Assembly (NCBI GenBank): GCA_002746975.1
Contig: NVXE01000007.1
Location: 1 to 56,613, forward strand
DNA length: 56,613 bases
Reading direction: 5' to 3'
DNA from: Bacteroidota bacterium
Lineage (GTDB): Bacteria; Bacteroidota; Bacteroidia; Flavobacteriales_D; Sanyastnellaceae
The position numbers were made by a program, and so were the translations under genes. How positions within the stretch are numbered: position 1 is the first letter of the stretch; every line of letters begins with the position of its first letter. This document shows, piece by piece, positions 1 to 56,613 of the stretch. Under the pieces are notes generated by a model, which did not search any database, was not told the origin of the DNA, and was given only the letters and a program-made list of their open reading frames with translations.

Positions 1-69
1 AGTTACTTGTAACGAACTAAGAGACATTAGTAGTTAGCTTAGGTTAACGAAAAAGTAAAGACTATAAAG

Positions 70-97
70 GAAAGCCGTCCCATCTGGGGCGGCTTTC
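70..97 (+). terminator. Intrinsic terminator of an upstream, off-window gene
   Basis: A strong stem-loop (GAAAGCCG...CGGCTTTC with a CCC/GGG extension around an ATCT loop) is followed by TTAGTTTT. No reading frame of note lies in bases 1-69, so it most likely ends a transcript that enters from the left. Its T-rich tail runs directly into the -7 element of the next gene. Confidence 0.75.
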
Positions 98-98
98 T

Positions 99-106
99 TA
101 GTTTTG
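99..106 (+). promoter_or_regulatory. -7 element TAGTTTTG 4 nt before a start codon
   Basis: This is a perfect match to the Bacteroidota housekeeping -7 consensus TAnnTTTG. Only TAGT separates it from the ATG at 111, so the transcript is predicted to begin at or within a few bases of the start codon. No clear -33 TTG is visible because that stretch is the upstream terminator stem. Confidence 0.6.
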
Positions 107-110
107 TAGT

Positions 111-635
111 ATGATTACTTCAAGACATCCAAAAGAAACTTTTTCGTCTACCACTAGCATAGTTCTGCCAAACGATACAAACACTCTCGGGAATTTAATG
201 GGGGGGAACCTTCTACATTGGATGGATATCGCAGCAGCGATTGCCGCTAATAGACACTGTAGGAGAGTTGTGGTAACCGCAGCAGTTAATAACGTATCAT
301 TTCAAAAGCCTATAAAATTGGGTGATATTGTAATTATTGAATCTCAGGTAACGAGAGCATTTAGGTCATCGATGGAGGTTTACTTGGAAGTGTTTGTTGA
401 AAATTCGGTTAGTGGAGAGAGGTCTAGATGTAATGAAGCGATGTACACATTTGTAGCTGTAGATCAGCAAGGGGCGCCAATAGAAGTTCCAGAAACGGTG
501 CCAGAAACTCAGGAGGAGCGAGATAGATTTGATGGGGCTTTGAGACGCAGGCAATTAAGATTGATACTAGCCGGGAAGATGAAGCCATCGGAAGCGACTG
601 AGTTAAGGGCACTGTTCGAAAAAGATAGCGTGTAA
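111..635 (+). CDS. Acyl-CoA thioesterase, hotdog fold
   Basis: A 174-residue cytosolic hotdog-fold thioesterase of the YciA/acyl-CoA hydrolase type, expected to hydrolyse acyl-CoA to free acid and CoA. The signature stretch NTLGNLMGGNLLHWMD (about residues 24-39) carries the conserved Asp39 at the start of the central helix, followed by AAAIAANRH, as in the family. A charged tail (about 125-174) extends past the single hotdog domain. It starts 4 nt after a TAnnTTTG element. Its stop is only 2 nt from the stop of the convergent glycosyltransferase gene. Substrate chain length cannot be read from sequence. Confidence 0.88.
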   Translation: MITSRHPKETFSSTTSIVLPNDTNTLGNLMGGNLLHWMDIAAAIAANRHCRRVVVTAAVNNVSFQKPIKLGDIVIIESQVTRAFRSSMEVYLEVFVENSVSGERSRCNEAMYTFVAVDQQGAPIEVPETVPETQEERDRFDGALRRRQLRLILAGKMKPSEATELRALFEKDSV

Positions 636-637
636 GC

Positions 638-1633
638 TTAGTTAATAATCCGGGTCGCGGCTTCGATAATGCGAGCTGGCGAAACATGATTGATACACAG
701 GTCCTGGCCTTTTCGAGTGAATCGACATTTAGCTCCATGACGTGAACATGGACGGGTATCTCGATTTATAGGAAGTAGGATTGTTGACGCGGGGTGGGGG
801 CGCCACGGAGATAAGCCTAGAGATGGACGTGTGCAACCCCAAACAGAAATTAATGGAGTACCTAGAGCCGAAGCAATATGCATAGCACCGGTGTCTCCTC
901 CAATGGCTAACATAGAGTTTTTGAGAACATAGGCAGTTTCGCTAAGTGAGGCATATCCGCAGAATGAGGTTATTGAGTTTTCGGAGTTTTCGGAAATGAG
1001 AGATGAGGCAATGGTTTTCGAATCGGGGCCTCCTACTAGAGCTATGTGAATATTTTGCGATGAAAAATAGATACATATAGCTTTAAGAGTGGAGTAAGGG
1101 ATTGCTTTTCCTAAGTGTGCAGCCCCGGGTGCTACGGTGATGTATGAAGAAGGTAGGTTAATGTGTGTGGCTGGTGGTTTGGTATTAAGTGAACCCCAAG
1201 GAGAAGAGGTGGGGAGTGGTATGCCAAAGGCCTTTACTAATGCGAATGACCTATCAATGAAATGAGGGATAGGGGCTTTTCTGAGTCCTAGTATTAGTGC
1301 GAAACGAGGAAAGGTTTGTTTGTCTACGGAGAAAGTTAGGACATTCAGAGAATTGGATAAAGAACGAGATCTTACACTTCCATGGAGATCTATGATGTAG
1401 TCGAAGTTCAGTTTTTTTAGAGTAGGAACTATTTCAATAGTTACTTTTTCAACCAAATGAATCTCGTTAAGGTCTGGAAGAAGCTCGGCAGCTCCTTTAA
1501 AAGGCTTAAGTGTAACAAAATCTATACGCGCCTCTTTTCCGAAATGCTTACGTATTGCATGAATCACGGGGGCTGATAGAATAATATCTCCGATTGAACT
1601 AAATCTTACTATAAGAAATCGAGGTGCTTTCAC
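638..1633 (-). CDS. Glycosyltransferase family 9 (LPS heptosyltransferase-like)
   Basis: A 331-residue GT-B glycosyltransferase of family 9, the family of ADP-heptose:LPS heptosyltransferases, acting in the cytoplasm on the LPS core. The N-terminus [21 protein letters not shown] matches the GT9 opening. [13 protein letters not shown] (about 171-183) and [16 protein letters not shown] (about 250-265) are the GT9 donor-binding motifs. The start is GTG at 1633, 4 nt after TACCTTTG on the minus strand. hldD (ADP-heptose epimerase) and waaA elsewhere in the window support an LPS core role; the exact acceptor is unknown. Confidence 0.85.
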
Positions 1634-1637
1634 TTCC

Positions 1638-1645
1638 CAAAGGTA
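1638..1645 (-). promoter_or_regulatory. -7 element TACCTTTG for the GT9 gene
   Basis: On the minus strand the sequence reads TACCTTTG-GGAA-GTG, a perfect TAnnTTTG 4 nt before the GTG start at 1633. It shares a 33-bp intergenic region with the divergent purT promoter. Confidence 0.6.
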
Positions 1646-1653
1646 CTCGCAGG

Positions 1654-1661
1654 TATCTTTG
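1654..1661 (+). promoter_or_regulatory. -7 element TATCTTTG for purT
   Basis: A perfect TAnnTTTG followed by CAACT and then the ATG at 1667. The expected transcription start coincides with the start codon. Any -33 element would have to lie inside the divergent GT9 coding sequence. Confidence 0.65.
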
Positions 1662-1666
1662 CAACT

Positions 1667-2839
1667 ATGATTAGAAATAAAATACTTCTTTTGGGATCTG
1701 GAGAGTTAGGGAAAGAGGTGGTTATTGCTCTTCAAAGACTGGGTCAGTATGTAATTGCTGTTGATTCATATAAAAACGCCCCTGCAATGCAAGTGGCACA
1801 TGAGTTTGAGGTTATAAATATGTTAGATGGAGAGCAGCTAGATGATATTGTAGAAAAACACAAGCCAGATTTTATTGTGCCGGAGATTGAAAGTATAAGG
1901 ACGGAGAGGTTTTATGAGTATGAGCAGCGAGGATATAAGGTGATACCTTCAGCTAAAGCGGCTAATTTCACTATGAATAGGAAAGCGATAAGGGATTTGG
2001 CCTCAAGAGACCTGGGTTTAAAAACGGCAAGATATCAATATGCCACAAGTATTGAGGAACTTGAAAGTGGTGTTGAATATGTCGGGATGCCTTGTGTTGT
2101 GAAGCCTCTTATGTCAAGTTCTGGTAAAGGGCAATCTATAATTAGGACTCAAAGTGATATAGTTAAATCGTGGGAATACGCTTTGGAGGGCTCAAGGGGT
2201 GATTTAATGGAAGTTATAATTGAAGAATTCGTGCTATTCGATTATGAGATCACTCTTCTGACAGTAACTCAGGATAATGGTAATACGCTATTCTGCCCAC
2301 CTATTGGCCACAGACAGGAGAGGGGTGATTATCAAGAGAGTTGGCAGCCGATGTTGATGGAAGACCATCACCTTTCTTTAGCCCAAACTATGGCTCAGCA
2401 AGTTACTTCGGCGCTTGGAGGTAGTGGGGTTTGGGGTGTAGAGTTTTTTATAGGTAGGGAAGGTGTGTATTTTTCTGAATTATCTCCAAGGCCTCATGAT
2501 ACAGGAATGGTTACTCTAGGGGGAACTCAAAACCTATCTGAATTCGAACTTCATGCAAGAGCTATCATAGGTATTCCTATTTTGGAAGTAGTGCTAGTTA
2601 GAAATGGTGCTTCTGCTGTAGTTTTAGCTAACGATGAAGGAAAGTCATTCCCTAATTTTGAAGGGCTTTCAAAAGCAGCGGCTATTAGAGGTACGGATTT
2701 CCGCATCTTCGGTAAACCTACTACGAGAAAGAATAGGCGAATGGGGGTAGGACTATCTTTTGGAAATGAGGACGTAGATATTTTGGTACAAAGAGCGAAA
2801 TTAGTAGCTAGCGAAATAAAAGTTATATCATGCGATTAA
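1667..2839 (+). CDS. purT: Formate-dependent phosphoribosylglycinamide formyltransferase (GAR transformylase 2)
   Basis: A 390-residue ATP-grasp enzyme that uses formate and ATP to formylate glycinamide ribonucleotide, the third step of purine synthesis, without a folate cofactor. Visible are the N-terminal Rossmann-like [13 protein letters not shown], the phosphate-binding loop SSSGKGQS (about 152-159), and the metal and ATP region [28 protein letters not shown]. Length matches PurT (about 390). The last 10 nt overlap the tatD start, so the two are probably translationally coupled. The start is ATG at 1667, directly after a TATCTTTG promoter element. Confidence 0.95.
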
Positions 2840-3624
2840 TAGATACACATACGCATTTATATCAGCCGAATTTCGATGATGATAGAAGTTTAGCTATGGA
2901 GAGGTGTTTCCAAGCCGGGGTAGATACTTTGTTGCTACCTAACATTGATATGGAGAGTGTGCCTAGGGTACTTGATATGATGGAAAAGTGGCCAAACAAT
3001 TGTTTCGGCATGATGGGCTTACATCCATGTCACGTTTTAGATGGGTGGGAAAAGGAGTTGGAAAGTATCAGACAAATACTTGACTCACCATCATACGGAA
3101 AGAGCTTTGTTGCTATAGGAGAGATAGGTATGGATCTATACTGGGAAAAGAAGCATATAGACGCTCAACGTGAGGCGTTTCGGATACAAGTGGGGTGGGC
3201 GAAGGAGAGGGGGTTACCTATAGTAATTCACGTTCGAGATGCTTGGGAGGAGTTGTTTAAAGAGTTGGACTATCTAAACGACGACAGCTTAAATGGAGTC
3301 TTTCATTGTTTCACAGGAGGGGCATATGAAGCCCAACGAGCTCTTGATTATGGGGGATTCATGCTGGGAATTGGTGGAGTAAGTACATATAAAAATGGAG
3401 GGTTGGATAAAGTGCTTCCGGGCATACCCCTAGAATCACTTGTGATAGAAACGGATAGCCCATACCTTCCTCCGGTTCCATATCGAGGTAAGAGAAATGA
3501 ATCATCATATGTACTTCATGTCGCAAATAGATTAGCCGATATTATGGGAGTAAGTTTGGAAGAAGTTGCTAGTATAACGACAGCAAATGCTGAGAAAATG
3601 TTTGGTCTAAAAGTTAAAAATTGA
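2830..3624 (+). CDS. TatD family metal-dependent hydrolase
   Basis: A 264-residue TIM-barrel amidohydrolase-like protein of the TatD/YcfH family of metal-dependent DNases. Metal-binding motifs are all present: D5-T-H7-T-H9 at the N-terminus, GEIGMDLYW (metal-bridging Glu), [15 protein letters not shown] and ETDSPYLPP (late Asp). Length is typical. It overlaps the purT 3' end by 10 nt and is followed after 1 nt by the asparaginase gene, so the three form one operon. The family has reported 3'-5' exonuclease and D-aminoacyl-tRNA deacylase-like activities; which applies here is not visible. Confidence 0.88.
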
Positions 3625-3625
3625 A

Positions 3626-4663
3626 ATGGGTGGAGAAAGATCGATACTGATAATTTATACAGGCGGGACAATAGGTAGTGTTCATGACCCTATGACTGGA
3701 TCTCTTGTGCCTATTGATTTCAGCCAAATTACGAGTCACGTTCCTGAGCTTAACCGTGCAGGAATCAGTATGGACGCAGTGAGTTTCGATCCTCCAATCG
3801 ATAGTTCGAATGTAAACCCGAGCCATTGGCGTAAAATAGCTAAAGTAATTTTCGACTACCATGATAAATATAATGGTTTCGTTGTTTTGCATGGAACTGA
3901 CACGATGGCTTATACTGCATCTGCCCTCAGTTTTATGCTCGAAGGACTTCGGAAACCAGTAATATTGACAGGAAGTCAGCTGCCTATAGGAATGCCTAGG
4001 ACTGATGGTCGTGAAAATCTACTCAGCGCTGTTATGCTAGCCGCTCATAGTTCTTCAGGCAAACAAGAACACTCAACGATTCAGGAAGTAGCAGTTTATT
4101 TTGGCAGTCAATTATTTAGGGGGAACAGAACTCATAAAGAAAGTGCTGAGAGCTTAGATGCAATTGTTAGCCCTAACTATCCATCTCTAGTAAAAGCTGG
4201 AGTAGGTTTTAATGTGCGTAAACATAACCTATACAGAGCACCTGCGGGGGAACTAAAGCTACACAATAAATTCGAGTCAAATATATCATGGTTGCCCCTT
4301 TTTCCAGGGATGTCATTTGAAGTTATGGAACGAATTCTCAATTGGGATGAGCTAAGAGGAGTTGTTTTAGGGACTTTCGGGAGTGGAAATGCTCCAGACA
4401 ATAAATTATTTAAGTCGTTGTTAAAATCAGCTCAAAGTAGAGGCGTTATCATGCTTAATATAACTCAATGTGGGCATGGAGGTGTTCACCAGGAGATGTA
4501 TGCAACAAGCTTGATGTTAGCTGATTGCGGAGTTATTTCTGGGGGGGACATGACTACTGAGGCTGCTCTGATTAAGTTAATGATGCTTCTAGGAGAAAGT
4601 GATAATTCAGACCAAATAAAAGCCGGACTTTTAAAGGATTTACGGGGCGAAAGAACAGTTTAA
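3626..4663 (+). CDS. ansA: Type I (cytoplasmic) L-asparaginase
   Basis: A 345-residue asparaginase converting L-asparagine to aspartate and ammonia. The two catalytic threonine motifs are present: YTGGTIGS (Thr12, TGGT(I)G signature) and VLHGTDTMAYTAS (about 88-100). TGSQLPIGMPRTDGRENL is the family's third conserved stretch. There is no signal peptide, which points to the cytoplasmic type I enzyme. It lies 1 nt after the tatD stop, third gene of purT-tatD-ansA. Start ATG at 3626; there is no recognisable ribosome binding site. Confidence 0.9.
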   Translation: MGGERSILIIYTGGTIGSVHDPMTGSLVPIDFSQITSHVPELNRAGISMDAVSFDPPIDSSNVNPSHWRKIAKVIFDYHDKYNGFVVLHGTDTMAYTASALSFMLEGLRKPVILTGSQLPIGMPRTDGRENLLSAVMLAAHSSSGKQEHSTIQEVAVYFGSQLFRGNRTHKESAESLDAIVSPNYPSLVKAGVGFNVRKHNLYRAPAGELKLHNKFESNISWLPLFPGMSFEVMERILNWDELRGVVLGTFGSGNAPDNKLFKSLLKSAQSRGVIMLNITQCGHGGVHQEMYATSLMLADCGVISGGDMTTEAALIKLMMLLGESDNSDQIKAGLLKDLRGERTV

Positions 4664-4775
4664 CACAGGAAAGGTAAAAAATGTGTGCATTCAGATGAGG
4701 TGAAAACAACTTTGTGCAGTAATTTGCGTCGCCTCTTGTGACTTAGGTTTCAAGTGAAAGGTCCTAACGAGGACT

Positions 4776-4860
4776 GGAGGGATGGCCGAGTGGTTTATGG
4801 CGCACGCTTGGAAAGCGTGTTCACGGCAACGTGTCCAGGGTTCGAATCCCTGTCTCTCCG
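4776..4860 (+). tRNA. tRNA-Ser (anticodon GGA)
   Basis: A class II tRNA. Acceptor GGAGGGA pairs with TCTCTCC (one G-U), the D arm is GGCCGAG...TGG, the anticodon stem CACGC/GCGTG closes loop TTGGAAA (anticodon GGA), the long variable arm is CACG-GCAA-CGTG, and the T arm contains GGTTCGAATCC. The discriminator is G and no CCA is encoded. It is followed after 38 nt by exbB with no visible promoter between them. Confidence 0.95.
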
Positions 4861-4898
4861 CGATTAATTAAGAAATACATTCAACAAGAATATAGACT

Positions 4899-5768
4899 AT
4901 GAAGAATTTGTTATCACTTCTCGTAATTACGGGAATTATGTTCGCCACTACTCCAGCTGTAGTTTACGCTCAAGAATCTAATGGAGCGGAGCAGGTAGAT
5001 GTAGAAATGGACGAGGGCTCAATGGTTAATGATAGCGCTACAGCTGCTTCTACAGACACACATGTGATGGAGGAGTCAACTCGTGAAATTGCTGAAACAG
5101 TTGCTGATGTTGAAGAAACGCGTGAGGTTTTAAGCTTTCACCAAACTGTAAAGCGTTACTTCATCGAAGGTGGTGCTGCCTTTATGGCATCGGTACTTAT
5201 TTGTCTAATTCTAGGACTAGCTCTTAGTATCGAGAGAATTATTTACCTCAATATGGCTAGTACGAACACTAAGAAGTTAGTTAATGAAATTGACGACAGT
5301 CTTGAGAAAGGTGGAGTTAGTGCAGCTAAAGAAGTTTGTAGAAACACTGCAGGACCAGTTGCGACTATCTTTCATCAAGGTCTCGATAGATCTGAAGGAA
5401 GTTATGAAGAGGTAGCGAAAGCTATTGAAGATTACGGTAGCGTAGAGATGTCAAAACTTGAGAGTGGGCTAAGTTGGATTAGCTTGTTTATAGCTCTTGC
5501 TCCTATGTTAGGTTTCATGGGTACTGTAATAGGTATGATATCGGCATTTGATGATATTGCTGAAGCGAATACTATCAACGCTTCAATTGTTGCTGGAGGT
5601 ATTAAAATCGCCTTGATTACAACTGTATCTGGACTTGTTGTCGCTATTATTCTTCAAGTATTTTATAACTACATACTGTCTAAAATTGACAGCATCGTTC
5701 TAGATATGGAAGAAGCGAGTATGGATTTAGTAGATCTACTTTACAAGCGTAAGCTTCAGGGTAAATAA
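4899..5768 (+). CDS. exbB: ExbB/TolQ/MotA family proton-channel protein
   Basis: A 289-residue inner-membrane channel subunit that, with ExbD, uses the proton gradient to power TonB or Tol type envelope machines. Residues 1-24 form a signal peptide (ending VVYAQ). An acidic, low-complexity periplasmic stretch of about 60 residues follows, then TM1 (about 93-113) and the paired TM2/TM3 (about 190-260) with the MotA/TolQ/ExbB signature LAPMLGFMGTVIGMI and GIKIALITTVSGLVVAI. Signal peptide plus acidic extension makes it longer than E. coli ExbB. First gene of a four-gene operon (gaps of 3-9 nt); the only upstream gene is tRNA-Ser. Confidence 0.88.
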   Translation: MKNLLSLLVITGIMFATTPAVVYAQESNGAEQVDVEMDEGSMVNDSATAASTDTHVMEESTREIAETVADVEETREVLSFHQTVKRYFIEGGAAFMASVLICLILGLALSIERIIYLNMASTNTKKLVNEIDDSLEKGGVSAAKEVCRNTAGPVATIFHQGLDRSEGSYEEVAKAIEDYGSVEMSKLESGLSWISLFIALAPMLGFMGTVIGMISAFDDIAEANTINASIVAGGIKIALITTVSGLVVAIILQVFYNYILSKIDSIVLDMEEASMDLVDLLYKRKLQGK

Positions 5769-5777
5769 GAACTAACT

Positions 5778-6257
5778 ATGAAAGAGAATACAATAAATAT
5801 CATACTTTCGACTTTAAGATTAGCGATAATTACTTCTGGTGTTATCCTTGTTGGTATAATAGTTGGAAGTAGCGTGGCTGATGAGTCCTTTGTTGAGGGG
5901 CAGGCTAACTATGGAGGATACCTAGATTGGATGTTCTATATCATATATGCAGTGGGTATTTCTTGTGCAGTAGCAGCTGTAGGCTTTGGAATATATTCGT
6001 TTGCAATTAATTTGATAAGTGACTTTAAGTCTCAATTAGGAACTCTTGCTGGAGTTTCCGTATTTGCCATTATAGGTCTTGTGAGTTATTTCTCACTTGC
6101 TGACGGAACAGTTTTACGAGCTTATGAAGCTAGTGGGATTACCGTAACAGAGTCTGAGAGTATTTTTGCTGGTGGTAGTATGATATATGTTTACCTTTTA
6201 TTTATAGTTGCTGCGGCATCTATTGTTTGGACTGAGGTAAGCAGCATCTTTAAGTAA
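5778..6257 (+). CDS. Uncharacterised four-helix membrane protein in the Exb operon
   Basis: A 159-residue protein with four predicted membrane helices (about 13-34, 48-79 as a long hydrophobic stretch, 89-106 and 134-154). I do not recognise a named domain. It sits between exbB (9 nt upstream) and the first exbD (7 nt downstream), all in one direction, so it is almost certainly co-expressed with and probably part of the same inner-membrane complex. A similarly placed small membrane protein is seen in other Bacteroidota Exb clusters as I recall them. Function is unknown. Confidence 0.75.
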   Translation: MKENTINIILSTLRLAIITSGVILVGIIVGSSVADESFVEGQANYGGYLDWMFYIIYAVGISCAVAAVGFGIYSFAINLISDFKSQLGTLAGVSVFAIIGLVSYFSLADGTVLRAYEASGITVTESESIFAGGSMIYVYLLFIVAAASIVWTEVSSIFK

Positions 6258-6264
6258 AACAGAA

Positions 6265-7089
6265 ATGGCACGTCGAGAACTACAAGAAATTAATGCTGGC
6301 TCTATGGCTGATATTGCGTTCTTGCTACTAATTTTCTGGTTGGTGACAACGACGATTGAGTCAGATATGGGGATTAAGCGTCAGTTGCCACCTCCTGTAC
6401 CTGATGACATTGATGTTCCTCAAGCTAAAGAACAAAACGTCTTTAACGTAAAGGTGAATTTCTTGGATCTTCTTCTCGTCGAGGGACAGCCTCTTGACAT
6501 GGATCAGCTAAAGGACGCGGCAAAAGGATTTCTTATTGCTACTGGTGACGGTGTAATCTCTCACAAAGTAGGTAATCAAGAGATAGGCAAGAATAGAGAT
6601 GTAATATTGATTACTGGCGCAAACGGAAAAACTAATGCAGCATTTCCAGAAAGAGTTTGGGTAAGGAGTGCTGATGTAAAAATGAAAATTGCAGAATATC
6701 AAGAAATAATTCGAATTTCTGAACCTAAGAATAAAGATGCATTTAGGAAGGTGCTAGATAAATGGATGGATAAGCTTGTAACGATTAAGCTATTAGGTGG
6801 TGATTACAAGGAACTCCCCCCATCAGCTCTTATCTCTATGCAGAATGACAATAACACAACTTATAATACTTATCTACAAGTACAAAATGAGTTGCAATCA
6901 GCAGTAAATGAGTTGCGAGATGAACTTGCTCTGGCTAAGTTTGGTCAAACTTATAGAGAGCTTGAGGATATTTATGGAAGAAACAAACAGGACAAAAAGA
7001 CGTTAGATAAAATAACTGCTGTAAGGGCTGTATACCCTCAGCGAATTTCAGAAGCTGAGCCTAGGGATTCTGGATCAACATATTACTAA
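6265..7089 (+). CDS. exbD: ExbD/TolR family protein, long form
   Basis: A 274-residue biopolymer-transport protein: a short cytosolic N-terminus, a single membrane anchor (about 16-33), then a large periplasmic domain. Asp16 at the membrane edge (SMADIAFLLLIFWLV) corresponds to the proton-carrying Asp of ExbD/TolR. The C-terminal half is about 120 residues longer than in E. coli ExbD and predicted helical (about 190-250). It lies 7 nt after the unknown membrane protein and 3 nt before a second exbD. Having two different ExbD subunits is usual in Bacteroidota. Confidence 0.85.
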   Translation: MARRELQEINAGSMADIAFLLLIFWLVTTTIESDMGIKRQLPPPVPDDIDVPQAKEQNVFNVKVNFLDLLLVEGQPLDMDQLKDAAKGFLIATGDGVISHKVGNQEIGKNRDVILITGANGKTNAAFPERVWVRSADVKMKIAEYQEIIRISEPKNKDAFRKVLDKWMDKLVTIKLLGGDYKELPPSALISMQNDNNTTYNTYLQVQNELQSAVNELRDELALAKFGQTYRELEDIYGRNKQDKKTLDKITAVRAVYPQRISEAEPRDSGSTYY

Positions 7090-7092
7090 GTT

Positions 7093-7569
7093 ATGAGTAA
7101 GTTTAAAAAAGGAAGTAACCGTCCTAAAGGATCTATATCTACAGCGTCATTGCCAGATATTGTTTTCATGCTTCTTTTCTTCTTTATGACTGTAACTGTA
7201 TTGCGTACTGAGGATGAGAAAGTACAGGTTACAAGGCCAGAAGCGTCGGAGCTTTATAAAGTAGAGAAAAAACATCTGATTAGGTACATCAACATAGGTA
7301 CCCCTATGGATAAGAGGTATGGAACGGAGCCTGTAATTCAATTAAACGACCAATTTTCTTCTCCTGCAGCGATTAGAGAATGGATATACAAGGAACGTCA
7401 AACTCTTGCGGAATCTGAACAGAGTAAAATGTGGATTTCCCTTAAAGTAGACCAAGAAACTAAAATGGGAATTGTTAGTGCGGTTAAGCAAGAATTAAGA
7501 CAAGCATCTGCATTGAAGGTGTTATACTCTGCAACTAGCCGTGCTCGTACAGGTGCCGTTGAAGAGTAG
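7093..7569 (+). CDS. ExbD/TolR family protein, short form
   Basis: A 158-residue second ExbD paralogue. A basic N-terminus (KFKKGSNRPKG) precedes one membrane helix, ASLPDIVFMLLFFFMTVTVL, with the conserved Asp22. The remainder is the periplasmic domain. Last gene of the exbB-membrane protein-exbD-exbD operon. It converges on a dehydrogenase gene 25 nt away with no clear terminator hairpin between them. Probably forms a hetero-oligomeric stator with the first ExbD; the partner TonB or equivalent is not in this window. Confidence 0.85.
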   Translation: MSKFKKGSNRPKGSISTASLPDIVFMLLFFFMTVTVLRTEDEKVQVTRPEASELYKVEKKHLIRYINIGTPMDKRYGTEPVIQLNDQFSSPAAIREWIYKERQTLAESEQSKMWISLKVDQETKMGIVSAVKQELRQASALKVLYSATSRARTGAVEE

Positions 7570-7594
7570 GAGAAGTTTATTTCCAAGTCTTTGT

Positions 7595-8554
7595 TTAAGA
7601 AGTTTTCTTAAAATCTTTTAGAATTTTATCTGCTAAGTACGTGCTTAGTTTCACGTAGCTTTCAGTAGTCCACCCTGCAACATGAGGACTCAGATATACA
7701 TTTGGGGAATTTAATAATCGTTTAAGAGTATTCTTAGCTGCAGAATTTTTATAGGAGTCTAAGCCTTCTAATGAACGCCCTTCAAACTCTAGAACATCGA
7801 GAGCTATTGATTTGACCTTGCCCTCATCCATAGCGTCGAGTAAGTCGTTTGTATTAACAACAGCACCTCTAGAACTATTTATGAGAATAATAGGTTTAGA
7901 GAATTTATTTAGCCATATCCTATTCACAAGCCCCTTAGTTTCATCAGTCCACGGGACGTGAATACTCACTATATCACTTTGCTCAAAAAATCGCTTCTCA
8001 GTTACCTCCTTTACTAAATCACTATTAAATCCAGTTTTATACTTGTCGTAAGCGATGATTTCACAATCTAATCCAGCAAGTTTAGACGCAAAAGAGGTTC
8101 CCATAACTCCGTATCCTATAATCCCCACAGTTTTACTGCTTAACTCAGTTCCCCTGTGCTTTTCTCTATCCCAAACCTTTTCATGAACACTTTCGTCACA
8201 ACTCCTGAGTTTATGTAGAATCATCAAAAGCATACCGAGTACATGTTCTCCCACAGCATCTCTATTTCCTTCTGGGGAATTGTAAACTTTGACCCCCATA
8301 TTTCTAGCTTCTTCAAGGTTAATATTTTCTAAACCAGATCCACTTCTTGCAATCCACTTAAGTCGTGGCATGCATTTTAATAGTTCAGAATCAATAGTTA
8401 ACCTAGATCTTAAGACTATCCCTTCTGTTTCGCATAATTGACCTTGAATAATATTTTGTCTTGAAACTTTTTGTTTATCGGAACAGATAAATCCATTCTC
8501 ACTAAGTCTGGTCTGAAGGATGGGATGAACGGCGTCAAGAAATGCTACCTTCAT
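7595..8554 (-). CDS. D-2-hydroxyacid dehydrogenase, NAD-dependent
   Basis: A 319-residue enzyme of the D-isomer 2-hydroxyacid dehydrogenase family (SerA-like, lacking the ACT domain). The Rossmann NAD motif is VGIIGYGVMG (about 144-153). The catalytic residues are visible in context: Arg in INSSRGAVVN, Glu in ALDVLEFEG, His in SPHVAGW. It could be 3-phosphoglycerate dehydrogenase or another hydroxyacid reductase; sequence alone does not decide. It starts 9 nt downstream of the mgtE stop and is probably co-transcribed with it. Confidence 0.82.
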   Translation of the reverse strand: MKVAFLDAVHPILQTRLSENGFICSDKQKVSRQNIIQGQLCETEGIVLRSRLTIDSELLKCMPRLKWIARSGSGLENINLEEARNMGVKVYNSPEGNRDAVGEHVLGMLLMILHKLRSCDESVHEKVWDREKHRGTELSSKTVGIIGYGVMGTSFASKLAGLDCEIIAYDKYKTGFNSDLVKEVTEKRFFEQSDIVSIHVPWTDETKGLVNRIWLNKFSKPIILINSSRGAVVNTNDLLDAMDEGKVKSIALDVLEFEGRSLEGLDSYKNSAAKNTLKRLLNSPNVYLSPHVAGWTTESYVKLSTYLADKILKDFKKTS

Positions 8555-8563
8555 GTTGTCAAT

Positions 8564-9922
8564 TTAAATAATTGTGCTCATAAATGACCCTACACTGAAA
8601 TATATAATTAATCCTATGATATCATTTGCAGTTGTGATAAAAGGACCTGTAGCTAGAGCTGGGTCTATCTTTCGTTTTTCTAGCATGAGTGGGACAAATG
8701 CGCCAAATAGCGCTGCGAAAATGATAACACAAAGTAGTGATATGCTTACAGTAGCACTAAGTGCTTTGTCGAACCCTAAAATAAGCGTGACTGCAAAAAT
8801 AATTATTGAGCAGATTAAACCATTAAGAAGTCCTACACCGAGCTCTTTTACAAGACGACTCATGATGTTGTTGGTATTTATACTAGATGTCGCAAGACCT
8901 TGAACTACGATTGCTGATGACTGAACACCTACATTGCCACCCATAGCAGCGATTAAAGGAATGAAAAGTGCCATTTCTGGATTTGCTACAATATCGAAAG
9001 CACCGATAACATACGCACCTCCAACTCCTCCACCTAGGCCGATTAAAAGCCAAGGTAATCTCGCTCGGGTTAGAGTCCAGACAGAGTCATAAGATTCTAC
9101 GTCTTCTGAAATTCCAGATGCAAGTTGATAATCACGTTCTGCCTCTTCTATAATTACATCTACCGCATCGTCGATTGTAATTCTTCCTAGTAAGATACCT
9201 TGTTCATCAACAACAGGAAGAGCGACGAGGTCGTAGCGCTCCATGAGGTTTACAACTAAATCCTCGTTTTCATTTACGTTAATTGACACTAAGTCATCGG
9301 AGTCCTTAAGCTCAACAACAGGTGTTTTCGTACTGGTAGCAGTTAGTAAAAGACTACTTAAACTCAGCCTGCCAGTTAGTTTACCCACTTTGTCTACAAC
9401 ATAAATGGTGTATATATTTTCAATTTCTTCTGCCTGAATTCTAATTTCACGTATCGCCCTAGAAACAGTCCATGTTTCATCAACACGAATAAGCTCTTTT
9501 GCCATTAGTGAGCCGGCAGTCCCCTCGTTGTAGGCGAGTAGCGATAATACATCTGATACAGATTCTTTATCTGTAACATGCGACATCACCTCCTCAACTT
9601 TTTCTGAAGAAAGTTCACCGATAATATCGGCAGCATCATCAGATTCAAGCCCATCTATTACATCCTCGGCGATTTCTTTAGATGTAAGAGTACTAAGCAG
9701 GTCTTCTCGAACTTCTTCGTCAAGTTCGTGTAGTACTTCAGACCTATAATCATCTTTAAGAACGCGATATATGTAATGAACGTCGTCGCGTCTGATTTGG
9801 TTTAATATAAGTGCAATATCTGATGCGTGAAGACTCTCCAGCAATGCCGATAAATCCCTATCCTTACCCTCTTCAATTAGAGAGTGCAGATTGTGCAGAT
9901 ATTCTTTAGTGAGTTCTAGCAT
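8564..9922 (-). CDS. mgtE: Magnesium transporter MgtE
   Basis: A 452-residue magnesium channel: an N-terminal MgtE helical domain (about 1-125, rich in acidic repeats such as DDAADIIGELSSEKVEEVMSH), two CBS domains (about 130-250) that sense Mg2+, a plug helix, and five membrane helices (about 285-450). The pore segment contains AAMGGNVGVQSSAIVVQGLA. I start at the ATG at 9922 rather than the in-frame TTG at 9943, because that TTG is the end of a TAACTTTG promoter element. Regulation is expected to be through Mg2+ binding to the CBS/N domains. Confidence 0.92.
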   Translation of the reverse strand: MLELTKEYLHNLHSLIEEGKDRDLSALLESLHASDIALILNQIRRDDVHYIYRVLKDDYRSEVLHELDEEVREDLLSTLTSKEIAEDVIDGLESDDAADIIGELSSEKVEEVMSHVTDKESVSDVLSLLAYNEGTAGSLMAKELIRVDETWTVSRAIREIRIQAEEIENIYTIYVVDKVGKLTGRLSLSSLLLTATSTKTPVVELKDSDDLVSINVNENEDLVVNLMERYDLVALPVVDEQGILLGRITIDDAVDVIIEEAERDYQLASGISEDVESYDSVWTLTRARLPWLLIGLGGGVGGAYVIGAFDIVANPEMALFIPLIAAMGGNVGVQSSAIVVQGLATSSINTNNIMSRLVKELGVGLLNGLICSIIIFAVTLILGFDKALSATVSISLLCVIIFAALFGAFVPLMLEKRKIDPALATGPFITTANDIIGLIIYFSVGSFMSTII

Positions 9923-9940
9923 GTTACTTGAAATGCGGGG

Positions 9941-9948
9941 CAAAGTTA
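9941..9948 (-). promoter_or_regulatory. -7 element TAACTTTG for mgtE
   Basis: On the minus strand TAACTTTG is followed by 18 nt and the ATG at 9922, predicting a leader of about 12 nt. It lies in the 34-nt gap after the deaminase gene, so mgtE can be transcribed independently of the upstream genes. Confidence 0.6.
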
Positions 9949-9956
9949 TGCTAGAT

Positions 9957-10484
9957 TTATTTAGCGTTTTTTAATCTCTTAGAAATAAAAAAGTCCTTCA
10001 CGAGTTTAGAGCATTCCTGCTCGAGAATACCATAAGTGACTTCAGTTTTAGGGTGTAGTAATCCATTATCTCCCACTTGTCCCCCATAACCTTCTTTATC
10101 TGGTGAGACCATCCATCTTCCGTAGCCTCTCTTTAAATCTTTTGCTCCATATACTATTCTTCCTATTCTAGTCCAAAACCCTGCTCCGGCACACATAGGG
10201 CAGGGTTCCATAGTGACGTAAAGTGTACATTCATCAAGGAATTTGCCTCCAAGAAACTCTGAAGCACTAGTAAAAGCTTGCATTTCTGCATGAGCGGTGA
10301 AGTCTTTCAAACGTTCACACAAATTATGCCCCCTTGCAATAACAGCCCCTCGTGAAACTATTATAGCTCCGACAGGAACCTCATCAAGTGAGCCTGCTTC
10401 TTGAGCTTCTTGCAAAGCTATTCTCATAAACCGCTCGTCTTCTGAGATTTGTTGAGTCGTGTTAGTTTCTAATTCTTGAGCCAT
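9957..10484 (-). CDS. TadA-like nucleoside/tRNA adenosine deaminase
   Basis: A 175-residue zinc-dependent deaminase of the cytidine/deoxycytidylate deaminase superfamily. The zinc and catalytic signature is complete: HAEMQAF (His ligand and catalytic Glu) and TMEPCPMCAGA (two Cys ligands). The order and spacing fit TadA (tRNA-Arg A34 to I34) or guanine deaminase; the Glu-Met in HAEM and the C-terminus leave both possible. It overlaps the upstream glycosyltransferase 3' end by 16 nt, so it is co-translated with it. Confidence 0.82.
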   Translation of the reverse strand: MAQELETNTTQQISEDERFMRIALQEAQEAGSLDEVPVGAIIVSRGAVIARGHNLCERLKDFTAHAEMQAFTSASEFLGGKFLDECTLYVTMEPCPMCAGAGFWTRIGRIVYGAKDLKRGYGRWMVSPDKEGYGGQVGDNGLLHPKTEVTYGILEQECSKLVKDFFISKRLKNAK

Positions 10485-11542
10485 GCTGCAAGTTCGTTTA
10501 AAGCGTTTCGGTTTGGAACTAAATCAGGAGGTTTTCCAGAAATTTCAGGTATATTAATTAATTCTAAATCTGCTTGAGAGCAGGTAGAAAACCCGAATTT
10601 ATTTTTCCAAAGTATTGCTAACTCCTCTTGCTCTGCTTGACCTGGTGTAGGTATTAGAATTGCTCTAGATCTAAGGGCAACTAGATCTAAAAGTGTTGAA
10701 TAACCACTGCGACAGATTAATGTGTCTGCTCTTAATATGAAGTTCTGAATTTCAATGTCAGAAGTGTCGTAAAGGGTTGTTACTTTTCCATCAATTCGCT
10801 TTCCTCCATCTGGCTTCCCCGCAATTATAACTCCACTCTTCCCAGAATTACTCATCCATTCCCTAAGGCCTTTTTCCATGAATGAACGATGTGGTTCTGG
10901 ACCACTTACGATACCTACAAGAAGGGGAAGAGCTTCCGTGTCGTTTACTTCGCTTGTATTTAAATCGAATCGACTTAAAACGCCCACGTACTTAGTTTTT
11001 CTATGAATTGACTTCGAGGTGAGACCGCCAGAGATAGACTTCGAAACGCTCTTTACATCGGGAACCCAAACTTCATTAAACCTTCCCGCCATATATCGAA
11101 GCGAACTCTGAGCGAACGGTCTTAAAATTTTAGAAACAGGTAATCTTAATACGTGCGTCATCAAAATCGACTCTACGTCGGGGTGAAACGATCCATAGCA
11201 GTTATCGCTAAATATTTTCGTAATCCCTCGTTCTTTCACGTGTTTCGCCGTCCATTTCTTTTCCTCAATAATGCTTGTGATTAACCCTGGAGTTTGGACT
11301 ACAATCTTAAGCATAGTTCCATTCTCACTATATTCAATAATTCGGCCTGGTTTCTCAAAAAAGGCCACTCTATTCATGTCATTCCCCCTTTCTATCAGTC
11401 TTCTTTCAAGCCAAACCAAAGAATCGCCAGCACTCGCAACGTCTACACTCCACCCTAAATCCAAAGCTCCCTCTATAATTGGGAGCGTTCTTGTCGCGTG
11501 ACCCAATCCCCAATTTAAGACAGCAATTAGTATCCGAGACAT
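10469..11542 (-). CDS. MurG-like GT-B glycosyltransferase
   Basis: A 357-residue glycosyltransferase of the GT28/UGT-like fold. The opening ILIAVLNWGLGHATRTLPII resembles the glycine-rich GHATR motif of GT28 enzymes, and the C-terminal donor-binding region reads LICRSGYSTLLDLVAL...ILIPTPGQAEQEELA, matching the G-x-S/T and P-x-x-x-Q-x-E pattern. There is no signal peptide or membrane helix. Related genes in Bacteroidota are annotated only as glycosyltransferase; the acceptor is unknown. It is divergent from trmB. Confidence 0.75.
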   Translation of the reverse strand: MSRILIAVLNWGLGHATRTLPIIEGALDLGWSVDVASAGDSLVWLERRLIERGNDMNRVAFFEKPGRIIEYSENGTMLKIVVQTPGLITSIIEEKKWTAKHVKERGITKIFSDNCYGSFHPDVESILMTHVLRLPVSKILRPFAQSSLRYMAGRFNEVWVPDVKSVSKSISGGLTSKSIHRKTKYVGVLSRFDLNTSEVNDTEALPLLVGIVSGPEPHRSFMEKGLREWMSNSGKSGVIIAGKPDGGKRIDGKVTTLYDTSDIEIQNFILRADTLICRSGYSTLLDLVALRSRAILIPTPGQAEQEELAILWKNKFGFSTCSQADLELINIPEISGKPPDLVPNRNALNELAAWLKN

Positions 11543-11555
11543 GGCTACAAGTTCC

Positions 11556-11563
11556 TAATTTTG
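11556..11563 (+). promoter_or_regulatory. -7 element TAATTTTG for trmB
   Basis: A perfect TAnnTTTG in the 54-nt gap between the divergent glycosyltransferase and trmB. It implies a start site near 11568-11570, which excludes the in-frame TTG at 11567 and favours the ATG at 11597. Confidence 0.6.
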
Positions 11564-11596
11564 TAGTTGCGAATTACATTTGCTATAGATAAAAAA

Positions 11597-12283
11597 ATGG
11601 GAAAGGATAAACTAAGAAAGTGGGCTGAAAATGAAACGTTTAATCACGTTTTCGAGCCTTGCTTACAAGAAGCTGTCAAGGGACTTGATGGAGATCTAAA
11701 AGGTAAATGGGCTTCTGAGGTGTTTAAGAATGATAATCCTATAACTCTAGAACTAGGGTGTGGGAAAGGTGAATATACCGTAGGCCTTGCTAGGAAATAT
11801 CCGAACAGGAATTTTATAGGTGTTGATATCAAGGGGCACAGGTTTTGGCGAGGAGCGAAAACTGCTATGGAAGAAGCATTACCAAATGTGTCTTTTTTAA
11901 GAACTAGACTTGAGTTTATCGATAAATATTTCGAGGCTGGTGAGGTAAGTGAGATTTGGCTTACATTTTCAGATCCACAGCCTAAAGATGAGAAGGGGAC
12001 GAAAAGAATTACTTCGCCTGTTTATATTGAACTTTATAAGAAAATTCTTAAGCCGGGGAGTTTAATTAATGTGAAAACAGACTCAGTTCTTCTATACGAT
12101 TTGTCAAAGGAAGGGTATTTAGAAAATGGCTATAAATTCAATTATGATAGTAAGGATGTTTATGGTGAATTAGTTGATAGAGTCCCCAAAGACCTTCGAG
12201 ACTCACTTGAAATCATTACTTTTTATGAAAAGCGATGGCTTTCTGAGGGAAAAAAAATCCATTTCATTCAGTTAGAAGTTTAA
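11597..12283 (+). CDS. trmB: tRNA (guanine-N7-)-methyltransferase
   Basis: A 228-residue SAM-dependent methyltransferase that makes m7G46 in tRNA. The SAM motif LELGCGKGEYTVGLARKYP and VDIKGHRFWRG follow the N-terminal MGKDKLRKWAENETF opening common to Bacteroidota TrmB. The substrate motif is WLTFSDPQPKDEKGTKR. I chose the ATG at 11597 because the family opening begins there and the upstream TTG at 11567 would lie at or before the predicted transcription start. It is followed after 12 nt by the alkyltransferase-like gene. Confidence 0.92.
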   Translation: MGKDKLRKWAENETFNHVFEPCLQEAVKGLDGDLKGKWASEVFKNDNPITLELGCGKGEYTVGLARKYPNRNFIGVDIKGHRFWRGAKTAMEEALPNVSFLRTRLEFIDKYFEAGEVSEIWLTFSDPQPKDEKGTKRITSPVYIELYKKILKPGSLINVKTDSVLLYDLSKEGYLENGYKFNYDSKDVYGELVDRVPKDLRDSLEIITFYEKRWLSEGKKIHFIQLEV

Positions 12284-12295
12284 AAGTATGACACT

Positions 12296-12616
12296 GTGAG
12301 TTTTAATAATGATGTATTCGATGTTGTGAGGCTTATCCCTAAAGGGAGGGTCACAGCATATGGAGCAATAGCGAAATACTTAGGCGATGCAAGAGCAAGC
12401 AGAAGAATAGGTTGGGCTTTAAATAAAAGTTTCAAGATTACTCCTTCAGTACCAGCTCACAGAGTAGTTAACAGGCTAGGTATGTTGTCTGGCGCTCTAC
12501 ACTTCCCTCCAGAGATGTCTATGGCTGAAAAGTTAGAAAATGAAGGGATAGTGATTAAAGATGGTCAAGTAGTTGAGTTCAAGATACTTTTTTGGGATCC
12601 TATGACCGAACTTTGA
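12296..12616 (+). CDS. Alkyltransferase-like DNA-binding protein (MGMT/ATL family, no active Cys)
   Basis: A 106-residue protein equal to the C-terminal DNA-binding domain of O6-alkylguanine-DNA alkyltransferases. Motifs: IPKGRVTAYGAIAKYLGDARASRRIGWAL (HTH and Arg finger) and VPAHRVVNRLGMLSG. In true alkyltransferases this last motif is PCHRV with the alkyl-accepting Cys; here it is Ala, so the protein cannot repair by suicide transfer. The ATL family binds O6-alkylguanine and hands it to other repair. The start codon is GTG at 12296; a nearby ATG at 12288 runs into a stop. Confidence 0.85.
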   Translation: MSFNNDVFDVVRLIPKGRVTAYGAIAKYLGDARASRRIGWALNKSFKITPSVPAHRVVNRLGMLSGALHFPPEMSMAEKLENEGIVIKDGQVVEFKILFWDPMTEL

Positions 12617-12639
12617 GGTTATGAATTTTAAGACCAACT

Positions 12640-13710
12640 ATGGATATTACTAAAGAGAAGGTCGTTAAGGCTTTAAGTGGTGTGATGGAACCGGACTTGG
12701 GTAAAGATATTGTATCATTAGATTTGGTGTCAAACCTTGAGATTAGTGGCTCGAAAGTTAGCCTGACTGTAAAATCTAGTAATCCAGCTCTGCATGCAAG
12801 GAAAAGAATGCAAGAAGCTGTTGAATTTGGTCTAGAAAGAGAATTCGGATCTAATATTCAGGCAGAAATTACTGTTGAAGCTCTTCCTAAAGAGGAACGA
12901 ACTGTTGAAACAAGAAAAGTCATGCCTGGAGTGAAGCAAATTATCGCTGTAGCATCAGGTAAAGGAGGCGTAGGTAAAAGTACGGTAAGTGCTAACCTAG
13001 CTGTTGCTCTTGCTCAACTTGGATATAAAGTGGGGCTATGTGACGCTGATATTTATGGCCCGAGTATTCCAACTATGTTCGGAGTTCAAAATGAAAGTCC
13101 CAAACCTGTTGAGGTTAATGGAAAGCAGTTGATGTCACCCGTTGAGAAATACGGAGTAAAGATGCTTTCCATTGGCTTTTTTGCAGATCCAGACCAAGCT
13201 ATAGTTTGGCGAGGCCCTATGGCTACTAAAGCATTAAAACAACTTTTTAATGATGTTACCTGGGGAGATTTGGACTTTATGATAGTGGACCTACCTCCTG
13301 GAACAGGGGATATTCACCTCAGTCTTGTCAGTGAATTAGATTTAGCGGGTGCAGTAGTAGTTTCTACACCTCAAGACGTAGCACTTGCTGATGCTAGAAA
13401 AGGAGTAGGAATGTTCAAGTTAGAGGCTATAAATGTTCCTGTCCTAGGAATGATAGAAAATATGGCTTACTTCATTCCTCCTGACGCTCCTCAATTTAAA
13501 TACCATATATTCGGACGTGACGGTGTAAAACGTCTTGCTGAGTCACTGAAGGTTCCTTTCCTTGGAGAGCTTCCCCTACTCCAGACTATACGTGAGTCAG
13601 GTGACATAGGTCGTCCAGCAGTATTGCAAGGTGATTCAGAGGCCGCAGCGGCATTCCGTTCTGTAGTGTCTAACTTGCTAGAAGTTTTAGGTAAAACAGT
13701 GAAAAAATAA
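12640..13710 (+). CDS. Mrp/ApbC-type Fe-S cluster carrier ATPase
   Basis: A 356-residue P-loop ATPase of the Mrp/NBP35 family. Residues 1-90 form a MIP18/DUF59-type domain; the ATPase part begins with the deviant Walker A SGKGGVGKSTVSANLA (about 106-121), followed by DADIYGPSIPTMFG and DLPPGTGD. It is expected to bind and transfer 4Fe-4S clusters to apoproteins. The usual C-terminal CxxC is not there: the equivalent region reads MAYFIPPDAPQFKYHIFG. Its stop overlaps the NifU-like start by 1 nt (TAATGG). It begins the Fe-S/electron-transfer cluster. Confidence 0.88.
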   Translation: MDITKEKVVKALSGVMEPDLGKDIVSLDLVSNLEISGSKVSLTVKSSNPALHARKRMQEAVEFGLEREFGSNIQAEITVEALPKEERTVETRKVMPGVKQIIAVASGKGGVGKSTVSANLAVALAQLGYKVGLCDADIYGPSIPTMFGVQNESPKPVEVNGKQLMSPVEKYGVKMLSIGFFADPDQAIVWRGPMATKALKQLFNDVTWGDLDFMIVDLPPGTGDIHLSLVSELDLAGAVVVSTPQDVALADARKGVGMFKLEAINVPVLGMIENMAYFIPPDAPQFKYHIFGRDGVKRLAESLKVPFLGELPLLQTIRESGDIGRPAVLQGDSEAAAAFRSVVSNLLEVLGKTVKK

Positions 13711-13970
13711 TGGAGCAAATAATTCCTCAACAACACAGAGAGCTCGCAAGTCGCATAGAACTTGCACTTTCTCAAATCCGCCCTTATTTAGAGGCTGATG
13801 CTGGGGATATTACTCTGAAAGAAATAACTGAAGATTTGGTTGTGAAAGTTGAACTTCACGGATCTTGTGTAGACTGTTCACTAATATCTATGACCATGAA
13901 AGGAGGTGTGGAGTCTGCCATTAAAAGTGTTGCTCCAGAAATAAAATCAATAGAAGCGATAAATCTATGA
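13710..13970 (+). CDS. NifU-like C-terminal domain Fe-S scaffold
   Basis: An 86-residue stand-alone NifU C-terminal (NFU) domain. The cluster-binding CxxC is Cys53-Val-Asp-Cys56 within LHGSCVDCSLISMTMKGGV, as in NfuA/IscU-accessory scaffolds. It is coupled to the Mrp gene by a 1-nt overlap, and its last 4 nt overlap the reductase start (ATGA). Together with Mrp it most likely forms a scaffold-carrier pair for cluster delivery, possibly to the ferredoxin two genes downstream. Confidence 0.88.
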   Translation: MEQIIPQQHRELASRIELALSQIRPYLEADAGDITLKEITEDLVVKVELHGSCVDCSLISMTMKGGVESAIKSVAPEIKSIEAINL

Positions 13971-14974
13971 TCCAAACAAATATTCTAATTATTGGAGCTG
14001 GCCCAGTCGGATTGTTTACAGTTTTCGAAGCGGGTTTGTTAAAATTACAATGCCATATTATTGACGCTCTTCCTCAACCAGGAGGACAATGCTCTGAGAT
14101 ATATCCCAAAAAGCCCATCTATGATATACCCGCATATCCGTCTATACTTGCTGGAGATTTGACGGCAAAACTGATGGAACAAATAAAGCCGTTTTCTCCT
14201 GGGTTTACACTTGGCGAGAGGGCAGAGGTTATCGAAAAAGACAGTGAAGGTCAGTTTATCGTCACGACGAATAGAGGAACTAAACACAGAGCTCCAATTA
14301 TTGCAATTGCTGCAGGCTTGGGATGTTTCGAGCCTCGAAAGCCGCCTGTGGAAGGTCTTGCTAACTTCGAAGACAAAGGTGTTGAGTACATTATCAAAGA
14401 TCCTGAGTTCTACCGAGATAAGAAGGTCGTTATTTCTGGAGGAGGAGACTCCGCTCTTGACTGGACGAATTTTCTAGCTGACGGAGTTGCTTCAGAAGTA
14501 ACTCTAGTGCATAGACGTCCTAGTTTTAGAGGTCACCCGGACAGTGTCCAAAAGGTTATGGATCTTGCTCAGTCCGGTAAGATTAATCTAATCACAAATG
14601 GAGAGGTCGTAGGTGTTGCGGGAAATGGATCTTTGGATTCGGTAGAAGTAAAACACAAATCTGACGGTATGATTTCTCTCGCAACCGATCATTGGATTCC
14701 TCTTTTCGGGTTAAGTCCTAAACTTGGACCTATCGGAGAATGGAAGTTAAACATTAAAAAAAATGCTATCGAAGTTGATACTTTTGATTATTCAACTAAC
14801 GTTCCTGGTATTTACGCTATAGGTGATATAAACACATACCCTGGAAAATTAAAGTTGATACTATGTGGTTTCCATGAAGCGACACTAATGGTACAGAGTG
14901 CTTATAAAAGGATTTATCCCGACAGAAATTTGGTCTTAAAGTACACAACTGTAAGTGGTGCTCCCAGTATGTAA
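13967..14974 (+). CDS. Ferredoxin-NADP reductase, thioredoxin-reductase-like type
   Basis: A 335-residue flavoprotein with two dinucleotide-binding domains. FAD-binding LIIGAGPVGLFTVFEAGL (N-terminus), PQPGGQCSEIYPKKPIYDIPAYP, NADPH-binding VVISGGGDSALDW (about 148-160), and the C-terminal FAD contact GIYAIGDINTYPGKLKLI. It has no CxxC redox disulfide, which separates it from thioredoxin reductase and fits the YumC/TrxR-like ferredoxin-NADP reductase family. It overlaps the NifU-like gene by 4 nt and precedes the ferredoxin gene by 41 nt, so the ferredoxin is its likely partner. Confidence 0.88.
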   Translation: MIQTNILIIGAGPVGLFTVFEAGLLKLQCHIIDALPQPGGQCSEIYPKKPIYDIPAYPSILAGDLTAKLMEQIKPFSPGFTLGERAEVIEKDSEGQFIVTTNRGTKHRAPIIAIAAGLGCFEPRKPPVEGLANFEDKGVEYIIKDPEFYRDKKVVISGGGDSALDWTNFLADGVASEVTLVHRRPSFRGHPDSVQKVMDLAQSGKINLITNGEVVGVAGNGSLDSVEVKHKSDGMISLATDHWIPLFGLSPKLGPIGEWKLNIKKNAIEVDTFDYSTNVPGIYAIGDINTYPGKLKLILCGFHEATLMVQSAYKRIYPDRNLVLKYTTVSGAPSM

Positions 14975-15015
14975 GGGCTTGCTAAAAGTATTTACCCTGA
15001 TAACGCATTAGAGAA

Positions 15016-15339
15016 ATGGAGGATATAATCAAAATAACTGTCATAGACAGAGATGATGAGAGGCATGAGTTAGATGCCCCTACGGACATGAATATGAACA
15101 TGATGGAGCTTTGCAAAAGCTATGATCTCCCTGTGGAAGGAACTTGTGGAGGTATGGCAATGTGTGCAAGTTGTCATATGTATGTTATAAGCGCTCACGA
15201 ATTATCTGAGCGTTCCGATGACGAAGAGGATATGCTCGATGAGGCTTTTAATGTTGAGGATAATAGCCGTCTTGGATGCCAAATCAAACTCGCAATCCAC
15301 CTTGATGGCCTCGAAGTGAAGCTAGCCCCAGTAGGGTAG
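15016..15339 (+). CDS. 2Fe-2S ferredoxin, adrenodoxin/ISC type
   Basis: A 107-residue 2Fe-2S ferredoxin. The four cluster ligands are Cys44-x5-Cys50-x2-Cys53-x34-Cys88 (EGTCGGMAMCASCHMYV and RLGCQI), the vertebrate/ISC-type spacing. It is acidic, with a run of Asp/Glu at about 65-75 for docking to partners. Position directly after a ferredoxin-NADP reductase, a NifU domain and Mrp supports a role as electron donor in Fe-S assembly or another reductive pathway. It converges on the PHP phosphatase gene with only 19 nt between stops. Confidence 0.92.
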   Translation: MEDIIKITVIDRDDERHELDAPTDMNMNMMELCKSYDLPVEGTCGGMAMCASCHMYVISAHELSERSDDEEDMLDEAFNVEDNSRLGCQIKLAIHLDGLEVKLAPVG

Positions 15340-15358
15340 AGTCTATAGGGTATTGTAG

Positions 15359-16177
15359 CTAAAAATCCCCTACCCCAGAATTTAATAGAACTCCAGAGGA
15401 CATAAGGTCAGCCAAAATTGGCGACCGTTCTAGTTCTTTTACTGCAGAAATATGATGAGGAGCGTGAGTGTCAGAGCAAATCATCCTCACCCAACCATTT
15501 TCTATTGCGAATAAGGCAGTTTCTTTTGCTAAATCTCCATAAGCTCCTGAAAGCGTCGCGGCATTTATTGACAGAATAACTCCTTTAGAATGTAATTCTT
15601 TCAGCTTATCCCTGTCCATATTCCAATAAGGATACCTAGCGCAATGGGCTAAAACGGGAGTTAGTCCTGAAGTTTGCATTTTAAAAATAGCTTCGGCTAA
15701 AAGCCCTTCGTTAGGTGCTTCATGAAAGGCGAATTCAAAGAGTATCATCTCCATTTTTTCTCCCGTGACAGGGTCTTTACATGGAAAAGTGAGAAGGACA
15801 TTATCTGCGTTACTTGCTTCAGAGAGTAAGTCGATAAAATTTTGTTCTAAGAAATATTCAGCACCCAGGAGAAGTTCTATAGGAGGAAGTTTGCGAGCAA
15901 CCTCCCTTTTTAGTTCCTCAAATTTGGGCTTTAGAATCTCAGGAGTATTTGGGTATAAATCGGACATAATATGAGGGGTAATTACCAGTCTCTTATATCC
16001 CAAATCTTGGAGTCGTTGTATTAAAGCAACTGCTGTTTCCATATCGTGCGCACCATCATCAACTCCTGGCACAAGATGGCTATGTACGTCTGTGAAAAGG
16101 TCTCCTAAATCGTTAAAAACCTGCTTAGAGCTGACAACTTTATTAGCGAAAAAAAACTTTCGGAGACATTTGAACAT
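15359..16177 (-). CDS. CpsB/CapC-type PHP-domain phosphatase
   Basis: A 272-residue metal-dependent PHP-domain phosphatase of the CpsB/YwqE tyrosine-phosphatase type, which regulates capsule or exopolysaccharide export. Motifs: DVHSHLVPGVDDGAHDMETA (metal-binding HSH and DDG), PHIMSDLY, GAEYFLEQ, AHCARYPYWN and CSDTHAPHH. I start at the ATG at 16177, since the longer frame to 16252 would run 64 nt into the rmlB 3' end and the family begins shortly before the PHP motif. Last gene of the nucleotide-sugar operon. The tyrosine kinase partner is not in the window. Confidence 0.82.
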   Translation of the reverse strand: MFKCLRKFFFANKVVSSKQVFNDLGDLFTDVHSHLVPGVDDGAHDMETAVALIQRLQDLGYKRLVITPHIMSDLYPNTPEILKPKFEELKREVARKLPPIELLLGAEYFLEQNFIDLLSEASNADNVLLTFPCKDPVTGEKMEMILFEFAFHEAPNEGLLAEAIFKMQTSGLTPVLAHCARYPYWNMDRDKLKELHSKGVILSINAATLSGAYGDLAKETALFAIENGWVRMICSDTHAPHHISAVKELERSPILADLMSSGVLLNSGVGDF

Positions 16178-16188
16178 TAATCGTAAGT

Positions 16189-17241
16189 TTAAGTATTTCG
16201 ATATTTTCCAGATGTGATATTTTCCATCCATTTGGAGTTGTTTAAATACCAAACCACAGTTTTCTTCAACCCTTCTTCGAAACTAACGCTTGGCTTCCAT
16301 CCAAGTTCATCCTCGATTTTACTTGCGTCAATAGCATATCTCATATCATGACCTGCACGATCTTTTACGAATGTGATAAGTGAATTTGAAGTTCCGGCTT
16401 CTCGTCCTAACTCAGAGTCAACAATTTCAATTAGATATTTAACCAAGTCAATATTTGTCCACTCGTTCAGCCCTCCGATATTATAAGTTTCACCTAAAAC
16501 TCCCTCATGTAAAATCAAATCTATCGCCCTTGCATGGTCATCAACGAAAAGCCAATCTCTAATGTTTTTCCCCTCACCATAAATAGGTAAGTTTTTATTC
16601 TCGCATATGTTTTTTATCATTAACGGAATTAACTTTTCAGGAAATTGATTCGCCCCGTAATTGTTTGAGCAATTACTAATGACTACTGGGAGTTTATACG
16701 TGTGGTAATATGCTCTTACAATATGATCGCTTGAAGCTTTTGACGCGCTGTACGGACTTCTAGGGTCATATGATGTGGTTTCTGAAAACAACCCTTCGTT
16801 TCCTAAAGACCCATAGACTTCGTCAGTAGAAATGTGGTAGAATATTTTGTTTGTATCAACGATTTCGTCATCCCTTGTATCTATCCAAGTAGCTTTTGCA
16901 ATCTCTAAAAGCGCAGCTGTTCCCAATATGTTTGTCTCTAAGAAAGCCTGCGGATTTTCAATGCTTCTATCGACATGACTTTCCGCTGCGAGGTGCACCA
17001 CGGCGTCGAAATCGTGTTCCTCAAACAGGGAACGAAGTAGATCTCGGTCACAAATATTCCCTTTTACAAATGAATATTTTTCAGAATCAATATCGACAAG
17101 GTTGTCAATATTCCCCGCATAAGTCAGTAGGTCTAAGTTCACTATTTTACAATCCGAATGTTTTTGCAACAACATACGAACTACATGCGAGCCGATAAAG
17201 CCGGCACCACCAGTTACTAATATGGATTTCAGTTGTCTCAT
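16189..17241 (-). CDS. rfbB: dTDP-glucose 4,6-dehydratase
   Basis: A 350-residue short-chain dehydrogenase (extended SDR) converting dTDP-glucose to dTDP-4-keto-6-deoxyglucose. NAD motif TGGAGFIGSHV at the N-terminus, catalytic YHISTDEVYGSLG (Thr-Asp-Glu) and YSASKASSDHIVRAYYHTY (Tyr-x3-Lys), and the substrate motif NCSNNYGANQFPEKLIPL typical of RmlB. The genes for RmlA, RmlC and RmlD are not in the window. It overlaps the upstream dehydrogenase by 4 nt (ATGA), so it is translationally coupled. Confidence 0.93.
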   Translation of the reverse strand: MRQLKSILVTGGAGFIGSHVVRMLLQKHSDCKIVNLDLLTYAGNIDNLVDIDSEKYSFVKGNICDRDLLRSLFEEHDFDAVVHLAAESHVDRSIENPQAFLETNILGTAALLEIAKATWIDTRDDEIVDTNKIFYHISTDEVYGSLGNEGLFSETTSYDPRSPYSASKASSDHIVRAYYHTYKLPVVISNCSNNYGANQFPEKLIPLMIKNICENKNLPIYGEGKNIRDWLFVDDHARAIDLILHEGVLGETYNIGGLNEWTNIDLVKYLIEIVDSELGREAGTSNSLITFVKDRAGHDMRYAIDASKIEDELGWKPSVSFEEGLKKTVVWYLNNSKWMENITSGKYRNT

Positions 17242-18533
17242 AGACTCCAGTAATCTAATTTATTAATTTGGTTTCTGAAAATCCCTTTCAAATCCACTAA
17301 AACACCATCGCCACCTTCGAGTAGCTTGCAGAAATCAGGTTCAGTTAAATTCGCATACTCGGTGTGGTTTACGGCTACTATAATAGCATGATATGCTCCT
17401 AGTTCCGGTTTTTCTACGAGGTCTATACCATATTCGGCCTTTACTTCATCAACATGCGCCATCGGGTCTACGACGTCAACTTTAACATTGAATGATTCTA
17501 GCTCAGTAATAACATCAACTACTTTTGTATTTCTAATATCTTCAACGTTTTCTTTAAAGGTCAAACCCATCACTAGAACTCTAGCTCCGAGTGCATTAAC
17601 TCCACGAGATAGAATTTTTTTGACGGTTTGTTTCCCTACATAAAATCCCATGCTGTCGTTAATATAACGAGCGGAATTTATCACTTTTGCGTGGTAACCT
17701 AGCTTACTAGACTTCCAAGTGAGATAGTAGGGATCTATCCCTATACAATGTCCTCCTACTAAACCTGGCTTGAAGGGTAGGAAGTTCCATTTGGTGCCAG
17801 CAGCTTCAAGAACTTCATAAGTGTTTATTCCTACACGGTTAAAAATAATACTTAGCTCATTTACGAGTGCTATATTGAGGTCACGTTGTGTATTTTCAAT
17901 AATTTTACTCGCCTCAGCCACTTTTATATTGCTGACTCTATGTGTTCCGGCTTTAACAACTAGTTCGTAAATATTGGCGATTTCATTAGTCGCAACTTCG
18001 TCACAACCTCCTACAACTTTAACGATAGTTTCAAGAGTGTTTACTTTATCACCGGGGTTAATTCTTTCAGGAGAGTACCCAACTTTAAAATCTTCAATAT
18101 ATTTGAGACCGCTCTCTTTTTCTAGTACGGGAATACAATCTTCTTCTGTACATCCGGGATAAACAGTACTCTCGTACACGACATAGTCACCTTTCTTTAG
18201 AATTTTCCCGAGTGTGGCTGACGCAGACAGGAGAGGAGTGAGGTCTGGTTGATGTGACGGATTAATGGGAGTAGGAACTGCTACGATATGAAAATTCGCG
18301 GTGCGTAAATCTTCGTAATTTGCAGTAAATGTAATGTCGCAGCCCTCGAAATCACTGTGATCTAATTCCCCAGATGGGTCAACATTATTCTTCATCATCT
18401 GTACTCTCTCCTCGTTAATGTCGAAGCCTATGACTTTTACTTTTCTTGCAAAAGCTAGGGCGATTGGGAGTCCCACATATCCAAGTCCCACAACGCTAAT
18501 CGTAGCGTCACCTGATGTCAATCTATCTAGCAT
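17238..18533 (-). CDS. UDP-HexNAc 6-dehydrogenase (WbpO/TviB type)
   Basis: A 431-residue nucleotide-sugar dehydrogenase that oxidises C6 of a UDP-N-acetylhexosamine to the uronate with 2 NAD+. Motifs: ISVVGLGYVGLPIALAF (NAD), VAVPTPIN, YESTVYPGCTEE, GYSPERINPGDK, and the catalytic Cys in GLVGGHCIGIDPYYL. The GGHCIGIDPYYL form and SPERINPGD fit WbpO/TviB/WbpA rather than UDP-glucose dehydrogenase (which is encoded separately in this operon). Whether the substrate is UDP-GlcNAc or UDP-GalNAc is not decided. It overlaps rfbB by 4 nt and the acetyltransferase by 7 nt. Confidence 0.88.
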   Translation of the reverse strand: MLDRLTSGDATISVVGLGYVGLPIALAFARKVKVIGFDINEERVQMMKNNVDPSGELDHSDFEGCDITFTANYEDLRTANFHIVAVPTPINPSHQPDLTPLLSASATLGKILKKGDYVVYESTVYPGCTEEDCIPVLEKESGLKYIEDFKVGYSPERINPGDKVNTLETIVKVVGGCDEVATNEIANIYELVVKAGTHRVSNIKVAEASKIIENTQRDLNIALVNELSIIFNRVGINTYEVLEAAGTKWNFLPFKPGLVGGHCIGIDPYYLTWKSSKLGYHAKVINSARYINDSMGFYVGKQTVKKILSRGVNALGARVLVMGLTFKENVEDIRNTKVVDVITELESFNVKVDVVDPMAHVDEVKAEYGIDLVEKPELGAYHAIIVAVNHTEYANLTEPDFCKLLEGGDGVLVDLKGIFRNQINKLDYWSL

Positions 18534-19156
18534 GGGTGCACATTATTTTCAGTATCTAATCTAAATTTATTACCTGTCTCAGGACAAGCCGATATTCCAT
18601 TATCGTTGAACTCTAATTTATGTCCGTTTGGTGACATCCATCCAATTCTTTTTGCGGGGTTTCCCACAACGAGCTCAAAAGGTTTTACGTTTTGAGTAAC
18701 CACGGCTCCCGCGCCGATAAAAGCAAAGTTTCCAATCGTCGTACCACAAACAATAGTTGCGTTAGCACCTATCGTTACACCGTCTCCAACAACGGTCGGC
18801 GCGTAGGCGTCACGCCTAACTACAACACTCCTTGGGTTTTTTACGTTAGTAAATACACAGCTAGGTCCGAGAAAAACATCGTTTCCAAGCGTGACGCCCT
18901 CGTACAGGCTAACATTGTTCTGTATTTTACAGTTTGAGCCTGAAGTAACTCCGGCTGCTACGAAACAATTCTGTCCCAACGAAGTGCCTGTACCGAGCCG
19001 TGCTCCTCCCATCACATGACAGAAGTGCCATACCTTAACCCCCTCGCATAATTTCGCACCATCGTCGATTACGGCAGTTTCGTGTACATAAACGCTACTC
19101 TCGCTTTTTACATGACTAGCCTTCACTTCGGAATTATTTCTTGATGTATGCGCCAA
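18527..19156 (-). CDS. WbpD-like left-handed beta-helix N-acetyltransferase
   Basis: A 209-residue hexapeptide-repeat acyltransferase. Repeats of the [LIV]-G-x4 type run through about residues 25-175 ([56 protein letters not shown]) and end with [13 protein letters not shown]. This pattern is that of WbpD, which acetylates UDP-2-acetamido-3-amino-glucuronate. The neighbours (a WbpA/WbpO-type dehydrogenase and a WbpE-type aminotransferase) support that assignment. It overlaps the upstream decarboxylase gene by 23 nt; the first 20 residues are not conserved-looking and the true start could be later. Confidence 0.82.
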
Positions 19157-20123
19157 AATCTTTGTGTTCGTTTCGTGTAAGCTCTTCTTTAGAGAGAGAC
19201 TTGAAATATTCGAAAGTACGTTTAAGACCTTCTAACCTGTCTATTTTAGGTTCCCAATTTAAAACTTCTTTCGCTCTAGTAATATCTGGGCGCCTTTTCT
19301 TCGGGTCGTCAATAGGCAGGTCTTTTAGAATAATTTTAACATCAGCCCCCGTTAATTTCAAGACCTCCTTTGCGAAATCTAAAATAGAAATTTCTACAGG
19401 ATTTCCGAGATTCACGGGTCTAGATTCAGAGCTGAAATGTAGCTTGAAGATACCGTCAATTAAATCATCGACATAACAAAAACTTCTCGTTTGGGAACCA
19501 TCTCCGAAGACAGTTATATCTTCGCCACGCAAGCTTTGGCCTATGAAAGCCGGAAGAGCGCGACCATCGTTGAGTCGCATGCGTGGGCCATAAGTATTGA
19601 AGATGCGGGCTATCCTAGTCTCGAGTCCGTGGTAAGTATGATACGCAGTAGTGATGGCTTCTTGGAACCTTTTAGCTTCATCATAAACTCCGCGCGGGCC
19701 TATTGGATTTACGCTACCCCAATATTCCTCATGTTGAGGATGAACTTCGGGGTCTCCATAAATTTCACTCGTTGAAGCGATAGTAATTCTCGCCTTTTTA
19801 TCTTTAGCTAGTCCTAAAAGACGATGAATCCCAAGTGAACCTACTTTTAAAGTTTGAATAGGAATTCGTAGGTAGTCAATTGGACTTGCAGGAGAGGCGA
19901 AATGCAGAATATGATCAAGTTTTCCCTCTACATGAGTGAAATTTGTTACATCGTGATGCTTAAATGTAAATCCTTCTTTTCCGTTAAGGTGTTCGAGATT
20001 TTTTAGGTCTCCCGTAATAAGATTATCCATTGCGATTACCTCAAATCCTTCACTAAAGAATTTGTCACAAAGGTGAGATCCCAAAAATCCAGCAGCTCCA
20101 GTTATGAGGACTCTTTCTCTCAT
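19134..20123 (-). CDS. UDP-glucuronate decarboxylase (UDP-xylose synthase)
   Basis: A 329-residue extended SDR enzyme of the UXS family converting UDP-glucuronate to UDP-xylose. Motifs: [16 protein letters not shown] (NAD), [12 protein letters not shown] (typical UXS stretch), [14 protein letters not shown] (catalytic Ser, Glu), [12 protein letters not shown] (Tyr-x3-Lys), and [10 protein letters not shown]. It lies directly after ugd, which makes the substrate, with a 4-nt overlap. Together they predict UDP-xylose or a derived 4-keto sugar for surface polysaccharide. Confidence 0.9.
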
Positions 20124-21463
20124 TTGGTTTTTTTCGAATTGTAATCCAAAACACTTATTATGGACTTCCTTCCGACACTGTGATACGTAAACCCAAGCTC
20201 CTCCATCTTATCACATTCGTAAAGGTTGCGACCATCAAAAATTACCGGATTCGACATAGTAGATTTCATTGCTTCGAAATCGGGATTCCTGAAAGCGGCC
20301 CATTCAGTACAAATAAGTAAAGCTTCCGCTCCTAATATCGCCTCTGTAGATCTATGAGCATACGTAACTTTGTCTCCCAAAATTACTTTTACGTTATCCA
20401 TTGCTTCAGGATCGTAAACAGTAAGTTCTGCTCCGGCATCTAAAAGTAACGATATTATATCTATCGATGGAGCTTGTCTGATATCATCTGTTTCAGGTTT
20501 AAATGACAGCCCCCAAATTGCAATTTTCTTACCAAATAAATCGCCTCCGAAATGTTTTTTCATAATGGGGAACATCATGACTTTCTGCTTTGCATTAACG
20601 GCCATTACACTTTCAAGAATGCTGAATTCGCAACCTATTTCTTTACCGCTGCGATGAAGAGCTTGCACATCTTTAGGAAAGCAACTTCCGCCATATCCCA
20701 TGCCAGGGAATAGAAAACGAGGCCCTATCCTAGAGTCAGTACCTATTCCACGCCTCACCAAATCAACATCCGCTCCCACCTCTTTACAATAATTAGCCAC
20801 CTCGTTCATAAAAGTGATTTTCGTCGCAAGGAATGCGTTAGCAGCGTATTTGGTTAATTCAGCACTACGTTCATCCATAAAGATTACAGGATTCCCTTGT
20901 CTAACGAATGGCTTGTAAAGTTCTTCCATCAAAGCTCGTGATCTATCACTGGAACACCCTACAACGACTCTGTCTGGCTTCATGAAATCATCGACGGCAT
21001 AACCTTCTCTGAGAAATTCGGGGTTAGAAACCACATCGAATTCAACTTTACATTTTGAACCGATAACTTCTCTAATTCTATCTGCCGTCCCAACAGGTAC
21101 TGTGCTTTTATCTACAATGACTGTGTATTTGTCAATGACTACACTTAAATCTCTTGCAACTTTAAGAATATACTGCAAATCAGCAGACCCATCTTCTCCA
21201 GGAGGGGTAGGTAGAGCTAGGAATACTATACTGCTTTTCTTAACTGCTGAAGCCAAATCAGTTGTGAATTCTATCCTTCCAGCTTCAATATTTCTTACCA
21301 AAAGGCTTTCAAGATGTGGCTCATATATTGGAACTACACCAGAAGAGTATGCTGCTACCTTTGCTGCGTCAATATCAACACAAGTAACTTTATTCCCTGT
21401 CTCAGCAAGGCAAGTTCCAGTTACTATCCCCACATACCCTGTTCCTACAACTGTAATATTCAT
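20120..21463 (-). CDS. ugd: UDP-glucose 6-dehydrogenase
   Basis: A 447-residue enzyme oxidising UDP-glucose to UDP-glucuronate with 2 NAD+. NAD-binding [53 protein letters not shown], and the catalytic Cys motif [14 protein letters not shown] mark the UDP-glucose dehydrogenase branch. Length is normal. It is the second gene of the operon, 1 nt after the aminotransferase stop, and overlaps the decarboxylase by 4 nt. Confidence 0.95.
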
Positions 21464-21464
21464 T

Positions 21465-22598
21465 TTAACTTATACATTTAACTAAACTCTCAACAATGTA
21501 AATCTGTTGTTCACGGCTAAGTTCAGTATGCATTGGTAGAGAAAGCACATTTTTTGATAGTTTTTCACTAATCGGAAAATCTCCTTTCTTATATCCCAAA
21601 CCTTTAAATGCTTTATGCTCGTGAATTCCTTTCGGATAATACACACCTGTAGGTATCCCAAACTCTAATAACCCTCTTGCGACCTCATCCCTCATCCCGT
21701 TTGTAATCCTAAGAGTATATTGATGAAAAACGTGGGTGGAACTATCGCTGCGGACCGGGGTTTCAACTCCTTCTACATCTTCTAGTAGTTCGTCATATCT
21801 ACAAGCGGCTTCCTGCCTTTTAGAGATATAACCTGCAAGGTGTGGTAATTTCACTCTTAAAATAGCAGCTTGTAGAGAGTCAAGTCGAGAGTTCATCCCT
21901 ATTACGTCGTGCTCGTATTTAACTAAGCCACCATGATTAGCTATTTGTTTTGCTTTTTTCGCTAAAGTTTCATCTAGAGTAATAACAGCTCCTCCATCTC
22001 CTAAACACCCCAGATTTTTACTTGGAAAAAAGCTAGTTGTACCAAATGATCCGAATAAACCACTAGTCCCACTTAACCCCTTTTCATTGCAATAAACGCT
22101 TAAAAGAGATTGGGCAGTGTCCTCAATTAAAGGGATATTGTGCTTTTTCGATATACTCATCAGCTTGCCCATATCTGCACATTGACCAAATAAATGAACC
22201 GGAACAATCGCCTTAGTATTTTCAGTTATTGCGTTTTCTACCGCTTCACAGTCGATGTTAAAAGTGTCTTCATAAACATCAACTAAAACGGGAGTAGCAC
22301 CTAGCATAGATACCACTTCTACTGTAGAAATGAACGTGAAGTTAGGCGTGATTACCTCATCTCCATGGCCTATTCCCATAGCCATAAGTGCAATTTGAAG
22401 AGCATCAGTACCATTAGCACATGGAATCACGAAAACCTCCTCCTCTGAAATTACACCTCCAAGTTCTTTTGCAAATTCTTGTACTTCCTCCCCTCCAATA
22501 AATCTTTCAGAACTCAAAACTCTATCAATGGCTTCATCTATTTCTGGTTTGATGCGGTTCATCAGTCCTTTTAGATCCACCATTTTAATTTCCTCCAT
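21465..22598 (-). CDS. DegT/DnrJ/EryC1/StrS sugar aminotransferase (WbpE-like)
   Basis: A 377-residue PLP-dependent aminotransferase acting on UDP-keto-sugars. Motifs: FIGGEEVQEFAKELG, PCANGTDALQIALMAMGIGHGDEVITPNFTF, VHLFGQCADM, IEDTAQSLLS, and SFFPSKNLGCLGDGGAV, where Lys is the Schiff-base residue. The ATG at 22598 begins MEEIKMVDLKG, the usual opening of this family in Bacteroidota; a GTG at 22649 would add 17 non-conserved residues. First gene of the seven-gene sugar operon; a TATCTTCG element at 22639-22646 is its likely promoter. Confidence 0.9.
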   Translation of the reverse strand: MEEIKMVDLKGLMNRIKPEIDEAIDRVLSSERFIGGEEVQEFAKELGGVISEEEVFVIPCANGTDALQIALMAMGIGHGDEVITPNFTFISTVEVVSMLGATPVLVDVYEDTFNIDCEAVENAITENTKAIVPVHLFGQCADMGKLMSISKKHNIPLIEDTAQSLLSVYCNEKGLSGTSGLFGSFGTTSFFPSKNLGCLGDGGAVITLDETLAKKAKQIANHGGLVKYEHDVIGMNSRLDSLQAAILRVKLPHLAGYISKRQEAACRYDELLEDVEGVETPVRSDSSTHVFHQYTLRITNGMRDEVARGLLEFGIPTGVYYPKGIHEHKAFKGLGYKKGDFPISEKLSKNVLSLPMHTELSREQQIYIVESLVKCIS

Positions 22599-22638
22599 CT
22601 CTGACTTGTTGTTTGTATTCAGTATTTTCAATAGATGG

Positions 22639-22646
22639 CGAAGATA
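22639..22646 (-). promoter_or_regulatory. -7-like element TATCTTCG for the sugar operon
   Basis: On the minus strand TATCTTCG (one base off TAnnTTTG) lies 40 nt before the aminotransferase ATG. It sits in the gap to the divergent outer-membrane protein gene, whose own -7 element carries the same TTCG variant. Confidence 0.45.
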
Positions 22647-22702
22647 CACTTCTTGGAATTTGTTCTAAAGAACTAAGGTGTCAAATTTTAAAATACAAAA
22701 CC

Positions 22703-22710
22703 TAACTTCG
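22703..22710 (+). promoter_or_regulatory. -7-like element TAACTTCG 5 nt before a start codon
   Basis: TAACTTCG-CTACC-ATG: a one-base variant of TAnnTTTG positioned as in the other candidate leaderless genes of this window. Confidence 0.45.
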
Positions 22711-22715
22711 CTACC

Positions 22716-23513
22716 ATGAATTATATGCAGAAGTCGGTAGTAATGTCTATGAAAATTTATGTAATAGCATTGTTGTCTATACCCTGCATTTTGTGTTCTC
22801 ACAGTGCTTCAGCCCAAACCACTCGCGACGTAGCTTCAACTCCACTTAAATCGCCTCACATATCTATAACGTCAGGGGGATTTCTTCCTATCGCGGATTT
22901 GAATGCCCGATTCGGGGCTTTTGCAACTATCGGAGCTTCGTTCGGCGTAAAAACCGAAAAAAATAAATATTTCGGTTTTCGCCTCACGTACCTCACGGGT
23001 GCCGAAGCTCAAGAGCCAGAGCTATTGTCGAACCTCCTCACGACTGATGGAGAAATAATCGACAACGAAGGAGATGTCGCAAGAATAACGGTAACGGGAC
23101 GAGGAGCCATAATAGGGGTACACGGAGGAACCATTATACCCTTCGGTCGTACTAACATAAATTCAGGACTTTTTCTTCGTGGAGGCATAGGTTCGATTCA
23201 TCACAAGATTGGATTTGATTTTACAGAGAATCATATTTCACAGCTCGAAGATCCATACCTCCCAGGCTATGACAGGTTGTCTTGGGGTGGTTATGTCTCC
23301 GGGTTCGTTGGGTATTGGCACATGGATACCTATCGTAGAGTCAATGCATACGGAGGTATATTCGGATTTGCTGCTCGCACTACTCCACTTAGAACGATGA
23401 ATTTCGATACGGGCATTCCGGATTTAGGTCACCGATTTGATGCTGGTATCGGTATAGAACTAGGATGGGTTCTTCATATTTATAAACGAGCCCCCAAAGA
23501 ATATTGGTACTAG
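22716..23513 (+). CDS. Predicted outer-membrane beta-barrel protein, function unknown
   Basis: A 265-residue exported protein. A signal peptide covers about residues 12-34 (MKIYVIALLS...SASAQ). The mature part alternates Gly/aromatic-rich short strands (ITSGGFLPI, YFGFRLTYLTG, GGTIIPFG, SGLFLRGGIGSI, WGGYVSGFVGYWHM, GIELGWVLHIY) and ends in an aromatic residue (WY), as for a small outer-membrane barrel. I do not recognise a named family. The first ATG at 22716 gives an 11-residue lead before the hydrophobic core; ATGs at 22743 and 22749 are alternatives. It overlaps waaA by 10 nt, so the two are probably coupled. Confidence 0.65.
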   Translation: MNYMQKSVVMSMKIYVIALLSIPCILCSHSASAQTTRDVASTPLKSPHISITSGGFLPIADLNARFGAFATIGASFGVKTEKNKYFGFRLTYLTGAEAQEPELLSNLLTTDGEIIDNEGDVARITVTGRGAIIGVHGGTIIPFGRTNINSGLFLRGGIGSIHHKIGFDFTENHISQLEDPYLPGYDRLSWGGYVSGFVGYWHMDTYRRVNAYGGIFGFAARTTPLRTMNFDTGIPDLGHRFDAGIGIELGWVLHIYKRAPKEYWY

Positions 23514-24784
23514 TAGTTTACTCGCTTTTAGCTCGATTTGCGGCGCTCCTTATTCGCCTTTTTGCCATTTTAGGTCACTCTAAATCGTCGGCCTTGCTTA
23601 AAATGCGCGCCGCAAATAACGATATAGATTTCACTTATACCGGAAATGATAGCGAGAGTTCACCTTACGCTTGGTTTCACTGTGCTTCTTTAGGGGAGTA
23701 CGAACAAGCTGCTCCCGTAATCGAGTCCTACATATCAAGATATCCAAGTACTCCTATTTTATTGACGTTGTTTTCGCCTTCGGGATTTTTACCTCTTACT
23801 ACTAAGAGTATCCCGAAATGGTTGCGCCCTCAGGATAAGATTGCTGCATTACCTCTAGACACACCAATTGCGGTAAGTAAGTTTTTGAAATATCCGGGGT
23901 TGAAATTAAAATTTTTCGCGACATGTAAATATGAGGTTTGGCCAGTATTACAAAATAAACTCTCTAAAGCGGGCATCCCATCCTTCGTTTTCGCAGCACA
24001 TTTCACCCCCGAATCCGCCTCCCTTAAATCTAACTTCATAGGACGATTTTTACTCTCTTCATGGAGAACATTCGACAAAATATTCACCCAAGACGAGTCT
24101 TCATCAAAACTACTTAAGGTCCACGGAATAGAGTCCATATCCGTGGGTGACCCACGCGCGGACAGAGTTTTGCGATTAGCGGAAGAAGTTGACACTAAGT
24201 CTTTTGCGGATTTATTGTTGTGGAAAGGATCTGCAAGAGTCGTCTTAGCAGGCAGCTCTTGGCCAGAGGAGGAATCAGCCCTCGCACTCTGCAATTGGGA
24301 TAATGAAACTAAGCTTATCATTGCTCCGCACGAAGTTGACGAGGCGCATATTTCTAGCATAGTCGAGAAGTTCTATAACGATATCCCTAACGGTATTTCT
24401 AAATTATCGTCCGGATCTCCCCCCCAATCTTCCTCCGTCCTAATTATCGACTCCATAGGCCTACTTTCATCCCTATATGCTTTAGCCGACTTAGCTGTAA
24501 TCGGCGGTGGGTTTGGCTCCGGAATTCACAACGTGCTAGAGCCAGTTGCTTTTGGAGTTCCTGTAATTTCTGGACCAAACATCGCTCGTTTTCGTGAAGC
24601 CCACGCCCTAAAATCTATCGGAGCACTTCAAGTAGCCGATTCTGTATATGATCTCCGAGATCTATTAGAGGAGCTACTTTTAAAGAATAACTCTGCTCAT
24701 TTAAAGGACATAGGAAGCTCGGCAAAGTCTTGGCTTATTGAGCAAAAGGGAGCAGCAGAAAAAATCACGTCTTATTTACCCTAA
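23504..24784 (+). CDS. waaA: 3-deoxy-D-manno-octulosonic acid transferase (Kdo transferase)
   Basis: A 426-residue GT30 enzyme adding Kdo to lipid A precursor at the inner membrane. An N-terminal membrane anchor (about 4-25) is followed by the family's WFHCASLGEYEQAAPVIE (catalytic Glu), SVGDPRADRV, and the C-terminal donor site VIGGGFGSGIHNVLEPVAFGVPVISGP. The start is taken at TTG 23504; no ATG lies in frame before the anchor, and the preceding gene overlaps by 10 nt. tRNA-Leu follows after 36 nt. Confidence 0.9.
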   Translation: MVLVVYSLLARFAALLIRLFAILGHSKSSALLKMRAANNDIDFTYTGNDSESSPYAWFHCASLGEYEQAAPVIESYISRYPSTPILLTLFSPSGFLPLTTKSIPKWLRPQDKIAALPLDTPIAVSKFLKYPGLKLKFFATCKYEVWPVLQNKLSKAGIPSFVFAAHFTPESASLKSNFIGRFLLSSWRTFDKIFTQDESSSKLLKVHGIESISVGDPRADRVLRLAEEVDTKSFADLLLWKGSARVVLAGSSWPEEESALALCNWDNETKLIIAPHEVDEAHISSIVEKFYNDIPNGISKLSSGSPPQSSSVLIIDSIGLLSSLYALADLAVIGGGFGSGIHNVLEPVAFGVPVISGPNIARFREAHALKSIGALQVADSVYDLRDLLEELLLKNNSAHLKDIGSSAKSWLIEQKGAAEKITSYLP

Positions 24785-24801
24785 TCTCCCAAATAACTAC
24801 G

Positions 24802-24809
24802 TAACTTTG
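24802..24809 (+). promoter_or_regulatory. -7 element TAACTTTG for tRNA-Leu
   Basis: A perfect TAnnTTTG 11 nt upstream of the tRNA 5' end, which predicts a very short 5' leader on the precursor. Confidence 0.6.
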
Positions 24810-24820
24810 CGCCGGCCAAT

Positions 24821-24907
24821 GCCCGGATGGTGGAATTGGTAGACACGTCAGACTTAAAATCTGATGACCGTAAGGTCGTGCGGGTTCAATTCCCGCTCCG
24901 GGTACCA
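24821..24907 (+). tRNA. tRNA-Leu (anticodon TAA)
   Basis: A class II tRNA. Acceptor GCCCGGA pairs with TCCGGGT, the anticodon loop ACTTAAAAT carries TAA, the variable arm is TGACCGTAAGGTCG, and the T arm is GCGGG-TTCAATT-CCCGC. The discriminator is A and CCA is encoded. The 3' part from base 24888 onward is duplicated 276 bp downstream. Confidence 0.95.
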
Positions 24908-25012
24908 CCACACAAAAGAGCCGCACGAAAGTGCGGCTTTTTTTATTCCAAAAAAGAATCCAAAGCGAAGCGCCGCTATTAAGTGCCCCTCATTTACCCA
25001 AGCTCGCTTGAG
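24888..25012 (+). repeat. Direct repeat copy 1 (tRNA-Leu 3' end plus terminator)
   Basis: 125 bp starting inside the tRNA-Leu T loop and running through the CCA end, the terminator hairpin and an inner CAAGC-TC-GCTTG hairpin. It recurs at 25164-25288 with two substitutions. In this copy the outer hairpin arms (24987-24998 with 25012-25023, one mismatch) are intact, so this looks like the original copy. Confidence 0.9.
24919..24944 (+). terminator. Terminator of tRNA-Leu
   Basis: Perfect stem AGCCGCAC-GAAA-GTGCGGCT followed by seven T. It lies 11 nt after the tRNA CCA. Confidence 0.9.
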
Positions 25013-25163
25013 GTGAATGAGGGTGCGAAAGAGCAAGGAGGCAAAGCCTCCAGGATTCTTAAAAGGAATAAAAGAAAGCTAATTTCAAGAATTTCGCCTC
25101 ATTTGTGTTGGTGGAGTAAGCCCCCCTTATTATCATCGAGCCGCGCGAAGCAAGAGCGAAGAT
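25013..25163. other. 151-bp non-coding segment between the two direct repeats
   Basis: No credible gene. It contains a GGAGGC-AAA-GCCTCC hairpin (25037-25051) and near its right end an imperfect inverted repeat (TTATTATCATCG with CGAAGATAATT). It is either part of a duplicated unit or what remains of an excised or decayed insertion at the tRNA 3' end. Confidence 0.7.
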
Positions 25164-25288
25164 AATTCCCGCTCCGGGTACCACCACACAAAAGAGCCGC
25201 ACGAAAGTGCGGCTTTTTTTATTCCAAAAAAGAATCCAAAGCTAAGCGCCGCTATTAAGTGCACCTCATTTACCCAAGCTCGCTTGAG
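25164..25288 (+). repeat. Direct repeat copy 2 (tRNA-Leu 3' end remnant plus terminator)
   Basis: Repeats 24888-25012 with two differences (GCTAAG for GCGAAG, GCACCTC for GCCCCTC). It carries only the 3' T arm, acceptor strand and CCA of tRNA-Leu, so it is not a functional tRNA. The outer hairpin right arm is lost; the repeat ends 1 nt before the nitrilase stop codon. Confidence 0.9.
25195..25220 (+). terminator. Duplicated terminator hairpin
   Basis: Identical copy of the tRNA-Leu terminator (AGCCGCAC-GAAA-GTGCGGCT plus T run). It now lies downstream of the convergent nitrilase gene. Confidence 0.8.
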
Positions 25289-25289
25289 T

Positions 25290-26204
25290 TTATTTATTTA
25301 TGTTTACTGAGAAATTAAAAACGTCAGGTCTAGAGTAGTTTCCTACTGCATCGAACATCCTTTTTACTTCAATGATTTCATTAAGGTCGATATCGGCATA
25401 TAAAATCCCTTCTTCTGCTTCAAGGGGGCCAGCAATAATTTGGCCTTTAGGGTTAATGATACAACTATTACCTGCATTAATCCATTCCCTTCCCTCTGGA
25501 TACAGTTTCTTGAATTCATATGCATCTGGAATATCATCCATGCTTAATGCCATACATGCACTTATAACAAATACTCCACCCTCACGGGCAATATGTTGCA
25601 TGGATTGACGCCAGTTAGGACTCTTATCCCAAGTAGGGGAGGCTAATATTTGAGCCCCTGTTTCATATACAGCGTTCCTTGCTAGTGGCATAAAGTTTTC
25701 CCAGCAAATCAGTCCGGCAATTTTACCGGCTTGTGTATCGTATGATTTAAATGTTGACCCATCTCCTTGAGACCAAACTAGTTTTTCACCCCCCGTAGGA
25801 ATCAATTTGCGATGTTTCCCCGTTATTTCACCCTTTTCGTTAATAAATAGGAGGCTATTAAATAAGCTAGTACCGCTAGTTTCAGAATTTCGCTCATGCA
25901 TCCCCATAACGACACTTACTCCTGCAGATTTAGCGGCTTCGCATAGCTTGTTTGTGGTGTTGTCAGGAATCGAAACAGCATTTTCAACGAGTTTCACATA
26001 GAGCTGGTTTAATTCAGCTCCTTTGCTATTGGGGATTAACCATACCCAATCTGGATATCCGGAAATATATGCTTCGGGAAAAACAATGAGCTTCGCTCCA
26101 TTTTCACCTGCTTCTAAAATAGCCTTACATGCCTTGTCAGTCGTTTTAACTTTATCCAGGAACACAGGAGATAGTTGTGCTGCTGCTATTTTTGTTTTAT
26201 TCAT
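25290..26204 (-). CDS. Nitrilase (aliphatic-nitrilase-like carbon-nitrogen hydrolase)
   Basis: A 304-residue nitrilase-superfamily enzyme that would hydrolyse nitriles to acids and ammonia. The catalytic triad is clear: Glu44 (VFPEAYISGYP), Lys133 (GKHRKLIPT) and Cys167 (GLICWENFMPLAR). The CWEN-(F/Y)-MPLAR form is that of true nitrilases (branch 1) rather than amidases. It stands alone on the minus strand, and its stop lies 1 nt from the tRNA-derived direct repeat, so it may mark a junction of gene gain. The natural substrate is not visible. Confidence 0.88.
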   Translation of the reverse strand: MNKTKIAAAQLSPVFLDKVKTTDKACKAILEAGENGAKLIVFPEAYISGYPDWVWLIPNSKGAELNQLYVKLVENAVSIPDNTTNKLCEAAKSAGVSVVMGMHERNSETSGTSLFNSLLFINEKGEITGKHRKLIPTGGEKLVWSQGDGSTFKSYDTQAGKIAGLICWENFMPLARNAVYETGAQILASPTWDKSPNWRQSMQHIAREGGVFVISACMALSMDDIPDAYEFKKLYPEGREWINAGNSCIINPKGQIIAGPLEAEEGILYADIDLNEIIEVKRMFDAVGNYSRPDVFNFSVNINK

Positions 26205-26438
26205 AATTTGAGTTTATGCTTTTCAAAACGTAAATAATCCTATAACACTCAAATCTAAGGAATTAAGTCGTTAATTAAGAATGTCTTATAAGTAGAATGT
26301 TCTATAAGTAGAATTGGCAATGCATAAATGAATTTGTTTTTCATCGTTGAATAACGTTGACATAGCTAGTAAAAATAAATTTTATTAAAACAATTGAACA
26401 ACAAGTGAAGTAATATGAAATATGAAGAATAATATGCG
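26205..26438. other. Intergenic region upstream of nitrilase and csp
   Basis: Very AT-rich, with no gene. It holds a short tandem repeat, TATAAGTAGAAT at 26287-26298 and 26303-26314 (16-bp period), and presumably the promoters of the two divergent genes. Confidence 0.6.
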
Positions 26439-26446
26439 TATATTTG
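26439..26446 (+). promoter_or_regulatory. -7 element TATATTTG for the cold-shock gene
   Basis: A perfect TAnnTTTG 25 nt before the csp ATG, giving a leader of about 20 nt. This is far shorter than the long 5' UTR of E. coli cspA, so the same RNA-thermosensor control is unlikely. Confidence 0.65.
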
Positions 26447-26471
26447 CACTTCAAATAAAATTTAGGTAAAT

Positions 26472-26663
26472 ATGAGTAACGGTACAGTAAAGTTTTTTAA
26501 TGATTCAAAAGGATTTGGATTCATTACTCCAGACGAAGGTGGAAAAGATGTTTTTGTTCATGCAAATGCACTAAGCGAGGATATCAGAGAAGGAGACAAT
26601 GTAAGTTTTGACATTGAGGAAGGCCCTAAAGGTCTTAACGCAGTAAATGTGAAAGTAGTTTAA
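26472..26663 (+). CDS. Cold-shock domain protein (CspA family)
   Basis: A 63-residue single cold-shock domain that binds single-stranded nucleic acid and melts RNA structure. The RNP1 motif KGFGFITPD (about 13-21) and RNP2 motif VFVHANAL (about 27-34) are intact, with GTVKFFN at the N-terminus. Length is slightly below the usual 65-70. It has its own promoter and terminator. Whether it is cold induced or constitutive cannot be said. Confidence 0.94.
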
Positions 26664-26686
26664 AGATTACTATAACTTATTAGTTG

Positions 26687-26720
26687 AAAAAGTCTCTCCA
26701 GTTTGGGGAGACTTTTTTTT
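26687..26720 (+). terminator. Terminator of the cold-shock gene
   Basis: Stem AAAAAGTCTCTCC/GGGGAGACTTTTT with loop AGTTT, followed by a T run. The A-tract on the other side makes it potentially bidirectional, so it may also serve the convergent PAP2-like gene. Confidence 0.85.
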
Positions 26721-26745
26721 GCTTATTACTTTTCGTTTATTCTGC

Positions 26746-27351
26746 TTAATCGGTTACATTATCTGCATTCACGCCTTTTAAATAGATAAAGTGAATCGTT
26801 AGCCAGGATAAGATATACCCAGTGATAATATCAAAAATGTGGTGTTGGTGCACTAATACTACAGAGAAAGAAATGAGAATTAACCAAAAGATAAGTAGAG
26901 CATGAAAAAGCTTGCTTTTGGTTTGATTAATAATCGCAAATACTGAGATAGTTGAAAACGTAATGTGTAGAGAGGGGTAGAGGTTATATGGTAGGTCTAA
27001 AGTATGAAGGAAAGAAAATATTGCTTCAAACCCTGTAGTGTTTGCGCTCCTTGAAAACCCAAGTTCTCCAGGGAATATTATAAAAATTATACTTGCAATA
27101 ACAGAGCTTACGATCAAAGAGATACTCAGAGATCGAATTGCATTGGGTAGTTTTATGATCACGAAATTAAGAGCTAATAGAATATAATAGGACTCATATA
27201 TAGTGATAAACTCAGGGATTTGTGGTATTTCCTTTTCAAATTCCATGTACATTGTAAAGTGAGTAGGGGAGCTTTCAGCCATGCAATTAGTAAGTAGGTA
27301 AAGCCCTCCACTAAATAATATGCAAAGTCCTCCCCAAAAAGCTTTAGTCAT
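26746..27351 (-). CDS. PAP2-like membrane phosphatase/phosphotransferase
   Basis: A 201-residue integral membrane protein with about six helices. The PAP2 motif remnants are clear in the C-terminal half: NLYPSLHITFS (PSLH, about 122-130) and LVHQHHIFDIITGYIL (H-x5-D type, catalytic His and Asp, about 165-180). The first PAP2 motif (KxxxxxxRP) is not present, which is typical for the inositol-phosphorylceramide-synthase-like branch (PAP2_3). Probable substrates are lipid phosphates. Single gene on the minus strand; no specific pathway context. Confidence 0.72.
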   Translation of the reverse strand: MTKAFWGGLCILFSGGLYLLTNCMAESSPTHFTMYMEFEKEIPQIPEFITIYESYYILLALNFVIIKLPNAIRSLSISLIVSSVIASIIFIIFPGELGFSRSANTTGFEAIFSFLHTLDLPYNLYPSLHITFSTISVFAIINQTKSKLFHALLIFWLILISFSVVLVHQHHIFDIITGYILSWLTIHFIYLKGVNADNVTD

Positions 27352-27411
27352 TTTGTTTGAAATATTGTCAGGAATTCATAAATCTAACGACTAATTTATA
27401 AATATCACGTT

Positions 27412-28029
27412 ATGAATAGAAAGGTTAAACCATTGATAGGAGTTTCGTTAGTTCTAATATTATCTATCATTACTATTTCGTCACTTACTCCCCAAGGTGT
27501 AACTCCCTTGGGAATTCAAGTAGGAGAGAAAGCGCCTATGTTTGAGGCAATAACTCTTTCAGGAGAGCCTTTTAATCTTAAGGAGGCAACTAGTTCTGGG
27601 CCAGTAGTAGTGGTTTTCTATCGAGGTCAATGGTGTCCGATTTGTAATAAACATCTCAGTAATCTACAAGACAGTTTATCATTGATACTTGATCTTGGAG
27701 CTCAAGTTGTAGCTATTTCTCCTGAACGACCAGAATTACTTCATGAAACAGCAGATTTAACGGGTGCGGAATTTACTTTGGTTTATGACGAAGGGTACAA
27801 GATATCAGATGCTTATGGAGTGACATTTACGCCTAATCGCTTTAAGAAATTCATCTACAATACTTTTATGCGGGCAAGCCTGCGTTCAGCCCATTCCGAT
27901 GACACTCAGCGACTGCCAGTTCCAGCTACTTATGTTATAAATAAGTCAGGCCAAATTATTTGGCGTCAGTTTGATACTGATTACTACAATAGATCTTCTG
28001 TAAAAGAAATAATTAATGCACTTAACTAA
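27412..28029 (+). CDS. Peroxiredoxin-like (AhpC/TSA family) envelope protein
   Basis: A 205-residue thioredoxin-fold protein with an N-terminal membrane anchor or signal peptide (about 8-27). The active-site region VVFYRGQWCPICNKHLSNLQ (about 62-81) has a CPIC pair, as in the redoxin subgroup that combines a peroxiredoxin fold with CxxC, and LPVPATYVINKSGQI contains the cis-Pro. It probably reduces peroxides or disulfides on the periplasmic side. It converges on msrB with 9 nt between stops, a thematically related oxidative-repair gene. Confidence 0.8.
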   Translation: MNRKVKPLIGVSLVLILSIITISSLTPQGVTPLGIQVGEKAPMFEAITLSGEPFNLKEATSSGPVVVVFYRGQWCPICNKHLSNLQDSLSLILDLGAQVVAISPERPELLHETADLTGAEFTLVYDEGYKISDAYGVTFTPNRFKKFIYNTFMRASLRSAHSDDTQRLPVPATYVINKSGQIIWRQFDTDYYNRSSVKEIINALN

Positions 28030-28038
28030 CTAACTATT

Positions 28039-28425
28039 CTAGTTTCGTTCTTGAAATTTTATTGATAAGCTGTTTACGCAATACCTTTTCCCGGTAGGAG
28101 AAGGCCCATCGTTAAAAAGGTGGCCCATGTGTCCACCGCAAGATTTACAGGTTATTTCTGTTCTAAACATTCCATGTGATTTATCTAAGGATTCATCAAT
28201 AGCATTTGAGCTAGCTGTGGCAAAGAAACTAGGCCAACCACAACCGCTATCAAATTTAGCTTCTCCTTCAAAAAGTTGCTCACCACATCCCTTACAAACG
28301 TAATCTCCTTCTTGGTAAAAATTATCGTACTCACCTGAGAATGGAGGTTCGGTACCCTTTTCTCGAAGTATTCTATATTCTTCTTGAGATAACTCCTTCG
28401 CCCAGTCTTTTTCTGTTTTTTTCAT
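28039..28425 (-). CDS. msrB: Peptide-methionine (R)-S-oxide reductase
   Basis: A 128-residue cytosolic repair enzyme that reduces methionine-R-sulfoxide. Two CxxC zinc motifs (VCKGCGEQLF and TCKSCGGHMGHLF) and the catalytic RYCVNSLSI are all present, with DSGCGWPSFF supplying the family's central motif. There is no signal peptide. Possible -7 element TAAATTTA lies about 17 nt upstream of the ATG. Confidence 0.95.
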   Translation of the reverse strand: MKKTEKDWAKELSQEEYRILREKGTEPPFSGEYDNFYQEGDYVCKGCGEQLFEGEAKFDSGCGWPSFFATASSNAIDESLDKSHGMFRTEITCKSCGGHMGHLFNDGPSPTGKRYCVNSLSIKFQERN

Positions 28426-28470
28426 TTCTCAATATATTCACCTAAATTTATAAAATACTTCTCTTTCAAA

Positions 28471-28866
28471 ATGCTTATTTTAAGAAATATAATTGCAGTA
28501 GTAATTGGGTTTATTATAGGATCAATTGTAAACATTCAAATAATAGACATTGGAATGTCTGCAATTCCTCTGGTCGAAGGAATAGATCCTATGGATGCTT
28601 TAGAGTGGGACATGAAACATTTTATCACACCTTTTTTTGCTCATGCTCTAGGCACTCTTTCGGGTGCTTTCGTTGCGGCTGTAGTCGCATCAACTAATAA
28701 GAAGATTTTTGCTCTTGTTATAGGAACTTTATTTCTTGCTGGCGGAATAGCTATGGTTTTTATAATCACAGCACCAGTGTGGTTTATAGTCTTAGACCTG
28801 ATAGTTGCATATATCCCTATGGGATGGATAGGATGGCGTTTGGCGAGTTCAATAAAGTTTAATTGA
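28471..28866 (+). CDS. Small four-helix membrane protein, unknown
   Basis: A 131-residue protein with four predicted membrane helices (about 5-25, 55-75, 79-98 and 103-125). Gly- and Ala-rich helix faces (GTLSGAFVAAVVAS, GTLFLAGGIAM) suggest tight packing. I do not recognise a characterised family; similar small proteins occur as hypothetical genes in Flavobacteriales. It is divergent from msrB and has no operon partner. Confidence 0.7.
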   Translation: MLILRNIIAVVIGFIIGSIVNIQIIDIGMSAIPLVEGIDPMDALEWDMKHFITPFFAHALGTLSGAFVAAVVASTNKKIFALVIGTLFLAGGIAMVFIITAPVWFIVLDLIVAYIPMGWIGWRLASSIKFN

Positions 28867-28963
28867 CTCGTTCATCGTATTCTCATTACTGATAAGTACC
28901 ACTTTTGCCTTCACTTTTCAGTCACTACATATTTGTGACCAAACGATTATTTTATTTCTAAAA

Positions 28964-29392
28964 TCAATCTACAACCTCAACCTTGAAGGTATCGCCCCCA
29001 CGGATTTGGTCTATAACATCTAACCCTTCGACGACCTTGCCGAAACATGTGTGATTGCCATCCAAATGAGAAGTGTTCGTGCGAGAGTGTACTACGAAAA
29101 ATTGTGATCCTCCAGTATTACGCCCAGCGTGAGCCATAGAAAGCACACCCTTATCGTGATATTGATTCTCTCCATCTAGCTCACAATCTATTTGATATCC
29201 AGGTCCACCAACTCCAGTTCCTTCAGGACATCCACCTTGAACTACGAAATCAGGAATCACTCTGTGAAAAGTCAACCCTTCGTAAAACCCTTCTTTCGCA
29301 AGTTTAACGAAATTCGCTACCGTATTTGGTGCGTCTTTCTCATAAAACTCAACCTTCATATCTCCCTTCTCTGTGTGAATAATTGCGTGCAT
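28964..29392 (-). CDS. Cyclophilin-type peptidyl-prolyl cis-trans isomerase
   Basis: A 142-residue single-domain cyclophilin. Motifs: [13 protein letters not shown] (catalytic Arg), [30 protein letters not shown] (active-site Gln-Phe-Phe and His). There is no signal peptide, so it is cytosolic (PpiB-like). A perfect TATATTTG promoter element lies 20 nt before the ATG. Confidence 0.92.
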
Positions 29393-29412
29393 GTGGACTT
29401 AAATTTATGCGA

Positions 29413-29420
29413 CAAATATA
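29413..29420 (-). promoter_or_regulatory. -7 element TATATTTG for the cyclophilin gene
   Basis: A perfect TAnnTTTG on the minus strand, predicting a leader of about 13 nt before the ATG at 29392. Confidence 0.6.
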
Positions 29421-29552
29421 CATCTGCTTATGCTATATATTTCCACAATACTGTAGTTGCTTTATACTTTAAAATATAAGCAAAATAAATAATTATCTTT
29501 AATGATTAGTGTTTTGTTAGCATAATTAGTATCTTAAATGGATATAATTTTT

Positions 29553-30203
29553 ATGATGAAACAATTTATTTTACTTGCCCAGTGCTTTCTGGTTTTTACG
29601 GCATTTACTCAAAACGCTATCGAATATCCATATAATCCAGACTCCGACTCTGACGGTTTTGTCCAATCAAGTGATCTCATAGACCTTTTGAGTGCATATA
29701 ATAATGCATTTACTCCCGCTGAGATATTGATAGATAATGTGGACTTAGCTCTAGTTATACAAGATTTACAGACTCAGATTCAAGATATGCAAACTGCCCT
29801 AGATCAGGCTTTGACAACTATTACCCCAATTTCAAGTAATCTTTACACTAACGGAGGAGGAACTATTGGTGAGGTGACTAACAGGCAACCATATTTAGGC
29901 GTCAATTACATGATTTGTACTTCCGGGCAATTTCCATCGGGTTACATGAATGGCTTTTTTATAGGCCAAATCATTCAAACTGCTCAGCCTTATAATTACA
30001 TTAACAATTTTATGAATTGTGATGGTCAGTTGTTAAACATTTCTAATTATACCGCGCTTTTTTCTGTACTTGGGACAACATACGGAGGCAATGGAATGAC
30101 AACTTTTGCGCTACCTGATTTACGTGGTAAAGTAGCTGTAGGTGCAGGTAATGGTCCTGGATTATCAAATTATAACGTTGGTGAAACAGGAGGCGTAGAG
30201 TAA
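29553..30203 (+). CDS. Secreted protein with dockerin-like calcium loop and phage tail-collar domain
   Basis: About 216 residues. Signal peptide (MKQFILLAQCFLVFTAFTQ), then a calcium-loop-like module YPYNPDSDSDGFVQSSDLIDLLSAY, a short coiled coil (IQDLQTQIQDMQTALDQAL), and a C-terminal phage tail-collar domain: FMNCDGQLLNISNYTALFSVLGTTYGGNGMTTFALPDLRGKVAVGAGNGPGL...ETGGVE. The collar fold also occurs in microcystin-dependent proteins. Its function is not known. The ATG at 29538 adds MDIIF before the signal peptide; I prefer 29553 or 29556. The frame stops at the GGxE of the collar motif, close to a terminator. There are no phage genes around it. Confidence 0.75.
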   Translation: MMKQFILLAQCFLVFTAFTQNAIEYPYNPDSDSDGFVQSSDLIDLLSAYNNAFTPAEILIDNVDLALVIQDLQTQIQDMQTALDQALTTITPISSNLYTNGGGTIGEVTNRQPYLGVNYMICTSGQFPSGYMNGFFIGQIIQTAQPYNYINNFMNCDGQLLNISNYTALFSVLGTTYGGNGMTTFALPDLRGKVAVGAGNGPGLSNYNVGETGGVE

Positions 30204-30221
30204 GTTTGTTTATTCTCACCA

Positions 30222-30254
30222 TAAAAAAACCCTCCGAAATGGAAGGTTTTTTTT
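30222..30254. terminator. Bidirectional terminator between the collar gene and tRNA-Gly
   Basis: AAAAAAACCCTCC-GAAAT-GGAAGGTTTTTTT, a stem with one mismatch and A/T tracts on both sides. It serves the collar gene on plus and tRNA-Gly on minus. Confidence 0.85.
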
Positions 30255-30267
30255 GATTTCTAAACTG

Positions 30268-30340
30268 AGCGAAAAACGAGACTCGAACTCGCGACCCCAA
30301 CCTTGGCAAGGTTGTGCTCTACCAACTGAGCTATTTTCGC
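30268..30340 (-). tRNA. tRNA-Gly (anticodon GCC)
   Basis: Read on the minus strand: acceptor GCGAAAA/TTTTCGC, D arm AGCTCAGTTGGTAGAGCA, anticodon stem CAACC-TTGCCAA-GGTTG (anticodon GCC), T arm GCGAGTTCGAGTCTCG. The discriminator is T; CCA is not encoded. The acceptor stem is unusually A/T rich for tRNA-Gly but fully paired. Confidence 0.95.
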
Positions 30341-30370
30341 TTATGCCCGCATCGCATTCGAAACGGATGA

Positions 30371-30378
30371 CAAAAGTA
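30371..30378 (-). promoter_or_regulatory. Promoter of tRNA-Gly (TTG-N19-TACTTTTG)
   Basis: A perfect -7 element TACTTTTG on the minus strand, 30 nt before the tRNA 5' end, with a TTG 19 nt further upstream in the -33 position. Confidence 0.65.
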
Positions 30379-30446
30379 CTAAACGAAATGCCTTAAGCAA
30401 AGACTAGAGAGATAAATTTTGAATAATTTCTATAAAACAAGTGTAG

Positions 30447-30454
30447 TATCTTTG
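30447..30454 (+). promoter_or_regulatory. -7 element TATCTTTG 5 nt before the DUF4290 gene
   Basis: TATCTTTG-CCTAG-ATG. The predicted start site falls on the start codon. It is the same TATCTTTG with a 5-nt spacer as at purT. Confidence 0.65.
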
Positions 30455-30459
30455 CCTAG

Positions 30460-31188
30460 ATGAGTAAAATGAATTTGAAAGAGGCAGATCGTAGCGATAC
30501 GCTGACCTATAATAGCAATCGTCCGGATTTAGTAATACCGGAATATGGTCGTGGTATCCACACTATGGTAGAGCACATGATGAGCCTGACTGATAAGGTG
30601 GAGCGTACAAAGTGTGCTGAGGCTATTGTTAGCGTGATGGGTAGTGTGGTTCCTCCTGAAGGAACACCGGAAGAGGGCAAGCATAAGTTGTGGAATCAGC
30701 TTCATCAGATGTCATCATACCAAATGGATGTTGATTCACCATTCGACACCCCTATTCCAGCTGTAAGATCAGAGGCGCCAGATAGATTAAACTACCCTAC
30801 CGAAACTTCACGGGCTGGGCACTTTGGAAGAACAGTCATTGCTATGATTGAAATGGCCAAGAAGATGGAAGATGGAGAGGCAAAGTCTATTTTAATTGTT
30901 AAGCTAGCAAATGCGATGAAGATGCATTTTCTAACTTGGAACAGAAAAACTGTTGAACGGAGTTTCATTGCTGAGCAGCTAAAAGAAAAGTCAGGGGGAG
31001 AATTAATCCTTCCGGAAGATGCTGTCCTCGAAAGTTCGTCTGAAATCTTAAAGTCTATTCGAAAAACTTCAGACGCTCTAGACAGAAAACGTCCTGGCAA
31101 GAAAGGAGGGTCTTCAAATAAAAACTCTGGGGGTAATCGTAATCCTGCTGGTAATCGTAGCTCTTCAAAAAATTACAGAAGAAGGTAG
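30460..31188 (+). CDS. DUF4290 family protein (Bacteroidota-specific, unknown)
   Basis: A 242-residue soluble protein matching the DUF4290 family as I know it: LTYNSNRPDLVIPEYGRGIHTMVEHMMSL, KHKLWNQLHQMSSYQMDVDSPFD and MKMHFLTWNRKTV are conserved positions. The C-terminal 40 residues are a basic, Asn/Ser/Gly-rich low-complexity tail (GGNRNPAGNRSSSKNYRRR) that could bind RNA or other polyanions. It lies directly before murA, an arrangement I recall from other Bacteroidota. Function is unknown. ATG at 30460 is 5 nt after a promoter element; a second ATG at 30469 is possible. Confidence 0.82.
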   Translation: MSKMNLKEADRSDTLTYNSNRPDLVIPEYGRGIHTMVEHMMSLTDKVERTKCAEAIVSVMGSVVPPEGTPEEGKHKLWNQLHQMSSYQMDVDSPFDTPIPAVRSEAPDRLNYPTETSRAGHFGRTVIAMIEMAKKMEDGEAKSILIVKLANAMKMHFLTWNRKTVERSFIAEQLKEKSGGELILPEDAVLESSSEILKSIRKTSDALDRKRPGKKGGSSNKNSGGNRNPAGNRSSSKNYRRR

Positions 31189-31309
31189 TGATTACATAGT
31201 GCGAGCAATTTGTATGTGAAATAAAACGATTAGAAAACTCACAATTACATACTCACAAGTTCCGTAACATACAAGACATAACAGAGTGTTTACTCCTCAT
31301 TTTTACAAG

Positions 31310-32623
31310 ATGAGTAGTTTTGTAATAGAAGGTGGCCACAAACTTAGTGGTGAAGTTATTCCGCAGGGAGCGAAGAATGAGGCGCTGCAGATTTTAAGTT
31401 CTGTTCTTCTGACCCCAGGTGAAGTGGAAATCGAGAATCTCCCTGATATCATTGATGTCAATAAACTTATCGATTTGCTCGGTTCGATGGGAGTGAAAAC
31501 AAAAAAACTTGGCCCAGGAAAATGGTGGTTTAAGGCTGATGATATCAATCTTGATTTTTTAAAATCAGAAGAATTTAAGCAAAAAGGAAGTTCGTTAAGA
31601 GGTTCGGTTATGATTTTAGGACCGCTACTAACTAGGTACGGAATAGGAGCATTACCTAGGCCGGGCGGTGATAAAATTGGCCGTAGAAGAATGGACACTA
31701 CGTTCTTAGGGTTTAAATCACTAGGGGCAGAATTTGAGTACAATTCAGGAACGGGGTTTTTCACGGCTTCTGTTCCAGGAGGAAAACTGAAAGGAACATC
31801 AATGTTGTTGGACGAAGCTTCTGTAACAGGAACAGCTAATGTCGTTATGGCTGCTGTTATGGCGGAAGGTACAACAACGATTTACAATGCCGCCTGTGAG
31901 CCATATTTACAACAACTTTGTAAGATAATCAATAAAATGGGAGGTAAAATTTCGGGTGTAGGCTCGAATCTACTGACTATTGTAGGTGTGACTGAGCTAG
32001 GAGGGGCAAATCACAGATGTTTGCCAGATATGATAGAGGTAGGTAGTTTTATAGGAATGGCGGCGATGACGAAAAGCGAGCTTACCATTAAAGATGTGAA
32101 ATATGATGAGCTAGGAGTAATTCCGAGAATTTTTAAAAGAATGGGAGTACATCTAGAAAGAAGAGGTGACGATATTTTCGTTCCCGCTCAAGAAGAGTAC
32201 GAGATAGAAAAGTTTATCGACGGATCTATTTTAACAGTGTCAGACTCTCCTTGGCCTGGGTTTACACCTGATTTACTAAGTATTGTTCTAGTAATGGCGA
32301 CTCAGGCAAAAGGTTCGGTCTTAATTCACCAAAAAATGTTCGAGAGCCGCCTATTTTTTGTAGATAAACTCATAGATATGGGAGCCCAAATCATTCTTTG
32401 TGATCCTCATCGTGCTACTGTAAACGGGCTCAATCACGAGAGTCCGCTTAGGGGGGTCACAATGACCTCTCCTGATATCAGAGCTGGCGTATCACTCTTG
32501 ATTGCAGCACTTTCAGCAGAAGGGACCTCTACTATTCATAACATTGGTCAGATTGATAGGGGATACCAAAATATTGATTCACGTTTGCGAAAATTGGGAG
32601 CACACATTACTAGAATAGATTAA
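31310..32623 (+). CDS. murA: UDP-N-acetylglucosamine 1-carboxyvinyltransferase with Asp at the Cys115 position
   Basis: A 437-residue enzyme transferring enolpyruvate from PEP to UDP-GlcNAc, the first committed step of peptidoglycan synthesis. Lys22-Asn23 (QGAKNEAL) are the substrate-binding residues. The flexible active loop reads ALPRPGGDKIGRRRMD, with Asp121 where E. coli MurA has Cys115. An Asp there keeps activity and prevents covalent fosfomycin attack in other bacteria. I start at ATG 31310 (MSSFVIEGG); the in-frame GTG at 31286 adds 8 residues outside the family opening. Confidence 0.93.
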   Translation: MSSFVIEGGHKLSGEVIPQGAKNEALQILSSVLLTPGEVEIENLPDIIDVNKLIDLLGSMGVKTKKLGPGKWWFKADDINLDFLKSEEFKQKGSSLRGSVMILGPLLTRYGIGALPRPGGDKIGRRRMDTTFLGFKSLGAEFEYNSGTGFFTASVPGGKLKGTSMLLDEASVTGTANVVMAAVMAEGTTTIYNAACEPYLQQLCKIINKMGGKISGVGSNLLTIVGVTELGGANHRCLPDMIEVGSFIGMAAMTKSELTIKDVKYDELGVIPRIFKRMGVHLERRGDDIFVPAQEEYEIEKFIDGSILTVSDSPWPGFTPDLLSIVLVMATQAKGSVLIHQKMFESRLFFVDKLIDMGAQIILCDPHRATVNGLNHESPLRGVTMTSPDIRAGVSLLIAALSAEGTSTIHNIGQIDRGYQNIDSRLRKLGAHITRID

Positions 32624-32631
32624 CAGACAAC

Positions 32632-32639
32632 TATATTTG
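32632..32639 (+). promoter_or_regulatory. -7 element TATATTTG for the thioredoxin-like gene
   Basis: A perfect TAnnTTTG just after the murA stop, 12 nt before the ATG at 32652. The in-frame TTG at 32637 is part of this element and so is not the start codon. Confidence 0.6.
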
Positions 32640-32651
32640 AAAGAGATTAGA

Positions 32652-33269
32652 ATGACACAGTTAAAGAAAAAGAAGATGATTTTTAAATCAGCAATAGTAA
32701 TGGTAGGGGTAGCATTGGTTACTTGGACAGGTTTAGTGGGAGCTTCGCCAGCATCTGAGTACGAAGGTGTAATAGAACTTACAGGGTCTTTCGATATAGT
32801 ACCTACGGGAAGAGTAGGGACTAACATCGGGGACGAGGCTCCGAATATTAACATGAACAACACTAAGGGAAAGAAAATGAATCTAAACGACCTTAGAGGA
32901 AGTATAGTTCTAGTTGATTTCTGGGCTTCTTGGTGTGGACCTTGCAGGAGAGAGAATGCTAACGTAGTAAAAGCATACGATAAATATCGCAAAGCAAAAT
33001 TCAAAAATGCAGAAGGCTTTGAAATATTTTCAGTTTCTCTAGATTCTAAGATTTCCTCATGGGAAGCTGCTATTAAGAAAGACGATCTTAAGTGGGATTA
33101 TCACGTTAGTGATCTTAAAAAATGGCAAAATGAAGCAGCTGCAATGTATGGGGTTAGCTCTATTCCGATGAGTTTTCTACTCGATGAGAATGGAATAATC
33201 GTTGCAAAAGATTTACGAGGATTTGAGCTTCATAGACACATAGATAAATTCGTTAAAAGTTTTAAGTAG
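32652..33269 (+). CDS. TlpA-like thioredoxin-fold protein, exported
   Basis: A 205-residue envelope thioredoxin. An N-terminal signal or anchor (about 9-30) is followed by the TlpA/ResA-type domain with active site VDFWASWCGPCRRENANVV (about 90-108) and the cis-Pro loop VSSIPMSFLLDENG. It would reduce or shuffle periplasmic disulfides, for example in cytochrome maturation. The ATG at 32652 fits the promoter position and the signal peptide. It stands alone between murA and the grpE region. Confidence 0.87.
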   Translation: MTQLKKKKMIFKSAIVMVGVALVTWTGLVGASPASEYEGVIELTGSFDIVPTGRVGTNIGDEAPNINMNNTKGKKMNLNDLRGSIVLVDFWASWCGPCRRENANVVKAYDKYRKAKFKNAEGFEIFSVSLDSKISSWEAAIKKDDLKWDYHVSDLKKWQNEAAAMYGVSSIPMSFLLDENGIIVAKDLRGFELHRHIDKFVKSFK

Positions 33270-33294
33270 ATACTGTAAAAACACACGATTTGGC

Positions 33295-33339
33295 ACGACA
33301 GCCTGTCGGTTTGCAAGAAGCGGACTGACAGGCTGTCGT
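33295..33339. promoter_or_regulatory. Twin 13-bp palindromes upstream of grpE, possible activator site
   Basis: CGACAG-C-CTGTCG at 33296-33308 (perfect dyad) and TGACAG-G-CTGTCG at 33326-33338 (one mismatch), centres 30 bp apart, i.e. about three helical turns. The two boxes can also pair with each other as a 13-bp stem (33295-33307 with 33327-33339) followed by TATTTTATT, so a weak terminator for the upstream gene is the alternative reading. They lie about 25-70 bp upstream of the sigma-54-like promoter. Confidence 0.5.
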
Positions 33340-33361
33340 ATTTTATTGAAATCTTCTTTAA

Positions 33362-33376
33362 TGGCACTTACTTTGC
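33362..33376 (+). promoter_or_regulatory. Sigma-54-type -24/-12 promoter before grpE-dnaJ
   Basis: TGGCAC-TTACT-TTTGC style element: GG at 33363-33364 and GC at 33375-33376 with exactly 10 bp between, as in the sigma-54 consensus TGGCAC-N5-TTGC. The predicted start is about 33388, 18 nt before the grpE ATG. An overlapping housekeeping reading exists: TTG (33346-33348)-N19-TTACTTTG (33368-33375). Confidence 0.55.
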
Positions 33377-33405
33377 CCTTCCTTTAGACCAAACAATTTA
33401 AGACG

Positions 33406-33948
33406 ATGAACAATCAAGATAATACAGTCGAAAAGAAGGAGGAGGAGCTAGAAATGGCGGCTGAGAACTCGAATGAATGTAAAGACGACTGTGATAGTGG
33501 AGATGAGGAAACAAAAGCCGAGGAAGAGGTAGTTGACTATCAAGATAAGTACCTAAGGCTTTATGCTGAGTTCGATAATTTTAGAAAGCGCACGATGAGG
33601 GAGAGAGCTGACTTAATTCGCACTGCTTCTCAGGACGTACTTGAGAAATTGCTTCCACTACTTGACGATTTCGAGCGAGCTCAGAAAAACTCGAACGATG
33701 ATATCGAGATTATGCGTGAAGGAATGAAATTAATTCATACGAAACTTGACTCTACATTAGCAGCAAAAGGTCTTAAGCCTATGGAAGTTAAAGCTGGGGA
33801 TGTATTCGATGTCGACTTTCATGAAGCAATAACGAATATACCAGCTCCAAGTCCCAAATTAGTAGGAAAAATTGTAGATGTTGTAGAAAGTGGTTATATG
33901 CTAGGTGATAAAGTGCTTAGATATGCGAAAGTAATAATTGGACAATAA
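33406..33948 (+). CDS. grpE: GrpE nucleotide exchange factor
   Basis: A 180-residue DnaK co-chaperone that releases ADP from DnaK. A strongly acidic N-terminus (about 1-45), a long helix with DYQDKYLRLYAEFDNFRKRTMRERADLI, and the C-terminal beta-domain with FDVDFHEAI, VVESGYMLGDKVLRYAKVIIGQ match the family. It is followed by dnaJ after 15 nt. dnaK is not in this window. Likely heat-shock regulated, possibly through the sigma-54-type promoter upstream. Confidence 0.95.
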   Translation: MNNQDNTVEKKEEELEMAAENSNECKDDCDSGDEETKAEEEVVDYQDKYLRLYAEFDNFRKRTMRERADLIRTASQDVLEKLLPLLDDFERAQKNSNDDIEIMREGMKLIHTKLDSTLAAKGLKPMEVKAGDVFDVDFHEAITNIPAPSPKLVGKIVDVVESGYMLGDKVLRYAKVIIGQ

Positions 33949-33963
33949 TTTGGTCTAGGAAAA

Positions 33964-35088
33964 ATGGCAAAAAGAGATTATTACGACACGCTGGGAGTAA
34001 GCAAATCAGCTTCATCTTCTGAAATAAAGAAGGCGTACAGAAAATTAGCATTGAAATATCATCCGGACAAGAATCCTGATGATGCTGGTGCGGAGGAGAA
34101 GTTTAAGGAGGCAGCTGAGGCTTATGAAGTGCTAAGCGACGAGACGAAAAAGCAGCAGTACGATAGGTTTGGTCATGCAGGAATGCGTGGAGCAGCTGGT
34201 GGTGGCGGAGGAGGACATCACATGAATATGGAGGACATTTTCAGCCAATTTGGAGACATATTTGGTGGAGGAGGTGGCGGATTTGGTGGTTTCGGCGGCG
34301 GCGGCGGTGGTCGTAGACGTAGGATGAAGGGGTCTGATCTTAGGATTAAAGTAAAACTTACTTTAGAGGAGGTAGCTACTGGAGCTAAGAAAAAGATTAA
34401 GGTAGCTAAACAGATGCAGGCTGAAGGAGTTGAGCATTCAGATTGTCATCAATGTAACGGTACAGGCCAAATAAGAAGAGTCACTAACACCATTTTAGGT
34501 GCAATGCAAACATCTTCTACCTGCCCTTCTTGTAACGGATCAGGATATTCAATCACCTCAAAACCTTCCGGAACTGACCAGTGGGGTATGAAACGTGAGG
34601 AGCAAGTCGTAACGATAGATATTCCTTCAGGAGTGGAGGATGGAATGCAGTTAAACGTTAGGGGTGAAGGAAATGGAGCGCCTATAGGAGGTGTAGCAGG
34701 AGATTTGCTTGTAGTAATTGAGGTTCTTAAACACGATGCTTTTCAGCGTAATGGCAAGAACCTTCACCATGATCTATACATCAGTTTTATTGATGCTACC
34801 CTAGGCTCTTCAGCCCAAATTCCACTTCTTTCCGGTAAAGCAAAGATTAAAGTGGAGCCAGGAACGCAGAGTGGTAAACTAGTACGGCTAAGAGGTAAAG
34901 GACTTCCTTCTGTCGATTCATATGGAAATGGAGACTTATTGGTGAATATTAATGTTTGGACTCCTAAAAACCTTACAAAAGAAGAACGAAAGACTTTGGA
35001 AAGTTTACGTGAATCGTCGAACTTTCAACCAGAAACTGACCATGACGAACGTGGCTTTTTCGATAAAGTCAACGATTTGTTCTCATGA
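33964..35088 (+). CDS. dnaJ: DnaJ co-chaperone with only zinc centre II
   Basis: A 374-residue Hsp40. J domain 1-70 with His33-Pro34-Asp35, a Gly/Phe-rich linker (about 79-116), a shortened cysteine region and the C-terminal substrate domains. Standard DnaJ has four CxxCxGxG motifs; only two remain, Cys161-HQ-Cys164 and Cys187-PS-Cys190. Their 26-residue spacing matches motifs 2 and 3 (zinc centre II). Motif 1 is replaced by [12 protein letters not shown] and motif 4 by [18 protein letters not shown]. It overlaps the ABC ATPase gene by 4 nt. Confidence 0.92.
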
Positions 35089-36023
35089 TAAATACCCCAG
35101 CTCTTAGACTTACCAACGTAAGTAAAAAATACGGTAATCATACAGCTTTAGCAGGTGTAAGTTTAGAAGTTCCTCAGGGTAGTATTTTCGGATTGCTAGG
35201 ACCAAACGGAGCGGGAAAAACCACTTTAATCAGAATGGTGGCTGGTATTACGGGCCCTGATAGTGGTGAGGTAGAGTTTTTCGGCAGACCATTATCAAGT
35301 AACGATATTCATTCTATAGGGTATCTTCCTGAGGAGAGAGGACTCTACAAGAATATGCGAGTGGGTGAACAAGCAATGTATTTTGCTAGACTTCGCGGGA
35401 TGACTAAAGAAAAAGCAGAGAGAGAATTGAGAGGATGGTTCGATAGACTTGAGGTTGATGGTTGGTGGGATAGAGAAGTTGCCGATTTAAGTAAGGGAAT
35501 GGCTCAAAAGATTCAATTTATCGTAGCTGTTCTTCACAAGCCCAAATTCCTTATTCTGGATGAGCCATTAAGTGGTTTTGATCCTATTAACGCGGCACGT
35601 ATAAGGACTGAGATAAACCGTTTAAGGGATGATAATGGTACTACAATAATGTTATCCACTCACGACATGGCTAGTGTAGAGGAGCTTTGTGACCATGTAG
35701 CTCTGATAGATCACGGTTCAAAAATTCTAGATGGAGAGGTTGATTTTTTAAGAGAAAAAACTAGAGAAGGTAAGATAAACCTAAAGTTTCGTGGGAATTT
35801 AATAAGCTTTACAGCTGCTCTAGGTTCGAGTGCTATTCTTCATAATTCGGTGAGTTATGGAGATAATATTCACGATGTTGTTTTAGGCCTACCTTCTTCT
35901 ATTCCTATTGAGAAATTTATCAAATGGATATCTTCTGAAGTTGATGTTCTTTCATGTACTCCTAGAATTATTTCTATGGACGAAGTATTTCTACAAGCAG
36001 TTAATAATTCTGAAGCATCATGA
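35085..36023 (+). CDS. ABC transporter ATP-binding protein (NatA-like)
   Basis: A 312-residue ABC ATPase: Walker [14 protein letters not shown] (about 40-52), signature [12 protein letters not shown], Walker [14 protein letters not shown], and switch His in [12 protein letters not shown], followed by an about 80-residue C-terminal extension. It overlaps dnaJ upstream and the permease downstream by 4 nt each, so all are one operon. The NatA/B-type pair usually exports small ions or molecules; the substrate is not known. Confidence 0.9.
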
Positions 36024-37360
36024 AACGTTGGTTACTAGTTGTAGGTAGAGAGTATAAAACAAGAGTTAGAAAACGTGCTTTTATTATTTCAACTTTACTT
36101 GGACCTTTTCTAATGGTGGGACTGGTTGCACTAATGGTTTTTATTGCAACTTCAACTACAGAGTCTGATTCAAAAGTTCTTGTAGTTGACCACAGTAGTA
36201 TTCTTACATATAGTTTACCTGGAGAGGACGATGTACGACTGCCTAGCTGTTCTGAATGCTTTCCAGAAAGAGATTTTCTCGAGTATAGATTTACGAATAC
36301 GCCACTAACTACGGAGGAATTTATTGAGAGTGATTATACAGCAATGTTAGAACTCGACGATGGTGTTCTACAAAGTGCTAAGGCATTGCTTAAGTATGAA
36401 ATGGCAGCTTCGACGAAAGTTAAGTCAGCACTTAAGCGTGATTTGGGTGAGGCTATTGAAAGGTTGAGAGTGAAAAATGAATCTTCATTAGATTACGAAA
36501 CCTATAAACGTCTTAAAGTACGCGTGGGTTTGGTTACACAAGATATAATTACACAGGATAAAAATATTGAAAGCCAAAGCTGGATAGGATTTGTTTTTTC
36601 TATTTTCATGTTCATGTTTATCTTAATATATGGGATGCATGTGATGCGTGGAGTGATAGAGGAGAAAAGTAATAGAATTGTTGAAGTTGTTATTAGTGTG
36701 ATAAAACCTGAAGCTTTGATGGGGGCGAAAATGATGGGAATAGGTCTATTAGGACTAACTCAAATCGTTATTTGGTATATGCTATCATGGGTGTTGTTTA
36801 TAGGTTTCGGATTTTATGTTGAATCAACGGGCTTGCTTCAGGAGTTTATAGGAGATCAAGGTTCCCAAATATCAGCAACTGATTTTATGACTTTTATTGA
36901 GTCAGACAGCGATTTAGGAGTTTTACTACAAGTTGATTGGGCTATGATGCTCGGGTGGGGGGCTTTCTTTTATGTAGCAGGTTTTGCATTATACTCATCA
37001 TTATTCGCAGCCGTTGGTGCAGCCGTTGAACAGGAGTCGGATGCACAGTATCTATTAGTACCTGCGATGATGCCTCTGATATTTAGTTATTTAGTTAACG
37101 TTTTTATTATGGAATCACCTGATAGCACTTTGGCTATATTTTGCTCTTTCTTTCCTTTTACATCACCCATAACCATGATGGTTAGATTAAGTGTTGGGGT
37201 TCCATGGTGGCATGTTGCTATAAGTGCCCTTATTTTAGTTGTTACAGTTTATTTCATGGTGAAACTTGCAGGAAAGATTTATAGAACGGGAATCTTGATG
37301 TATGGTAAAAACCCCACATTTAGAGAACTTGCTCGTTGGTTGATGTATAAGAACAGGTAA
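36020..37360 (+). CDS. ABC-2 type transporter permease (NatB-like)
   Basis: A 446-residue membrane protein: TM1 (about 17-42), a large extracytoplasmic domain (about 45-185), then five or six helices (about 192-425). The segment MHVMRGVIEEKSNRIVEVVISVIKPEALMGAKMMGIG is the conserved intracellular stretch of ABC-2/NatB permeases. It pairs with the preceding ATPase (4-nt overlap), and its TAA overlaps the next ATG by 1 nt. Confidence 0.88.
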   Translation: MKRWLLVVGREYKTRVRKRAFIISTLLGPFLMVGLVALMVFIATSTTESDSKVLVVDHSSILTYSLPGEDDVRLPSCSECFPERDFLEYRFTNTPLTTEEFIESDYTAMLELDDGVLQSAKALLKYEMAASTKVKSALKRDLGEAIERLRVKNESSLDYETYKRLKVRVGLVTQDIITQDKNIESQSWIGFVFSIFMFMFILIYGMHVMRGVIEEKSNRIVEVVISVIKPEALMGAKMMGIGLLGLTQIVIWYMLSWVLFIGFGFYVESTGLLQEFIGDQGSQISATDFMTFIESDSDLGVLLQVDWAMMLGWGAFFYVAGFALYSSLFAAVGAAVEQESDAQYLLVPAMMPLIFSYLVNVFIMESPDSTLAIFCSFFPFTSPITMMVRLSVGVPWWHVAISALILVVTVYFMVKLAGKIYRTGILMYGKNPTFRELARWLMYKNR

Positions 37361-38397
37361 TGGAAGGATCTGGGAGAAAAAAGGACATTAGGCTCAGAAG
37401 AGTTGCCGTGATTGATTGTGGGACAAATACTTTTAATCTTCGTGTTGTAGACCTATTAAATGTTGAAGACCCTAAATTAAGACCCTGGATTAAAGTGTTT
37501 AGTTTAAGACTACCTGTTAGATTAGGAAAAGGAGGTATAGGCAAGGGTGTGATAAGACCTGATAGGATAGCTAGAGGTCTTGATGCAATAGGTATTATGC
37601 ATGAAATTCTTAGGAATTATAAAGCAGATGAAGTTTATGTATTAGCAACTAGTGCTCTTCGCGATGCGTCTAATAGTAGTGTTTTTACTGAAGGTGTGCT
37701 GAGTCGGTTCGGTTATAAAGTCCAAATCATATCTGGGACCACTGAAGCGACTCTGATTCAGGAAGGCATAAAACTTACTTACACTACACCTAAAGATGAA
37801 ACAGTATTAACAATGGATATTGGAGGAGGTAGTACTGAGTGTATTATATGGAATAGTAAAGAAGTTGTTTGGGCTAGAAGCTTTGATGTGGGGGTAGCAA
37901 GGTTACAAGAGTTATTTAAAATGTCAAATAAATTCGGAGAGGATGCATATGAAAAAATGTTTCCATACTTGAGTGATATATTCGAACCATTGAAGACAGC
38001 ATTATCTAACACTAAACCAACAATTTTAGTTGGGTCTAGTGGGTCATTTGATACATTCTATTCAATTACTAAAGAGAAAGGTAAATTAAAAGTATCTCGA
38101 GATGAAAAGGCTGATAATAATGTGTTTAAACAATCACACCCTAGAGCAAACGAAATAGATATTGATAAATTTAATTCACTTGCTGAGATCATAATACGCA
38201 ACACTCTTAGCGATAGGCTCAACATGAACGGAATGCCTCCAGACCGCGCAGATTTCATTCCTTATGCCGCGGCTATTGTTAAATGGGTTCAAAGCGAGAT
38301 ACATTTAGATAAGTTTTTTCGTTCGAAATATGCAATTAGGGAAGGAGTTCTTAATCGATTAGCAAATGGTGAGGATGCAATACCGGGTGTGGCATAG
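37360..38397 (+). CDS. Ppx/GppA family phosphatase
   Basis: A 345-residue actin-like (ASKHA) phosphatase acting on polyphosphate or guanosine pentaphosphate. Phosphate 1 motif VAVIDCGTNTFNLRVVDL at the N-terminus, phosphate 2 motif TMDIGGGSTECIIW (about 148-161), and GTTEATLIQEGIKL in between. It is shorter than E. coli Ppx/GppA (about 500) because it lacks the C-terminal HD-like part, as is common in Bacteroidota. It is coupled to the permease gene (TAATG) and lies in the grpE-dnaJ run, so stress-linked control is plausible. Confidence 0.87.
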   Translation: MEGSGRKKDIRLRRVAVIDCGTNTFNLRVVDLLNVEDPKLRPWIKVFSLRLPVRLGKGGIGKGVIRPDRIARGLDAIGIMHEILRNYKADEVYVLATSALRDASNSSVFTEGVLSRFGYKVQIISGTTEATLIQEGIKLTYTTPKDETVLTMDIGGGSTECIIWNSKEVVWARSFDVGVARLQELFKMSNKFGEDAYEKMFPYLSDIFEPLKTALSNTKPTILVGSSGSFDTFYSITKEKGKLKVSRDEKADNNVFKQSHPRANEIDIDKFNSLAEIIIRNTLSDRLNMNGMPPDRADFIPYAAAIVKWVQSEIHLDKFFRSKYAIREGVLNRLANGEDAIPGVA

Positions 38398-38424
38398 AGT
38401 TTGGTCATAGGTTTAGAAGTAGTG

Positions 38425-38432
38425 TAAATTTC
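38425..38432 (+). promoter_or_regulatory. Possible promoter TTG-N21-TAAATTTC for the response regulator
   Basis: TTG at 38401-38403, 21 bp, then TAAATTTC (one base off TAnnTTTG), 15 nt before the ATG at 38448. It could give the regulator separate transcription from the preceding operon. Confidence 0.4.
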
Positions 38433-38447
38433 ATAAAGAAAAATAAA

Positions 38448-39626
38448 ATGTCACATATTTTAATTATAGATGACGAGAAACCTATTCGCGCTAGTTTACG
38501 TGAAATTTTGGAGTATGAAGGGCACACTATAGAGGAGGCTGAGGATGGTGCTGACGGTGTGATTTTAGCCCAAAAAAGACAATTCGATGTCGTCTTTTGT
38601 GATATTAAAATGCCACGCATGGATGGTATTGATGTTCTTGATATGTTCGAGAAGAAGAATATAACATCCCCAGTAATAATGATATCTGGTCATGGGACTG
38701 TCGATACTGCTGTGCAAGCTTTAAAAAAAGGAGCATTCGATTTTATACAGAAGCCACTAGATTTAAATCGAATTTTACTGACGCTAAAGCATGCTACTGA
38801 AAAGCAAGAATTAGTTAAAGAGACTAAGCTTTTAAGGAAAAAGGTACACGGATCTAAATCTCATCCTATAATTGGTAATTCGGATGCAATTAAAGAAATT
38901 CTGGAAATGGTCTCGACCGTGGCAGCTACCGACGCTCGAGTTTTAATTACGGGAGGCAACGGTACTGGAAAAGAATTGGTGGCTCGCCAACTACATGATG
39001 GAAGTAATAGATCAAATGGAGCCTTTATTGAAGTAAACTGTGCAGCGATACCGTCTGAACTTATCGAAAGTGAGCTCTTTGGACATGAAAAAGGTTCTTT
39101 TACAAGTGCGATAAAACAAAGGAAAGGAAAATTTGAACAAGCTAATGGCGGTACTCTATTTCTAGATGAAGTTGGGGATATGGGGTCAGACGCTCAAGCA
39201 AAAGTTTTAAGGGCGCTGCAAGAAAATCGCATTACTCGAGTTGGTGGCGAAAAGGATATTCAAGTTGACGTGAGAGTAGTTGCCGCGACGAATAAGGATC
39301 TTAGACATGAAATTTCAGAAGGTAGATTCAGAGAAGATTTATATCATAGACTAGCTGTAATACCTATACACATTCCGTCATTAAATAATAGAAGAGAGGA
39401 TATTCCGCTTTTAGTTGAACATTTTCTAAAACTTCTTGCAGAAGATAGCGGAATGCCTATACCTAAAGTTGAAAAGGCAGCAATGACTCTTATATGTAAA
39501 GCAGATTGGACTGGAAACGTAAGAGAACTGCGAAATGTCGTTGAAAGATTGCTAATACTCACACCTTCAGGTAGTTCTATTTCCCCTGAAATAGTCAGTA
39601 AATACGCACATCTAACAAGTTTATAG
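38448..39626 (+). CDS. NtrC-family response regulator lacking a DNA-binding domain
   Basis: A 392-residue two-domain protein: receiver domain (about 1-120) with Asp8-Asp9 and phospho-acceptor Asp52 (FCDIKMPRMDG), then a sigma-54-activator AAA+ domain with Walker A GGNGTGKELVARQLH, Walker B GGTLFLDEVGDM and the arginine-finger region REDLYHRLAVIPI. The GAFTGA loop that contacts sigma-54 reads GSFTSA. The chain stops about 25 residues after WTGNVRELRNVVERLLIL, so the usual C-terminal Fis-type helix-turn-helix is absent. It may act from solution or through a partner. The cognate kinase is not in the window. Confidence 0.88.
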   Translation: MSHILIIDDEKPIRASLREILEYEGHTIEEAEDGADGVILAQKRQFDVVFCDIKMPRMDGIDVLDMFEKKNITSPVIMISGHGTVDTAVQALKKGAFDFIQKPLDLNRILLTLKHATEKQELVKETKLLRKKVHGSKSHPIIGNSDAIKEILEMVSTVAATDARVLITGGNGTGKELVARQLHDGSNRSNGAFIEVNCAAIPSELIESELFGHEKGSFTSAIKQRKGKFEQANGGTLFLDEVGDMGSDAQAKVLRALQENRITRVGGEKDIQVDVRVVAATNKDLRHEISEGRFREDLYHRLAVIPIHIPSLNNRREDIPLLVEHFLKLLAEDSGMPIPKVEKAAMTLICKADWTGNVRELRNVVERLLILTPSGSSISPEIVSKYAHLTSL

Positions 39627-39708
39627 TCGTAATGTGCTAAAAATCAGAATTTAAGAGGCAACCCCCTTGTTTTAACGCCGTCTATTTAATAGAACCAACA
39701 AAAACAAA

Positions 39709-39716
39709 TTTATTTG
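39709..39716 (+). promoter_or_regulatory. -7-like element TTTATTTG 4 nt before a start codon
   Basis: TTTATTTG (one base off TAnnTTTG), then CATC and the ATG at 39721. Same geometry as the other candidate leaderless genes. Confidence 0.45.
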
Positions 39717-39720
39717 CATC

Positions 39721-40155
39721 ATGGATTCTTTTTTTATTTTCGGTTATGAAATTTCTGGTGGTCTCCAACTTGGAAGCCTCTTTATTGGACTTATATCCAT
39801 AGTTGCAAACGCCAAACTTTTCCTTAAAGCAGGGCTTCAATGGTGGGCTGTTCTAGTACCTGGATACAACGTTATGGTTGCTATGAAATTAATTGGTAGA
39901 CCTTCTTGGCATGCGCTTCTGTTCTTAACACCTGCAATAATTTATCTCCTGCCTAAAACTATTCTTGAAGTAGCTCAAAGTTTTGGTAAGAATAAGCCAC
40001 TCGACTATGTGTTAGTCCTAGTGTTTAATATTTTCTATATATTAAATTTAGGTCTGTCTTACGACGAAGAGTATAAAGGCCCAGTTTATGGACGTGATTT
40101 ATCTTCATCAAAAGAAGAAGTTAATCCCAGTGGAGGAATGAATATTGCTCACTGA
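39721..40155 (+). CDS. DUF5684-like small membrane protein
   Basis: A 144-residue protein with three to four membrane helices. The pattern LKAGLQWWAVLVPGYNVMVAMKLIGRPSWHALLFLTPAIIYLLP, then LEVAQSFGK, resembles the DUF5684 family (AGxPGWxxxIPxYN...GKPxW...AxxFGK). Related sequences are found fused to or near signal peptidase genes, but none is here. Function is unknown. A polar tail of about 30 residues ends the protein. Convergent with alaS, 39 nt between stops. Confidence 0.7.
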   Translation: MDSFFIFGYEISGGLQLGSLFIGLISIVANAKLFLKAGLQWWAVLVPGYNVMVAMKLIGRPSWHALLFLTPAIIYLLPKTILEVAQSFGKNKPLDYVLVLVFNIFYILNLGLSYDEEYKGPVYGRDLSSSKEEVNPSGGMNIAH

Positions 40156-40194
40156 AGTCACGAAAGTTATTCAGGAGTCATTAAAGATTAAGAT

Positions 40195-42807
40195 TTATAT
40201 TAAGCCTTCAGCTTTGCTGAGGGCTTCTTTTATTCCATCAGGGAACGAACCTCCAGCAGAAGCAAACATAGGCTGACCTCCACCTCCACCCCTTATACAA
40301 GGAGCCAGTTCTCTAACAATATCTCCTGCTTTCAGACCTTTATCTGAAATAACATCATCACTGATAGCAACAGCTATTCCCGCTTTATCATTATTTCTCG
40401 AGGCAAAGATTCCTATAAAAGGAGCATACTCACTTTTGAGTTGAAAGGCCAAATCTTTGATGGATTTAGAATCTAGTTTAAGTTCACATGCAATGAAGTT
40501 AATACCGTTCTTTAGAACCATAGCCTTGATAATATCATCTTTTACATTGCCAGCTTCCTTTCTCATTAATGTTTCAAGCTCTTTTGTAAGTGCGTCCACT
40601 TTAGAAAGTGTTAGCTGAACAGATTTAGGAAGGTCCTTAGCTCCCTTAAAGCTTTCTCGTATTTGACTTAAACTAGTTCTATCTTTCAACGCAAGCTCTA
40701 AGGAAACATTACCTGTTACTGCCTCTATCCTTCGTATTCCAGACGCAACCGAAGTTTCTGTAGTTATTCTGAACGGTCCAATAGAGCCTGTTGCTTTTAC
40801 ATGTATTCCACCACAGAGCTCTTTAGAAGTCCCAAACCCTATCATTCTCACTTTCTCGCCGTATTTCTCACCAAATAACATCATTGCTCCAGCCTTTTCA
40901 GCTTCGGAAAGAGGTATATCTCGTCTTTCGTCAAGAGAAATATTAGATAGAATCTTTTCGTTCACACTGTTTTCGATAGTTTGAACCATTTCTGGATTTA
41001 TTTTTTCGAAATGAGAGAAGTCAAAGCGTAAATTTTCTGGTCTTACTAGTGACCCCTTTTGCTCTACATGAGTCCCTAGAATATCTCTTAGTGCTTCGTG
41101 AAGTAGATGGGTCGCAGAGTGATTTCTAGATGATGCAAGCTGCTTTTCTGAATCTACTTCAGCGCGGAATACAGTTGATGGGTCAGTGGGGAGTTCTGTA
41201 ATTGTGTGGACAATGAGATTATTCTCCTTTTTAGTGTCGATTACTGGAGTTTTTCCCGATTCAGAAATCAGAAATCCGGTATCACCTACTTGTCCACCTC
41301 CCTCAGGATAAAAAGGAGTTTTATCTAGAACAACTTGATAGAAAACTTTACCCTTTGCCTCAACCTTTCTGTAGCGGAGTATGATAGATTCTGAAAGTAA
41401 ACTATCATATCCCAAAAAAACAGTCGGCTTATCAGATGTGTGGACCTCGACCCAGTCCTCAGTAGAAATTTTACCGGCTTGACGAGATCTTGACTTTTGG
41501 GCTTCAAGCTCAGTCTTAAAACTATTCTCATCGACAGTCATTCCACTTTCTGAAGCCATCAAAGCTGTTAAGTCAAAGGGGAAACCGAATGTATCGTACA
41601 ATTCGAAAGCAGTTTTGCCAGAAATAGCTTCCCCCTTTTTCATTTTCTTTAAGTAGCCTTGTAAAAGATCAATTCCCTTAGCTAAAGTTCTTAGAAAGCC
41701 TTCTTCTTCTTGCGTAATTACTCTCTCAATTAATTCTTTTTGAGATTCAAGTTCAGGGAAGGCATCTCCTAATGACTCCTGAAGAGCTGAGACAAGCTCA
41801 TTAATAAAGGGTTTCTCAAAACCGAGGAATGAATACCCATATCTAATGGCTCGTCTAAGAATTCGACGAATTACATATCCGGCACCAGTGTTTGATGGTA
41901 GTTGACCATCACAAATGCTAAAAGAGACAGCTCTCACATGGTCAACGATAACTCTAAACGCTACAGATTGAGAATCATCTCCAGCAGTATACTTAATTCC
42001 AGATAAATCGGATAATTTATTTAATAGTGGACTGAATACATCTGTATCGTAATTGCTTTTCTTTCCTTGAATAGCCATTGCCAAACGCTCAAACCCCATT
42101 CCGGTATCAACATGTTTCTCTGGTAAAGGAACTAGCTCGCCGTTAGCCATTCTATTAAACTCCATAAACACCAAATTCCAAACTTCAACAACTTGAGGGT
42201 GGTCCTTATTTACGAGCGATGCTCCAGGCACTGTCTTTTTATCCTCATCTGATCGAATATCTATGTGAATTTCTGAGCAAGGTCCACATGGCCCCACTTC
42301 TCCCATTTCCCAGAAATTATCTTTCTTACTTGCCAGTATAATTTTATCCTCTTCGACATGTAGTTTCCAAAAATTAAAGGCATCTGAATCCATAGGAAGA
42401 TTATCACCCTTGTCACCCTCGAACACAGTGATGTAAAGGTCATCTTTATTGAGAGAGTATTTTTCTGTAAGTAGTTCCCAAGCCCAAGCTATAGCCTCTT
42501 CTTTGAAGTAGTCTCCGAAAGACCAATTCCCGAGCATCTCAAACATAGTGTGGTGATAGGTATCTACTCCGACTTCTTCCAAATCATTATGTTTTCCACT
42601 TACACGAAGGCACTTTTGTGTGTCTGCAATGCGTTTGTGATTAATGGGACTATTTCCTAAGAACAAATCCTTGAACGGATTCATGCCTGCATTTGTAAAC
42701 ATTAGTGTAGGGTCATCTTTAATGACCATAGGCGCTGAGGGGACTATTTCGTGGTTTTTACCTTCGAAAAAATCTAAAAATGTTTTGCGGATTAGGCGAG
42801 ATTCCAT
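40195..42807 (-). CDS. alaS: Alanyl-tRNA synthetase
   Basis: An 870-residue class II synthetase charging tRNA-Ala. Catalytic core near the N-terminus (PTLMFTNAGMNPFKDLFLG; HHTMFEMLGNWSFGDYFKEEAI), an editing domain with zinc motifs HSATHLLHEAL and CGGIHVKATGSIG, and the C-Ala domain ending in RGGGGGQPMFASAGG. The start is ATG 42807 (MESRLIRKTFLDFFEGKNHE), where the family begins; the frame open to 42903 would overlap the divergent peptidase gene and adds a non-conserved stretch. Confidence 0.96.
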   Translation of the reverse strand: MESRLIRKTFLDFFEGKNHEIVPSAPMVIKDDPTLMFTNAGMNPFKDLFLGNSPINHKRIADTQKCLRVSGKHNDLEEVGVDTYHHTMFEMLGNWSFGDYFKEEAIAWAWELLTEKYSLNKDDLYITVFEGDKGDNLPMDSDAFNFWKLHVEEDKIILASKKDNFWEMGEVGPCGPCSEIHIDIRSDEDKKTVPGASLVNKDHPQVVEVWNLVFMEFNRMANGELVPLPEKHVDTGMGFERLAMAIQGKKSNYDTDVFSPLLNKLSDLSGIKYTAGDDSQSVAFRVIVDHVRAVSFSICDGQLPSNTGAGYVIRRILRRAIRYGYSFLGFEKPFINELVSALQESLGDAFPELESQKELIERVITQEEEGFLRTLAKGIDLLQGYLKKMKKGEAISGKTAFELYDTFGFPFDLTALMASESGMTVDENSFKTELEAQKSRSRQAGKISTEDWVEVHTSDKPTVFLGYDSLLSESIILRYRKVEAKGKVFYQVVLDKTPFYPEGGGQVGDTGFLISESGKTPVIDTKKENNLIVHTITELPTDPSTVFRAEVDSEKQLASSRNHSATHLLHEALRDILGTHVEQKGSLVRPENLRFDFSHFEKINPEMVQTIENSVNEKILSNISLDERRDIPLSEAEKAGAMMLFGEKYGEKVRMIGFGTSKELCGGIHVKATGSIGPFRITTETSVASGIRRIEAVTGNVSLELALKDRTSLSQIRESFKGAKDLPKSVQLTLSKVDALTKELETLMRKEAGNVKDDIIKAMVLKNGINFIACELKLDSKSIKDLAFQLKSEYAPFIGIFASRNNDKAGIAVAISDDVISDKGLKAGDIVRELAPCIRGGGGGQPMFASAGGSFPDGIKEALSKAEGLI

Positions 42808-42860
42808 GAGTCTGAATTGAAGTTGTGAAATTAATAAATACTCATCTATCAAAAATGAAC

Positions 42861-42868
42861 GAAATTTG
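42861..42868 (+). promoter_or_regulatory. -7-like element GAAATTTG 6 nt before a start codon
   Basis: GAAATTTG (one base off TAnnTTTG), then CAACTT and the ATG at 42875. The in-frame TTG at 42866 is part of this element. Confidence 0.45.
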
Positions 42869-42874
42869 CAACTT

Positions 42875-43849
42875 ATGAGCAGGTTTAAAAAGTCTAAATT
42901 CAATCACGAAACACTTCAAATTGAGGTGATTCCATATTCTACATGGGATTACGTTTGGTGGTCATTGCGGAATGCTGGATGGATTGCGTTAGTGGGCATT
43001 ATCTCCGTATTACTATTCGACTTCGCATTTGATTCACCTAAAGATAGAGCGATGGCTCGTGAAATTGCCTTTTTAGAAAAGCAACTTTCTACTCTTGAGT
43101 CCGATATAGATGAAGTGTTGCTGGTGTTAGATGACCTAGAAGTCCGGGATGACGCAATATATAGGACGGTTTTCGGTGTAGATCCATATCCTGAGTACAG
43201 ACGTAATCCAGGAGTGGGAGGTACTGATAGAACAAGTTTTTTAAGAGGATATGACCATTCTGAGGTAGTCAGTGATATTACTCTTTCAGTTTCTGAAGTC
43301 CAAAGGCGTTTAGTCGCACAGAGTCGATCTTTTGACGAAGTGATGGAACTTGCGGCTTCTCACGAGGAACTATTACAATCAATTCCAGCAATTCAGCCTG
43401 TAAGAAATGACGACCTTAAAAGGATGGCAAGTGGTTGGGGGTATCGTTTTCACCCTATTTATAAAGTTAGAAAATTTCATTACGGAATGGACTTCTCAGC
43501 TCCTGAAGGAACGGAAATTTTCGCTACAGGTGATGGTGAGGTTATTAAAGTAAAACGTTCTTACACTGGCTACGGGAGGCATGTCGTAATACGTCACGGT
43601 TTTGGATATGAAACTTTATATGCACATATGAGTAAGACTCTTGTGAAAAAAGGACAAAAAGTAAAACGAGGTGAAATAATAGGCCTGGTAGGATCTACAG
43701 GCACTTCGGTAGCATCACACATTCATTATGAGGTTTCGAAAGATGGAACTAAGGTAAATCCGGCACATTATTATTTTAATGACCTATCACCTGAGCAATA
43801 TGAAACTTTATTGAAAAATTCTGAGGTTGCTCATCAGTCATTTGACTAA
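42875..43849 (+). CDS. M23 family (LytM-type) metallopeptidase, membrane anchored
   Basis: A 324-residue cell-wall endopeptidase. One N-terminal membrane helix (about 33-50), a coiled-coil stretch (about 57-85), and a C-terminal LytM domain with zinc motifs FHYGMDF (H-x3-D), YETLYAHM and SHIHYEV (H-x-H), preceded by GWGYRFHPIYKVRKFHYG. It is likely to cleave peptidoglycan crosslinks in the periplasm. The start is ATG 42875, 6 nt after a -7-like element. Divergent from alaS. Confidence 0.88.
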   Translation: MSRFKKSKFNHETLQIEVIPYSTWDYVWWSLRNAGWIALVGIISVLLFDFAFDSPKDRAMAREIAFLEKQLSTLESDIDEVLLVLDDLEVRDDAIYRTVFGVDPYPEYRRNPGVGGTDRTSFLRGYDHSEVVSDITLSVSEVQRRLVAQSRSFDEVMELAASHEELLQSIPAIQPVRNDDLKRMASGWGYRFHPIYKVRKFHYGMDFSAPEGTEIFATGDGEVIKVKRSYTGYGRHVVIRHGFGYETLYAHMSKTLVKKGQKVKRGEIIGLVGSTGTSVASHIHYEVSKDGTKVNPAHYYFNDLSPEQYETLLKNSEVAHQSFD

Positions 43850-43913
43850 TTTTTGATGTATTTCATTTCTAGTTTGCAATCATCCTAATTAAGGCACTAT
43901 CTTGCTGCTTCTC

Positions 43914-44339
43914 ATGCCATTAAACAAGCCCATCCAAAAGCAATACTTCAGCATATCTGAAGTAGCATCTATGTTAGGTGTTAATGCTTCGCTTTTGAGA
44001 TTTTGGGAGAAAGAGTTTAAGCAGATTAAGCCCAAAACGAATTCAAGAGGTAAAAGACTTTACAATGCGAAAGATATTGAGATAGTTAGGTCAGTATATG
44101 TTTTGGTAAAAGAGCAAGGATTTACTCTTGATGGAGCTAGAAAGGCACTTAGGTCTAGAAAGGGTATGGGTGCAGAAGTTGCTAGTGAGGCACGAGCGAA
44201 AGCTCAAGCGACACAGAAAGCTAGTGAATTAAACTCGGTAACTCAGCCAGTTATGAGCGAAGTAAATAGGCAGGAGGCTGTGAGCAGACTTAAGAAAGTT
44301 AGAGCAGAGCTACTGACTTTAAGGGCGGAGATTCGCTAA
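43914..44339 (+). CDS. MerR family transcriptional regulator
   Basis: A 141-residue DNA-binding protein. The MerR winged helix-turn-helix is at the N-terminus: KQYFSISEVASMLGVNASLLRFWEKEFKQIKPKTNSRGKRLYNAKDIEIV (about 9-58). A helical, Ala/Glu-rich dimerisation tail follows, without Cys-based metal ligands, so metal sensing is unlikely. I start at ATG 43914; the TTG at 43902 overlaps a TATCTTG promoter-like sequence. Its last 21 nt overlap the hldD 3' end on the opposite strand. Confidence 0.85.
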   Translation: MPLNKPIQKQYFSISEVASMLGVNASLLRFWEKEFKQIKPKTNSRGKRLYNAKDIEIVRSVYVLVKEQGFTLDGARKALRSRKGMGAEVASEARAKAQATQKASELNSVTQPVMSEVNRQEAVSRLKKVRAELLTLRAEIR

Positions 44340-45287
44340 ATAATTTTTCACATAGTCTTGAATACCGTCCTCTAAAGAAGTGAAGTCTTTAGTGTAGCCA
44401 GCGTTACGCAATTTCGTTAGGTCAGCTTCAGTGAAATACTGGTAGGTATCTCTTATATCTAGTGGGGTATCGATGAATTCTATAACCGGTTTGAGATTCA
44501 TTGCGTAAAAAGTAGATTTGACAAGGTCGTTGAAAGTTCTACCTTTTCCTGAGCCCAAATTATACAGCCCGTTTGGTACCGAAAGGCGACCATGCATCAT
44601 GAATATGCAGACGTCACAAACGTCATCTACGAATATGAAATCACGTGTCTGATGACCATCTGCGTAGTCATCACGGTGTGACCTGAAGAGTTTCATTTTC
44701 CCCGTAGAAGTAACTTGCCTAAATGTGTGAAGAACGACTGATGCCATCCGGTTTTTGTGGTTTTCATGCGGTCCATAAACGTTAAAAAACTTTAACCCGG
44801 CAAAGAAATATGGTGCTCGTTTTTGTTGCAGAGCCCATTTGTCGAAATTGTTTTTTGACTCACCGTACGGATTTAATGGAATCAGTTTCTCAATAATTTC
44901 ATGCGAATCGGAATAACCTAAACTCCCATCACCATAGGTTGCGGCTGAGCTAGCATATACCATTGCTATCCCAAACTCGACACACAAATTCCAAAGTTCT
45001 TTAGAATAGTTTAGGTTTAATTCATTGAAAAGTTCTACGTTTTTTTCTGTTGTATCTGTTCTAGCCCCTAAATGAAAAAGAAACTGAACATGATTTTCAT
45101 TATCTCTCAACCAAGCATGAAAATCTTTGCGATCAACTTTTTGAGAGTACGTTAAACCCTCATAATTACTTGTTTTATCAGGTCTAGAAAAGTCGTCTAC
45201 AAGTATTAAATCATTAAAACCATCTTTGTTGAGACGTCTGGCTAATCGACTTCCGATAAATCCTGCTGCACCTGTTACGATAATCAT
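44319..45287 (-). CDS. hldD: ADP-L-glycero-D-manno-heptose 6-epimerase
   Basis: A 322-residue extended SDR epimerase giving the ADP-L,D-heptose used for the LPS core. NAD motif IIVTGAAGFIGSRLARRL, catalytic YASSAATYGDG and NPYGESKNNFDKWAL (Tyr-x3-Lys), and the diagnostic KFFNVYGPHENHKNRMASVV. Length fits HldD/RfaD. A TACCTTTA element lies 5 nt before its ATG. The GT9 enzyme at the left end would use its product. Confidence 0.93.
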   Translation of the reverse strand: MIIVTGAAGFIGSRLARRLNKDGFNDLILVDDFSRPDKTSNYEGLTYSQKVDRKDFHAWLRDNENHVQFLFHLGARTDTTEKNVELFNELNLNYSKELWNLCVEFGIAMVYASSAATYGDGSLGYSDSHEIIEKLIPLNPYGESKNNFDKWALQQKRAPYFFAGLKFFNVYGPHENHKNRMASVVLHTFRQVTSTGKMKLFRSHRDDYADGHQTRDFIFVDDVCDVCIFMMHGRLSVPNGLYNLGSGKGRTFNDLVKSTFYAMNLKPVIEFIDTPLDIRDTYQYFTEADLTKLRNAGYTKDFTSLEDGIQDYVKNYLANLRP

Positions 45288-45292
45288 GGGTG

Positions 45293-45300
45293 TAAAGGTA
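45293..45300 (-). promoter_or_regulatory. -7-like element TACCTTTA 5 nt before hldD
   Basis: On the minus strand TACCTTTA-CACCC-ATG, one base off TAnnTTTG. It shares a 50-bp divergent gap with the queD promoter. Confidence 0.45.
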
Positions 45301-45321
45301 TATCTACACCCTTTGTTCTGC

Positions 45322-45329
45322 TACCTTTG
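45322..45329 (+). promoter_or_regulatory. -7 element TACCTTTG for queD-folE
   Basis: A perfect TAnnTTTG followed by 8 nt and the queD ATG at 45338, so the leader is 0-4 nt. Confidence 0.6.
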
Positions 45330-45337
45330 CCTTATCT

Positions 45338-45766
45338 ATGTCAAACAAAATAGTTTATATCACCCGTCGTTCTCGCTTTAATGCAGCTCATAAACTTTGG
45401 AATGAAGATTGGAGCAGCGAGAAAAATCACGAAGTATTTGGAAAGTGTGCAAATGAGAACTGGCACGGTCATAACTTCGATTTATTTGTAACTGTCAAAG
45501 GGACTCCTAACCCTGAAACAGGATATTCTATGAATTTTAACGCCCTTAAAGCGATATTGAAGGAATATGTGGAGGATCCGATTGATCATAAGAACTTAAA
45601 CTTGGATGTTCCGTGGATGGAAGGTCAACTGACGACTATGGAAAATTTAATCGTTGCAATTTGGGATAGAATAAAGGCACCTATTAAGGAGAGCGGATGT
45701 GAATTACATTCCCTAAAATTATGTGAGTCAGAGAATAACTTCGCTGAGTACTTCGGAGGCGAATAA
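45338..45766 (+). CDS. queD: 6-carboxytetrahydropterin synthase / 6-pyruvoyl-tetrahydropterin synthase homologue
   Basis: A 142-residue T-fold enzyme acting on dihydroneopterin triphosphate. Zinc ligands are His18 (FNAAHKL) and the HGHNF pair; FGKCANENWHGHNF holds the catalytic Cys, and a late Glu occurs in LKLCESENNFAEY. It sits 13 nt before folE, whose product is its substrate. That fits queuosine synthesis (QueD), but a pterin role cannot be excluded because queE/queC are not in the window. Confidence 0.88.
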   Translation: MSNKIVYITRRSRFNAAHKLWNEDWSSEKNHEVFGKCANENWHGHNFDLFVTVKGTPNPETGYSMNFNALKAILKEYVEDPIDHKNLNLDVPWMEGQLTTMENLIVAIWDRIKAPIKESGCELHSLKLCESENNFAEYFGGE

Positions 45767-45779
45767 CTAGTAAATAATA

Positions 45780-46376
45780 ATGGCATTATACGAGAGGATT
45801 GATACATACGACGAGAAGGCAATTTCGAGTCTAGCGGAACAATATCGTACTATATTAAGTGGGATAGGGGAAGATGTTGAGCGAGAAGGACTCCTAAAAA
45901 CTCCTGAGCGTGTAGCAAAAGCGATCGCATTTATGACGTCTGGGATGGATGCAGTTCCATCAGACATTCTTAAGTCGGCCTTATTTACGGAAGACAATGA
46001 CGAAATGGTTTTAGTGAGGAATATCGAAATATTTAGTCTGTGCGAACATCACATGCTACCTTTTTTCGGTAAAGCTCATGTAGCATATATTCCTAACGGA
46101 AAAATTGTGGGATTAAGTAAAATCCCTAGAGTTGTTGATGCTTTTGCGAGAAGACTTCAAGTTCAGGAACGATTAACAGAACAAATTCGAGATTGCATAC
46201 AGACTACTCTAAACCCCAAAGGAGTTGCCGTAGTAATTGAAGCACAGCACCTTTGCATGCAAATGAGAGGCGTTGAAAAGCAAGGATGCGTCACCACAAC
46301 AAGTGCCTTTACGGGTGCGTTCTTAAATGACGATAAGACTCGAAAAGAGTTAATGCATCTAATTGATAGAGACTAA
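45780..46376 (+). CDS. folE: GTP cyclohydrolase I
   Basis: A 198-residue T-fold enzyme converting GTP to 7,8-dihydroneopterin triphosphate, entry to folate and queuosine synthesis. The zinc and catalytic residues are in [22 protein letters not shown] (Cys, His-His) and [12 protein letters not shown] (Cys); [26 protein letters not shown] is the conserved helix. Length is typical. It follows queD in one operon and is followed 12 nt later by the BI-1 gene. Confidence 0.95.
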
Positions 46377-46388
46377 AATATAACCAAT

Positions 46389-47105
46389 ATGAATACAAAT
46401 CAACCCCCTCGTATTTTCGATAAGACATTTGTCCCAGCTGATGGAGCACTAGCTAAGAATTTTGTTGCAAACGTTTTTTCTTGGATGGTAGTAGGTCTAT
46501 TGATAACTGCCTTTATAGCTTGGTATGCAGCTTCAACGGGGCTTTATATGCAAATTGTAGGTTCAGGAGGGATAATGAGATGGGTTATTTTATTATCTCC
46601 TTTTGCATTTATCATCGCTATGAACGCTGGTTTGCAAAAGTATAGTGCTACGACATTAACTATGTTATTTCTAGCCTTTTCAGGCGTCATGGGATTATCT
46701 CTTAGTTCTGTATTTTTAATGTACTCTATGGGGTCTATAACACAAGTATTTGTTATTACGGCTGGGACTTTCGGTGTAATGGCTTTTGCAGGTTATACAA
46801 CAAGTATAGATTTAAGTAAAATGGGATCTCTACTATTTATGGCTCTAATCGGAGTAATTATTGCTTCTATAGTTAACTGGTTCATGCAGAGCTCGATGAT
46901 GGATTTTATCATTAGCGTTGGTGGAGTACTGATTTTTACAGGACTTGTAGCTTATGATACCCAGCGTATAAAGAGAATAGGAGCTGGAGTTGAATACGGG
47001 ACAGCAGGAGCGACTAAGCTAGCAATTTTAGCTGCAGTTTCTCTTTACTTAAACTTCGTAAATCTATTTCTATTCCTTCTAAGATTGTTGGGAGGAAGAG
47101 ATTGA
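46389..47105 (+). CDS. Bax inhibitor-1/YccA family membrane protein
   Basis: A 238-residue protein with seven predicted membrane helices. The family signature appears in the C-terminal half: GVLIFTGLVAYDTQRIKRIG, and LYLNFVNLFLFLLRLLGGRD at the end. Members are putative calcium or proton leak channels and protease modulators. It follows folE by 12 nt with no promoter seen, so it is likely co-transcribed. Convergent with the deiminase gene, 9 nt between stops. Confidence 0.88.
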   Translation: MNTNQPPRIFDKTFVPADGALAKNFVANVFSWMVVGLLITAFIAWYAASTGLYMQIVGSGGIMRWVILLSPFAFIIAMNAGLQKYSATTLTMLFLAFSGVMGLSLSSVFLMYSMGSITQVFVITAGTFGVMAFAGYTTSIDLSKMGSLLFMALIGVIIASIVNWFMQSSMMDFIISVGGVLIFTGLVAYDTQRIKRIGAGVEYGTAGATKLAILAAVSLYLNFVNLFLFLLRLLGGRD

Positions 47106-47114
47106 TTTGGGATA

Positions 47115-48956
47115 TTACTGAATCATAACTCTAGTCGAGGCTACTTTTCCGTTTTCCATTTCAAGAGTCACGATATAGGCTCCGGAATTGAGATTTGACG
47201 CTTGGAAGAATAATTTAGTCTCCCCAGATCGTAATGTCCCTTGGTGTAGAACTGTGATTTCCCGTCCGAGTGCGTCTCGTAGAGTTACTTTTACTTCGGC
47301 TTCGTGTCGTAAAATAACAGGAACACAGGTTATTGCAGAAGCAGGATTGGGATATGCTGGAGCGAAAGTACCTATTTGGTCTAAATCAAAATGACCCACA
47401 CCGTTTATTAAAATTTCTCCTATGTGGAAAGTCCACCAACCTTCTGGGGCTGGCATGGGACGGTTGCCAATTTTACCAGAATTAGCTAGACCACTTATGA
47501 AATAATAAATGTCTGAGTTTTCAGGGGCAGCAGGGATATCAGCTGTCCAATTTTCACCATCACCTATGTCTGTCATGGTAATTTCAGTCCAGGGTCCTGT
47601 TGTAGAATTAGAATAGGAGAGGGTGGCTGATGCTATTCCAGATCGGTGGCTCAAATATCCATTTACGGTATATGGATCTGTCGTGTTTTCAGTGTCCTGT
47701 AGCGGCAGATGGCTTATGATAAGTGGGTCCTCGACAGAAACAGAGTGAGTAATGCAGTGTATCGCACCCCCTAGTGAGATAATGGGGTCGGAACCATCGC
47801 AATCAATTCCAACAATTTCATAGCCAGGCATCGCTTCCTCCCAAATCCTTATAGCTGTCGTGTCGTATTGTTCGTAATAGGTAGGTAGAAGTATTTTATT
47901 ATTTACGAATACAGCGTTGCTGTATGTTTCGTACCAACCTCCAGTATTTGGGTACCCGCCTCCTAGTTGTGGAGGGCTTGGGATTCGAACAACGTTAAAT
48001 GGAGTTCCCCATTTGGTTGTATAATTAGAGAGTACATAATCAAGATTTGCATTAATTTGAGGGCCATCGGCTATGCCCTCAGGGTATTCAGAAACCATCA
48101 ATGTACTCTCGTCAAGTAACTTCAAATGCATGTCAATGTGATGAATCCCATCATATGGCAGGGTCTGCATTTTGATAAAAGTGTGTACACCTAGAAACTC
48201 CTCGAACACATTTTCTATCTCAGCCAGGGTATGGTTAGGGTAGTTTGTCCACCAAGTAGAACCACCTTGATTTTCGTCTAGTACAAGTTCAGACTCGAAT
48301 GCAGTCCCAAAACCATCACTCATCCAGTTTCCTCCAGTATTCATTATGTTGTATGGTGCCGATGTAGTGCTGTAGACGTCTAAACCTAGGTGGGCGCCCA
48401 GTACGTCAGGGATTATATCATCGTCGGGTCGAGGTCTGTTATACATCCAGTCGACTAGGATTCTGTCGTCATTCCAAGACCCATAGACTGTATTTGCTCC
48501 ATAATCCCTAATCCAAATCGTATTTAGATCGGCTTGGATAATATCTACGTTACTTAATTCTAACGCACCTCCACATACTGAGCTAGAAAGGAAATTTGAA
48601 GTCGAAGCAGGATTTTCCGTAAAAACCACAACTCTACATTCGCTAATAGATGACGCCACGATTTGTTTAAGAATACATGGAAATCCTTCCCACGCAATAG
48701 TTAGCACTTCTATTTCTTCCCACTCTGCAGCGGTTCGCAATTCTGAAAATGGAGGAGGCGTTTCAATGCCTTTTGCCCTACTTATCCCATTATCACCCTT
48801 GGTAAATCCGTGTTTTAATAAATATGCTTTTTCTTCTTCACTAACATTATTAGACCAAACCGGATGAGATACTTGTTGCGAGAAAGATTTGGCAGATAAG
48901 AGTATAAAAAACAAAAGGAATAACCCTTGAGTTGAGGGAGTAATGCGTGTAAACAT
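47115..48956 (-). CDS. Secreted peptidylarginine/agmatine deiminase-like protein with T9SS sorting domain
   Basis: A 613-residue exported protein. Signal peptide (about 1-27, ending SFSQ), deiminase domain (about 65-410), a beta-sandwich (about 415-515), and a type IX secretion C-terminal domain (about 530-613: PAYPNPAS...LNSGAYIVTLEMENG). The catalytic set of the guanidino-group-modifying family is recognisable: Asp151 (WIRDYG), His273-x-Asp275 (IHHIDMHLKLLDE) and Cys401 (LGGAIHCITH). The architecture is that of Porphyromonas peptidylarginine deiminase; whether it acts on peptidyl-arginine, free arginine or agmatine is open. Confidence 0.87.
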   Translation of the reverse strand: MFTRITPSTQGLFLLFFILLSAKSFSQQVSHPVWSNNVSEEEKAYLLKHGFTKGDNGISRAKGIETPPPFSELRTAAEWEEIEVLTIAWEGFPCILKQIVASSISECRVVVFTENPASTSNFLSSSVCGGALELSNVDIIQADLNTIWIRDYGANTVYGSWNDDRILVDWMYNRPRPDDDIIPDVLGAHLGLDVYSTTSAPYNIMNTGGNWMSDGFGTAFESELVLDENQGGSTWWTNYPNHTLAEIENVFEEFLGVHTFIKMQTLPYDGIHHIDMHLKLLDESTLMVSEYPEGIADGPQINANLDYVLSNYTTKWGTPFNVVRIPSPPQLGGGYPNTGGWYETYSNAVFVNNKILLPTYYEQYDTTAIRIWEEAMPGYEIVGIDCDGSDPIISLGGAIHCITHSVSVEDPLIISHLPLQDTENTTDPYTVNGYLSHRSGIASATLSYSNSTTGPWTEITMTDIGDGENWTADIPAAPENSDIYYFISGLANSGKIGNRPMPAPEGWWTFHIGEILINGVGHFDLDQIGTFAPAYPNPASAITCVPVILRHEAEVKVTLRDALGREITVLHQGTLRSGETKLFFQASNLNSGAYIVTLEMENGKVASTRVMIQ

Positions 48957-48998
48957 TGCTTTGAGAGTTAGTTTCAGTACAAGACAGGTGCTTCAAAG

Positions 48999-49667
48999 TT
49001 AACTCAAGAGTTGCATAAGTAAGGCTACATTGATTTTATGAGTGCCTTCTGGTTCATGGCTCTTTATCATTGATCCACAATATTTAAGTAGTTCTAATGA
49101 TTTATTGTGTTCCGTCTTTGAGTAATACTCGTCTTGTGAAGGTCTAACTATGTGGATTTCGTCTATACGACTATTGATTTTTGGTTTTTCATCCTTCCAC
49201 TCTGGAGGTAGAGTTCCAGATAGAAAGATAACTCTATCTATTTCGATTCCACTCGCCATCCACCGTGCTGCTGTTGCAACCCCTTGTGAAAATCCTATTA
49301 AAGTAATGTGAGTCTTTCTTTTTAAGTTTAAAGATTGCAGCCATGTATTTAGATATGAGATATGGTCATTAATTTCTTGATCCCGTACATCACGGGTCAT
49401 CCATGATGCGCCGACTCGCCCACTTGATCCTCTCACATAGAATCTGCTTAGACCTTCGGGCGCGCATATACTACGCCTAGGTTTCTCCAAGTCACGAATT
49501 CCACTCAACATAAATGATGGGTGTTGTCCATATCCGTGAAGAATAATTACAATTTCATCACAATCAGAAACTGCTGCACCGATGTTAAACCATCGTGCAG
49601 TTCTAGTAACTTCAATAGTGTGACACTCTATATTTTCTGGAAGGGGATATTTTAATTTAAGGTCCAA
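48999..49667 (-). CDS. Alpha/beta-hydrolase, phospholipase/carboxylesterase type
   Basis: A 222-residue serine hydrolase. The nucleophile elbow GFSQG (about 129-133), the oxyanion-region HGYGQHPSFML, and a late His in SHEPEGTHKI fit the phospholipase/carboxylesterase (YpfH-like) family. There is no signal peptide. The start codon is uncertain: TTG at 49667 is the only candidate before the conserved part, and no ATG is in frame nearby. Substrate unknown. Confidence 0.8.
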   Translation of the reverse strand: MDLKLKYPLPENIECHTIEVTRTARWFNIGAAVSDCDEIVIILHGYGQHPSFMLSGIRDLEKPRRSICAPEGLSRFYVRGSSGRVGASWMTRDVRDQEINDHISYLNTWLQSLNLKRKTHITLIGFSQGVATAARWMASGIEIDRVIFLSGTLPPEWKDEKPKINSRIDEIHIVRPSQDEYYSKTEHNKSLELLKYCGSMIKSHEPEGTHKINVALLMQLLS

Positions 49668-49696
49668 ATCATTATCGTTTCGGTTAAAATAATATC

Positions 49697-50362
49697 TTAA
49701 TACGTTATTTCTAATGTAGTTACCTGAAACGAAGCTATGAAAATAGAGTCCGTCACCTCAATATCATCGTCGTTTGATTGGTCGATATATATGTATGGCA
49801 TCCAGGTGTTTCCAGGTACGACGCAATTAAATACGGTATCGATAGACGCTCCGTTTAACACTTTCCACTCTGTATCACATGTTGAGAATTCATCGTAATT
49901 TCTAAGAAGTCGAAATCTAATTTTATCAGAAAATAAAGACGGAACCTCATTTAATAAGTGAATTGTAAATTCTCCGATGGGTACGGATTCGATATCAATT
50001 TGGACTGGAATTTCAGGAATTAGAATTTCAGGATTAATATCCACCGTTATGTCATACCATCCTTCCTTAGAAACATTGAGTCTGTATGCTAGAGCATTTT
50101 TACGAGGAAAGGCTATCGAAAAGAAACCCGCATCATCAGTAGTGGTGGTTCCGGCAATTTCGAAAAATCCGTTCAAGACCCCATTTTCAAGTACTTGCTC
50201 TTCTAGTTCTATATCAAACCCTACACCAGGGTTTCCAGTAATAGACTCTGTTACTACCCCATCTATAATATATGTGTTCGCGCAATCGGTTCTAGAACAT
50301 CCACTTGAGAATATAGTGAATAAACAAATAATTATGATTTCGATAAAAATAAGCTTCTTCAT
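49697..50362 (-). CDS. Hypothetical lipoprotein with carboxypeptidase-regulatory-like beta domain
   Basis: A 221-residue predicted lipoprotein. Signal peptide with lipobox FSSGC (Cys22) followed by SRTDC. The central part, DGVVTESITGNPGVGFDIELEE...TTTDDAGFFSIAFP...YRLNVSKEGWYD, resembles carboxypeptidase-regulatory-like/CNA-B beta-sandwich domains common in Bacteroidota surface proteins. No enzymatic motif. Its ATG overlaps the pcrA stop by 4 nt, an unusual partner for a helicase, so translation is probably coupled. Confidence 0.75.
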   Translation of the reverse strand: MKKLIFIEIIIICLFTIFSSGCSRTDCANTYIIDGVVTESITGNPGVGFDIELEEQVLENGVLNGFFEIAGTTTTDDAGFFSIAFPRKNALAYRLNVSKEGWYDITVDINPEILIPEIPVQIDIESVPIGEFTIHLLNEVPSLFSDKIRFRLLRNYDEFSTCDTEWKVLNGASIDTVFNCVVPGNTWMPYIYIDQSNDDDIEVTDSIFIASFQVTTLEITY

Positions 50363-52716
50363 AAAAGTTCAAGTTTAGCGAATTTTAGTAGGAGTTGTTT
50401 AGAACCTGCAGCTGGAAAGAAAATAGTTGCCTTGACATTTGGCGACTCCCCCTCAATTTTCACAACCTTGCCTTTTCCGAACTTAGCGTGCTTAACTAAA
50501 GTCCCCTCTGATAAGTTTGAGATTTCAATGTTTTTGCTAGGACTTTGTGGACTCACTGAAGAGCTGCTTAATTTCGTTAAGTTTCTTCCTCCTATTGATG
50601 GTTTGTAATCTGAATTTATATTCTTTAAAGTAGTTTTCCCCGCAGAACGAATGGAATTTTTATTATGTGTTTGAGTAGGTTTTACCACTTTTGGAGAAAA
50701 ACTTCCTCTAGAACTCCACCCATCGTTGGTAAAGTTGGCTACTGAGTTGTAATTACCTGATGGAGCTATAATAAACTGTTCATCAATCTCTTCCAGAAAA
50801 CGACTTGGCTCACCGTTGTGGACTTGCCCCCATTTGAACCTTGTTGTAGCGTATGATAAAGTACAAGTCTCACATGCTCTGGTGATGGCGACGTAGAAAA
50901 GTCGTCGTTCTTCCTCCATGTCTGCTCTGGAGTCCATAGATCTTTGGCTTGGGAAAAGATTTTCCTCTAGACCTACTATGTTAACATGCTTAAATTCCAA
51001 ACCTTTCGCAGCATGTATCGTCATAAGGGATACCTTATTGCCATCGTCGTCATCTTTGTCGGCATCGGTTAATAGAGCTACGTCGAGCAAAAAGTCTGAG
51101 AGTGTCCTTATCGCATTTTCATCATCTGGATCGGGTTGCTCGCTAAAAGCTTGAAGCCCATTTAATAATTCCTGCACGTTATCATATCGAGCAACTCCTT
51201 CAGGAGTCTTGTCGATGTATAGTTGATGTACTATCCCAGATCGTTTCGCAATACGTAATCCTAATGAGTGAGCGGTTTGACTCTTAATATCAGATGAAAA
51301 CCCCTTCATCATTTCAGTAAAAGTCTGAATCTTTGCCCATGCGGCCTTTTTAATTGACTCAGGCTGAACACCTAAGGTCATTAAATCGTAAACTCCCAAA
51401 TCCTTTTCTCCAGCTGCTGAAAACAATCTATCCATAGTGGTATTACCGATGCCTCTTGCGGGATAGTTAATTATTCTCCTTAGAGCTTCGTCATCCCTTG
51501 GGTTTGCAGCAAGTCGGAAGTAAGCTATTAGGTCTTTGATTTCTTTTCTTTGGTAAAAGCTTTGTCCCCCATAAATCCGGTACGGAATATTAATTTTCCT
51601 CAAGCTCTCCTCAAATGATCTCGACTGTGCGTTAGTTCTGTATAGTATGGCAAAGTCCCCGTACTCGCTCCCGCTTATGCCCCTAGTCTCGAAGATGTTA
51701 TCTGCTACGTACCTTCCTTCGTAGTTGTCACTTGACGCTCTATGAATTCTGATTTTCTCTCCTTCTGAGTTTTCAGTCCAAACCTCTTTTTTGATTTGGT
51801 CTTTATTCACAGCGATTACAGAGTTAGCCGCGTTAACAATAATTTTAGTGGACCTGTAATTCTGTTCCAACTTATATGTTTTCGTGTCAGGATAATCCTT
51901 TTTAAAATTGAGAATATTTTGAATGCTAGCCCCTCGAAAGCCATAAATAGACTGAGCATCATCACCTACAACACACACGTTCTTGTGACCTGCGGCTAGT
52001 TGTTTAATTATTAGGTACTGAGCATAGTTCGTGTCCTGATACTCATCGACCAAAATAAATTTAAATCGTTTTTGGTACTTATTAAGTAGGTCTGGAAAAT
52101 CTCGAAGTAAGACGTTCATCTTATATAAAAGATCGTCAAAATCCATCGCTCCAGCATTGAAGCAACGTTTTTCGTACGCCATAAAAACATCGATTATTCT
52201 AGGTTTACCCGCTTGTTTATCCTCTCCCTGTATCTCAGCGTGATTTGCGTACCCCATTGCATTAATGAGATTGTTTTTCGCTCCAGAAATACGATTCGCC
52301 ACCGACGCTACCTTATAGACCTTGTCATCAAGCCCTAGTCCTTTTATGATGTCTTTAAGTAGAGCCCTGCTATCCTGACTATCGTATATGGTGAAGTTAT
52401 ACGGATAATTAATTCTATCACTCTCTATCCTTAAGATACGTGCAAAAATGCTGTGAAACGTGCCCATCATAAGATGCCTTGCTTCTACACTCCCTACAAC
52501 TTTGCCTATTCTCTCCTTCATTTCTTTGGCTGCCTTATTAGTAAAGGTTAAGGCCAAAATTGAAAACGGGTCTACTCCTTGCCGCATTAAATTAGCTATG
52601 CGGTATGTAAGTACTCTAGTTTTCCCGCTACCAGCACCAGCAATTACCATCATAGGTCCTTCTAGATGTTCTGCAGCGGCCCTTTGGGGGGCATTTAATT
52701 CGTTTAAAAAATCCAC
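50359..52716 (-). CDS. pcrA: ATP-dependent DNA helicase UvrD/PcrA
   Basis: A 785-residue superfamily 1 3'-5' helicase for repair and replication. Motifs in order: LNAPQRAAAEHLEGPMMVIAGAGSGKTRVLTYR (Q motif and Walker A), ALTFTNKAAKEMKER (Ia), LVDEYQDTNYAQY (II), GDDAQSIYGFRGA (III), LEQNYRST (IV), VSLMTIHAAKGLEFKHV (V), EEERRLFYVAITRA (VI). The C-terminus carries the PcrA Tudor-like RNA polymerase-binding domain (TLVKHAKFGKGKVVKIEG). The start is GTG at 52716, 4 nt after TAACTTCG. Confidence 0.95.
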   Translation of the reverse strand: MDFLNELNAPQRAAAEHLEGPMMVIAGAGSGKTRVLTYRIANLMRQGVDPFSILALTFTNKAAKEMKERIGKVVGSVEARHLMMGTFHSIFARILRIESDRINYPYNFTIYDSQDSRALLKDIIKGLGLDDKVYKVASVANRISGAKNNLINAMGYANHAEIQGEDKQAGKPRIIDVFMAYEKRCFNAGAMDFDDLLYKMNVLLRDFPDLLNKYQKRFKFILVDEYQDTNYAQYLIIKQLAAGHKNVCVVGDDAQSIYGFRGASIQNILNFKKDYPDTKTYKLEQNYRSTKIIVNAANSVIAVNKDQIKKEVWTENSEGEKIRIHRASSDNYEGRYVADNIFETRGISGSEYGDFAILYRTNAQSRSFEESLRKINIPYRIYGGQSFYQRKEIKDLIAYFRLAANPRDDEALRRIINYPARGIGNTTMDRLFSAAGEKDLGVYDLMTLGVQPESIKKAAWAKIQTFTEMMKGFSSDIKSQTAHSLGLRIAKRSGIVHQLYIDKTPEGVARYDNVQELLNGLQAFSEQPDPDDENAIRTLSDFLLDVALLTDADKDDDDGNKVSLMTIHAAKGLEFKHVNIVGLEENLFPSQRSMDSRADMEEERRLFYVAITRACETCTLSYATTRFKWGQVHNGEPSRFLEEIDEQFIIAPSGNYNSVANFTNDGWSSRGSFSPKVVKPTQTHNKNSIRSAGKTTLKNINSDYKPSIGGRNLTKLSSSSVSPQSPSKNIEISNLSEGTLVKHAKFGKGKVVKIEGESPNVKATIFFPAAGSKQLLLKFAKLELL

Positions 52717-52720
52717 AGAG

Positions 52721-52728
52721 CGAAGTTA
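52721..52728 (-). promoter_or_regulatory. -7-like element TAACTTCG 4 nt before pcrA
   Basis: On the minus strand TAACTTCG-CTCT-GTG. It is the same TTCG variant as at 22703 and 22639 and again lies immediately before the start codon. Confidence 0.45.
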
Positions 52729-52820
52729 GTCACTTGTCTATTTACTAGGAAGTAAACAGTTGTTTAAGATTATGATTAAAAAAACCTTCAAAACCTTGTT
52801 GGAATTAATATAAAATGCCC

Positions 52821-52828
52821 TACTTTTG
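52821..52828 (+). promoter_or_regulatory. Promoter of the str ribosomal operon (TTG-N19-TACTTTTG)
   Basis: A perfect -7 element TACTTTTG with TTG at 52799-52801, 19 bp upstream. The leader to the rpsL ATG at 52890 is about 55 nt and contains GGG/CCC-based short inverted repeats (around 52829-52872) that may form a regulatory hairpin. Confidence 0.7.
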
Positions 52829-52889
52829 CACCCCCATTAAAAATTGGGAATGTCTTTTTTATGCCCATTTGAAAACGCTATCCGCGAAG

Positions 52890-53267
52890 ATGCCTACAAT
52901 ACAGCAACTCATACGCAAGGGCCGGTACACTAAGCCGGTAACTAGTAAGTCCGCAGCTTTGGACTCATGCCCGCAACGTCGTGGCGTTTGTGTCCGTGTT
53001 TATACAACTACACCTAAGAAGCCTAACTCAGCAATGAGAAAGGTCGCTCGTGTACGACTTACAAACGGAAACGAAGTGAACGCCTACATCGGAGGTGAAG
53101 GTCACAATCTACAAGAGCACAGTATAGTACTTGTTCGTGGAGGTCGTGTAAAAGATCTCCCAGGTGTTCGTTACCACATTGTTCGTGGAGCACTTGACAC
53201 TGCTGGTGTTGATGGTCGTACACAGAGTCGTTCTAAGTACGGTACTAAAAGAGCTAAGAAGAAGTAA
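52890..53267 (+). CDS. rpsL: Small ribosomal subunit protein uS12
   Basis: A 125-residue decoding-centre protein. [12 protein letters not shown] at the N-terminus and [17 protein letters not shown] and [13 protein letters not shown] in the body show lysines at the two positions (43 and 88 in E. coli) where streptomycin-resistance changes arise, so the protein is of the wild-type form. The open frame reaches back to 52815 but those bases overlap the promoter, so the ATG at 52890 is the start. First gene of rpsL-rpsG-fusA-rpsJ-rplC. Confidence 0.97.
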
Positions 53268-53278
53268 TATACTGAATT

Positions 53279-53746
53279 ATGAGAAGGAAAGTAGCAAAAA
53301 AGCACCGCGTCCTCCCGGATCCTAAGTTCGGAGATGTTAAAGTAACAGTTTTCGTCAACAGTTTGATGAAGGACGGAAAGAAGAGTACTGCGTTCAAGAT
53401 TTTCTACAGCGCGATAGATCAAGTTTCAGATAAGTCTGGTGAAGATGGTCTGGAGTTGTTCAAAAAAGCTCTCGAAAATGTAACTCCTGGAGTTGAGGTA
53501 AGAAGTCGCCGTGTTGGTGGAGCCACTTTCCAGATTCCTACTCCAATTCGCGATGGCCGTAAAAACAGTCTCGCAATGAACTGGCTTATTAGTTTCGCTC
53601 GTAAGCGCAATGAAAAGTCAATGGCTCATCGTCTCGCAGCTGAGATTATTGCAGCATCTAAAGAAGAAGGTGCTACTTTCAAAAAGAAAGAAGATACACA
53701 CCGTATGGCTGAAGCAAACAAAGCATTCGCTCACTTCCGTTTCTAA
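53279..53746 (+). CDS. rpsG: Small ribosomal subunit protein uS7
   Basis: A 155-residue primary 16S rRNA-binding protein that nucleates the 30S head. [43 protein letters not shown] and [12 protein letters not shown] match the family throughout. It lies 11 nt after rpsL and 6 nt before fusA. Confidence 0.97.
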
Positions 53747-53752
53747 GAAATT

Positions 53753-55852
53753 ATGGCAAAGAGAGACCTAAACCTAACAAGGAACATCGGCATTATGGCC
53801 CACGTTGATGCCGGTAAAACGACAACAACGGAACGTATTCTGTACTATACAGGTATTTCACACAAAATCGGTGAGGTACATGATGGTGCGGCTACGATGG
53901 ACTGGATGGAGCAAGAGCAAGAACGTGGAATTACGATCACTTCTGCTGCCACTACATGTTCTTGGACTTTTCAAGGTGTAGAACATAGAATCAACATTAT
54001 AGACACACCTGGTCACGTTGACTTCACCGTTGAGGTAGAGCGCTCTTTAAGAGTGTTGGACGGCGCTGTGGGTCTGTTTTGCGCTGTGTCAGGCGTTGAG
54101 CCTCAGTCAGAAACTAACTGGTCTCTAGCTGATAAATATAAAGTGCCTCGTATTGGCTTCGTAAACAAGATGGATCGCTCAGGCGCTGACTTCTTTAACG
54201 TTGTTAATATGATTCGTGAAATGCTAGGAGCTAACCCTGTTCCACTTCAAGTTCCAATTGGAGCGGAGGAGACTTTCCGAGGAGTAGTTGACCTAGTTCT
54301 AAACAAAGCTTTTGTTTGGAATGAGGAAGATATGGGTATGACTTGGGAGGAGATTGATATTCCTGAGGACTTACTAGATACCGTTGCTGAATGGCGCGAA
54401 AAACTTATTGAGTCTGTTGCTGAACAAGATGATACTCTCATGGAGAAGTACTTCGAAGATCCAGATAGCTTAACTCACGATGAGATTTATTCTGCGATTC
54501 GTAAGGCTACCATTGCAATGGACATTACTCCATTAATGTGTGGTTCTGCATTTAAGAATAAGGGAGTACAAACAATGTTAGATGGCGTTATGCGTTATCT
54601 ACCTTCTCCATATGATGTTGGTGCTATTATTGGGCATGATCCTGAAGATGAAGAGAAGGAAATAAGACGTATGCCTGATCCAGACGAACCTTTCGCTGGG
54701 CTAGCATTTAAAATCGCTACTGACCCTTTTGTAGGCCGTCTTTGTTTCGTACGTGCTTATTCAGGTACACTACCTGCTGGTTCTTACGTTAAGAATACTC
54801 GTTCGGATAAAAAGGAACGTATTTCACGTATTTTCCAAATGCACGCTAACAAGCAAAATCCTATTGATGTCTTAGAAGCGGGTGATATAGGTGCTGTTGT
54901 TGGGTTTAAGGATATTAGGACTGGAGATACGCTATGTGCTCTAGATTCACCTATAGTGCTTGAGTCAATGTCATTCCCAGCTCCTGTAATTGGAATTGCG
55001 ATTGAGCCTAAGTCTCAAGCTGATTTAGATAAGTTATCTAATGGTTTAGCAAAACTTTCTGAGGAAGATCCAACCTTTACCGTTAAGACTGATGAGGATA
55101 GTGGCCAAACCATTATTTCTGGAATGGGTGAACTTCACCTTGAAGTACTTGTTGATCGTCTAAAACGCGAGTTCAATGTAGAGTGTAATGAAGGTCAGCC
55201 ACGTGTAGCCTATAAGGAAGCTATTTTCACGGATACTCAACATCGTGAGGTTTACAAAAAACAATCAGGTGGACGTGGTAAATTTGCTGACATTGTAATT
55301 AAAATCGGCCCAGCTACTGATGCTGAGAAACAAGGTCTCGAATTTAAGAGTTCAGTTAAAGGAGGTAACGTTCCTCGTGAATTTATCCCTGCAGTTGAGA
55401 AAGGATTTAAATTAGCTATGGTTAATGGTGTTCTAGCTGGCTTCCCTATGGATAGCCTACGAGTTGAACTCCTTGATGGTAGTTTTCACCCTGTTGACTC
55501 TGACGCTCTATCGTTTGAGCAAGCAGCTAAGTTTGCTTACCGTAATGCGATTAAGCAATGTACACCTAAGATTCTTGAACCTATGATGGCTCTTGAGGTT
55601 GTGACACCTGAAGAGAATATGGGGGATTGTATTGGTGACCTGAACAAACGTCGTGCTCTCATTGAGGGAACAGACGAGCGTTCTGGAAAGACTGTGATTA
55701 ACGCAAAAGTTCCTCTCTCTGAGATGTTCGGATACGTTACTGATCTACGTACTTTAACTTCTGGTCGTGCGACATCTAGTATGTCATTCAGCCATTACGC
55801 TGAAGCACCAAGAAATATTCAAGAAAAAGTGATTGAAGAAGCCCAAGGTTAA
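53753..55852 (+). CDS. fusA: Elongation factor G
   Basis: A 699-residue translocase GTPase. G1 [19 protein letters not shown], switch [35 protein letters not shown] (G4), then domains II-V with [18 protein letters not shown] and the C-terminal [17 protein letters not shown]-like stretch. The length is that of canonical EF-G1. It is followed by rpsJ with no tuf gene, the arrangement expected in Bacteroidota. Confidence 0.97.
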
Positions 55853-55866
55853 TATCTAGGAACGCC

Positions 55867-56172
55867 ATGACACAAAAAATTCGCATAAAACTCAAGTCTT
55901 TTGATCACAACTTAGTGGACAAGTCGGCAGAGAAAATTGTAAAGACCGTAAAATCTACGGGTGCAGTAATTAGTGGACCAATTCCTCTACCTACGCATAA
56001 ACGTATTTTCACAGTACTTCGTTCACCTCACGTGAACAAAAAGTCTCGTGAACAGTTTGAGCTAAACAACTACAAGCGTCTTATTGACATTTACAGTTCT
56101 TCTCCGAAGACCGTTGATGCTTTAATGCGCCTAGAGTTGCCTAGTGGAGTTGAAGTTGAAATTAAAGTATGA
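55867..56172 (+). CDS. rpsJ: Small ribosomal subunit protein uS10
   Basis: A 101-residue ribosomal and transcription antitermination (NusE) protein. [50 protein letters not shown] and [31 protein letters not shown] match the family. It lies 14 nt after fusA, joining the str operon to the S10 operon. Confidence 0.97.
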
Positions 56173-56209
56173 CGGTAGACATTTTGTCTATCTAAAAAAA
56201 TAAACTATT

Positions 56210-56613
56210 ATGCCTGGATTAATAGGGAAAAAAGTAGGAATGACCAGCATCTACGGTGCCTCTGGGAAGAATATCCCATGCACAGTGATAGAAGTAGGTC
56301 CTTGCGTGGTTACGCAAGTACGTACCCTCGAGCGGGATGGCTATGCAGCTGTTCAACTCGGTTTTGGAGAGCGCTCAGAAAAGAGTACATCTAAAGCTAT
56401 GCAAGGTCATTTTAAACGTGCTGGTGTAACACCTAAACGTAGTCTCGTTGAATTTAAATCGTTCCAACAAGATTTCCAACTCGGAGATACTTTAAAGGTT
56501 GAGGATGTTTTCAACGAAGGTGAATTTGTGAGTGTAATTGGCACTTCAAAAGGTAAAGGTTTCCAAGGAGTTGTAAAACGTCATGGTTTTGCTGGAGTTG
56601 GTCAAGCTACCCA
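56210..56613 (+). CDS. rplC: Large ribosomal subunit protein uL3 (partial, 3' end off window)
   Basis: The ATG at 56210 opens [28 protein letters not shown], the uL3 N-terminus, and the frame stays open to the window edge (about 134 residues, ending near [17 protein letters not shown]). The full protein is normally about 205 residues. Second gene of the S10 portion. Confidence 0.95.

Follow-up and report, generated by a model that had tools for sequence, protein, structure and literature searches.

The window, that is, the whole 56,613-nucleotide stretch of DNA that was analyzed, carries on its plus strand a run of genes that begins with grpE (33406-33948, 180 aa; PF01025, with NCBIfam GrpE models matching below their curated cut-offs) and dnaJ (33964-35088, 374 aa). 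The run continues with genes for an ABC transporter ATPase (35085-36023; PF00005), an ABC-2 type permease (36020-37360; PF12698), and a Ppx/GppA-family phosphatase (37360-38397; PF02541), and ends with the gene for EBP1 (38448-39626), a protein with a receiver domain and an AAA+ activator domain. The transporter pair and the phosphatase gene (35085-38397), lying between dnaJ and EBP1, possibly extend the chaperone operon. On the same strand upstream of grpE lies a ResA/TlpA-like thioredoxin-fold gene (32637-33269; NCBIfam matches below curated cut-offs), whose stop codon is 25 nt from the hairpin described below.

The sequence TGGCACTTACTTTGC (TGGCAC-TTACT-TTGC) occupies positions 33362-33376 of the plus strand. 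As had been described in the original prediction, its GG (33363-33364) and GC (33375-33376) are separated by 10 bp; the ATG of grpE follows at 33406, and the transcription start site is predicted at approximately 33388. TGGCACN5TTGC was found exactly nowhere else in the window; with one mismatch allowed, 3 matches were obtained, 1 of them exact, and 1.94 were expected by chance. The relatives set comprised 60 genomes, including that of the window, and grpE was obtained from 12 of the 14 members of the window's genus. All 12 carried TGGCAC-N5-TTGC, and with it the GG-N10-GC box, before grpE. The rpoN gene was present in 58 of the 60 genomes searched, among them the own genome (C5:11921-12394, a 488-aa ORF), and HrcA was detected in 1 of the 60 (G046:C176:8908-9444) and was absent from the own genome. 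These findings agree with the earlier proposals of sigma-54-dependent transcription and of a scheme other than that of HrcA, and suggest that the grpE promoter is very likely of the sigma-54 type.

Two candidate operator dyads lie upstream of this promoter. The proximal dyad, TGACAGGCTGTCG (33326-33338), is centered at approximately -56 and lies 24 bp before TGG, and the distal dyad, CGACAGCCTGTCG (33296-33308), is centered 30 bp further upstream at approximately -86, with a gap of 54 bp to TGG. The dyad cores are GACAGCCTGTC (33297-33307) and GACAGGCTGTC (33327-33337), and their centers at 33302 and 33332 bear out the 30-bp spacing originally reported. Both had been described as 13-bp dyads; CGACAG-C-CTGTCG is indeed a perfect 13-mer, but the second is perfect only as an 11-mer, its outer T and G being unpaired. 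The two dyads are also reverse complements of one another, a relation overlooked by the earlier reader. In the window, GACAGNCTGTC occurred exactly only at these dyads (3 matches with one mismatch allowed, 2 of them exact; chance mean 0.96), and in the 2.39-Mb genome it occurred exactly at 4 places, two of which are the window dyads. The remaining two exact dyads (C7:135046 and C10:37127; L069 and L070) were rejected as sites because both lie within ORFs. The window dyads together can form a single 20-pair hairpin on the plus strand (33295-33339) with the loop AAGAA and an energy of -38.6 kcal/mol (z -9.55; shuffled mean -14.5), and a terminator scan classed this hairpin as terminator-like.

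Two dyads with 0 or 1 mismatch were present before grpE in all 12 genus members read. Eight members carried two exact dyads, G006 carried one exact and one mismatched dyad, and G003, G008, and G012 carried two dyads with 1 mismatch each. The spacing was 30 bp in ten members and 20 bp in G003 and G012, and the stretch between dyads and promoter was variable in sequence. An exact dyad and an exact -24/-12 promoter occurred jointly in 9 of the 60 genomes, all nine belonging to the same genus and all at grpE, and the reversed joint pattern yielded 0 matches in the 60 genomes. The long hairpin formed in 9 of the 12 members, G003, G008, and G012 being the exceptions, and since the dyads fold into one hairpin in the genus, the element may double as a terminator of the upstream gene. 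The stem of the genus hairpin was stable and contained GC, and its T tract was weak (tails GTTT or ATTTTATT). Because 0 of the 17 pairs had changed on both sides, operator and hairpin are not separable by covariation in the genus.

The element was further examined across the order. The grpE gene was found in 56 of the 60 genomes, and 52 genomes from 38 genera were used, each with a scored -24/-12 site and 70 nt of upstream DNA; the other 4 were left out for a weak -24/-12 score or less than 70 nt of upstream DNA. The score weights were our own, and doubtful or coding-looking -24/-12 picks were kept (grpE in G045 and G023; groES in G003, G045, and G055). With one genome taken for each genus, TGNCANNNTGNC was present within 70 nt upstream of TGG in 32 of the 38 genera, whereas 200 dinucleotide shuffles of the grpE regions averaged 0.15 and never exceeded 2. 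The gap to TGG was 13 or 14 bp at 28 sites, 24 or 25 bp at 4, and 37 bp at one, and sites with 1 mismatch added gaps of 34-58 bp that clustered near 44 and 53-54 bp. An unprompted count of spaced 4-mer palindromes ranked GACA-N3-TGTC highest at grpE, with 12 genera compared with 3 for the runner-up, and tied first at lon (2 genera), and at groES the palindrome was outside the top eight.

The grpE sites matching 6-7 of 7 positions were phased at 10.5 bp with R 0.81 (a value reached by 0 of 2000 random sets), and the distal grpE sites alone gave R 0.56 (22 of 2000 random sets); because the genera do not represent wholly independent samples, these and the other phasing figures given below should not be taken as strict probabilities. 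The conservation of the dyads and their helical phasing to the -24 box are in line with the activator-site role assigned to them earlier, and the dyads are likely activator sites, as judged by their sequence context.

The original prediction had drawn attention to the NtrC-type protein encoded last in the gene run. A gene for such a protein is correctly placed at 38448-39626, but EBP1 lacks a helix-turn-helix (HTH) domain: no HTH family was found at its C terminus at E 0.001 in Pfam, and its loop reads GSFTSA instead of GAFTGA. Nine EBP1-like proteins of relatives were compared. Eight of them (L247-L252, L254, L255) likewise have a receiver domain, an AAA+ domain and a lid, no HTH, and GAFTSA, and five of these eight share a contig with grpE; the ninth (G046, L253), which is truncated at a contig end and does not lie on the contig carrying grpE, differs in possessing an HTH and GAFTGA. 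Activators without DNA-binding domains occur in many Bacteroidetes (PMC3372290). The predicted domain content contradicts a role of EBP1 as a DNA-binding activator, and it was rejected as the dyad binder. EBP2, which is encoded elsewhere in the genome, therefore appears to be the better candidate activator.

The own genome contains five PF00158 matches, of which two are true activators (EBP1 and EBP2), the three weaker matches being two Clp-type ATPases and one MgsA-type ATPase. EBP2 (G000:C8:156340-157605) is the only one of the two activators with an HTH. It comprises an AAA+ domain with GAFTGA and a Fis HTH (PF02954) and has no receiver domain (no PF00072); its sigma-54 domain covers residues 12-179, approximately 120 residues separate the AAA+ lid from the C-terminal HTH, and PspF structures match its AAA+ part. 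The loop was GAFTGA in 32 and GSFTGA in 32 of 70 relatives, with neither read in 6. Among same-class relatives, 53 of 60 had the HTH sequence ISERTLYRKIK without a change, compared with 1 of 9 readable other-class relatives, the class being Bacteroidia. In the own genome, EBP2 lies in the operon miaB-EBP2-lptE-TPR-secG-groES-groEL, in which the miaB-like gene and lptE were named by domain and TPR, secG, groES, and groEL by reading. Both groES and groEL were found downstream of EBP2 in 35 of 40 neighborhoods, 2 of the other 5 being truncated, and groES-groEL followed EBP2 in 47 of 61 long-enough loci of named records, a set that overlaps the 40 neighborhoods. EBP2 was found in 57 of the 60 genomes and was not found in G010, G013, and G043, the last of which scored 100% complete. 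In a phylum sample, EBP2 matches at 1e-85 were obtained in 161 of 247 genomes, 58 of them same-class, and no same-class genome was among the unmatched genomes listed (20 of 86).

A copy of the operator was identified before the EBP2 operon itself. The region upstream of miaB could be assessed at 60 of 70 loci and at 44 of 80 named-record loci, the rest having no complete start with enough upstream DNA. Exact TGNCANNNTGNCA preceded miaB in the own genome. Counted by group, it did so in all 9 genomes of the genus, in 23 of 29 from the order, in 16 of 18 from the class, and in 1 of 4 from other classes; shuffles gave at most 1 per group, and 2 of 232 intra-operon control regions were positive. 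Of the 56 same-class genomes, 48 thus had the operator and 8 lacked it, as did 3 of the 4 other-class genomes. Among the named-record loci, 35 of 44 were positive, for example in Brumimicrobium and Lutibacter, and 9 were negative; no operator was found within 2.2 kb upstream of EBP2 in the named Geofilum, Sunxiuqinia, Plebeiobacterium, Barnesiella, and Gaoshiqia loci. The dyad ended 15-20 bp before a TAnnTTTG motif in 44 of 49 sites, so that it overlaps what is presumably the position of the sigma-A -33 region of the miaB promoter. PMC9723704 gives TAnnTTTG as the -7 box for sigma-A. The simplest reading of an operator at this position would be negative autoregulation by EBP2. By genomic association, EBP2 is the probable binder of the dyads.

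The same element was also sought at lon, dnaK, and groES. A degenerate dyad-plus-promoter pattern had three matches in the own genome, namely grpE, lon, and a coding-like sequence. The last match (RGGIYDQAGGGFA, C8:253231-253280) was rejected because it reads as a conserved coding stretch, and it calls for caution in searches by pattern only. In 101 family genomes, the pattern yielded 63 matches in 42 genomes versus 6 for the reversed pattern, among the matches listed.

The lon gene was retrieved for 30 of the 60 genomes, and 28 of the 30 loci were kept. Upstream of its own-genome copy stand TGACACGCTGTCA and, downstream of that and 25 nt from the ATG, TGGCACGCACCTTGC (G000:C11:164500-168000, L110, dyad at 1535). 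A dyad-plus-promoter match at lon was present in 13 of the 14 genus members and absent from G003, and the motif is a single dyad at lon in the genus, as it is at miaB. Beyond the genus, the sigma-54 box of lon was kept and the operator was weak; the full element was present in 4 of 20 genera, a count that includes the window's genus, and seven sites were phased with R 0.87 (8 of 2000 random sets).

At dnaK, retrieved for 50 of the 54 genomes having the gene, the own operator is GACAGGGTGTC. The -24/-12 score was at least 14.7 in 30 of 36 genera versus 3% of shuffles, and the -12 box was mostly TTGA (26 of 36). TGNCA quintets numbered 127, compared with 25 in shuffles, and the full element was present in 9 of 36 genera (shuffle mean 0.34, maximum 4), with the ten full (7/7) sites phased at R 0.80 (1 of 2000 random sets). 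At groES, for which 43 of 47 loci were kept, the own operator is TGACAATTTGTCG. The full element was found in 7 of 35 sequences, each representing one genus or class-level locus (shuffle mean 0.22, maximum 3), GA replaced GC in 24 of the 35, and sites matching 6-7 of 7 positions were phased at 10.5 bp with R 0.75 (reached in 0 of 2000 random sets). The phases of the grpE, groES, lon, and dnaK sites agreed, at 1.9 to 3.0 bp. Judged by sequence, the element is weaker at lon, dnaK, and groES than at grpE, whereas it is strong ahead of miaB.

Operator and hairpin also coincide at groES. In genomes beyond the genus, the motif lies within the hairpin downstream of secG: a stem arm supplies one quintet, and the second is in the loop or adjoins it, as in AAATGTCAGTATG-TCAC-CATACTGACATTT followed by Ts. 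A terminator was detected in 21 of 26 order-level groES loci, and 13 of these 21 contained exact TGNCANNNTGNCA by hand count; at the class level, 3 of 8 groES loci with a terminator (L194, L195, and L196) had the same layout with different sequences. Hairpins of this kind between secG and groES, containing TGNCA-N3-TGNCA, were observed in several families (L152, L154, L160, L170, L179, and L194-L196). As a lead, the secG-groES hairpin could be a terminator that is also an enhancer, and the two-dyad hairpin of the window may be a composite of the same kind.

On the basis of these findings, we propose the following model, which as a whole we consider fairly probable. Sigma-54 RNA polymerase would transcribe grpE-dnaJ from the promoter at 33362-33376, and EBP2 would bind the two dyads, which belong to the class TGNCA-N3-TGNCA. 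From a position one or a few turns of the helix upstream, facing the same side as the -24 box, EBP2 would contact sigma-54 and open the promoter through ATP hydrolysis. EBP2 would also serve lon, dnaK, and groES, and it would bind the operator copy at the sigma-A -33 region upstream of miaB, where repression of its own operon would be the simplest outcome. In this genus, the two-dyad hairpin may additionally terminate the upstream gene. The promoter, the operator, the phasing, and the gene neighborhood are read from the DNA, and from them we infer EBP2 as the binder, the direction of autoregulation, the terminator activity, and stress induction. A broader proposal, toward which we are somewhat more doubtful than confident, is that EBP2 is the dedicated, autoregulated chaperone (heat-shock) activator of Bacteroidia, a receiver-less sigma-54 activator encoded with groESL that controls grpE-dnaJ, dnaK, groESL, and lon through phased TGNCA-N3-TGNCA sites, and that these sites have repeatedly become part of the terminator hairpin of the gene upstream, as composite terminator-enhancers. 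With regard to the original prediction, its observation was confirmed and its interpretation was partly supported.

The dyads might instead be merely the arms of a terminator for the thioredoxin-like gene, with the sigma-54 promoter driven by other sites or from solution. The stability of the terminator-like 20-pair hairpin, its presence in 9 of 12 genus members, and its location right after the upstream stop codon all favor this explanation. Nevertheless, the tails are weak, G003, G008, and G012 retain two dyads without the long hairpin, the element keeps a fixed phase in other genera, and single dyads stand before lon (in the genus) and miaB, which makes a purely terminating role unlikely. 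A further explanation is that an unrelated regulator, such as a chaperone repressor, occupies the dyads while a sigma-54 activator works without these sites. Such a regulator would suit the overlap of the miaB operator with the sigma-A -33 region, a usual place for repressors, and the argument for EBP2 as the binder is one of genomic association. This explanation is nonetheless rather unlikely: the sites at grpE, groES, and dnaK keep helical register with the -24 box, 48 of 56 same-class genomes have the operator ahead of the EBP2 operon, and ISERTLYRKIK is exact in 53 of 60 same-class EBP2 proteins.

Two other alternatives concern the start site and the activator. The main start could belong to a sigma-A/SM5-type promoter, TACTTTGC, that overlaps the -12 box and fits the SM5 motif TAnnTTGY of PMC9723704; however, TAnnTTGY was present in 6 of 12 genus members versus 12 of 12 for TGGCAC-N5-TTGC, and this overlapping promoter as the main start is very improbable. 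Binding of the dyads by EBP1 would agree with its linkage to grpE and with the similar protein on the grpE contig in G027, G023, G041, G018, and G015, but given the missing HTH in EBP1 and in 8 of the 9 proteins of the relatives, with GAFTSA in the latter, it is the most improbable of these explanations. EBP2 acting through the dyads at the sigma-54 promoter is the reading that we prefer.

In Flavobacterium psychrophilum, start sites with the sigma-54 motif SM4 have been mapped before groES, lon, dnaK, grpE-dnaJ, and htpG (PMC9723704, Table 2), and SM4 genes groES, lon, dnaK, grpE, and htpG share one co-expression cluster in that study. According to the same study, three activator-domain proteins might explain the distinct clusters, the driver of the chaperone cluster being left open, and a probable sigma-54-dependent regulator gene by lptE (THC0290_0733-0732) has its own mapped promoter. 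Chaperone genes of Bacteroidota have also been reported to be enriched for sigma-54 promoters (PMC12316311). Because SM4 promoters at chaperone genes have been published (PMC9723704), the sigma-54 promoter itself is not new; the operator, the assignment of a candidate activator, and the apparent autoregulation would be. The main text of PMC9723704 has 0 occurrences of "palindrom", no operator is named in the text consulted, and among the matches listed, the open-licence PMC titles and abstract openings included no paper naming the operator or assigning the activator. Of the 60 genomes searched, 59 yielded no HrcA, and the published flavobacterial sigma-54 chaperone cluster has no activator assigned in the text consulted. 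With a protein and an operator named, the control of protein quality across a major bacterial class could be put to a direct test in a laboratory flavobacterium, and a terminator doubling as an enhancer, if true, would be an unusual economy of regulatory DNA.

Compared with known systems, the window resembles the SM4 promoters of F. psychrophilum in having a -24/-12 promoter before grpE-dnaJ, and differs in that no operator or activator is assigned to the latter in the text of PMC9723704 that was consulted. EBP1, with its receiver and AAA+ domains, resembles the FlgR-like activators in having no DNA-binding domain (PMC3372290). Unlike these, EBP1 is linked to grpE-dnaJ, and GSFTSA (GAFTSA in eight relatives) replaces GAFTGA. 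The HrcA/CIRCE system likewise has inverted repeats before chaperone genes; however, HrcA was found in 1 of 60 genomes and not in the own genome, and the CIRCE repeat differs in sequence from the window dyads. Activators of the PspF/HrpS type have no N-terminal regulatory domain, and EBP2 is similar to them in its sigma-54 domain near the N terminus, its GAFTGA, its C-terminal Fis HTH, and its lack of a receiver domain. EBP2 differs from them in its location in a groESL operon, in its putative control of chaperone genes, and in the approximately 120 residues between its AAA+ lid and its HTH.
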